The translations under genes were made by a program, and so were the position numbers. Shown here piece after piece: positions 1 through 37,753 of a DNA stretch of 37,753 nucleotides. How positions within the stretch are numbered: position 1 is the first letter of the stretch; the number at the start of each line of letters is the position of its first letter. The DNA comes from Actinomyces timonensis DSM 23838 (GTDB taxonomy: Bacteria > Actinomycetota > Actinomycetes > Actinomycetales > Actinomycetaceae). The notes beneath the pieces are model-generated. The model was not told the DNA's origin and ran no database searches. It saw nothing but the letters and a program-made list of their open reading frames with translations. The stretch covers positions 902,951-940,703 of the forward strand of contig NZ_JH806632.1 of NCBI RefSeq assembly GCF_000295095.1, read 5' to 3'.

Positions 1-2
1 GC

Positions 3-416
3 GTCGTCGTCGTCGATGAGGCGGGGCGGCTGATGCTCGGCCGGCGCTCGGATAACAGCCAATGGGCCGTCATCAGCGGGATCCCCGAGCCCGGCGAGCA
101 GCCGGGCGCGGCGGCGGTGCGCGAGTGCCTGGAGGAGACCGGCGTGGCGATCGAGCTCCTCGGTCTCGTGCATGTGGGGGCCGGGACGCCGAAGACCTTC
201 CCCAACGGGGACCGCTGCGTGTTCATGGATATCGACTTCGCGGCCAGGCCCGCGGCGGGCGCCCAGGCGGCGCGGGTGGCCGACGACGAGTCGCTGGAGG
301 TCGGCTGGTTCGCGCCGGACGAGCTGCCCGAGCCGCTCATGGATTCCGCGCGGCGCCGTATCGCCGCCGCCCAGGCCTGGTTCGCCAGTCCCTCGGCCCC
401 CGCCGCCTTCGACTGA
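3..416 (+). CDS. NUDIX hydrolase, 5' end missing
   Basis: The reading frame is open from the window edge and begins VVVVDEAGRLMLGRRSD, so the true start lies upstream. The NUDIX box is complete: a Gly, five residues, Glu, seven residues, then RECLEETGV. It carries the Arg-Glu and Glu-Glu residues that bind the metal and catalyse hydrolysis of nucleoside diphosphates linked to another group. The visible part is about 137 residues and ends in a short Ala/Pro tail, so little seems to be missing. The substrate cannot be told from sequence. It converges on the isochorismatase-family gene. The 220 bp between them hold no gene or clear terminator. Confidence 0.85.
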   Translation, partial: VVVVDEAGRLMLGRRSDNSQWAVISGIPEPGEQPGAAAVRECLEETGVAIELLGLVHVGAGTPKTFPNGDRCVFMDIDFAARPAAGAQAARVADDESLEVGWFAPDELPEPLMDSARRRIAAAQAWFASPSAPAAFD

Positions 417-636
417 CCCCGCACCCATCCCCCTCCCCTATGAGCGAGACCGGGCGATCAGCACGGCGAAACCGGGCGAACAGCACCGCGAGATCGCTTC
501 AGAGCGCCTCATGCGGGCATCGAGTCGAGGCCCCTCCCCTCGGAGAGCTTGCACGCGGCAAGGACGGGTAGGCCCAGGAACCTCAGCACAGCGCTGGACA
601 GAAGGCGTCGACGGCGGATCATGGCGTCCCCTCGGT

Positions 637-1344
637 TCAGGTGGTTGGCGACCCCTTCGACGATAGGGGTGGGTACGACGCGTGGCGATGGGGCGAGCAA
701 CCCGGGGCAGCGGGGCATGCGCTGGCCGTCCCCGCGAGCGCCGAGGCAGCGAGCCCGTTCGGGCGCAGGGGTCGCCCTGATCGCACGGCATCGGTCCACT
801 CCCGCGCGCTGGCGACGGCGGCCCAGTTGGACTGGAGCAGCACCATGAGCGATTCGTGAAGCGCCTGGGCGCTGACCGCGCCCGCAGCATTGGCCAGGTG
901 GATCGCGCCGGTGGCGTCGGACAGCACCTCGGCGCTCATCCCCCATCGCTCGGCGTCGACCGCCGTGGCCAGCACGCAGTTGTTCGTCATGTAGCCGGCG
1001 AGGGCGATCGTGTCCACGCCCTGCTCGCGCAGCCACGGCCCCAGATCAGTGCTGATGAAGGCGGAGGAGCGCTCCTTGACGACGCGCTTCCAACCGGGGC
1101 GCAGTCTCTCGGCGATCCCAGGGGCGAGCTCGAACTGAGGGGTGCCGGGGTTGAAGGCGCGGGCGCCGCGGCCGGACGAGTGCTGGACGACGGCGATCGG
1201 CAGGCCGGCCTCCTGCGCGGCATCGATGGCCTGGGCGATGCGCTCCAGGCTTCCCTCCCATGCGGGGTACTGGATGCGCAGTGGGCCGCTGGCGTACTGC
1301 TGCTGGGCGTCGATGATGATGAGGGCGCGGCGGGGCGCGGGCAT
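637..1344 (-). CDS. Isochorismatase-family cysteine hydrolase
   Basis: The protein has 235 residues and the fold signature of the isochorismatase-like hydrolases. The family triad is visible as Asp12 (ALIIIDAQ), Lys90 (RVVKERSSAF) and Cys123 (TNNCVLATAVDA). The conserved cis-peptide region GYMTNNC precedes the Cys. Known members hydrolyse amides such as nicotinamide or N-carbamoyl compounds. The substrate here cannot be assigned. The ATG at 1344 has GAGGAG a few bases upstream on its strand. The last 40 or so residues, rich in Ala, Ser and Pro, lie beyond the usual family end at 180-200 residues and may be non-homologous read-through. It is divergent from the GlxA-like gene, with 156 bp shared between them. 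Confidence 0.85.
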   Translation of the reverse strand: MPAPRRALIIIDAQQQYASGPLRIQYPAWEGSLERIAQAIDAAQEAGLPIAVVQHSSGRGARAFNPGTPQFELAPGIAERLRPGWKRVVKERSSAFISTDLGPWLREQGVDTIALAGYMTNNCVLATAVDAERWGMSAEVLSDATGAIHLANAAGAVSAQALHESLMVLLQSNWAAVASAREWTDAVRSGRPLRPNGLAASALAGTASACPAAPGCSPHRHASYPPLSSKGSPTT

Positions 1345-1500
1345 GGCATCTCCTCGGGGCGGTCGGTGGCCGGGATGCGGCCGGGATAGGGCCGGATCTG
1401 TCAGGCCTCAGCCTTCCCGGGCTCGCGGGCAGCCACCAGTGGCTCAAATGCCGCTCTACGATGGATTCGCGCCATCCTTCGTCGAGGAAGCGAGCCCCGC

Positions 1501-2247
1501 ATGCGCATCGCGATCTACGCCTTCGACGGCGTCACCATGTTCCATCTGGCCGCGCCGCAGATGGTCTTCGACACCGTCACGCGCCTGGGCCTGGCGGACT
1601 GGGAGTCGAGGCTCATCGCGGACCGGCCCGGCCAGGTGAGGACGGCCGAGGGGTGGAGCCTTGGCGGCCTCGCCGGCCTGGAGGAGGCCGCGAGCGCTGA
1701 TGCGCTGGTCATGCCTTCGTGGTTCGACGATGGTCGCCCGGTCCCGCCCGAGGTGACCAGCATGATCGTGGACGCCCATGACCGCGGCGCCATCATTCTC
1801 GGCCTGTGCCTCGGCGCGGTCCCAGTGGCGGCGGCGGGCTTGCTCGACGGCAGGACGGCGGTCACCCGCTGGCGGGTCTATCCCGCACTGCGCAGCGCGC
1901 TCCCAGACGTGGGGCTCGATGAGTCAGCCCTCTACATCGACCATGGCGACGTCCTGACCTCCGCGGGCACGGCCGCCTCACTGGACGCCTGCCTCCACCT
2001 GGTGCGCAGGCTCCTCGGCGCGCGGGCGGCCAATGCCGTGGCGCGCCAGCTCGTCATGGCGCCGCACCGCAGTGGCGGCCAGGCGCAGTTCATCGAGCGG
2101 CCGCTTCCCGCGACGGGCGACGACGCCGTCGGAGTACCGCCGCAGGTTTCAGGCCTGAGGGAAATGGCGAGGTTTGAGGATTGCTCGGGCCTCGGCACCC
2201 CCAGAGGAAGCACTCCTCTTCTTCCGCACTCTCCTGACCTGCACTAA
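1501..2247 (+). CDS. DJ-1/PfpI domain protein, a GlxA-type regulator that has lost its HTH
   Basis: Residues 1-190 form the amidase-like DJ-1/PfpI domain found at the N terminus of GlxA/FtrA-family AraC regulators. The nucleophile elbow is GLCLGA with Cys103, followed by AAGLLDGRTAVTRW and the domain end HRSGGQAQFIERPLP. In the family an AraC helix-turn-helix of about 100 residues follows that last motif. Here the frame instead runs into about 45 unrelated residues, most of them translated from the adjacent 129-bp palindromic repeat. The last codons of the lost HTH remain in another frame at 2123-2158. The domain may still fold, but a DNA-binding role is unlikely. The gene is best read as a deletion derivative. 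A GAGGAA lies 12 bases before the ATG. Confidence 0.8.
   Translation: MRIAIYAFDGVTMFHLAAPQMVFDTVTRLGLADWESRLIADRPGQVRTAEGWSLGGLAGLEEAASADALVMPSWFDDGRPVPPEVTSMIVDAHDRGAIILGLCLGAVPVAAAGLLDGRTAVTRWRVYPALRSALPDVGLDESALYIDHGDVLTSAGTAASLDACLHLVRRLLGARAANAVARQLVMAPHRSGGQAQFIERPLPATGDDAVGVPPQVSGLREMARFEDCSGLGTPRGSTPLLPHSPDLH
2123..2158 (+). pseudogene. Remnant of the AraC HTH C terminus, out of frame
   Basis: Read from 2123 in frame 2, the codons give TPSEYRRRFQA followed by TGA at 2156-2158. This is the usual end of an AraC-family DNA-binding domain (consensus TPSxYRRRF). It lies in the +1 frame relative to the upstream GlxA-like gene. An internal deletion with its junction near 2110-2125 therefore removed most of the HTH and shifted the frame. 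The natural stop codon now sits just before the 129-bp repeat. Confidence 0.7.
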
Positions 2248-2294
2248 CAGAACACGTGACACGGCGTCAGAAAAAGGAATCCTCAAACCTGGCC
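2166..2294. repeat. 129-bp palindromic repeat, copy A
   Basis: The copy is bounded by terminal inverted repeats related to GGCCAGGTTTGAGGATT. The left end reads GGCGAGGTTTGAGGATT and the right end AATCCTCAAACCTGGCC. Similarity continues a few bases outward as AAATG and CACTTT. The second block (GCTCGGGCC) and the right-hand block (CCTGACCTGC, then CGTCAG and AAAAAGGAATCC) are shared with the copies at 3496-3624 and 28766-28894. It begins 8 bases after the old stop codon of the broken GlxA-type gene and carries no ORF of its own. It fits a MITE-like or REP-like element. Confidence 0.85.
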
Positions 2295-2337
2295 ACTTTC
2301 CTGACACGAGCCACGCCTGCGGTTCTCATGCTAAGCT

Positions 2338-2347
2338 AACGATCGTT
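2338..2347. promoter_or_regulatory. Candidate TetR operator AACGATCGTT
   Basis: This perfect 10-bp palindrome lies 24 bases before the ATG of the TetR gene. A -10-like TAAGCT (2332-2337) is directly upstream. The position over a promoter suggests autorepression of the TetR and membrane-protein pair. This is inferred from the palindrome and its position only. Confidence 0.4.
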
Positions 2348-2371
2348 CGTTTCCTGAGGATAGGAGCAAGG

Positions 2372-3094
2372 ATGCCCCGCACCACGCGCCAGGCGGCGCT
2401 GCCCACGCGCCAAGCCCTCCTCGATGCCGCCAAGGAGGCCTTCGCCACCCACGGCTTCGCGGGCACATCCATCCGCGCTCTCGCGGGCGCCGTCGGCATC
2501 AAGGAGAGCTCCTTCTACAACCACTTCTCCTCCAAGCAGGCACTGCTGGACGCCGTGCTCGACCTGGCCGAGCAGCGGCTGGGCCAGACTGGCGAACAGT
2601 TCGCCGTCCCCCTTGAGGACGCGTCGGCGGCCGCCGACGTCTACGAGGACATGAGCCGTGATCGGCTGGAGGAGGTCGCCGCCGGTTTCGCGCGGCTCTG
2701 GCTCACAGACCCCGATGTCATCGCCGCGCGCCGCATCCTCACCCTGGAGCAGTTCCGCACCCCCGAGGCCGGCGCGCGCCTGCGCGGCCTCACCGTGCAG
2801 CGCCCTCTGGCCTTCCAGGCCGAGCTCTTCACCGCCCTCATCGAGCGGGGAGGTTTCAGGGAGGCCGACCCTCAGGCTGTGGCACTGGCCTTCTGGGGAC
2901 CGATCCACCTCATCCTGTCCGGCGCGAGCGGGCCGGCGGACCTGGATGAGGCCCTGCGCCGCATCCACCTGCACCTGGAGCACTTCTGCGCCACCCACCT
3001 CGCCGACGACGCGCCCGCGCGGCCCGCCCGAGGCTCGCATTCCAAGCAGGGCGGCCCCAGGCCTCGCCCGGCCGGCCAGGAGCGCCGGACATGA
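2372..3094 (+). CDS. TetR/AcrR-family transcriptional regulator
   Basis: The protein has 240 residues. The N-terminal helix-turn-helix spans roughly residues 10-56, with AAKEAFATHGFAGTSIRALA then GIKESSFYNHFSSKQALL, the usual TetR recognition helix. The ligand-binding half follows and cannot be matched to a particular inducer. The last 30 residues are a Pro/Arg-rich tail. I chose the ATG at 2372 because GGAGCAAGG precedes it and the HTH begins soon after. A longer ORF starts upstream but would run through the repeat. The stop overlaps the ATG of the next gene by four bases (ATGA), so it probably controls that small membrane protein. The pair lies between repeat copies A and B. Confidence 0.9.
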   Translation: MPRTTRQAALPTRQALLDAAKEAFATHGFAGTSIRALAGAVGIKESSFYNHFSSKQALLDAVLDLAEQRLGQTGEQFAVPLEDASAAADVYEDMSRDRLEEVAAGFARLWLTDPDVIAARRILTLEQFRTPEAGARLRGLTVQRPLAFQAELFTALIERGGFREADPQAVALAFWGPIHLILSGASGPADLDEALRRIHLHLEHFCATHLADDAPARPARGSHSKQGGPRPRPAGQERRT

Positions 3095-3507
3095 GGCGAC
3101 TTCGTGGCTGGATGCTGGGCCTGGCGGTCTTCCAGGGGCTGTCCACACTGGTGGGGATGGTCGAGCTCATCCTCGCCCCGCAGTGGTTCGCGCCGATGCT
3201 GGCGGGCACGGCCTTCGCCGAGCGGACAGGGCTGGCGGCGCTGCTGCTGGGAGTCGTCGTCGGCGGGGCGCAGTGGACCGCGGTGGCCGCGCACCTGCGG
3301 TGGCGCGCCTGGATGCCGGCGGCGCACACGGCGGCTGGCATGGTCATGCTCGGGTGGATCGCCGGTGAGTGCCTGGTCATCGACTCCTTCATGTGGACCC
3401 ACGCCCTGTGGGGAGGCATTGGGGCGCTCCAGGTGCTGGCAGTGGCCGTCCTGCTCGGCGCCTTCCGGCCGTGGGCGCCCGCAGACGTCGGAAGTGGCGA
3501 GGTTTGA
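3091..3507 (+). CDS. Small four-helix membrane protein, function unknown
   Basis: The protein has 138 residues and about four hydrophobic segments, near residues 7-29, 45-65, 75-98 and 105-126. I do not recognise a specific family. The size and layout resemble small DoxX-like or DUF4267-type membrane proteins. Its start overlaps the stop of the upstream TetR gene, so it is the likely target and partner of that regulator. The final codons (GSGEV and TGA) lie inside the left end of repeat copy B, whose GTTTGA supplies the stop. The original C terminus may therefore have been replaced. Confidence 0.75.
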   Translation: MRRLRGWMLGLAVFQGLSTLVGMVELILAPQWFAPMLAGTAFAERTGLAALLLGVVVGGAQWTAVAAHLRWRAWMPAAHTAAGMVMLGWIAGECLVIDSFMWTHALWGGIGALQVLAVAVLLGAFRPWAPADVGSGEV

Positions 3508-3624
3508 GGATTGCTCGGGCCACAGCGCCCCCTCGCGAGCCGCCCTGCGTCTTTCGCCCCTTCCTGACCTGCGCCAGCAGAACACGTGACGCCGCGTCAG
3601 GAAAAGGAATCCTCAAACCTGGCC
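3496..3624. repeat. 129-bp palindromic repeat, copy B
   Basis: It has the same length and orientation as copy A and the same ends, GGCGAGGTTTGAGGATT and AATCCTCAAACCTGGCC. In the right half TTCCTGAC (3560-3567) pairs perfectly with GTCAGGAA (3597-3604), forming an internal stem. Its left end provides the stop codon of the membrane-protein gene. Its right end stops 21 bases short of the 3' end of the convergent GH13 gene, so it could act as a transcriptional boundary between them. Confidence 0.85.
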
Positions 3625-3645
3625 ATTTTCCTGGCGAGCCCGGTC

Positions 3646-4947
3646 TCACCGAGGGGGCTCGACGACGAGCGGCGCCTCCCCGGGCGCGCTCACGACGGCG
3701 CGGGGCGCGGGAAGCAGGTCCAGTTCGACCCGCAGCCGCTCCCCCTGCTCGCCGACGGCGTCGTAGCACAGGCGCTCATTGGCCAGCTCAGCCACCTCGG
3801 TGCGCGCCCGCACGAGCCAGGGGTGGCGGCGCCGTATCCCGATGAGGTCCTGGTGGAGGCGGTGCATCCACTCCCCCAGGGTCGAGAGCCCAGCAGGAGT
3901 GTCGGGCAGCGCGGGCCGGACCTCGTCGTCGCCGCCGATCTCGTCGCGCTTGACACCGGTGAAGGCCTGCTCGTCGCCGTAGTAGATGGAGGGCACCCCG
4001 CCCACGGTCATGAGGAGGACGACGGCGAGCGCCGCCTTGCCCGGCCCCACCCGGCTGGCGATGCGGGTGACGTCGTGATTGCCGACGAAGGTGGCAGGAA
4101 GGAAGGAGTCGAGGAACTCGTTGTGGCGCCCCAGGCACCAGTCGAGCTCGAAGAAGTTGGCGTCGTTCAGCGAGCTCCAGATGGCCTTCCACAACTCGTA
4201 CTGGGTGAGGCTGTCCACCCCCGAGGCCTGGACGATCCCCGCGTAGTCGCCGTGGATGACCTCGGCCATGAACCAGGCCTCCGGGTGGCGCTCACGCACG
4301 GCGGGCAGCACGCGCGCCCAGAAGGCGGGCGGGACGGCGTAGGCGGCGTCGAGCCTCCAGGCGGTGGCGCCGCGGTCGAGCCAGTGGGTCATGACGTCGC
4401 CCACGAGCCGGGCGGTCTCGGGGCTGTCATGGTTGAGGAGGGGCAGGGAGCCGTGGCCCTCGAAGACGGCGTAGTCGCCGCCCGGCCCGATGGGCTCGGT
4501 GAATCGGAAGAGCTCGCGCTCGCTCCCCCCGGCCAGCGCCGCCTGGAAAAGGGGGTGGTCGTAGCCGACATGGTTGAACACGCCGTCGAGCATGAGGGCC
4601 AGGCCCCGCGCGCGGCAGGCCTCGGCGAGGCGGTCGAAGGCGGCGTCGTCCCCCAGGCGCGGGTCGATGGCGAAGTGGTCGGTGGTGTCGTAGCCGTGGG
4701 TGGCGGAGCGGAAGATCGGCCCGAGGGACAGGCCGTTGGCTCCGAGCTCGACGGCGTAGTCGAGCCAGGGCTCCAGGCGGTCGAGCCGTGCCGGGGCCCC
4801 CGGGGTCTGCGCGGCGGGCGCCTCCCCCACGGCGGGCCGGATCGGCGCACCAGTGGCGCCCAGGGGGTAGACCTGCCACCAGATCGCGTGGTCGACCCAT
4901 GCGGGCCCCCGCCTCGACGGGCTTACTCCAGCAGACTCAGGACTCAT
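3646..4947 (-). CDS. GH13 alpha-amylase-family glycosidase
   Basis: The protein has 433 residues and is a (beta/alpha)8 glycosidase with the four GH13 regions in order. These are DGVFNH (121-126), WRLDAAY with the nucleophile Asp200, FMAEVIHG with the acid/base Glu229, and FVGNHDVTR with the transition-state Asp292. It has no signal peptide, so it should be cytoplasmic and act on alpha-glucans or maltodextrins. The early motif WWQVYPLG fits trehalose-synthase or maltodextrin-glucosidase-like subgroups, but the exact specificity is unclear. The start at 4947 gives MSPESAG. The frame is open much further upstream without homology. No strong ribosome site precedes it. It is divergent from the membrane-anchored gene at 5174. 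Confidence 0.88.
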   Translation of the reverse strand: MSPESAGVSPSRRGPAWVDHAIWWQVYPLGATGAPIRPAVGEAPAAQTPGAPARLDRLEPWLDYAVELGANGLSLGPIFRSATHGYDTTDHFAIDPRLGDDAAFDRLAEACRARGLALMLDGVFNHVGYDHPLFQAALAGGSERELFRFTEPIGPGGDYAVFEGHGSLPLLNHDSPETARLVGDVMTHWLDRGATAWRLDAAYAVPPAFWARVLPAVRERHPEAWFMAEVIHGDYAGIVQASGVDSLTQYELWKAIWSSLNDANFFELDWCLGRHNEFLDSFLPATFVGNHDVTRIASRVGPGKAALAVVLLMTVGGVPSIYYGDEQAFTGVKRDEIGGDDEVRPALPDTPAGLSTLGEWMHRLHQDLIGIRRRHPWLVRARTEVAELANERLCYDAVGEQGERLRVELDLLPAPRAVVSAPGEAPLVVEPPR

Positions 4948-5173
4948 ACATTGAGGGTACCCATCGATCGGGTCCGAGGACGCGAAACCGGAAGACAGCA
5001 CGAGCGCGCGCCGGTGCGGGCGACCGCGCCCGCTGGCGGAGGCGGATCGGAGCCGGGTTCGGGAACGGCCTCGGCCTCGCGGTGAGCCGCAGGTAGAGGG
5101 TTGGGGACCCGCTCGGCGTGAGAACCGTCCCTGTCTGAAGGGGTGCGCCGAAGGATACGATCGGGCAACAATA

Positions 5174-6817
5174 GTGAGCATGCTCGCCACCGTTGCCTTG
5201 CCTGCCCTGCAGATCGTCCTGACCCTCGTCGTCGGATTCCTCGCGTGGCGCGCTGTCCAAGTGGCGGCCGAGGCACGATCGGAGGCCCAGGCTGCCCGAT
5301 CGGAGGCCGCTTCCGCCCGCGCTGCCGGGGCGGCGGCCCCCTCGAGCGGGGGCATACCCCCGGAGGCCCTGTCCCGGATCGAGGAGCAGTTGCGCCGGCT
5401 CAGCGCCGCCCGGGCAGCGGATGCGGGCGAGCAGCACCACGCGGCCCCCAGCGAGCGCCTCATGAGCGAGAAGGCGGACGCCTACCGCGGCTTCCTGCGC
5501 GAGATCGCCTCCGAGAACACGCATATCGGCACCGGCATGACCGTGCAGACCTCCGACGCCGCCGAGGAGGCGCTGAGCCGCCTGCGCTCGGTGACCGTGC
5601 TCATGGGGTCGGAGGAGATCCTGCGCTCCCTGCGGAACTTCTCGATCATCCGCGGCCAGCGGCCCTCCGCGCGCTGGACTGAGCCCGCCATCATGGCCTA
5701 CGCCCGCCTCCAGGTGTGCTTGGTGCAGGCGATCCGCCGTGACCTGGACACAACCAGCGAGCCCCTGAGCCCTGAGGAGACCTGGGCGTCAATGAGCACG
5801 GGCACCGCCGACCCGGCCTTCCGCCTGGCCATGCTCACCCCGATCTCGGAGGTGCTGCACCACGCGGGCCAGGACCTGTCCCTCTACGACCTTCGCGAGG
5901 AGCCGACGGCACTCGCGCAGCGCTCGGCCGCCAGCGCGCGGTCGGCGTCGAGCGCCTCATCCGCGCAGCGGGCGCAGACCGGCCCGATCGCGCCGATCGA
6001 GCAGCCCATCGCGGCCGAGCCCACCGTCGCGCCGATGGCCGCGCCTGTGGCCGAGCGCGCCGCGGAGCCCGTGGCCACGGCGATCCAGGCGGAGCCCGTC
6101 GCCTACCATCAGCGCATCAACCGCCCCGAGCCGGCCGACTACGGGACGCCCGGGCGCTCGTCCGCGTCCAGCGCCCCGTCCACCGGGGTGCCGGAGGCGA
6201 CGCCTGCCTCAACAACAGCCGCAGCGGCCGACCCGAGCCCGGCCAGCCCCACCCCCGGACCGACCTCCTCGTATGGCTCGACTGATCCGGCCCCCTCCCA
6301 CGTGGCCGCCAGCGCCTCGCCGCGCAGCAGCACCGCCCAGATCCCACCGACCGAGGCGACGATCCCCGACACCGTCTCCTCGCCGACCCCCACGGCACCG
6401 GGAGCGTCCGCGCGGCGCCCCGTCCACGCCCCGGGGCGCGCGACGCACAGGTCGGCGGCCACGTCCCCGACGGTGAGGCTGTCCGCCTCCTCGCCCTCCT
6501 CCATGACTGTGTCGGTTTCCTCGGCCGCGCCCGCTGCTGGCTCCGCGCCGGCTGCCGCAGAGGAGCCCTCCGCCACCCCCGCGCGACGCGGCCCGAGCCA
6601 GCCCGGCGCGCACGGGCAGGCGGCCGCGAGGCGCGCGGGGACCGCCGCGGGAGGCGCTGGCTCCTCGTGGGCCCAGGCCGATGGCGCCCGCCCCCAGTGG
6701 GGTCTTCGCCAGTTCGCGCAGGAGAATCAGTCCGGCCGGGGGCGGTCCGGCTCCTCCGGTGACCAGGACCGCCCCAGCCGTCCGCGCCCCGGGCGGATCA
6801 CCGCTCCCCGGAAGTAG
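5174..6817 (+). CDS. Membrane-anchored protein with a long disordered Ala/Ser/Pro tail
   Basis: The protein has 547 residues. One N-terminal transmembrane segment (about residues 4-25) is followed by an Ala/Glu/Arg-rich helix likely to form a coiled coil (28-55). A folded alpha-helical region spans about 95-240, from MSEKADAYRGFLREIASE to HHAGQDLSLYDL. The remaining 300 residues are Ala, Pro, Ser and Thr and probably disordered. I do not recognise a family. The layout suits a membrane-tethered cytoplasmic scaffold. The start is GTG at 5174 or ATG at 5180. A -10-like TACGAT (5156-5161) lies about 12 bases upstream, so the leader would be very short. A strong hairpin follows the gene at 6892. 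Confidence 0.7.
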   Translation: MSMLATVALPALQIVLTLVVGFLAWRAVQVAAEARSEAQAARSEAASARAAGAAAPSSGGIPPEALSRIEEQLRRLSAARAADAGEQHHAAPSERLMSEKADAYRGFLREIASENTHIGTGMTVQTSDAAEEALSRLRSVTVLMGSEEILRSLRNFSIIRGQRPSARWTEPAIMAYARLQVCLVQAIRRDLDTTSEPLSPEETWASMSTGTADPAFRLAMLTPISEVLHHAGQDLSLYDLREEPTALAQRSAASARSASSASSAQRAQTGPIAPIEQPIAAEPTVAPMAAPVAERAAEPVATAIQAEPVAYHQRINRPEPADYGTPGRSSASSAPSTGVPEATPASTTAAAADPSPASPTPGPTSSYGSTDPAPSHVAASASPRSSTAQIPPTEATIPDTVSSPTPTAPGASARRPVHAPGRATHRSAATSPTVRLSASSPSSMTVSVSSAAPAAGSAPAAAEEPSATPARRGPSQPGAHGQAAARRAGTAAGGAGSSWAQADGARPQWGLRQFAQENQSGRGRSGSSGDQDRPSRPRPGRITAPRK

Positions 6818-6891
6818 GCCCGGCGCTCGGGGCCCTGAGCTCGTGCGGGGCCCCGGGCCCTCCGCCCCGAGCCAGCAATGACCGCAACAAC

Positions 6892-6942
6892 CGACGACGG
6901 CGCCCGCCACCCCGTTCATGAGGGTGGCGGGCGCCGTCGTCG
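6892..6942. terminator. Perfect 21-bp hairpin between convergent genes
   Basis: The arms 6892-6912 and 6922-6942 are perfectly complementary around a 9-base loop and almost entirely G and C. The hairpin lies between the convergent genes ending at 6817 and 6958. There is no T-tract on either side, which is common for actinobacterial hairpin terminators. It could serve both strands. Confidence 0.7.
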
Positions 6943-6957
6943 AAGAGTCTGGCCTGC

Positions 6958-7209
6958 TCAGCCAGAGATCGTGGCCGAGACGATGATGGCCACGGCAATG
7001 GCCGTGCCGGCGAAGGCGACGCCGAGGCCGACGTTCTGGTCCTCGAGGAGCTCGCGGCGCAGGTCGAGTCCGAAAGCCTTGTTGACGGCCCAGGTGAAGA
7101 CCATGAGCAGGACGACGCCGAGAACGGCGTAGACGACCGTGGCCAGGATGGACTCCCAGGTCAGTCCCACGCTCGATAGGTTGTGGCTTACCAGGGGCAT
7201 TGTGTTCAT
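6958..7209 (-). CDS. DUF350 family membrane protein
   Basis: The protein has 83 residues and two transmembrane segments, around residues 20-43 and 60-81. Between them lies a polar stretch, FGLDLRRELLEDQNVGLGVAFAG, with the Asp-Gln-Asn-x-Gly pattern of DUF350 proteins (PF03994). I chose the ATG at 7209 over a longer ORF because GGAGGA sits eight bases before it and the homology begins nearby. The function of DUF350 proteins is not established, although they often neighbour small membrane or potential-stress genes. The gene at 7348-7800 lies upstream on the same strand with a 138-bp gap, so co-transcription is possible. Confidence 0.8.
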   Translation of the reverse strand: MNTMPLVSHNLSSVGLTWESILATVVYAVLGVVLLMVFTWAVNKAFGLDLRRELLEDQNVGLGVAFAGTAIAVAIIVSATISG

Positions 7210-7347
7210 GCTTCCTCCGTGTTCTCGCGCCTCAGGGCGCGCGCGGGCGGGTGGTTCGACGCCGTCGAGACTACCGGCCCGCACCGCCCCTCGCGCAGGG
7301 GACGGCTGAGCCTTGACACCGGCCGGGACCTGGGTGGCGCGACGCTC

Positions 7348-7800
7348 TCAGCGAGCCGGGCGCATCCACTCGGGGGTGGCGCCCGGGTCCCGGGGGAAGT
7401 GGGAGAGCTCGTCCGCGCAGTCCTTGGCGCTCACGGGCGGGTCGAGATCGGGCTTGCGGTCGTAGTCGACGTCGACGCTCAGGCGGTAGCCCGGCGCGGT
7501 CATGGTCAGATGGGCCCACGTCCATGTGCCGCCGCGGGGGTGGGCCATGGCCACGCGAAGCTGCACGGCCTCCTGGACGATCTCGCCGGGGACGACGTTG
7601 GCCTGCTGGGCGCCGTTGATGACCGCGGTGGTCTGGACGCTGGCGCGCAGGCCGACGGCCTCGATCTCAATGGCGGCCTCAGTGGCACCGACCTGCTCCA
7701 TGAAGGCGGCGAGGTTGCCCTGGAGGCTTCCGATCGCCTGTGACTGGGCCTCAAGGCCGCCGCCCATGGGCCCCATGCCGCCCATCATGTCCATTCCCAT
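7348..7800 (-). CDS. Unrecognised 150-residue protein, possibly immunity-like
   Basis: The protein has a Met/Gly-rich N terminus (MGMDMMGGMGPMGGG), a predicted helix, a beta-rich middle (EAAIEIEAVGLRASVQTTAVI) and an acidic end reading VDVDYDRKPDLDPP, then ELSHFPRDPGATPEWMRP. The end loosely resembles the YezG/DUF600 immunity fold (acidic DYD, ELxxFPR, PxWM). That is a weak match by eye. The Met-rich start offers several start codons. I took 7800, which has GGAGA upstream. No toxin gene is adjacent, which argues against a simple immunity role. The DUF350 gene follows it. Confidence 0.65.
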   Translation of the reverse strand: MGMDMMGGMGPMGGGLEAQSQAIGSLQGNLAAFMEQVGATEAAIEIEAVGLRASVQTTAVINGAQQANVVPGEIVQEAVQLRVAMAHPRGGTWTWAHLTMTAPGYRLSVDVDYDRKPDLDPPVSAKDCADELSHFPRDPGATPEWMRPAR

Positions 7801-8190
7801 GCTCTGTCTCCATTCGTGGGTGCCGCGGGTTCAGCGCTGATGCTCGTCTACGGTAACCGCATTGACTCGGGGCAGCCAGAGGCGGTCGCTGCTTCTCCTC
7901 AGCCCCAGGGCAACGCTCCGGCCTGGCACTACGCGATAGGACGACCGGTCATCGAGAGGTAGACGCCGGTGGTCATGAGACTGGCCACCGGCATGAGAAC
8001 GAGCAGGAGCCTCCATGGGGCCGGTCGCCTTGCGCACCCCTATGGCTCACCCCACGAGGTCGCGGCGGCGCAGATGTCGCACCGAGTGACGCTATGCCCT
8101 TATGATGGAGTCAATCGCCCCCCGGTCAGGCCTCTCCATCTGCGACGCATACTAGGCCGGGGCCTTATCTCTTCTAGTCGAAGGCGCGTC
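7801..8190. other. 390-bp region without a gene, left flank of the Abi insertion
   Basis: No convincing coding frame is visible on either strand. It holds the upstream region of the gene at 7348-7800 and, at 8046-8073, the left copy of the 28-bp direct repeat that bounds the Abi gene. From 8074 to 8190 the sequence is less GC-rich than its surroundings and would contain the Abi promoter. No clear promoter hexamers stand out. Confidence 0.5.
8046..8073. repeat. Left 28-bp direct repeat flanking the Abi gene
   Basis: The sequence is identical over all 28 bases to 9133-9160, and begins CTCACCCCACGAGGTC. At the right-hand site it is the end of the ABC permease gene, encoding LRRRDLVG and the stop on the minus strand. 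Here it belongs to no gene. Identity stops sharply at both ends. The two copies are 1,087 bp apart and enclose only the Abi gene, as expected of an attachment-site or target duplication. Confidence 0.85.
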
Positions 8191-9108
8191 GTGAAGCTCC
8201 TCCTGACCTACGAGCAGCAAACTGATCTCCTCCGGCAACGGGGCCTGCGAGTCGAGGACGAGCCCGCATGCGTCGAGTTCCTCAGCCAGGTCGGCTACTA
8301 CCGGCTGTCCGGCTACTTCCGGTACTGGCAGAAGGACCCGGCCTACGGCGACAACACCTTCGTCGATGGCGCAGACTTCGGCGTGATCCGCGACCTGTAC
8401 CTTGCCGAGGAGCGCCTCGCCGTCGAGTGCATGCGCTCGCTGCGGCAGGTGGAAGTCATGCTCCGCGTCCGCTTCTCCCATGCCTATGCCAAGAACGTGG
8501 CTGTTCAAGGTGGCCTGAGCAGTGGCATGGGCTTGACCGCCCCAACGTCCGAGACCCACACACCGGCCCAGGAGTACGTGCGGCGCGACCTCGATCAGAG
8601 CAAGGAGGCCTTCATTGGCCGCAGCCGCATGGAGGCGGGCAAAGGCGCATTCACAGACAACCGCTACGCCGATCTCTACGCCTGGGCCGCAGTGGAGGTG
8701 CTCTCCGTCGGGACCCTGTCCCGGTGCATCGCCGCCTCCCGGGACAGTGGGGTTCTCGGAGAGCTCGCCCAGGCACTTGGCATCGAGCAGGCGACCTTCG
8801 CGAGCAAGGTGAAGTCCCTCGTCTACCTTCGGAACCGGATCGCCCATCACGCCAAGATCTGGAACCACTCAGTTATTGATGCGCCGGGACTCGGCCGCGC
8901 GCGTGGCCGGATCAAGAAACGTCATGGAGGCTTCGACGATCGTTCGATCTATGGAGTCCTCGCCGTGCTCGACCAGCTCCTCCTCAAGTCGGGCCTGCAT
9001 GAAGGCTGGCTGGATGAGGTCGTCGATCCTCTGCTCGCCGAGAATCCACTCCTGGATCGGGGCATCCGCCATCCACGCAGATATGGAGAAGCCGATCTCA
9101 GCGCATGA
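8191..9108 (+). CDS. Abi-family (AbiD/AbiF-like) abortive infection protein
   Basis: The protein has 305 residues and belongs to the Abi_2 family (PF07751). The N-terminal VGYYRLSGYFRYW (residues 34-46) is the family hallmark. The C-terminal half has LRNRIAHHAKIWN, in which Arg214 and His219 form the R-x4-6-H motif of HEPN ribonucleases. Known members abort phage infection, probably by cleaving RNA. I chose GTG at 8191 because VKLLLTYEQQTDLL matches the usual start. The ORF extends upstream without homology and through the direct repeat. Codon use is less GC-biased than in the neighbours (for example TTATTGAT near 8873), which suggests transfer. It stands alone between identical 28-bp repeats and has no integrase nearby. 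Confidence 0.88.
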   Translation: MKLLLTYEQQTDLLRQRGLRVEDEPACVEFLSQVGYYRLSGYFRYWQKDPAYGDNTFVDGADFGVIRDLYLAEERLAVECMRSLRQVEVMLRVRFSHAYAKNVAVQGGLSSGMGLTAPTSETHTPAQEYVRRDLDQSKEAFIGRSRMEAGKGAFTDNRYADLYAWAAVEVLSVGTLSRCIAASRDSGVLGELAQALGIEQATFASKVKSLVYLRNRIAHHAKIWNHSVIDAPGLGRARGRIKKRHGGFDDRSIYGVLAVLDQLLLKSGLHEGWLDEVVDPLLAENPLLDRGIRHPRRYGEADLSA

Positions 9109-9132
9109 TCGGCTACGCGAAGACGAATTCGC

Positions 9133-9160
9133 CTCACCCCACGAGGTCGCGGCGGCGCAG
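9133..9160. repeat. Right 28-bp direct repeat, in the permease 3' end
   Basis: It is identical to 8046-8073. It covers the last eight codons and the stop codon of the permease gene on the minus strand (stop at 9134-9136). An insertion here would leave the permease protein intact, as integrating elements that target gene 3' ends usually do. Confidence 0.85.
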
Positions 9161-10816
9161 GGCGGTGGCCGCCAGGGCGAGGAGCAGGCCGGTCAGCACG
9201 AGGCACACGCCCGGGCCGATCCAGGCATGCGACGGCCCGAGGATGGAAGTCCATGCCTCTGCGGCGCCTCCCGCGCGCCCGGCCCGCGCCGTCGGGAGCG
9301 ACGGCAGGTGCGTCAAGGGCGAAAGGTCGAGCAGCCACTGAGGGGCCCGGAGGGCCTGCCCCAGCGTCGTCACGCAAACCGCGCCGAGGAGCAATCCCCA
9401 GCCCACGATCCGGCCCGCCCGGGGAACGAGCGCCTGCGCGGCCAGCGTGAGCGCGCCGAGCAGTAGTGCGGCGGGGAGCGTCGCAGCGCATCCCACGGTG
9501 ATGCTCGCCGCGAGCGCCCAGGGCTGGGCCGCCGCCTCGCTCCCCTGGTTGGCGAGCGGCGCGATCGCGGACGTCATCAGGCCGACGGCGATCGCCACCG
9601 CCGTCGCGCCCACCCCCGCCGCCATGACCGCGGCGCGGCCCATGAGGAACCGCTCCCGGGGGATCGGCTCGGCGAGGAGGACGGCAGCGCGGCCCGAGCC
9701 CTCCTCCCCCGCCGTGGCCGAGGCCAGCGCGACGGCGCAGGCCGCCAGGACGAGCCCGCCGTAGGTGACGATGAGCGCCAGATAGGTCTGCACCGTCAGC
9801 TGCCCGCCGACGAAGGCCTTCAGCGCCGGGTTGTCCTCGAACATGGCGGCCAGGCTCGACTCGACCTGTGAGGCGAACACCCCGTAGACGACGGCGAAGA
9901 CGAGCCCGCCCACGCCCCACCAGCCGCGCGTCGCCGCGGACGTGCGCAGGGCTAGCGCGATCGCGCCCCGCGGCCCCGGTCGTCGGGCACCCCGGGAGGC
10001 GGGCAGGGTCACCAGCCCCTCCCCCAGCTCGCGGCGCGCGTGGAGGGCGCAGCCCAGGGCGCACAGCGCGGCGGCTCCAGCGGCGAGCAGGAGGAGCGGC
10101 GCCCACCGCAGCCCGGCCCAGGGGCGCGCCTGCTGGACGAGGCCGATCGGCGTCGTCCAGGACAGCCAGTCGGCGCCCGCGGTGGAGTCCCCGAGCCCGC
10201 GCAGCTGGTACCAGGCGACGACAAGGAGGGTGCCCATTCCGCGCGCGGCCCGGGCGGAGCCCGCGAGCGCGCCGAGCACCAGCCCGCCGCCAGCGCCCGC
10301 GGCGGCGCACAGCGCCAGGCCGAGCCCGGCGGCGAGCGCGTCGAGGGGCGCCAGGCCGACGGCGACGGTGATCGCGCAGAAGGCCACGGCCATGAGGGAG
10401 CCGGTCAGCATGACGGAGGCCAGGGCGGCGCGCGTCGCCTGGGAGCGGCCCACGGGCGCGGCGCGCAGGAGCTCGCCGGGACCGGTCTCCTCGTCGGCCC
10501 GGGTGCGGGCGATGGACATGAGGAGCCCGGCGAGGACGGCGATGAGGGCGAGGTAGCCGAGCACCTCGGTGGCGAGGATGGCACCGAGGGAGGGATCGGC
10601 GTCGTCGAGTCCGTAGCCGGGGCCGGTGAACATGGCGGCCATTGGGCTGGAGAAGGCGGTGGCGAAGGCCCTGCGCTCGGCGGCGGTGTCGTAGATGCCG
10701 GTCAGCGCGATCGCTGAGTAGGCGGCCAGGAGCGCGATGCCAGCGGTCCAGCCGATCGCGGGGCGGCGGTCGCGGCGCAGGGTGAGGCGGGTCAGCGGCG
10801 AGATCACTCGTGCCAT
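9134..10816 (-). CDS. ABC-2 type exporter permease
   Basis: The protein has 560 residues and about twelve hydrophobic segments in two similar halves of six, with a charged loop near residues 260-290. The pattern matches large ABC-2 permeases annotated as exporters of polyketide-type antibiotics, which carry both membrane halves in one chain. Each half has a segment containing Glu-Glu (TRADEETGPGELLRAAP and ATAGEEGSGRAAVLLAEP), a repeated cytoplasmic motif of this family. The ATP-binding gene lies three bases upstream, so the two form a single transporter. The TetR gene in front suggests drug or toxin export. The end of the gene coincides with the 28-bp repeat next to the Abi gene. Confidence 0.88.
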   Translation of the reverse strand: MARVISPLTRLTLRRDRRPAIGWTAGIALLAAYSAIALTGIYDTAAERRAFATAFSSPMAAMFTGPGYGLDDADPSLGAILATEVLGYLALIAVLAGLLMSIARTRADEETGPGELLRAAPVGRSQATRAALASVMLTGSLMAVAFCAITVAVGLAPLDALAAGLGLALCAAAGAGGGLVLGALAGSARAARGMGTLLVVAWYQLRGLGDSTAGADWLSWTTPIGLVQQARPWAGLRWAPLLLLAAGAAALCALGCALHARRELGEGLVTLPASRGARRPGPRGAIALALRTSAATRGWWGVGGLVFAVVYGVFASQVESSLAAMFEDNPALKAFVGGQLTVQTYLALIVTYGGLVLAACAVALASATAGEEGSGRAAVLLAEPIPRERFLMGRAAVMAAGVGATAVAIAVGLMTSAIAPLANQGSEAAAQPWALAASITVGCAATLPAALLLGALTLAAQALVPRAGRIVGWGLLLGAVCVTTLGQALRAPQWLLDLSPLTHLPSLPTARAGRAGGAAEAWTSILGPSHAWIGPGVCLVLTGLLLALAATALRRRDLVG

Positions 10817-10819
10817 CGC

Positions 10820-11764
10820 TCAGCCCACCTTGCCGCCGGCGGAGGGGGCGCCCTCGGAGGAGGAGTAGTGGTGGAGGAAGATCTCCTCCAGGCTCGGCGG
10901 GGCGGCGGTGATCGAGCGCAGCCCGAGCGCCGCCAGGCGCTCCATGACGGCGCCCACCTGGTCGGCGTCGGCAGTCAGGGTGATCTGCCAGACGCCGTCG
11001 GCGCAGGAGGCCCTCAGGTCGTGGACCCCGGGCGCGCCGGCCAGATCGGGCTCCCGCTCGACGACGGCGCTGATGCGGGAGCGGGCGAGGGCGCGGATGC
11101 GCTCCAGGCTCCCGGACTCGACGGCGCGGCCCGCGCGGATGATGGTGACCGAGTCGGCCAGGCTCTCCACCTCGGACAGGATGTGGCTGGAGAGCAGGAC
11201 GGCGCTACCCCGCCCGGCGGCCTCGGCGACGCATTGGCGGAAGACCTCCTCCATGAGGGGGTCGAGGCCGGAGGTCGGCTCGTCGAGGATGAGGAGGTCG
11301 ACGTCGGTCTCCAGGGCGGCGATGAGGGCGACCTTCTGCCGGTTGCCCTTGGAGTAGGCGCGGACCCTCTTGGTGGGGTCGAGGTCGAAGCGCTCGATGA
11401 GCTCGGCGCGGCGAGCCTCGCTGGGCCTGCGGGAGCGCAGGGAGGCGAGGGCGTCGAGGGTCTGCCCGCCGGTGAGGCCCGGCCAGAGGGCGACGTCGCC
11501 CGGCACATAGGCCAGGCGCTCGTGCTCGGCGACGGCGCCCCAGGGGTCGGCGCCGAAGAGGCGGGCGGTGCCGCCGTCGGCGCGGAGCATCCCGAGCAGG
11601 ACGCGCAGGGTGGTGGACTTGCCGGCGCCGTTGGGGCCGAGGAATCCGAGGATCTGGCCGGGCGCGACGGCGAGGTCCAGGCCGTCGAGGGCCCGGGTGG
11701 CGCGTGGGCCCCGCCCGAAGGTCTTGGTCAGTCCGATGGTCTCGACAACGGGTGCGGTGGTCAT
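10820..11764 (-). CDS. ABC transporter ATP-binding protein
   Basis: The protein has 314 residues. Walker A is GPNGAGKST (43-51), the signature is YSKGNRQK, Walker B is LLILDEPTSGLDPL, and the switch His is in SSHILSE. The signature begins SKG rather than SGG, as is usual in ABC-2 drug-export ATPases (DrrA/CcmA type). A C-terminal extension of about 90 residues resembles the DrrA regulatory tail. Its start overlaps the stop of the TetR gene by four bases, and it is followed after three bases by the permease. The operon order is therefore regulator, ATPase, permease. Confidence 0.92.
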   Translation of the reverse strand: MTTAPVVETIGLTKTFGRGPRATRALDGLDLAVAPGQILGFLGPNGAGKSTTLRVLLGMLRADGGTARLFGADPWGAVAEHERLAYVPGDVALWPGLTGGQTLDALASLRSRRPSEARRAELIERFDLDPTKRVRAYSKGNRQKVALIAALETDVDLLILDEPTSGLDPLMEEVFRQCVAEAAGRGSAVLLSSHILSEVESLADSVTIIRAGRAVESGSLERIRALARSRISAVVEREPDLAGAPGVHDLRASCADGVWQITLTADADQVGAVMERLAALGLRSITAAPPSLEEIFLHHYSSSEGAPSAGGKVG

Positions 11765-12516
11765 GGCTCCTCCTGGTGTGAGGTGGTGGAGGTGGATGGC
11801 TCGGGGGTGTCACCGGGACGGGGCCGGGAGTCGGAGTGGGGCGCGCTCGCGGCCCCGGGCCGGGAGGCCTGCGCGGCGTCGAGATAGGGGGTGAGCATGG
11901 AGGGGTCGGTGAAGACCGGTTGGCAGTAGGACTCCAGGGCCACCGGCCCGTACGTGGTGTAGTAGTCGCGCACGACCGCCTGAATATCCGTGGGGTCGGG
12001 GGCCTCGTAGTGCATGTACATGAGCAGAGCGCCGGCCTCCGCGTAAGCGTGGTAGCGGGCGCGGGCCACTTCGTCCATCGAGGGGTTGATGGTGCCGGCG
12101 GCGACCCCGGCGGCCATGAGGGACTCAGACTCGGTCGCGAACATCTCCATGAGCGTGCGGGCCAGCTCGCCACCCTCCATGAGAGAGCGCAAGGCGTAGG
12201 CGCTGGCGGGGATGTACTGCTCGGCCTGGGCCATCTGGGTCATGACCTTGGCGGAGCCGCCGAAGATCTCGGAGTCCCGTTTGGCCTGGTCCATCTGGCG
12301 CAGGACCTCGGCGTCGCAGGCCTGGCGCAGGCCCTCCTTGGAGCCGAAGTGGTGGGTGATGAGCCCGGCGGTGACTCCGGCGTCCGCCGCGATGGCCCGT
12401 AGGCCCACACCGAACCCGTCGGCGGCGAAGCGAGTCATAGCGGCGGCGCGAATACGGGCCACCGTGGTGAGATCCTCCTGTCGGGAGGGGGTTGAGCGAT
12501 CCGATGTTGAACGCAT
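11761..12516 (-). CDS. TetR-family regulator of the ABC exporter
   Basis: The protein has 251 residues. The helix-turn-helix spans about residues 14-62, with AAAMTRFAADGFGVGLRAIAADAG then VTAGLITHHFGSKEGLR. The C-terminal region has an AefR/YcdC-like look and ends in a Ser/Thr/Pro-rich tail of 30 residues. I chose ATG 12516 because TATAGAAT lies at 12531-12524 on the same strand, seven bases before it. That leaves no room for a leader and implies a leaderless transcript. A longer start at 12552 would place the promoter inside the gene. It overlaps the ATPase gene by ATGA, so the whole exporter operon is probably self-regulated. Confidence 0.9.
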   Translation of the reverse strand: MRSTSDRSTPSRQEDLTTVARIRAAAMTRFAADGFGVGLRAIAADAGVTAGLITHHFGSKEGLRQACDAEVLRQMDQAKRDSEIFGGSAKVMTQMAQAEQYIPASAYALRSLMEGGELARTLMEMFATESESLMAAGVAAGTINPSMDEVARARYHAYAEAGALLMYMHYEAPDPTDIQAVVRDYYTTYGPVALESYCQPVFTDPSMLTPYLDAAQASRPGAASAPHSDSRPRPGDTPEPSTSTTSHQEEP

Positions 12517-12542
12517 GACCAATATTCTATACGCTCGTTCAA
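12507..12542. promoter_or_regulatory. Leaderless promoter and inverted repeat before the TetR gene
   Basis: TTGAACG (12507-12513) and CGTTCAA (12536-12542) form an inverted repeat separated by 22 bases. It encloses the -10 box TATAGAAT and the ATG on the minus strand. A regulator bound to both arms would cover the promoter. Autoregulation by the TetR protein is an inference. Confidence 0.45.
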
Positions 12543-12669
12543 TCTCCCACAAGAGGCGCCGTCGCCCCTGGCCTCCAGGGGGAGTCCCCGACTCGGCCAG
12601 GGACGGTTCAGGGGCGGATCAGGGGGACCCCCGATACCTCGCAGCGCCGGCGCGGGGCAGTCTTGAGCC

Positions 12670-13053
12670 ATGAGCACGAACGACTTCTCCACCGCCCCTG
12701 AGACCGCCACCGCCTACTCCGCCCCCGACGCCAGCGCTTCCTACGGCCCCACCGCTGGCACGTACTCCGCACCCCATGGCCCCGGGGCCAACCCGTACTC
12801 GACGCCCTACTCCACCCCCGGTGGCGCCGCTTACGCGCAGGGATCCTTCTCGGCGCGCGCCGAGTCCTGGCGCTCCTCGCTGCCCCGCCGCTCGCGCAAC
12901 CGGCTCGTCGCCGGCGTCTGCGGCGGGATCGCGGAGGACCTGGGCGTGAGCCCCACCCTCGTGCGCCTGGCAACGCTCGCCCTGGCCGCCCTGCCCGGGC
13001 CCATGTGGCTGGCCTACGCCGTCGCCTGGGTCCTCATGCCCGACGCCGACTGA
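12670..13053 (+). CDS. PspC-domain membrane protein
   Basis: The protein has 127 residues. Residues 1-70 are a Ser/Tyr/Pro/Ala-rich, probably disordered cytoplasmic segment. Residues 73-125 form a PspC domain (PF04024), with RNRLVAGVCGGIAEDLGVSP then a hydrophobic segment ending AYAVAWVLMPDAD. PspC domains sit in the membrane and act in envelope-stress sensing in several bacteria. In actinobacteria the N-terminal variable region is typical. The gene stands alone. A large hairpin follows at 13078. Confidence 0.87.
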   Translation: MSTNDFSTAPETATAYSAPDASASYGPTAGTYSAPHGPGANPYSTPYSTPGGAAYAQGSFSARAESWRSSLPRRSRNRLVAGVCGGIAEDLGVSPTLVRLATLALAALPGPMWLAYAVAWVLMPDAD

Positions 13054-13077
13054 GCGCGGAGCGGTTCCGGGAGGGGT

Positions 13078-13179
13078 GGTGGCTCCGGTCCGCGGGGCTG
13101 GCACCGGGTCTGGCGGGAGCGTCTGAGGGCGCCCCAGCGCCCGATGGCGCGAGGGACTGGCCAGCGGACCGGAGCCACC
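13078..13179. terminator. Long inverted repeat between convergent genes
   Basis: The arms 13078-13093 and 13164-13179 are perfect 16-bp complements (GGTGGCTCCGGTCCGC and its reverse). They enclose 70 bases that also contain shorter GC inverted stretches (for example GGGCGCC and AGCGCCC). The structure lies between the stops of the PspC gene and the macrodomain gene, so it probably terminates both transcripts. No T-tract is present. Confidence 0.55.
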
Positions 13180-13198
13180 GCCCCGACCCAGCATCCGC

Positions 13199-14134
13199 CT
13201 AGTTCGCGAGCGCGGCCTCATAGACGGCTCGGTCCTTCGCGGAGAAGGCGCAGATGACGATTCGCAGCTCCGAGCCCGGGTGCGCCGCGAGCCAGACCCC
13301 GATCGTCTCGAGGACGAGCGGGGCCGCCTCCTCCTTGGGATAGCCGAAGGCGCCGGTGGACACCGAGCACAGACCCACCGAATCCAGGCCCGCCTCCTGG
13401 GCGGTATCGAGGATCGCCCGGTAGCAGCTCGCCAGCCGGGTGCGGTGGCGCTTCTCGACGCGCCCGCCGTCGACGACGGGCCCCACCGTGTGGATGACGT
13501 GCCCGGCGGGGAGGTGGTAGCCACCGGTGAGGACCGCGCGCCCCACGGGCTCGGGCCCCTCTCCGCGCTCGGCGCGCCCGGCCATGTACTCGGCGCACTC
13601 GGCGCGCAAGCCCGGCCCGGCGACGGCGTGGATGACGTTGTCGATGCAGGCATGGCCGGGCACGCGGCAGCCGAGCATCTGCCCGTTGGCGGCGTTGACG
13701 ATGGCGCCGGCCCGCAGGGTGGTGAGGTCACCCTCCCACAGGGCGCCGTGCTCGCCGAGGGCACCCGCCACGCCGTGGGTGGTGGCAAGGACGGGCAGGG
13801 CGAGGGCGTCGGGGTCGCCCGCCTCGGCGGCCCGCTCGGCGGACTCATGGGTGAGCATCTCGTCGAGCTCGTCGCGCATGTCCTCGTCGTCGATCGGGCG
13901 GGGCGGGCGGATGGTGAGCAGCCCGTCGAGGAGGCGTCGGCGCTCGGCGAAGGGGAGCTCGTCGAGGGCGATCGGCGGCGGGAAGGAGGCGACGTCGCCG
14001 TGGTTGACGGCGTCGGTGGCGAAGTACTGGGTGAGGATCGCGATGCGCCCCTCGGCGGCGGTGCGCGGCTGGAGGGGCCCGGAGTCGGGATCGGGCGCGG
14101 TGGGCGGCACAGGGGGCACAGGCGGCATCGGCAT
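13199..14134 (-). CDS. Zinc-type macrodomain, protein ADP-ribose hydrolase
   Basis: The protein has 311 residues. The first 120 are a helical region common to this class, and the macrodomain follows. The motif GCRVPGHACIDNVIH (from residue 155) holds Cys156, His161 and Cys163, matching the Zn-macrodomain pattern of the staphylococcal and streptococcal hydrolases that remove ADP-ribose from proteins. IVNAANG and STGAFGYP are the ADP-ribose-binding loops. In those species the gene is linked to a sirtuin and a lipoylation pair, none of which lies in this window. Start 14134 (MPMPP) has a -10-like TACCCT about seven bases upstream. A start at 14194 would add 20 Pro-rich residues. Confidence 0.88.
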   Translation of the reverse strand: MPMPPVPPVPPTAPDPDSGPLQPRTAAEGRIAILTQYFATDAVNHGDVASFPPPIALDELPFAERRRLLDGLLTIRPPRPIDDEDMRDELDEMLTHESAERAAEAGDPDALALPVLATTHGVAGALGEHGALWEGDLTTLRAGAIVNAANGQMLGCRVPGHACIDNVIHAVAGPGLRAECAEYMAGRAERGEGPEPVGRAVLTGGYHLPAGHVIHTVGPVVDGGRVEKRHRTRLASCYRAILDTAQEAGLDSVGLCSVSTGAFGYPKEEAAPLVLETIGVWLAAHPGSELRIVICAFSAKDRAVYEAALAN

Positions 14135-14222
14135 AGGGCCAGGGTACGGCAGGGAGGGCGGGGGACGGCGCGGGGCCGGACGGGTCAGTCCCATCCGGCC
14201 CCGCGGTCACCCGGCTGGAGGC

Positions 14223-14714
14223 TCAGGCGGTGTAGTTCTGGGCGGAGAGGAACCAGCCCTGCTGCTCGAGCTGCTGGGTGTAGTCCTCCAGGATGCCGCC
14301 GGAGACGGCGTCCTCGGAGTCGACGTCGTCGTGGACGGCGCGCATGGTCTTCACGACGGCGTCGATGGCGGACACGATGTAGTCGACAGCCTCATTGGTG
14401 ATGACCTGGGCGACGGGGGCCTCGGGGACGGTGGTCTTCGCGGCGACGGTCTCGGGGCGGCCGTCGGGGACGACGTTGATGGCGCGCATGCGCTCGGCCA
14501 GGGCGTCGGAGCCGGCGCGGGCGATGTCGACGACCTCGTCGAGGTTGAGGTGGAGGTCGCGGAAGTTGGGGCCGACGACGTTCCAGTGGATCTGCTTGGC
14601 CACGAGGCTGAGGGCGGTGATGTCCACCAGGGAGGCCTGGAGGTGGGCGCTCAGGGCCTCGGAGGCGGTGAAGGACATGCGGACGGGGGCGGAGGTGACA
14701 GTCTTGGTGCTCAT
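14223..14714 (-). CDS. dps: Dps-family ferritin-like DNA-protection protein
   Basis: The protein has 163 residues, the normal Dps length. The inter-subunit ferroxidase residues are visible: KQIHWNVVGPNF with His43, His55 and Asp59 in LHLNLDE, and Asp70 with Glu74 in DALAER. Dps dodecamers oxidise Fe(II) with hydrogen peroxide, store the iron and shield DNA. The N terminus is short and has only one Lys, so DNA binding may be weak. AAGG lies about nine bases before the ATG. It follows the thioredoxin gene after 54 bases on the same strand, next to the heme genes. That suits joint control of iron and peroxide stress. Confidence 0.93.
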   Translation of the reverse strand: MSTKTVTSAPVRMSFTASEALSAHLQASLVDITALSLVAKQIHWNVVGPNFRDLHLNLDEVVDIARAGSDALAERMRAINVVPDGRPETVAAKTTVPEAPVAQVITNEAVDYIVSAIDAVVKTMRAVHDDVDSEDAVSGGILEDYTQQLEQQGWFLSAQNYTA

Positions 14715-14768
14715 GGGCTTTACCTTACTCTCGGTCGGATCTAAAAAGTAGTTCGTGTGGGATGGGGG

Positions 14769-15161
14769 TCAGGCCTGCTCGCCGTCGGCGGCCTGCGCTC
14801 CGGCCTGCTCTTTGGCGATCTCGGCCTTGAGGGCCTCCATGTCGAGCTCGCGGACCTGCGTGATGAGGGCGTCGAGCGCCTTGGCGGGCAGGGCGCCGGC
14901 CTCGCGGTAGACGAGGACGTCGTCACGGAAGGCCATGAGGGTCGGGATGGAGGAGATGCCCAGGGCGCCGGCGAGCTCGGGCTCCTCCTCGGTGTTGACC
15001 TTCGCGAAGGTGATGTCCGGGTTGGCCTCGGCGGCCTTCTCGAAGACCGGGGCGAAGCGCATGCAGGGGCCGCACCAGGAGGCCCAGAAGTCGACGAGGG
15101 TGATGCCCTCGCCGCGCACGGTCGAGTTGAACTCCTTGCCGGTGATGGTGGTCAGAGCCAT
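14769..15161 (-). CDS. trxA: Thioredoxin
   Basis: The protein has 130 residues with the thioredoxin fold and active site WCGPC at residues 29-33. The cis-Pro motif SSIPTLMAF is intact, and DFWASWCGPC is the canonical strand. About 25 extra residues rich in Ala, Glu and Lys follow the domain. It reduces protein disulfides in the cytoplasm with electrons from thioredoxin reductase. GAAAGG stands before the ATG. It lies between hemQ (74 bases upstream on the strand) and dps, so a shared transcript with the hemA-hemH-hemQ operon is possible. Confidence 0.93.
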   Translation of the reverse strand: MALTTITGKEFNSTVRGEGITLVDFWASWCGPCMRFAPVFEKAAEANPDITFAKVNTEEEPELAGALGISSIPTLMAFRDDVLVYREAGALPAKALDALITQVRELDMEALKAEIAKEQAGAQAADGEQA

Positions 15162-15235
15162 GGTTTGCCTTTCGGATCGACGGCGGCTGATCGGGACAAC
15201 GGATATCCCCGGGCCGTATATTCCGGGGCGCTCGC

Positions 15236-16024
15236 TCAGGCCCGGGGCTGACGGTTGGCCCAGTCCTGGGGCTCGAGGCGGCGGCCGGTGTAGAAGGGGG
15301 TGTCAACGCGCACGTGGAGGCGCGCCTCGGTGTAGCGCTGGCGGTGGAGGACCCCCTCGAGCCGATCGAGGGAGTCGGCCTCGAAGCCGAGGATCCACTC
15401 GTAGTCGCTCATCCCGAAGGCGGCGAGCGTCGACCCCTTGACGTCAGGGTACGCGGAGAACCCATTGCGGCCGTGGGCGGCCATGATGCGGCTGCGCTCC
15501 TCGTCGGGCAGGAGGTACCAGTCGTAGGAGCGCACGAAGGGGTAGACCATGCACCAGTCGCGCGGGGCCGTGCCCGCGAAGCAGGCGGGGACGTGGCGGC
15601 GGTTGAACTCGGCGGGGGTGTGCAGGCCCATGCAGGACCAGACCGGCTCCAGGTGGCGGCCGAGCGCGCTGGCCCGCAGCCGGTGGTAGGCGTCCTGGAG
15701 GCGCTCGGGGTCGTCGTCGAGCCACCAGATGAGCAGGTCGGCGTCCGAGCGCAGCCCGGCGACGTCGTACCAGCCGCGGGTCGTCACGCCCGTCCCCTCG
15801 ACGAAGCCGGCGGACTCGGCGACGATCCGCCCGCGCGCCGCGTCATCGGCGGGCAGGGGCGAGGCGAGGCGGAAGACGGCCCACAGCGCGTAGTGGTTGT
15901 GGTCGTTGATGGCGTCGAAATCCACGTCGACGGCGTCGCGCGGATCGTGGTGGGGGCGGCGCTCCTCGTCCTCGAAGCGGTGGATGCCAGGGCTGGCGGG
16001 AGTGGTCGCGGGGGTGTCGGTCAT
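15236..16024 (-). CDS. hemQ: Coproheme decarboxylase HemQ/ChdC
   Basis: The protein has 262 residues of the chlorite-dismutase-like superfamily. The actinobacterial HemQ pattern YPFVRSYDWYLLP gives the catalytic Tyr161, and MAAHGRNG gives the proximal heme ligand His184. It converts coproheme to heme b by two oxidative decarboxylations driven by peroxide, the last step of the coproporphyrin route. The ATG at 16024 overlaps the hemH stop (ATGA) and has AGGAGGAA upstream. Its presence next to hemH and hemG/Y implies that those enzymes act on coproporphyrin(ogen) rather than protoporphyrin. Confidence 0.95.
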   Translation of the reverse strand: MTDTPATTPASPGIHRFEDEERRPHHDPRDAVDVDFDAINDHNHYALWAVFRLASPLPADDAARGRIVAESAGFVEGTGVTTRGWYDVAGLRSDADLLIWWLDDDPERLQDAYHRLRASALGRHLEPVWSCMGLHTPAEFNRRHVPACFAGTAPRDWCMVYPFVRSYDWYLLPDEERSRIMAAHGRNGFSAYPDVKGSTLAAFGMSDYEWILGFEADSLDRLEGVLHRQRYTEARLHVRVDTPFYTGRRLEPQDWANRQPRA

Positions 16025-17475
16025 GATTCCTCCTCTGGATCGGGGGTAGGCAGGTGAGTGGAGTGGGGGTGGGCGCCGCCGACGGCGGGTCGGCAGCACT
16101 CGGGCGGGCAGACGGTGTGGAAGGGACCGGCGCCCGTCGTCGTGGTGGGGACGACGCTCTCGCCCCGGGCGACGGCGGCCCGCTCGGCCAGCAGGTCGAC
16201 GAGCGAGGCCACCAGCGCCGGATGCGTGCCCGCGGTGGCGGCGCGCGCGTAGGGCATGGCCAGGAGGTCGGCGGTCTCGCGCGCCTCAGTGTCCAGGTCG
16301 AAGACGACCTCCATGTGGTCGGCGATGAAGCCGATGGGGGCGACGATGATCCCGCCGGGCCTGCGGGGCAGCGCGGCCAGGGCCGTGATGCGGTCGTTGA
16401 TGTCGGGCTCGAGCCAGCGCGCCTGCGGCGGGCCCGAGCGCGAGCAGAACGCCAGGTCGACCGGCGGCGGCGACGCCATTCCCACTCTCTCGGCGACGGC
16501 GGGCAGCAGGACGCGCGCGAACCGCAGGTGCTGCTCGACGTAGCTGATCTCCGTGGACAGGTCCTCCGCCACCCCCGGCTCGCGGGCAGCGGGCGCGGGA
16601 AGGGCGGGGTGCTGGGGGGCGGGTGGCGTACTGGGTGCTGGGAGCGGGGCCCTGGTGGTCGCCGCCTCGGCTACCATCCGCGGCCCTCGTTCCTCGGGCC
16701 GCTCCCGCCAGCCCCGCCACGCCTTCGGCGGCGCCCCCCAGTGCCCCGCTTCTTCCTCCCGGGGACCCAGCGCCCCGCCCCCGGAGCTGGACGACGCATC
16801 CGGCGCGGAGCCGCGTTCCATGGAGGTGGGGATGGAGTGGGTGACGAGGACGAGGTGGACGGACTGCGCGGGGACGCCCTGGGCGGCGAGCTCGTCGTAG
16901 GCGGCGGCGATGGCGTCGGCGTTGGCCTGGAGCATGCCGGGCGTGTTGTAGAAGGGGCGGGTCTTGTCGACCACCAGGTGGACCGGCTCGCCCCCCGCTC
17001 CCCCGACGCGGGCGGCGGCGTCGGCCTCGACGCCCTGACCGGTGGCGCCGTCGGAGCCGGTGGCGAGCATGTCGAGGGCGGCGGCGAGATCCTCGCGGTA
17101 CTGGCGGCACCCGGAGTAGGACGCGTAGGCGGCGGTCGTCAGGGCGAGGACGCGGCGGGCACCGGCGTCGGCGAGCTCGCGCAGGGCCTCGGAGACAAAG
17201 GGGTGCCAGTTGCGGTTGCCGAGGACCACAGGGACGCGCGAGCCGCGCGCGGCGAGCTCGGCGCGCAGGGCAGTCAGGAGCTCGGCGTTGCGTGTGTTGA
17301 TCGGCGAGACGCCGTCGAAGCGCTGGTAGTGGACGGAGACCTCGGCGAGCCGGGAGTCGGGCACGCCCCGCCCGGCGGTGGCGTTGCGCATGAAGGGGAG
17401 GACGTCGTCGGGGCCCTGCGGGCCGCCGTAGGACAGGAGGAGGACGGCGTCGTAGGGGTCGAGGGGATCGGTCAT
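16021..17475 (-). CDS. hemH: Coproporphyrin ferrochelatase with a long internal insertion
   Basis: The protein has 484 residues, against roughly 340-380 in the family. Conserved parts are LLLSYGGPQGPDDV at the start, His213 in THSIPTSM, SRSGPPQARWLEPDIN, and Glu389 in IADHMEVVFDLDTEA. His213 and Glu389 are the metal-insertion residues. A Pro/Ala/Gly/Ser-rich stretch of about 85 residues (222-306) interrupts the chain just after the catalytic His, where relatives have a short linker. Cys123 (SGCRQYRED) and Cys456, Cys460 and Cys461 (CPPECC) match the [2Fe-2S] ligand pattern of actinobacterial ferrochelatases. The start overlaps the hemA stop and the end overlaps the hemQ start, so translation is coupled. 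Confidence 0.93.
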   Translation of the reverse strand: MTDPLDPYDAVLLLSYGGPQGPDDVLPFMRNATAGRGVPDSRLAEVSVHYQRFDGVSPINTRNAELLTALRAELAARGSRVPVVLGNRNWHPFVSEALRELADAGARRVLALTTAAYASYSGCRQYREDLAAALDMLATGSDGATGQGVEADAAARVGGAGGEPVHLVVDKTRPFYNTPGMLQANADAIAAAYDELAAQGVPAQSVHLVLVTHSIPTSMERGSAPDASSSSGGGALGPREEEAGHWGAPPKAWRGWRERPEERGPRMVAEAATTRAPLPAPSTPPAPQHPALPAPAAREPGVAEDLSTEISYVEQHLRFARVLLPAVAERVGMASPPPVDLAFCSRSGPPQARWLEPDINDRITALAALPRRPGGIIVAPIGFIADHMEVVFDLDTEARETADLLAMPYARAATAGTHPALVASLVDLLAERAAVARGESVVPTTTTGAGPFHTVCPPECCRPAVGGAHPHSTHLPTPDPEEES

Positions 17476-18899
17476 CGGGAACCTCCTGCGCGGCGGGCGG
17501 GCGAGTCGGCGCCGCCGATGGGCCCCAGGACCATGGGCAGCGCGGCGAGGTACTCCTGCGAGAGGCCTGCCTCCCCCGCGGCGCGGGCGGCCTGGCTGGG
17601 GGCGTGCATGAGGGCGGCGGCCAGGCGCTCGAGGGCTCGGACGGCGTCGTCGAGATCCACGCGGCCATCCACGGGGCGCAGGCGGACCGCCTCGCGCGCC
17701 ACCACCTCCTCGGCCTGGCCGCGCAGCGCCCGGATGACGGGGTCCATGCGGCGCCCGCCCACGAGCCGGTCGAGGGCGGCGGCCTCCTCGGCCACGATCC
17801 GCTCTGCGGCCTCCACCTGCGCGGTCTGGGCGGCGGGAACGGCCTGGCGGATGCGGGGCAGGTCGATGAGCAGGGCGCCGGGCGCATCGGCGACGCCGGG
17901 GTCGACGTCGCGGCTGAGGGCGAGGTCGAGGATGACGAGGGGGTGGGGCGGGGCCGACGGGCCGAGCGCCCCTGAGGCGCGGCGGGCCAGGGCGTCGTCG
18001 ATGAGCCCGCGGGTGATGACGGGGCTGCCCAGGCCCCGGCAGGTGATGACGAGGTCGGCGCTCGCGAGGCGCTCGGTCAGCTCGTGGGGGCCGACAACCT
18101 CCAGGCCCCGCTTGCGGGCGAAGGCGGCGGCGCGGTCGGGCCCGGCGGCGGATGAGGACTCCCGGCCCGGCTGGGCGGCCTGGTGATCGGAGTGGGAGTG
18201 GACGGCGATATCTCGCACGCCGCGCTCCCGCAGGGCGACGACGGTCGCCCCCGCGTAGGCGCCGGTTCCCACGACGACGACGCGCGCGCCCTCCAGGTCC
18301 GGCATGCGCTGGGAGGCCAGGCCGAGGCCGACGGCGACGAGGCTGCGGCCCGCCCCCGCCAGGGAGGTCTCCCGGGCGACGCGTCGCGACGCGGCCGAGG
18401 CCCTCTCGACGAGTCGGCACAGATCGGCCGAGGTGGTGCCCTCCTCGGCGGCACGGACGAGGGAGCGGCGGAGCTGGCCCGCGATCTCGCGCTCGCCGAC
18501 GACCATGGAGCGCAGGCCCGCGGCGGTGGCGATGAGCTCGCGGTAGGCGTCGGATCCGCAGGCGGTGCTGAGCCCGGCGGAGCCCTCGGGCATGCCCGCG
18601 CGGCGCTCCAGGAGGGCACTCGCCTCCCGCACGACGGGCGAGGAGGAGAGAGGGCGCCCGGGCTGGGCCGCGGCGCCCGGACCGGCCGCGCCGGCGTCCT
18701 CGCCGGCCCCGGCTGGGAGTTCACCGTCCTCGTCGAGGAGGATCGCGAGACGGTTGCAGGTGGCCAGGACGAGCACGCCGCGCAGTCCGGGGACGGCAGC
18801 GAGGAGGTCGGGGCCGAGGCGCCGAGGATTCGCCCCCAGGCGGGCGACGACGTCGAGGCCCTGGGAGAGATGGTCGGCTGAGATGAGATGAATCGTCAC
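17472..18899 (-). CDS. hemA: Glutamyl-tRNA reductase
   Basis: The protein has 475 residues. The catalytic Cys48 is in LATCNRLAI. SMVVGEREIAGQLRRSL is the family signature, and VVVVGTGAYAG starts the NADPH-binding domain. The C-terminal dimerisation helix is present. It reduces glutamyl-tRNA to glutamate-1-semialdehyde, the first committed step of tetrapyrrole synthesis. Ala/Gly-rich inserts occur near residues 58-86 and 235-250. The start is GTG at 18899. A near-perfect palindrome begins only one base upstream of it, so the ribosome site is absent or hidden and a leaderless or repressed start is likely. It is first in the leftward heme operon. Confidence 0.95.
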   Translation of the reverse strand: MTIHLISADHLSQGLDVVARLGANPRRLGPDLLAAVPGLRGVLVLATCNRLAILLDEDGELPAGAGEDAGAAGPGAAAQPGRPLSSSPVVREASALLERRAGMPEGSAGLSTACGSDAYRELIATAAGLRSMVVGEREIAGQLRRSLVRAAEEGTTSADLCRLVERASAASRRVARETSLAGAGRSLVAVGLGLASQRMPDLEGARVVVVGTGAYAGATVVALRERGVRDIAVHSHSDHQAAQPGRESSSAAGPDRAAAFARKRGLEVVGPHELTERLASADLVITCRGLGSPVITRGLIDDALARRASGALGPSAPPHPLVILDLALSRDVDPGVADAPGALLIDLPRIRQAVPAAQTAQVEAAERIVAEEAAALDRLVGGRRMDPVIRALRGQAEEVVAREAVRLRPVDGRVDLDDAVRALERLAAALMHAPSQAARAAGEAGLSQEYLAALPMVLGPIGGADSPARRAGGSR

Positions 18900-18900
18900 A

Positions 18901-18918
18901 GTGCTTGAATTGAAGCAC
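18901..18918. promoter_or_regulatory. 18-bp near palindrome abutting the hemA start
   Basis: GTGCTTGAATTGAAGCAC is an inverted repeat with eight of nine base pairs matching. It lies one base from the hemA start codon and 249 bases from hemE. The size and symmetry suit a dimeric MarR-type repressor, though none is encoded nearby. On the hemA transcript it could also form a small hairpin at the start codon. Confidence 0.45.
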
Positions 18919-19006
18919 CGTCACGGCCCGGCCCCCGCGCCCGGCCCCGAGATCACCGCCGAGTGGGACCGGAATCGTCGTGTCGGCACGTCAGAACCTG
19001 TTCGCG

Positions 19007-19144
19007 ACATTGCGTCATTTCTTATTTCTCGCGATATCGCGGCACTTATCCGCCTTTCCCGGAAGGAGCCTGGGGCATCGTCATGGAGCAGGCAAGGCCA
19101 CCCTCATCCAGGAAATCTCCAGTGGGCACATCGCGTCATTTCCT
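19007..19144 (+). repeat. Pair of 17-bp direct repeats in the hemE leader
   Basis: ACATTGCGTCATTTCTT (19007-19023) and ACATCGCGTCATTTCCT (19128-19144) agree at 15 of 17 positions and start 121 bases apart. The first overlaps the predicted -35 box and the second lies 22 bases before the hemE start. They could be paired binding sites or the ends of a local duplication. Confidence 0.5.
19010..19041 (+). promoter_or_regulatory. Candidate hemE operon promoter with a palindromic -10
   Basis: TTGCGT (19010-19015) and GATATC (19033-19038) are spaced by 17 bases, as in a sigma-70-type promoter. The -10 lies inside the perfect 12-bp palindrome CGCGATATCGCG (19030-19041). A repressor bound to the palindrome would block the promoter. 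The transcript would have a leader of about 120 bases before hemE. This is predicted from pattern only. Confidence 0.35.
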
Positions 19145-19166
19145 GAGCGGAGCAGCCATTTCCACA

Positions 19167-20513
19167 ATGGAAGCCTGTTTTAATTCGTCAGAAGGGGGAG
19201 CAGCCAGCGCCTCCCCCTCCACTCCGGCCGCGCCGCCGCCCACCGCCTCCCCGAGCGCGCCCCTGCCCCCGCTCCTCGCGGCCCTGGGCGGGCAGCGCCC
19301 CAGCCGCGCCCCTGTGTGGTTCATGCGCCAGGCCGGGCGCTCCCTGCCCGAGTACCGGGCGCTGCGCGAGCGCGAGGCGCGGGGCGCGGGCATGACGGGG
19401 ATGCTGGGGGCATGCCTCGATCCCGCCACCGCCGCCGAGGCGACCCTTCAGCCGGTGCGGCGCCACGGCGTCGACGCCGCGATCCTCTTCTCCGACATCA
19501 TGGTCCCCCTCGCCCTGGCCGGGGTCGGGGTGCGGATCGAGCCAGGGGTCGGGCCCGTCGTCGACCACCCCGTCCGCACACGCGCCGACGTCGCCGAGCT
19601 CACCGCCCACGCCCTGGGCGACTCGCCCCGCGGCCCCAGCGGGCTGGCGGCGATCGAGGAGGCCGTGCGCGCCGTCGTCGCCGAGCTCGGCGCGCCGGGG
19701 AGGCCAGGCGCGACGAACGGCCTGCCGGAGCGGGCACTGGCAGGCCTCGCGCACTCGCGCGGAGCGTGGGGGTGGACGCCGCTCATCGGCTTCGGCGGGG
19801 CGCCCTTCACCCTGGCCGCCTACCTCGTGGAGGGGCGGCCGAGCCGCGATCACCTGGCGGCGCGCACGCTCATGCGCTCCGACGCCGCCGCCTGGGACGC
19901 GCTGCTGGACTGGTGCGCGCGGGTGACGGGCGAGTTCATCGCCCTGCAGATCCGCGCCGGGGCCAGCGCCGCCCAGCTCTTCGACTCCTGGGCCGGGGCG
20001 CTCAGCCCCGAGGACTACCGCGAGCGGGTCGCCCCGCACTCGGCGCGCGCCCTGGAGATCGCGGGCCAGGCCCTCTCCCCCACGACGGGCGGCAGGGTGC
20101 CGCTCATCCACTTCGGGACCGGGACCGCCCGGATCCTCGCCGATATGCGCGCCGCCGGGGCCCACGCCGTCGGCGTGGATGACCGGACGAGCCTGGCCTG
20201 GGCCATCGAGGAGCTCGGCGGGCAGGGGGCATGCCCGGTGCAGGGCAACCTCGATCCGGCGCTCCTCGCGGCGCCGTGGTCGGTGCTCGAGAGCGCCATC
20301 GACGCCTGCCTGGAGGCCGGGCGGGCGGCGCCGGGGCATGTGCTCAACCTCGGGCACGGCGTCCCCCCGGCGACCGATCCGGGCGTGCTCACCCGTATCG
20401 TGGCGCGGGCGCACGGCGACGAGGCCTGGGAGCCCGTGGCCCTGGCCGGGTGGAACGGCTGGGTCGGCGCGCCGGGGTCGTCGGCGGCAGGCAGCGGGAG
20501 CGAGGAGGCGTGA
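19167..20513 (+). CDS. hemE: Uroporphyrinogen decarboxylase
   Basis: The protein has 448 residues from ATG 19167. After a disordered Ala/Pro/Ser segment the family signature [17 protein letters not shown] appears, followed by FSDIMVPL with the catalytic Asp, [22 protein letters not shown] and HFGTGT. It decarboxylates four acetate side chains of uroporphyrinogen III to give coproporphyrinogen III. An in-frame ATG at 19083 with GGAG upstream is an alternative start, but neither extension is conserved. It is the first gene of the rightward operon, and its stop overlaps the GTG of the next gene. Confidence 0.94.
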
Positions 20514-22117
20514 GCGCGGCAGGGATCCCCGGAGCGCCCCCGGCGCGGGTGGACGCGCTCGTCGTCGGCGGGGGCATCGCGGGGCTCACCGCCGCCTGGG
20601 AGCTCAGCCGCGCGGGGCTGCGCCCCCTGCTCGTCGAGGCCCGCGGCTACACCGGCGGGCTCATCGCGGGAGGCCAGATCGGCGGGGTGGCGATGGACCT
20701 GGGCGCGGAGAGCGTCGTCCTGCGGGGCGGGGCCGTGACCACCATGCTCGACGCCCTCGGCCTTGAGGCCCTCGCCCATCGCGAGCGCCCGAGGCTCTTC
20801 CTGCCGCCCATGGCAGGCGACGGCGCGGCCTCCTCGCGCGGCTGGGGCCTCCATCCCTTCCTGCGCGATGCGATCCTCGGCATCCCCGCCGACCCGCTGG
20901 CCGACGACGCCCGCGCGCTCCTCGGGGAGGCGGGGGCCCGCAGCGCCGCCCGCGATGGGGAGATGACCGGCGGCATCGGCACCTCTCCCGGCGACCCGCG
21001 CGATCTCGCCTCGCTCGTGCGCGCCCGCATGGGCGAGGCCGTCCTCGACCGGCTGGTGCGCCCCATCGTCGCCGGTATCCATGCGAGCGATCCCGCGGTG
21101 CTCGACGCCGACGTCGTCGTGCCCGGTCTGCGCGCGGATGTCGCGCGCCTGGGCTCCCTCCAGGCGGCGATCCGCGCGCGCCTGGAGGAGCGGCGCTCCC
21201 GCCCGGCGGGGCGGCGCAGCGGCGAGGTCTGCGTCGTCGGCGGGATGCACAGGCTCACGGCGGCGCTGCGCGAGTCCATCGAGGCGGCGGGCGGGACGGT
21301 GCTCACCCGCTGGGGCGCCCAGGCGATGCGCCCCGAGGACGGCGCCGCTGGGGCCAGCGCCCATCAACCGGGCGCCTGGCGCGTGGCGCTGGCCCCCACA
21401 GGGCCTGGGGCGACGCCGTCGGACGAGCCCATCGCTGTGGGCGAGGCGCGCGAGGTCCTGGCGGACCGGGTGCTGCTGGCCTGCTCGGCGCGCGCCGCAC
21501 TGCGGCTCCTCACCGGGGTGCCGGGGCTCGACCCGGACGCTCTCGATATCGCCATCCCCTCCGGGGCGCCGATCGCGCGCATGACGATCGTCGCCCGCGC
21601 CCCGGGGCTGGCCGGGGCGCCCGTGGGCTCGGGGCTACTCGTGGCACCGGCGCCGTCGCCCGCCACGCCCTGCCCCGTCGGGGCGAAGGCGCTGTCGCAC
21701 CTGGACGCGAAGTGGCCGTGGATCGCCGAGGGGCTGCGCGACCGCCATGGGGACGGCGTGGCCGCACTGCGACTGTCCTACGGGCGGCCGGGCGAGCCCC
21801 GCCCCGAGCCCACGCTGGCGGGCGCGCTCGACGACATCGCCGCCCTGACCGGCGCACAAATCGATATCGACGACGTGTTTGACCACCGCCTCATCCGCTG
21901 GGATGGGACACTGCCACCTGCGACTCCCGACTACCGGCAGCGCACCGCGCGCCTGGAGGAGGCCCTCGCCGGAATCCCGGGCCTGAGCATCACGGGGGCC
22001 TGGGTGGCTGGCACGGGGATCGCTGCCGTCGTCGCCCACGCCCGCGAGCGCGCGGCGAAGATGGTCGGGCCGACCGGCGCCCAGAGCACTGGGCCCGGAG
22101 GAACAGAGGAGGATTGA
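20510..22117 (+). CDS. hemG: Coproporphyrinogen III oxidase (HemY/CgoX type)
   Basis: The protein has 535 residues and is an FAD flavoprotein. The dinucleotide-binding motif [19 protein letters not shown] lies at 18-36. The family motif [14 protein letters not shown] and the C-terminal [18 protein letters not shown], which contacts FAD, are present. In organisms with HemQ this enzyme (also called hemY or cgoX) oxidises coproporphyrinogen III to coproporphyrin III with oxygen. The GTG at 20510 overlaps the hemE stop, with GAGGAG in front. The Gly/Ala-rich loops near 105-160 and 270-300 are longer than usual. Confidence 0.92.
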
Positions 22118-23139
22118 TGACATCCGCTATGCCCTCATCGAGGACGATCCGCTTGGGCACGCGCGCATCCGCGCTGGCCACAGCCCAGTCGGGAATGGTC
22201 GCCCGCGCGCTGGAGAGCGCCGCGACCGCCGCCGGCGAGCGGGTGCGGGTCGAGCTCGTGCCGGTGCGCACTCAGGGCGACGTCGACCCCTCCTCCCTGG
22301 CGAGCATGGGCGGGGTGGGGGCTTTCGCCGCCGCGCTGCGCATGGCGGTGCTCAACGGCCAGTGCGATGTGGCCGTCCACTCCTACAAGGACCTGCCGAC
22401 GGAGCCCGTGGACGGCTTGCGCGTGTGGGCGGTGCCCAAGCGGGACGACCCGTTCGACGCCTTGTGCGCCCGCAACGGCTGGGACGTCGACGACCTGCCG
22501 CGCAAGGCGCGGGTGGGGACGGGCTCGCCGCGCCGCGCCGCCCAGCTCCTCCTGCGCCGCCCTGATCTGCGGATCATCGACATCCGGGGCAACGTGCCGA
22601 CCCGCTTGTCGCGCGTCCTCGGGTCCCGGGTCTGGCCGGATGGGCCGCTCGGTGTAAGCCGGCCGGATCTCGACGGCGTTGTCGTGGCGATGGCGGGACT
22701 CATGCGACTGGGCCTGACGGGGTACGTCACCGAGCCCTTCGACGAGGAGACCATGCTGCCCGCCGCCGCCCAGGGCGCCCTCGCCGTGGAGGCGCGCATC
22801 GACGCCGACCCGCTCCTCACCTCCTTGCTGACCACCCTCGACCACCCTGAGACGCGGGCCGAGGTCGTCGCCGAGCGAGCCGTCATGGAGGGCCTGGAGG
22901 CAGGCTGCGCGGCGCCAGTCGGTGTGTACGCCCAGGTCACGGAGAGGGGCCTGGCCCTCGATGCCGCCGTCATCGCGGTCAATGGCACACAGGCGGTGCG
23001 CTCGCGCCTGCGGATTCCCGACATCAGCGGCGCAGAGGCCCTGGGGCATCGCATCGCCTCCGACCTGCTGGGATACGGCGCCGGCGACGTCGCCGACCTC
23101 CACGCCACGAAACCGCACCGGACTGAGGCCGGGCGGTGA
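22117..23139 (+). CDS. hemC: Porphobilinogen deaminase (hydroxymethylbilane synthase)
   Basis: The protein has 340 residues. IRLGTRASALATAQ is the N-terminal signature. VHSYKDLPTEP holds the catalytic Asp, RVGTGSPRRAAQL the substrate-binding Arg residues, and AGCAAPVGV gives Cys264, which binds the dipyrromethane cofactor. It joins four porphobilinogen units into hydroxymethylbilane. The ATG at 22117 shares one base with the upstream stop and follows AGAGGAGGA, so it is preferred to the TTG three bases earlier. The stop overlaps the hemD GTG. Confidence 0.95.
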   Translation: MTSAMPSSRTIRLGTRASALATAQSGMVARALESAATAAGERVRVELVPVRTQGDVDPSSLASMGGVGAFAAALRMAVLNGQCDVAVHSYKDLPTEPVDGLRVWAVPKRDDPFDALCARNGWDVDDLPRKARVGTGSPRRAAQLLLRRPDLRIIDIRGNVPTRLSRVLGSRVWPDGPLGVSRPDLDGVVVAMAGLMRLGLTGYVTEPFDEETMLPAAAQGALAVEARIDADPLLTSLLTTLDHPETRAEVVAERAVMEGLEAGCAAPVGVYAQVTERGLALDAAVIAVNGTQAVRSRLRIPDISGAEALGHRIASDLLGYGAGDVADLHATKPHRTEAGR

Positions 23140-24044
23140 CCCCACGCCTCGCAGCGGCGACGACGACCGGGCCACTGGCCGGGGCCCGCGTGTGGGTGAC
23201 CCGGCAGGTGGCGGAGGACCGGATCGCGGCGGCGCTGGAGGACGCTGGCGCCGAGGTCGTCGCCGCGGCGCTCACCGAGACCGTGCCGGGGGACCCGGCG
23301 GCGATCGCTGAGGCCGAGGCGCGGCTGGCGGCGGGCTGCTATGCCTGGGTGGTGCTCACGAGCGCGCGGACCCTGACCGTGATGGACCTGGCCGCCCTGC
23401 CCGCCTCGACGCATGTCGCGGTGGTCGGCCCGGCGACGGCGCGGGCGCTGGAGGAGGCCACCGGGAGGCGGCCCGATGCCGTCGCCGACGGCCAGGCTGC
23501 GGGCGTCCTGCGCGAGACGCCGCTCGCGAGCGGGCCGGAGCGCTCCGCCCACGGCGCGGAGGCAGCGGGCGCTGAGCCGAGCACGCGACTGCTCCTACCG
23601 GCCTCGGCGATCGCCGACCCCGCCCTGGCCGACGGGCTGCGAGCGGCCGGATGGCAGGTGGAGGCCGTGCCCGCCTACTCGACGCGGGCAGTCCCGGCCG
23701 ACTCCCTCCCGCCCGGGCTCATTCAGACCTGGCGATCCCCCGCTGGGGTGGGCGGCGGCTTCGACGCCGTCGTCCTGCTCTCGGGCTCGGGCGCCCGGGC
23801 GCTGCACGAGCTCCTGGGGCCTCCCCCCGAGCGGCCGGCGGGCGCGGGGCGCCGCACCGCCGTCGTCGCCCTCGGCCCCTCGACCGCCGCCGAGGCGGCA
23901 CGACTCGGGCTCGGGCCGGACGCCGTCGCCGAATCCCCCACCCCGAGCGGCGTCCTCAGCGCCGTCATGTCAGCCACCGCCGCCGTCACGGGCCCACGGC
24001 CCGCCAGCCCCCTGCACGCACCACCACCCGAGGAGCCCTCATGA
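23136..24044 (+). CDS. hemD: Uroporphyrinogen-III synthase
   Basis: The protein has 302 residues of the HEM4 family (PF02602), which is poorly conserved in sequence. [11 protein letters not shown] at the start, [46 protein letters not shown] and [16 protein letters not shown] are the recognisable segments of the two-lobed fold. It closes and inverts ring D of hydroxymethylbilane. The GTG start overlaps the hemC stop and the stop overlaps the hemB ATG. Both couplings support the assignment. Confidence 0.92.
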
Positions 24045-25111
24045 CCCTGCCAGCCCTGCCCAACCCGCTCGACCCCACGACGTCGCCCGCCGCCAGTGTC
24101 CTCACCAGCAGGGGCGTGCCCGCGCCGGAACGGCCCGTCGTCCGGCCGAGACGGCTGCGCACGACGGCGGCGATGCGCGCGCTCGTGGCGCAGACGCGGA
24201 TCGACCCGGCGCGCCTCATCCAGCCGCTCTTCGTGCGCGAGGGGATCAGCGAGCCGCGCCCCATTGAGGCGATGCCCGGCGTCGTCCAGCACACGCTCGA
24301 CTCGCTGCGGCGCGAGGCGGCGGCCTGCGCGGCTGCGGGCGTCGGGGCGATCGACCTGTTCGGCGTGCCCGAGCACCGCGATGAGACCGGGTCGGCCGCC
24401 TGGGCCGCCGACGGCATCCTCAACCAGGGCGTGGCGGCGGTGCGCGAGGAGGTGGGGGACGCGCTCGTCGTCTGCGCGGACACCTGCCTCGATGAGTTCA
24501 CGAGCCACGGGCACTGCGGGCTGCTGCGCCCCGAGGGCGACCCGCGCGCCGGCGAGGTGGACAACGACTCCACGCTGGCCTGCTACCAGGCGATGGCGGT
24601 CGCGCAGGCGGAGGCCGGGGCGCATATGGTCTCGCCGTCGGGGATGATGGACGGGCAGGTCGCGACGATCCGCGCCGCGCTGGACGCCACCGGGCACGAC
24701 GACGTCGCGATCCTCGCTTACTCGGCGAAGTACGCCTCGGCCTACTTCGGGCCGTTCCGGGAGGCGGTGGGCTCGACGCTCATGGGCGACCGGCGCACCT
24801 ACCAGCAGGACCCGGCGAATCGCCGCGAGGGCCTGCGCGAGGCGATGCTCGACGTCGCTGAGGGGGCGGACATCGTCATGGTCAAGCCCGCGGGCCCCTA
24901 CCTGGATGTGCTGGCCGATGTGGCGGCGGCGAGCCCGGTGCCGGTGGCCGCCTACCAGGTGAGCGGGGAGTTCGCGATGGTGGAGGCGGCGGCGCAGCGC
25001 GGCTGGATCGACCGCGAGCGCGTCATCGGCGAGTCGGTGCTGGGGATCATGCGGGCCGGCGCGGACACGGTGCTGACCTACTGGGCCCGCGAGATCGCCG
25101 AAGGAATGTGA
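24041..25111 (+). CDS. hemB: Delta-aminolevulinic acid dehydratase (porphobilinogen synthase)
   Basis: The protein has 356 residues. The two active-site lysines are Lys230 ([16 protein letters not shown]) and Lys282 ([12 protein letters not shown]). The metal loop is [14 protein letters not shown]. Cys149 and Cys159 are present but the middle Cys of the classic zinc site is Asp, as in many actinobacteria. It condenses two aminolevulinate molecules to porphobilinogen. GAGGAG lies ahead of the start, which overlaps the hemD stop. It ends the tightly coupled hemE-G-C-D-B block. vapBC follows on the other strand. Confidence 0.95.
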
Positions 25112-25169
25112 CCCAGGTCTCGGCAAACCTACGAGTTCACGTCGGCGAATCAACGACTTCCGCATGATG

Positions 25170-25550
25170 TCAGGGAACGAGACAGCGCGGCGATGCCTTC
25201 GCGAGCCGGCGGTCGAAGGTGACGAGGGGGCAGTCGAGCGCCTCGGCGAGCGCGACATACACGGCGTCATAGGCGGAGACGTTGTCGCGAAGTTGCCAGG
25301 CTGCTCCGAGCAGCGGCGGCAGGTCCATCCAATGCACGCCCAAGGCATCGAGATCCGCGAGAGCGATACGCGCGCGGTCGGCGGTCACCTCCCGGCTGAG
25401 AACCCACGCGCGCAGCACGGACAGGACCTCGACCGCGAGATGGGCTGGCGCGTACAGCTCAGCATCTCCGATCACGCGCTCCACAGCGCGGCCCCGGCTG
25501 CTTCCGATGAGGAGCTCCGCCGCCGCAGAAGCATCCAGGACGAGGATCAC
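25170..25550 (-). CDS. vapC: VapC-type PIN-domain toxin
   Basis: The protein has 126 residues. The four acidic residues of the PIN nuclease are visible: Asp6 (LVLDASAAAELL), Glu41 (AVEVLSVLRAW), Asp95 (SAYDAVYVALAEAL) and Asp113 (VTFDRRLAKA). VapC toxins are magnesium-dependent ribonucleases that usually cut tRNA or rRNA. The start overlaps the vapB stop by four bases, the normal antitoxin-toxin order. The pair lies between hemB and hemL against the direction of the heme genes. All catalytic residues are present, so it looks active. Confidence 0.92.
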   Translation of the reverse strand: MILVLDASAAAELLIGSSRGRAVERVIGDAELYAPAHLAVEVLSVLRAWVLSREVTADRARIALADLDALGVHWMDLPPLLGAAWQLRDNVSAYDAVYVALAEALDCPLVTFDRRLAKASPRCLVP

Positions 25551-25777
25551 CGCCGGTCCTCGCGCGCTGCTCGGAGGACGTCGACAGCGGGGGTCGTGTT
25601 TGCCTCCCCGAGAGAGTGGATGCGGGCCAGGAGCTCCGAGCGGTCCGGGCGCTCAGCTATCCGCGTGACCTCTGCCAGCAGGAAGTCGCTCAGCGACGCG
25701 CCCTGGGCGGCGGCGCGGGCCTTGAGCCGCGTGCTCACGTCCTCGGGGACGTGACGGATCTGAAGAGTCGTTGCCAT
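25547..25777 (-). CDS. vapB: VapB-type antitoxin (FitA-like ribbon-helix-helix)
   Basis: The protein has 76 residues. The N-terminal [20 protein letters not shown] with [12 protein letters not shown] matches the FitA/VapB ribbon-helix-helix DNA-binding domain. The C-terminal tail, ending [12 protein letters not shown], is where such antitoxins wrap and block the PIN toxin. The ATG at 25777 gives this domain at the very start. The longer ORF upstream has no homology. It would bind its own promoter, and a candidate palindrome lies 18 bases upstream. Confidence 0.9.
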
Positions 25778-25794
25778 GCAGACAGCATGAACTA

Positions 25795-25809
25795 CATGCC
25801 TTTCGCATG
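25795..25809. promoter_or_regulatory. Candidate vapB operator
   Basis: CATGC and GCATG flank a 5-base spacer 18 bases before the vapB start. Further ATGC-containing words lie on both sides (25775-25779 and 25806-25810). The region down to 25850 is clearly richer in A and T than its surroundings. It is a likely autoregulatory site for the antitoxin, by analogy only. Confidence 0.35.
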
Positions 25810-25953
25810 CAATGTGTGCGATACATCCACTACACGCAATACGCGCGGAGAGCGACCACGATCGCCGTCGGCGCCCTCCCCGGCGCCCGATCGCCAGTCG
25901 GTTGCCAGCCCGGGCTAGGCTCGCTCCCGGAACCCGCACGCCAGGAGGCCCGC

Positions 25954-27360
25954 ATGCCCGCCAGTTCAACCAGCTCAGCCCTGTTCGAGGCCGCCCGCAC
26001 CGTCATCCCCGGGGGCGTGGACTCGCCTGTGCGCGCCTTCGGCTCGGTGGGGGGCGCGCCGCGCTTCATCGCCTCGGCGAGCGGGGCCCGCGTGCGCGAT
26101 GCCGAGGACCGTGAGCTCGTCGACCTCGTCGGCTCGTGGGGGCCGGCGCTCCTGGGCCACGCGCACCCGGAGGTGGTGGCCGCCGTCCAGGAGGCCGCCG
26201 CACGCGGCTTGTCCTTCGGCGCGCCCACCGAGTCCGAGACCGTCCTGGCCGAGCTTGTGCGCGGCCGTGTCCCGGCGGTGGAGCGCGTGCGCTTCGTGTC
26301 CACCGGCACCGAGGCGACGATGACGGCGATCCGCCTGGCGCGCGGCGCCACGGGCCGCGACGTCGTCGTCAAGTTCGCCGGCTGCTACCACGGGCACAGC
26401 GACGGCCTCCTGGCGGCGGCGGGCTCGGGCGTCGCCACGGGCGGATTGCCGGGCAGCGCTGGCGTGCCCGCCGGGATCACGGCGCTGACGATCGTCCTGC
26501 CGTACAACGACGTCGCCGCCCTGAGGGAGTGCTTCGCCGAGCGCGGCAGCGAGATCGCCGCTGTCATCATTGAGCCGGCCCCCGCCAACATGGGGATCGT
26601 CCCGCCCGAGCCGGGCTTCAATGAGGAGATCCGCCGCCTGACCTCCGCCCACGGCGCGCTCATGATCGCCGACGAGGTGCTCTCCGGCTTCCGCGTGGGG
26701 CCCGCGGGCTTCTGGGGCCTGGAGGCACTCGACGGCTGGTCCACGGATCTTCCCGACGGCGGGGCCGCGGTGGCGGCGTCGTGGCCCGGGGCCGACTGGC
26801 GGGAGCGGGCCAGATGGGTTCCTGACCTGCTGACTTTCGGGAAGGTGATCGGCGGTGGGATGCCGCTGGCCGCCGTCGGCGGGCGCGCGGATGTCATGGA
26901 CCTGCTGGCCCCGCTCGGGCCCGTCTACCAGGCCGGCACCCTCTCGGGGAACCCACTGGCGACGGCGGCCGGTATCGCGACCCTGCGGCTTGCCGACGAC
27001 GCGGTCTACGCCTCCGTCGCCTCCGCCTCCGCGCGGATCCAGGCGGTGGTCTCCGATGCGCTGACGGCAGAGGGTGTGGCGCACCGGGTCCAACGCTCCG
27101 GCTCCCTGTTCTCCATCATGCTCGGGCCAGAGGCGGCGGCGCGCGGGGTGCGCGACTTCGCCCAGGCGCAGGCCCAGGAGGCGCACCGCTTCCCGCCGTT
27201 CTTCCATGCCTTCCTCGACGCTGGGGTGGCGCTGCCGCCGAGTGTCTTCGAGGCGTGGTTCGTCTCCGCGGCGCACGGGGAGGCGGAGCTCGAGGCGATC
27301 GCCGCCGCGGCACCCGCCGCGGCCCGGGCGGCCGCGCGGGCAGCCGCCCTGGCGCGCTGA
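25954..27360 (+). CDS. hemL: Glutamate-1-semialdehyde 2,1-aminomutase
   Basis: The protein has 468 residues and is a class III PLP aminotransferase. [11 protein letters not shown] is the family start, [15 protein letters not shown] and GCYHGHSDG line the cofactor site, ADEVLSGFR holds the PLP-binding Asp, and Lys297 in [11 protein letters not shown] forms the Schiff base. It converts glutamate-1-semialdehyde to aminolevulinate. About 30 extra residues (roughly 258-288) precede the Lys segment, unlike typical members. CCAGGAGG precedes the ATG. It is separated from hemB by vapBC and therefore probably has its own promoter. Confidence 0.95.
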
Positions 27361-27378
27361 ACCCGCGGAGGAGATCCC

Positions 27379-28053
27379 ATGCATCTGAGCCGAGCACTCG
27401 GCGTCGTCGAGCTCCTGCTCCTGGTCACGGGCCTTGTCCAGTTCGTGGCGCCCTGGCTGGGGGCGGTGGCCTTCTGCGTCTTCGCCTGGATCGTCCTGGC
27501 GCTGCGCTACGTCGGCGGGTCCCTCGTGATCGCCCGGCGTCAGAGCGCCAACCCGGGCCTGCGGCCCTCGACCTCCTCCGTGCGGCGCATCCCCGCCTGG
27601 GTCCATTCGGTCTCCGACCTCACCCCGATCCTGGCCGCGGCCACGGGCATGTTCGCCTCCCTCAACTACCTGGGGCCCTCGGCCGTCCAGGACACGGGCG
27701 ACTCCCCGCTGGAGGTCCTCATCCTGGTCTTCGTCGCGCTCGACAACAGCCAGGTGCTCGCCGTCGTCATCGGCATCCTGGGATGGCTCGTGCTCCACGT
27801 CGGCTACGCCCACCTCTACCAGCGCATCGACGCGCTCAGCCTAGGGCGGGCCTTCCCCTTCCCGGGGACGCCCCAGGCGACGAGCGTCGAGTACCTCTAC
27901 CTGGGCGCGCCCCTCGGGGCGACCTTCGCGACCTCGGACGTGGAGGTGCGCACGCGCCGCGCCCGCTGGGCGGTCATGAGCCACACGATCCTGGCGTTCC
28001 TCTACAACGCAGTCGTCATCGGTGTCGTCGTCAAGCTCATCACCGGCAGCTGA
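27379..28053 (+). CDS. DUF1345-like membrane protein
   Basis: The protein has 224 residues and about five hydrophobic segments. The C-terminal part, reading FATSDVEVRTRRARWAVMSH then an aromatic and Asn-containing membrane helix, follows the DUF1345 pattern (TSDVxVxSRRxRRxVLxHxxLSFxFN). The function of that family is unknown. It starts 18 bases after hemL with GGAGGAG in front, so it is probably co-transcribed with hemL. A role in heme or aminolevulinate handling is only a guess from position. Confidence 0.75.
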   Translation: MHLSRALGVVELLLLVTGLVQFVAPWLGAVAFCVFAWIVLALRYVGGSLVIARRQSANPGLRPSTSSVRRIPAWVHSVSDLTPILAAATGMFASLNYLGPSAVQDTGDSPLEVLILVFVALDNSQVLAVVIGILGWLVLHVGYAHLYQRIDALSLGRAFPFPGTPQATSVEYLYLGAPLGATFATSDVEVRTRRARWAVMSHTILAFLYNAVVIGVVVKLITGS

Positions 28054-28097
28054 GGCGCCGGCCCGCACGAGGCTCATCGTTCCTGCACCGCACTTGG

Positions 28098-28103
28098 TAC
28101 CGT
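28098..28103 (+). promoter_or_regulatory. Candidate -10 box of the mntA-hepT pair
   Basis: TACCGT lies six bases before the ATG at 28110, with no ribosome-binding site between. The spacing suggests a leaderless transcript for the toxin-antitoxin pair. No convincing -35 is seen. Confidence 0.3.
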
Positions 28104-28109
28104 CATGCC

Positions 28110-28439
28110 ATGATGACCACGACGGTCCCCTCCACTAGGTCCGGCCTTGGGCCGCTCGGGTTACGACTGCGCAGGCACCGCGATGACGTGCGCGAGTATC
28201 TCGCCAGGTTCCATATGGGCGACGTGCGAGTGTTCGGCTCCGCCTCCCAGGGCACTGACGGCGAGACGTCGGACATCGACCTGCTCGTCCACACCGACAA
28301 GCCCCCCAGCCTCTTCACGCTCGCTCGCGCCGAGCGCGGCTTGGAGGATCTCCTCGGCGCACCGGTGGATCTCGTTCCTGACGACGCCATTCGCCCCGAC
28401 CTTCGTGAGCGCATCCTCGGCGAAGCGGTCCCACTGTGA
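28110..28439 (+). CDS. mntA: MntA-like minimal nucleotidyltransferase antitoxin
   Basis: The protein has 109 residues. The nucleotidyltransferase core reads VFGSASQGTDGETSDIDLLV, with Gly43-Ser44 and the metal-binding pair Asp55 and Asp57, then VDLVPDDAIRPDLRERIL at the end. In MntA-HepT systems this protein inactivates the HEPN toxin by adding AMP groups to a Tyr near its active site. The second ATG at 28113 is equally possible as start. The stop overlaps the GTG of the HEPN gene by four bases. Upstream sequence in the same frame is unrelated. Confidence 0.88.
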   Translation: MMTTTVPSTRSGLGPLGLRLRRHRDDVREYLARFHMGDVRVFGSASQGTDGETSDIDLLVHTDKPPSLFTLARAERGLEDLLGAPVDLVPDDAIRPDLRERILGEAVPL

Positions 28440-28777
28440 GCCGAACTCAGCGCGAATGCCTCCTCGAGGCGCTCATCCATCTTGATCAAGTCACGCGATA
28501 CGCCGAGCGCGACCTTACCGACGACGCCATCCGAGATGCCATCGCCTTGCGCCTCGCAGCGGCGATCGATTCCCTCTCACGGCTCCCCCAGGACGATCTC
28601 ACGGGGATGTTCGGCGACGTCTGGTACGACATCAAGGCGACGCGCAATCGCATCGTCCACGGCTATCTCAGCGTCAGCAGCGAGATCATCGACGCGACAG
28701 TCGCGGAGGATCTGCCTGAGCTGAGGAGCATCATCGAGGACAGATTGGCCGCGCGCGACGAAAATGGCCAGGTTTGA
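28436..28777 (+). CDS. hepT: HepT-like HEPN-domain ribonuclease toxin (DUF86)
   Basis: The protein has 113 residues. The HEPN active-site motif is WYDIKATRNRIVHGYL, with Arg70, His75 and the downstream Tyr77 that MntA-type partners modify. Such toxins cut RNA. GTG 28436 overlaps the antitoxin stop. The last codons (Asn-Gly-Gln-Val-stop) come from the left end of the 129-bp repeat copy C, whose GTTTGA gives the stop. The native C terminus may therefore have been changed slightly. The active site is intact. Confidence 0.9.
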   Translation: MSRTQRECLLEALIHLDQVTRYAERDLTDDAIRDAIALRLAAAIDSLSRLPQDDLTGMFGDVWYDIKATRNRIVHGYLSVSSEIIDATVAEDLPELRSIIEDRLAARDENGQV

Positions 28778-28894
28778 GGATTCCTTTTTCTGACGCGACG
28801 TTAGATCATCTATCGTCGCAGGTCAGAAGCTTGCGGGCTCTCGCGCACTAGGGGCATCAGCCCTCAGAGGCCCGAGCAATCCTCAAACCTGGCC
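28766..28894. repeat. 129-bp palindromic repeat, copy C (inverted orientation)
   Basis: It has the same length as copies A and B but is turned around. GGATTCC and the AGAAAAAGG-type block (here CCTTTTTCTGACGCGACG) are at the left, and GGCCCGAGCAATCC is at the right. The ends GGCCAGGTTTGAGGATT and AATCCTCAAACCTGGCC are perfect inverted repeats. The variable centre differs from A and B. On the minus strand the internal stem TTCTGAC...GTCAGAA is kept, with GCGACG pairing CGTCGC inside it. It lies between hepT and asd, which converge. Confidence 0.88.
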
Positions 28895-28909
28895 ATTTCG
28901 GCGGGTGAT

Positions 28910-31521
<2,612 letters not shown>

Positions 31522-31708
31522 CGGGTTCTCCTCACCTTGGGACCGCGCCGCTGGGGCTGGGGCACGGCCTGGGCCCGTGGGCGCCTCGGCTCGGCCCACG
31601 ACGGCGTGGCGTGAGGTCAGCATACGACCCGTCCGATGACCGGCCGGTTACATCCCCCATGGCGAGACCGGGCCAGACGCGCTCGGGGCGGCGAGAAGGC
31701 CAGCGCCC

Positions 31709-32467
31709 TCAGGGATGATCGCCGATGATGATCCGCTTGCCCGCGGCGGGAAGCTCCTCGGCGTCCCGGTGGGCCTGGGCGATCCCGTCCAGGCAGTAGC
31801 GCGCGGCGATGATCGGCCGGAGAGGGCCGTCGTCGACGGCGCGGGCGAGCCGGGTGAGGCTCTCCCGGCTGGGCCCGGCTGACATCATGCGGATACGCGG
31901 CCCTGGGCGGACGGCGGAGGCGACGGCCACGATAGGACCCGAGGTGGTGATGAGGGTCATCCGGCCACCGGGGGCCAGGAGTGAGCGGTAGGCGAGGCTG
32001 TCCGCGCCGACGGCGTCGAGGATGGCGGTGTAGCGGCCAGGGATGCGCTCGGGAGCCACCGAGTGGTAGTCGAAGGCGCGCTCGGCCCCGGCTTGGAGAG
32101 CGGCGGCCGGCTCGGAGCCGGTGACGGCGTCGACGCTCGCCCCGAGCGCGGTGGCGAGCTGGATCGCCGTTGTCCCCACTCCCCCATTCCCGCCGACGAC
32201 GAGCAGTCTGTCCCCCTCGCGCACAGTTCCCGCGAAGTCCATGCCCGTGCCCTTGGGGAAGCCCCTGCCATTGAGGATCCGCTTGCCCCCGCGGCGCCAG
32301 ACGAGGTCGATCGCGTTGACGCTCGCGGCGGCCACCTCGACGAGCAGATCCTTGGGGCCGGGCTCGGGACGCGGGACCTCGGCCACCTCCAGGACCTCGG
32401 GACCGCCGTAGCGGCGGTACTGGGCGGCCCGCATGACCGCCGGCCTCGGTGCTCTTCTCGGGGTCAT
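31709..32467 (-). CDS. Quinone-reductase-like MDR oxidoreductase with an internal deletion
   Basis: The protein has 252 residues against about 310-330 in the family. The N-terminal part runs MRAAQYRRYGGPEVLEVAEV to GTGMDFAGTV, and then jumps directly to REGDRLLVVGGNGGVGTTA, the NADPH-binding loop (Gly92-Gly98). The usual 60-70 residues in between, which finish the catalytic domain, are missing without a frameshift. The cofactor domain and the end look complete. The protein is probably impaired or has a changed role. It follows the TetR gene on the same strand, with a 22-bp palindrome before its ATG at 32467. A start at 32434 is possible. Confidence 0.8.
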   Translation of the reverse strand: MTPRRAPRPAVMRAAQYRRYGGPEVLEVAEVPRPEPGPKDLLVEVAAASVNAIDLVWRRGGKRILNGRGFPKGTGMDFAGTVREGDRLLVVGGNGGVGTTAIQLATALGASVDAVTGSEPAAALQAGAERAFDYHSVAPERIPGRYTAILDAVGADSLAYRSLLAPGGRMTLITTSGPIVAVASAVRPGPRIRMMSAGPSRESLTRLARAVDDGPLRPIIAARYCLDGIAQAHRDAEELPAAGKRIIIGDHP

Positions 32468-32482
32468 GGCACAATCTCCAAT

Positions 32483-32504
32483 CGCTACGCTACGTAGCGT
32501 AGCG
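32483..32504. promoter_or_regulatory. 22-bp perfect palindrome, probable TetR operator
   Basis: The arms 32483-32493 and 32494-32504 (CGCTACGCTAC and its complement) are perfectly symmetric. An outer pair CCAAT (32478-32482) and ATTGG (32507-32511) extends it. Each arm contains two GCTAC-type words, suggesting two overlapping sites. It lies between the TetR gene and the oxidoreductase gene, 15 bases before the latter. The upstream TetR protein is the obvious candidate to bind it. Confidence 0.7.
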
Positions 32505-32563
32505 CAATTGGAGGAGCCGGGCTAGGGCCGGGAGCGCCGCGCGCCGCTGTCCCGCCGTCGGGC

Positions 32564-33133
32564 TCAGGCGCTCCCGGCTCCCAGGATCGCGAGGAGCTGC
32601 CGGGTGAGCGCGCTGACGGCCGCCTCCTCATCCGCGCGCCCTTGCAAGTGCGCGCCGACGAAGGGAATCCCGAGGAGCGCCGCGTGGAAGCCCTTCAGAT
32701 CGGCGTGCTCCCCGATCTCGCCTCGCCGCGCGGCGCGCTCGAGGACGGCGGATATCTCCTCCCGGGCGGCGTCGAAGGACTCGCGCAGTCGCGCGGCCAG
32801 CGCGGGATCGGAGGTCATGTCGGCGAGCAGGCCGGGCACGGCGCTCCTGGCGGGCTCGCGCATGATGAGGGCGACCGCCTGCTCCGCCAGGGCGGCGACG
32901 TCTCCGGCGAGGCTGCCGGTGTCGGGGACCTCGCCCAGTCCGGCGGGATGGATGACCGTGCCGAGGACCATCTCCGCCTTGGAGGCCCAGCGGCGGTAGA
33001 TCGTCGTCTTGGCCACCCCGGAGGCGGCGGCCACCTTCTCTATGGTCAGGGCCGCGTAGCCCGACTCGGCGATGAGAACGCGCACGGCGCCCGCCAGCCG
33101 CTCATCGGTGCGGGCGCGGCGGCCCTTGCTCAC
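32564..33133 (-). CDS. TetR-family transcriptional regulator
   Basis: The protein has 189 residues. The HTH reads LIAESGYAALTIEKVAAASG then VAKTTIYRRWASKAEMV, typical of the group with an Arg-Arg-Trp recognition helix. The C-terminal domain resembles TetR_C members with a PGLLADM segment. I chose GTG 33133 (VSKGRRART) because GGAGGAG lies six bases before it. GTG 33148 is the longer alternative. It is on the same strand as the oxidoreductase gene 96 bases downstream and probably controls it through the palindrome at 32483. Confidence 0.9.
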   Translation of the reverse strand: MSKGRRARTDERLAGAVRVLIAESGYAALTIEKVAAASGVAKTTIYRRWASKAEMVLGTVIHPAGLGEVPDTGSLAGDVAALAEQAVALIMREPARSAVPGLLADMTSDPALAARLRESFDAAREEISAVLERAARRGEIGEHADLKGFHAALLGIPFVGAHLQGRADEEAAVSALTRQLLAILGAGSA

Positions 33134-33315
33134 GGGCTGCTCCTCCACAGGACCCCCTTGACGCTTGACGCCCCTCCACTTCCGCGAAGCCTATCCGAGC
33201 GGGCGCGGTACCTCAGCGCCCCGGCGCCGCGCGGAGGACTGGCCCCGACCTCCCCGGGGACCGCTCCACCCATGACCTCGTTGCCCGCGCTGGGTGCGCC
33301 CCCTAGGGTCAATGC

Positions 33316-34287
33316 ATGAGCATTGAGATCTCGGGGGTTTCCCGCTTCTTCGGCTCCACCTGCGCCGTCCAGGACGTGACCATGAGCGTGCCGCCCGGAA
33401 GCGTGACGGGACTGGTGGGCTCCAATGGCGCCGGCAAGACGACGCTCCTGCTCATGCTGGCCGCGCTGCTCGCCCCCGACTCCGGCACGATCCGCGTGGC
33501 CGGGCTCGATCCGCTCGCCCAGCCGCGCGAGGTCCACCAGGCGGTCGGCTGGATGCCCGATGCCTTCGGGACCTGGGACTCCCTGACCTGCACCGAGATC
33601 CTCCTGACCTTCGCCGCGGCCCAGGGGTTCGATGGCGCCACGGCCGCGCGCCGCTGCGCCGAGACCCTCAGCGCGGTCCACCTGTCCGAGATGGCGCGCA
33701 CTCCCGCGAGGGTCCTCTCGCGCGGCCAGAAGCAGCGCCTCGGCCTGGCCCGCGCCCTCGTCCACTCCCCGCGGGTCCTCCTGCTCGACGAGCCCGCCGC
33801 GGGCATGGATCCCCGCTCCCGCGCGGACCTGCGCGCGCTGCTGCGGGACCTGGCCTCCGACGGCGCCACCATCCTCATCTCCAGCCACATCCTTCCCGAG
33901 CTGGAGCAGATGATCGACGGCGTCGTCTTCATGTCCCGGGGCGCGGTGGTCAGCCCGCCGGGCGGCGCCTCTCCCTCGGCCGACGGCGTCGAGTCCGCCG
34001 ACGGCGCCAGCGCGCCAGCGCGGCCGAGCCCGCTGCCGCAGCCCCTGCGCCGCCACTGGGAGATGCGGGCGCTCGATCCAGCCCGTCTGGCCGCCTGGGC
34101 CGCCTCCGAGCAGGCTCCCGCCGAGCCCGGGGAGGACGGCGCGCTCCTCCTGCCCGCCGCCGACGACGCCGCGGCCGCCGCCCTCCTGCGCAGCGCCATC
34201 GAGGCCGGGGTGGAGGTCACCGCCTTCGCCCCGCGCGCCGAGTCCCTGGAGGCCGCGTACCTGGCGATGGAAGGAGACCGCCGATGA
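33316..34287 (+). CDS. ABC transporter ATP-binding protein
   Basis: The protein has 323 residues. Walker A is GSNGAGKTT (residues 36-44), the signature LSRGQKQRLGLARAL, Walker B VLLLDEPAAGMDP and the switch SSHILPE. A C-terminal extension of about 100 residues contains a Ser/Pro/Ala-rich linker (from about residue 215) and a small folded end. TAGGGT lies seven bases before the ATG with no ribosome site, which again suggests a leaderless mRNA. The stop overlaps the ATG of the first permease. The substrate is unknown. Confidence 0.92.
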   Translation: MSIEISGVSRFFGSTCAVQDVTMSVPPGSVTGLVGSNGAGKTTLLLMLAALLAPDSGTIRVAGLDPLAQPREVHQAVGWMPDAFGTWDSLTCTEILLTFAAAQGFDGATAARRCAETLSAVHLSEMARTPARVLSRGQKQRLGLARALVHSPRVLLLDEPAAGMDPRSRADLRALLRDLASDGATILISSHILPELEQMIDGVVFMSRGAVVSPPGGASPSADGVESADGASAPARPSPLPQPLRRHWEMRALDPARLAAWAASEQAPAEPGEDGALLLPAADDAAAAALLRSAIEAGVEVTAFAPRAESLEAAYLAMEGDRR

Positions 34288-35342
34288 GTTGGAAGGCCGT
34301 GCGCACCGTCGCCGTGCTCGAACTGCGCCAGCGCGTGAGATCGACGCGCTGGAAGATCATGCTGGTCCTCTGGGGGATCGTGCTGGCGCTCCTGTGCGGA
34401 GGCCTGACCATGCTCGTCGTCGCCGAGCAGTCGCGCGATTTCCCCGCTCCGATGCTGTACGACATCACGCTGGGATTCGTCCTGCTCATCGGGCTCATCG
34501 TGGCGCCCACGCTGTCGGCCACCTCGATCAACGGGGACCGCGCGGACGCGACGCTCGCCCTCCTGCAGGCCACGGCGCTGCGGCCCGGGGAGATCGTCGT
34601 CGGCAAGCTTCTCGCGGCATGGGCGGCGGCGCTCGCCTTCCTCGGCGTCGCGCTGCCGTTCCTCGTCGTGCTGACCGCCGTGGGCGGGTCGAGGTGGATC
34701 GCGCTCCTGGCGCACCTCGTCATCCTGGCCGTCGCGCTGGGGGCGATCTGCGCCGTCGGCCTGGGGTTCTCGGCGACGGCGTCGCGCCCGTCGGCCTCCT
34801 CAGTGCTCACCTACCTCGTGATGGCCGCGCTCGTCATCGGCACGCCCATCGCCACGGCGATCTCGTCGACGGCGGTGCGCGGGGTCCAGACAACGCTCGT
34901 CTACGAGACGGATTATGACCGCTCAACGGACTCCGCGCTGGTCTGCAAGGCCGAGCCGCGGACGTACACCCATGAGGTCGTCCATTCGGATCGGATCTGG
35001 TGGATGCTCGCGCCCAACCCCTTCGCGGCGCTCGGCGACGTGTCCGCCCGCTTCCCCCTGGGATCGTCGAAGCGGGATAGCGAGAAGCTCTTCGGGCCGT
35101 GGGGCGCGACGATCGACGAGATGCGTGATCCCGTGCCTTCGACGGTCGAGGTGAGGCACTGCGAGAACCGCGACCGGTGGGGCGACGACGTGCAGTACGG
35201 GCACGATCCCCTCTCGCATATGGCCTTCTGGCCGGCGTCGCTCGCCCTGCTCATGGCGCTGGGGGCATTGCCCCTGTGGTCGGCGACTCGGCGGCTGCGC
35301 ACGCCGACCCGCCGCCTGGCGCGCGGTACGCGCGTGGCCTGA
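34284..35342 (+). CDS. ABC-2 type permease, first of two paralogues
   Basis: The protein has 352 residues and about six membrane segments: one near residues 23-45, four between about 55 and 200, and one near 310-330. Between the last two lies a large soluble loop (roughly 205-305), probably outside the cell. The loop has two Cys (ALVCKAEP and VRHCENR) and the motifs WWMLAPNPFAALGDVSARFP and DEMRDPVP. The same elements recur in the next gene. It overlaps the ATPase gene by ATGA and should form the transporter with it. The N-terminal VAVLELRQRVRSTRWKIML is the usual ABC-2 coupling-helix region. Confidence 0.88.
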   Translation: MSWKAVRTVAVLELRQRVRSTRWKIMLVLWGIVLALLCGGLTMLVVAEQSRDFPAPMLYDITLGFVLLIGLIVAPTLSATSINGDRADATLALLQATALRPGEIVVGKLLAAWAAALAFLGVALPFLVVLTAVGGSRWIALLAHLVILAVALGAICAVGLGFSATASRPSASSVLTYLVMAALVIGTPIATAISSTAVRGVQTTLVYETDYDRSTDSALVCKAEPRTYTHEVVHSDRIWWMLAPNPFAALGDVSARFPLGSSKRDSEKLFGPWGATIDEMRDPVPSTVEVRHCENRDRWGDDVQYGHDPLSHMAFWPASLALLMALGALPLWSATRRLRTPTRRLARGTRVA

Positions 35343-35351
35343 GGGGGACCC

Positions 35352-36290
35352 GTGATCAGCGCTCTCCGGCTCCCCCGCATCATGGGCGGCTGGCTCGCCG
35401 TCCTCGTCATCATCGCCGCGCTGCCCCTGGCGGTCCTGCGCGATGAGGACAGGATCGTGTGGCTCTACGACGCCGTTCTCATCGGCGTCGGGATCATGGG
35501 CGCGGCGACCGCGTCCATCCTGGCCCGATCACTGGCCCAGGGCCGGTCCACGACGCATTCCAGTGCTAGTCCCACCGCCCTCTCCACCGCGCCGCGCTCA
35601 CAGCGCCTCGCCGAGCTGGGCGCGCTGGGCCTCGCCACAGCGGCGCTCATGGCTCTCGCGGCGCCGTTCCTCACGCTGCTGGCCCTCAAGGGCGGCGCCT
35701 ATCCGAGCGCGGTGCCCGCCCATCTCCTCATCCTGGGAGCCTCCACCTGGGCGGTGGCCTGCGCCTGCCTCGCCGCGCGTGCCCGCGGCGCCCGGCCCAG
35801 CGCCCTGGCCGCCGTCGTCATCGTGCTCATCCTGGTGGTGGTCCCGCCCGCCGCCATGGAGGCGCTCGCGTCGGTGGTGCGGATCGAGCAGGAGCAGACC
35901 GTCTACGTGCTCAACGGAGACACCTCGCGCACGCGCTGTGAGCCCACGCCCAGCACGCGCACACGGGAGGAACCGCGCTCGGAGTTCTTCTGGTGGCTGG
36001 CGGCGACGGACCCGCTGCTCGCGCTGGCTGACGCCTCGGTGCGCGGCCCGGCAGTGCCCGAGCCCTGGCGCGAGTCCTCGCTTCTCGCCTGGGCCGGCGG
36101 GAGCATCGACGACTCGCGGGACCCGCATCCGCGGGCCGTGACCCTCCACGAGTGCGGCGAGGGCATCGTCTGGGACAGCGAGGGGGTCTCCATCCTGCGC
36201 GAGCCCCGCCACGCGCCCTTCTGGCCGGTGACGGTGCTCCTCATGATCGGAGCCGGCCTCGCGATGGGCCTCAGGCGGCGCCCGCGCTGA
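35352..36290 (+). CDS. ABC-2 type permease, second paralogue
   Basis: The protein has 312 residues and about six membrane segments. The start is GTG 35352, nine bases after the first permease. Its external loop repeats the partner pattern: RTRCEPTP, WWLAATDPLLALADASVRGP, DDSRDPHP and LHECGEGIVW, with two Cys at matching places. The pair therefore look like diverged duplicates that form a heterodimer. The N-terminal coupling region is shorter than in the first. The stop abuts the recR stop: TGATCA holds both, so the genes converge with no spacer. Confidence 0.85.
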   Translation: MISALRLPRIMGGWLAVLVIIAALPLAVLRDEDRIVWLYDAVLIGVGIMGAATASILARSLAQGRSTTHSSASPTALSTAPRSQRLAELGALGLATAALMALAAPFLTLLALKGGAYPSAVPAHLLILGASTWAVACACLAARARGARPSALAAVVIVLILVVVPPAAMEALASVVRIEQEQTVYVLNGDTSRTRCEPTPSTRTREEPRSEFFWWLAATDPLLALADASVRGPAVPEPWRESSLLAWAGGSIDDSRDPHPRAVTLHECGEGIVWDSEGVSILREPRHAPFWPVTVLLMIGAGLAMGLRRRPR

Positions 36291-36896
36291 TCACTCGACG
36301 CGGCGTCGGCCCTCGAAGGCGCGGCCGAGCGTGACCTCGTCGGCGTACTCCAGGTCGCTGCCCACGGGCAGTCCCGAGGCGAGGCGGGAGACGGGCACGG
36401 CCATGGTGCGCAGCATCCGGGTGAGGTAGGCGGCTGTGGCCTCCCCGACGACGTCGGGATCGGTGGCCAGGATGACCTCCTCGACCTCGCCGGAGCCCAG
36501 GCGCGCGAAGAGCTCGCGCACGCGCAGGTCGTCCGGGCCCACCCCGCTGATGGGGTCGATGGCGCCGCCGAGCACGTGGTAGAGGCCCCGGTACTCGCGG
36601 GTGCGCTCGATGGCGACGACGTCCTTGGGCTCCTCGACGACGCAGATGACGCGGCCGTCGCGGCGGGGGTCGCGGCAGATCGCGCACTGCTCGGACTCGG
36701 CGATGTTGCCGCAGGTGGTGCAGAAGCGCACGCGCGCCTTGACGGCCCTCAGAGCGTCGATGAGCCGCTCCACGGAGGCGGAGTCCGCGGAGAGGATGTG
36801 GAAGGCCATGCGCTGGGCGGATTTGGGGCCGACGCCGGGGAGCTCGCCGAACTCGTCGATGAGGTCCTGGACGGCGCCTTCGTAGACAGCGGGCAC
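36291..36896 (-). CDS. recR: Recombination mediator RecR
   Basis: The protein has 201 residues, the standard length. The N-terminal helix-hairpin-helix is [20 protein letters not shown]. The zinc finger is Cys59, Cys62, Cys71 and Cys74, and the TOPRIM domain begins [14 protein letters not shown]. With RecO it loads RecA on gapped DNA. It lies three bases after dnaX. The gene ybaB, often found between them, is absent. The 3' end abuts the convergent permease. Confidence 0.96.
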
Positions 36897-36899
36897 GCC

Positions 36900-37753
36900 T
36901 CAGCGCCCTTCCTGGGTGACGGTGACCTCTTCCAGGACGGTGGCGCCCAGGAGTCGCTTGACGACCTCCAGGCCGACGACGCCGGCTTCCTCAGCGTCCT
37001 CGTCGTCCTCGCTGGGGGTGTCGTCCTCCAGGGAGACGCCGGGCGAGCCCGCGCTGCCGGGGGCGCTCGGGGCACCAGGGGCGCCTGCGCGACCGGGCTG
37101 GCCGGGCCTACCCCGGTCGGGAACGGCCTGGCCCCGGGCGGCGGCGCGCGCGGCGGCGACGGCGGCGGAGACACTGGGCGCGGGTGACCAGGTGTCCTCG
37201 GGGGCGCCGGCCTCGCCGTCGTCGGCGGGCTCGTCGGGGATGGGAACGCCGTCGGAGAAGGAGGCAGGGCCGTCCCAGCTGACCGCCGGATGCGGAGTGG
37301 GGGCGGCCGGGGCCGAGGAAGATGGGTGGGCGGCGGGCGACGGCGCGGAGGCCGCGGGCGAGGGGGCGGCGGGGCGCGGGATCTCTGGCAGGGCGTGGAG
37401 GCGGTGGACGGTGGCCAGCGGGGCGTCGTCCGCGTCCGTGGAGGGGCCGGAGGCGGCGGGCTCGGCGGAGGCCCCCGACGAGGCGGATGCGGGGGGCGCG
37501 GGGGCGTCCCAGGCGCGGCTCGCGGAGGACGCGGCCGGGGGCTCGGGTGACGAGGCGGGCTCTGGGGAGGGGGCCACTGGCTCAGGCGCGGGCTTGGCCG
37601 CGAGCGCGCCGCCAGGGATGGCGACCTCGCCCCATCCGTCGTCGCCAACAGCGCGGGCGGGCGGGGGCGATGGAACAGGGGCAGACGGTGTCGCGGGGGC
37701 GCTGGGGGCACTGCCGGTGCGGGGTGTCTGGCTCGGCGACGGCGCGGCGGCGT
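36900..37753 (-). CDS. dnaX: DNA polymerase III gamma/tau subunit, C-terminal part
   Basis: The frame is open to the window edge, so the start and the ATPase core lie outside. About 284 residues are visible: a long Ala/Pro/Ser-rich tau-type linker with a WGEVAIPGGA segment, then the conserved end GLEVVKRLLGATVLEEVTV. That end and the position just before recR identify dnaX. The linker would tether the clamp loader to the helicase and polymerase. No programmed frameshift site is visible in this part. Confidence 0.88.
   Translation of the reverse strand, partial: AAAPSPSQTPRTGSAPSAPATPSAPVPSPPPARAVGDDGWGEVAIPGGALAAKPAPEPVAPSPEPASSPEPPAASSASRAWDAPAPPASASSGASAEPAASGPSTDADDAPLATVHRLHALPEIPRPAAPSPAASAPSPAAHPSSSAPAAPTPHPAVSWDGPASFSDGVPIPDEPADDGEAGAPEDTWSPAPSVSAAVAAARAAARGQAVPDRGRPGQPGRAGAPGAPSAPGSAGSPGVSLEDDTPSEDDEDAEEAGVVGLEVVKRLLGATVLEEVTVTQEGR

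Follow-up and report, generated by a model that had tools for sequence, protein, structure and literature searches.

An abiF-like RNA and Abi_2 gene between two copies of a permease gene end in Actinomyces timonensis, probably inserted with target duplication

Our analysis suggests that a small cassette, consisting of an abiF-like RNA and an Abi_2/HEPN gene, probably entered the chromosome of Actinomyces timonensis DSM 23838 by an insertion that duplicated a long stretch of target DNA. In the window (the whole 37,753-nt stretch of DNA that was analyzed), the RNA and the gene lie between two exact direct repeats, one of which forms the 3' end of an ABC-2-type permease gene; the same pattern recurs around related Abi_2 genes and, at one other Abi locus, an empty site with the native flanks of the occupied one is present in relatives. 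From the latter locus, an adh site, we infer that the window cassette was inserted in the same way, and from its family that it serves in defense. Insertion at the gene end in the window is thus well supported by analogy.

The unit at the permease 3' end

The 28-mer CTCACCCCACGAGGTCGCGGCGGCGCAG occurs in two exact copies with a start-to-start distance of 1,087 bp (Table 1), as the original prediction had stated, and is the sole exact direct repeat of at least 28 bp in the whole window; in 20 shuffles of the repeat flanks, the longest word common to both was 13 bp. The right copy, made up of one base, the stop codon and the final eight codons (LRRRDLVG*), completes the minus-strand permease gene, which supports the proposal that an insertion at a 3' end preserved the gene. 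Ungapped identity between the copies stops at 28 bp on both sides, and comparison of the left-copy flank with the tested permease surroundings revealed no significant similarity beyond that length. The difference in base composition noted earlier also holds: the GC content is 0.634 for positions 8074-9132 and 0.731 for the window, and the 1,059-bp stretch starting at 8101 is the GC minimum among 367 sampled. The unit is minimal and lacks an integrase, as had been claimed: the repeats enclose the RNA and the Abi gene and no recombinase, and no PF00589 match in the genome lies closer than about 750 kb on this contig. The statement that nothing but the Abi gene lies between the repeats has to be amended, however, as it missed the abiF-like RNA.

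Table 1. Features at and around the repeat-flanked unit (positions in the window)
Feature	Position	Strand	Basis or remark
geneX (neighboring membrane-protein gene), 3' remnant of 76 bp	7929..8004	-	88% identity to L066:2576-2651; full length in G006, G016 and G008
41-bp stretch between geneX remnant and left repeat	8005..8045		not significantly similar to the DNA downstream of the permease in G006 or G016
Left (distal) repeat copy, copy of the permease 3' end	8046..8073		exact repeat; the window's sole 28-mer direct repeat; no wider similarity
Putative -10 box (TATGAT) of the RNA	8101..8106	+	read by eye; no convincing -35 element
abiF-like structured RNA: outer stem, conserved AGGCCUC loop, CCUUAUCUC at the end	8114..8171	+	covariance model, covariation
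Abi_2 (AbiD/F-type) protein, 305 aa, GTG start, R214-x4-H219 (HEPN-type RNase motif)	8191..9108	+	Pfam, PADLOC, alignment, PDB
Right repeat copy (1 base, stop and last 8 permease codons)	9133..9160		same 28-mer at the G006 permease end
ABC-2-type permease, target gene, intact	9134..10816	-	Pfam scores below cut-off; G006 orthologue 84% identical
ABC transporter ATPase, probable permease partner	10820..11764	-	domain search

Upstream of Abi homologues lies a common element, CCCCGG..AGGCCUCU...GGCCGGGG. A covariance model built from 18 relatives, with the window left out, hits the window at the RNA position given in Table 1 with 49.6 bits (E 3.8e-11), its sole match in 125,643 bases. Across 20 aligned RNA copies (19 distinct), the named pairs are standard in 97.6% of cells, and in three pairs both sides have changed; covariation scores 0.171, as against 0.097 in shuffles and no more than 0.064 when slid. 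The 58-nt window RNA taken by itself does not fold above shuffles (z -0.43), nor does a long stem spanning 8040-8195 as a single fold, and the assignment of the window RNA therefore rests on homology and covariation; the RNAs of relatives gave z of -2.5 to -4.1 in four of five cases and -1.8 in the fifth. An Rfam scan of the window region did not match RF03085, the abiF family, up to an E of 10, whereas three of the 15 related loci scanned passed RF03085, and the same three were matched weakly by our own model (E 0.017-0.031). On homology, we take the unit to be a divergent pair of abiF-type RNA and Abi_2 protein.

Other observations concern the placement of the RNA. In L223 (G055), a second abiF-like copy lies downstream of the Abi gene (2498-2550 and 3817-3869, in the Abi orientation), and an ORF that appears IS-like by eye splits the RNA from the Abi gene in L278 (G161) and in L034/L321 (G030). 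The left repeat copy was considered as a part of the RNA or as an antisense guide and set aside, as the RNA model begins 3' of that copy.

The protein-coding ORF of the unit matches Abi_2 (PF07751) with an E of 9e-28 and 98.2 bits (cut-off 25.6), PADLOC matches it to AbiD (E 7e-35), and PDB entry 8vz6, an "Abi family protein", is related to it (E 2.6e-14). Within the HEPN motif RNRIAH, R214 and H219 are invariant in eight aligned proteins, the window protein included. Its nearest relative in the genus, in G030, is 67% identical, has a stop within the match and lies beside another gene at another locus; the RNA there is about 1.2 kb away, and no long flanking repeat was found, the best being 19/21. 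Abi relatives also occur in 204 plasmid records, all below 60% identity, and in nine phage records.

A close permease (84% identical) was found in one of 49 genus genomes, G006, whose permease end carries the same 28-mer; its 22-base core is listed without mismatch in G000 and G006 only. In G006, several ORFs, one of them with an Endonuclea_NS_2 domain, form other cargo at the permease end, and the core recurs (21/22 alike) beside the neighboring gene, geneX. The order is similar in G016, which also has other cargo there and whose left copy, read by eye, is weaker, and G008 has geneX and a core-like word without a permease match. The original prediction had proposed looking at this permease end for empty sites or other cargo: other cargo is present between diverged core copies, while no empty permease site was found among the 49 genomes, and the insertion in the window is therefore an inferred case. 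In the window itself, the reduction of geneX to a 76-bp remnant indicates that the left flank has been rearranged, by deletion or otherwise, and the 28 bp may accordingly be what is left of a longer duplication.

Further features were seen in these neighborhoods. The G006 cargo (L066:3317-6940; G006:C6, ~41.3-44.9 kb) consists of the Endonuclea_NS_2 ORF and further ORFs that look immunity-like, one of which was tested and had no Pfam match; similar stretches are present in G008 and G016, and partly inverted copies lie elsewhere in the contig. In the window, a small minus-strand ORF at 7348-7800 without a Pfam match resembles by eye the N-terminal part of geneX, in the frame of G008 and G016. 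A TetR gene and a small ORF lie between two copies of a separate, ~145-bp repeat (2160-2303 and 3490-3633) that has inverted ends; the copies are 83% alike and identical over 27 bp at one end, and a partial third copy occurs near 28751-28899 on the minus strand; G006 aligns with one copy at the same place and has more copies elsewhere. This repeat is MITE-like and is possibly another insertion between repeats.

Direct repeats around related cassettes

The adh site provides the empty-site comparison. We read 10 of 21 adh loci at the sequence level, and five of these 10 relatives (L256, L258, L259, L260 and L264) have the empty site, in which adh, a terminator and tRNA-Gly follow one another (tRNAs, where called, by ARAGORN). 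In G161, two 101-bp copies of the adh end plus terminator enclose a cassette, inside which there is an IS-like ORF (by eye), and the flanks are native: adh is to the left and tRNA-Gly to the right, matching the empty site. The two copies are 99/101 identical to each other, compared with 89/101 to the single copy of G154 and about 93% to the best of the five empty-site relatives; this greater likeness to each other than to the relatives' single copies makes the recipient's own DNA their most likely source. An older and further rearranged form of this insertion seems to be present in G142 and G146. The empty site that the original prediction called for is thus found at another Abi locus and not at the permease itself. 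The adh-tRNA-Gly interval is an apparent hot spot, with further inserts in L279 (G162; 6.8 kb, 39-bp duplications) and L280 (G147; 9.2 kb, 71-bp duplication).

An exact-repeat scan of 25 Abi loci revealed words of at least 21 bp at three (the window, G037 and G047) and at most 15 bp at the other loci and in shuffles. Alignment of the 450-bp flanks of 108 Abi_2 units from the family gave a score of at least 22 in 13 units, the next being 15. After removal of named-record duplicates (L063-L065), further duplicates (L055, L056, L189, L211 and L252) and the short L198, with L053 and L243 having yielded no unit, 12 of 100 distinct units scored at least 20. The repeats at L185, L221 and L223 were rejected as insertions, being a local repeat family, terminator-like palindromes and a duplicated RNA. 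Direct repeats not otherwise explained thus remain at nine of the 100 distinct units, and the other 91 lack such a repeat within 450 bp; the nine represent eight sites, because L191 and L193 are probably one event. G161 is not among the nine, because its internal insert pushes one copy beyond the 450-bp flanks.

Control ORFs, which were mostly neighboring genes and not matched for accessory status, reached a score of at least 20 in four of 646 cases (Fisher p 5e-6 against the nine units and 2e-8 against the twelve). They came from 650 unique ORFs, of which four matching entries were Abi loci themselves and were left out. Of the four control matches, two were read as lying beside immunity-like paralogues, one as a terminator-like repeat and one as a 21-bp word.

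The repeat-flanked units measure ~1.1-1.4 kb at the eight sites, and their repeats vary in length and fidelity: 21 bp exact (24/25) downstream of a gene read as clpC in G037, where the Abi frame is broken; 23 bp exact (30/33) towards the 3' end of an alkD-like gene in G047, 54 bp inside the gene; 85/101 in G038; 99/100 in G088, where the repeat begins one base past the stop, like that in the window; 50/50 in G169, spanning the last codons and the stop; 27/28 in G149; and, in the adh clade, 63/75 in G146 and 66/78 in G142. In G047, 54 bp of alkD should accompany the left copy but are missing there; a deletion would account for this. The target's stop codon lies inside the repeat at four of the eight sites (the window, G088, G169 and adh), and the exact core in G037, G038 and G149 lies at most about 170 bp downstream of a gene end; the positional tendency is an apparent one, as gene ends are common. 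The target genes themselves vary, including those for a Zn-ADH, a ROK regulator, a type ISP enzyme, DNA alkylation repair and PhzF.

Fic loci present the same picture. Flanking repeats were found in four of the best-scoring 30: 107 bp exact, ~121 bp, a displaced gene 3' end of 50 bp, and a 49-bp imperfect repeat, the first three from L297, L298 and L319. The process is therefore not Abi-specific; the rates for Fic and Abi do not differ (p 0.5).

Other routes to the same arrangement

The original prediction raised a different possibility: the 28-mer would be the attachment core of a site-specific integrase encoded by another element, which would have moved the cassette in trans. Such a route would produce the same final topology; gene-restoring insertion at a gene end is typical of integrases, and the 6.8-kb insert at the adh site of G162 contains ORFs that look by eye like serine recombinases. 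The arrangement also recalls CIMEs, in which integrase-less cargo lies between attL and attR sites whose core is common with that of an ICE; the unit described here likewise has its cargo between direct repeats and no integrase. Unlike CIMEs, however, each site here has its own unrelated core: across seven sites, with core lengths of 21-101 bp and no common motif, pairwise comparison gave a single word above the 95% shuffle level, an 8-mer common to G088 and G149, which argues against one integrase acting in trans and led us to reject a single site-specific recombinase. The proposed search for an integrase with a matching attachment site was also negative: an exact scan of viral contigs with the 22-mer core gave no match, the window genome has three PF00589 matches (either some 750 kb from the unit or on a different contig), and a search confined to this tyrosine-type family found none within about 80 kb of repeat-flanked cassettes on the same contig in 12 genomes, some of them drafts. 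As Fic genes also show the pattern, we consider movement by an integrase in trans rather unlikely; the pattern fits a long, variable target duplication better.

An exchange of cargo at a pre-existing site is likewise unlikely. The permease end would have carried a repeat-flanked, toxin/immunity-like cluster of the kind now present in G006, and recombination at the repeats would have put the Abi cassette in its place. The second core copy beside geneX in G006, with the Endonuclea_NS_2 ORF and other genes in between, and the geneX remnant adjoining the left repeat in the window are both what such an exchange would leave. The two window copies, however, are 28/28 alike, past the 22-bp core of G006, and the window left flank is unlike the flank of the left repeat in G006 (score 6, shuffle mean 8).

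It is quite improbable that the unit is the remainder of a prophage or island that once occupied the permease end and was deleted down to the Abi gene between attL and attR. Some AbiF/Abi_2 genes do reside in prophages (PMC12373285), and the left flank of the window has been rearranged, yet eight sites would each have had to shrink to a unit of this size, and the window repeats enclose the RNA and the Abi gene only. Lastly, an origin of the upstream 28-mer as the leftover of a decayed, duplicated permease gene is hardly credible: the repeat is permease coding sequence, but identity between the copies ends on either side exactly at 28 bp, and neither the wider permease similarity expected at the upstream copy nor any likeness of the left flank to relatives' permease downstream DNA was seen.

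Proposed mechanism and known systems

In the insertion with target duplication that we favor, 28 bp of the recipient's own DNA, including the permease stop codon, would have been duplicated as the cassette entered, so that the cassette came to lie between the two copies and the permease kept its end; the left flank would have been trimmed, then or simultaneously, by deletion of most of geneX. The repeats are unlike the recognition sites of one enzyme, and the cassette carries no recombinase; the mover was probably a break-and-join process of the host or of a co-resident element. Judging from its family, the RNA probably restrains the Abi_2/HEPN ribonuclease as in a type III toxin-antitoxin system, and phage infection would release the ribonuclease from the RNA. 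A far broader proposal is doubtful at present, albeit worth stating: that toxin/defense cassettes (abiF-type RNA with Abi_2; Fic) form a broad, recombinase-free mobile class in Actinomyces and relatives, which duplicates tens to about 100 target bases, favors gene 3' ends and terminators, and moves by a host process not yet described. If that were true, single-gene immunity could be transferred without a phage, plasmid or integrase of its own.

How single defense genes spread when they are not on a phage, plasmid or transposon is, in our judgment, poorly understood. A clean empty-site comparison and a family-wide count now place Abi_2 and Fic genes between duplicated target DNA and define junctions for work on the mechanism. 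Among the matches listed in the open-licence literature, we recognized no report of Abi genes with target duplication. The window unit combines two known kinds of phenomenon: it is an abiF-type system and a probable case of insertion with target duplication.

The closest precedent for the insertion is that of restriction-modification (RM) genes in Helicobacter pylori, which are inserted with long target duplications (Nobusato et al. 2000, as summarized in PMC3874152 and PMC1643837). PMC3874152 describes these duplications as long and variable, of the order of 100 bp; according to the accounts in PMC3874152, PMC1643837 and PMC3031569, rearrangements accompany the movement of RM units. As in those summaries, a defense- or addiction-type unit lies here between direct repeats of variable length copied from the target; the repeats run from 21 to ~120 bp, are exact or imperfect, and include the stop codon at half of the Abi sites. 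In contrast to the RM insertions so summarized, the cargo is an RNA-regulated Abi_2 (and Fic) in relatives of Actinomyces, which extends the Helicobacter observation to an RNA-regulated Abi system in another bacterial group.

For the cargo, the closest relative is the AbiFCd system of Clostridioides difficile, in which, according to PMC12373285, the RNA RCd22 binds the toxic protein and neutralizes it; the same paper places AbiF/Abi_2 in some prophages, from an analysis of 288 prophages in 2,600 genomes. The window unit resembles AbiFCd/RCd22, as described there, in having an R-x4-H Abi_2 protein with a structured RNA directly upstream on the same strand. It differs in having one RNA motif rather than two in tandem, the window containing a single match, and in not matching RF03085; and whereas AbiFCd/RCd22 is described as part of a prophage lysis module, the window unit is chromosomal and stands alone.
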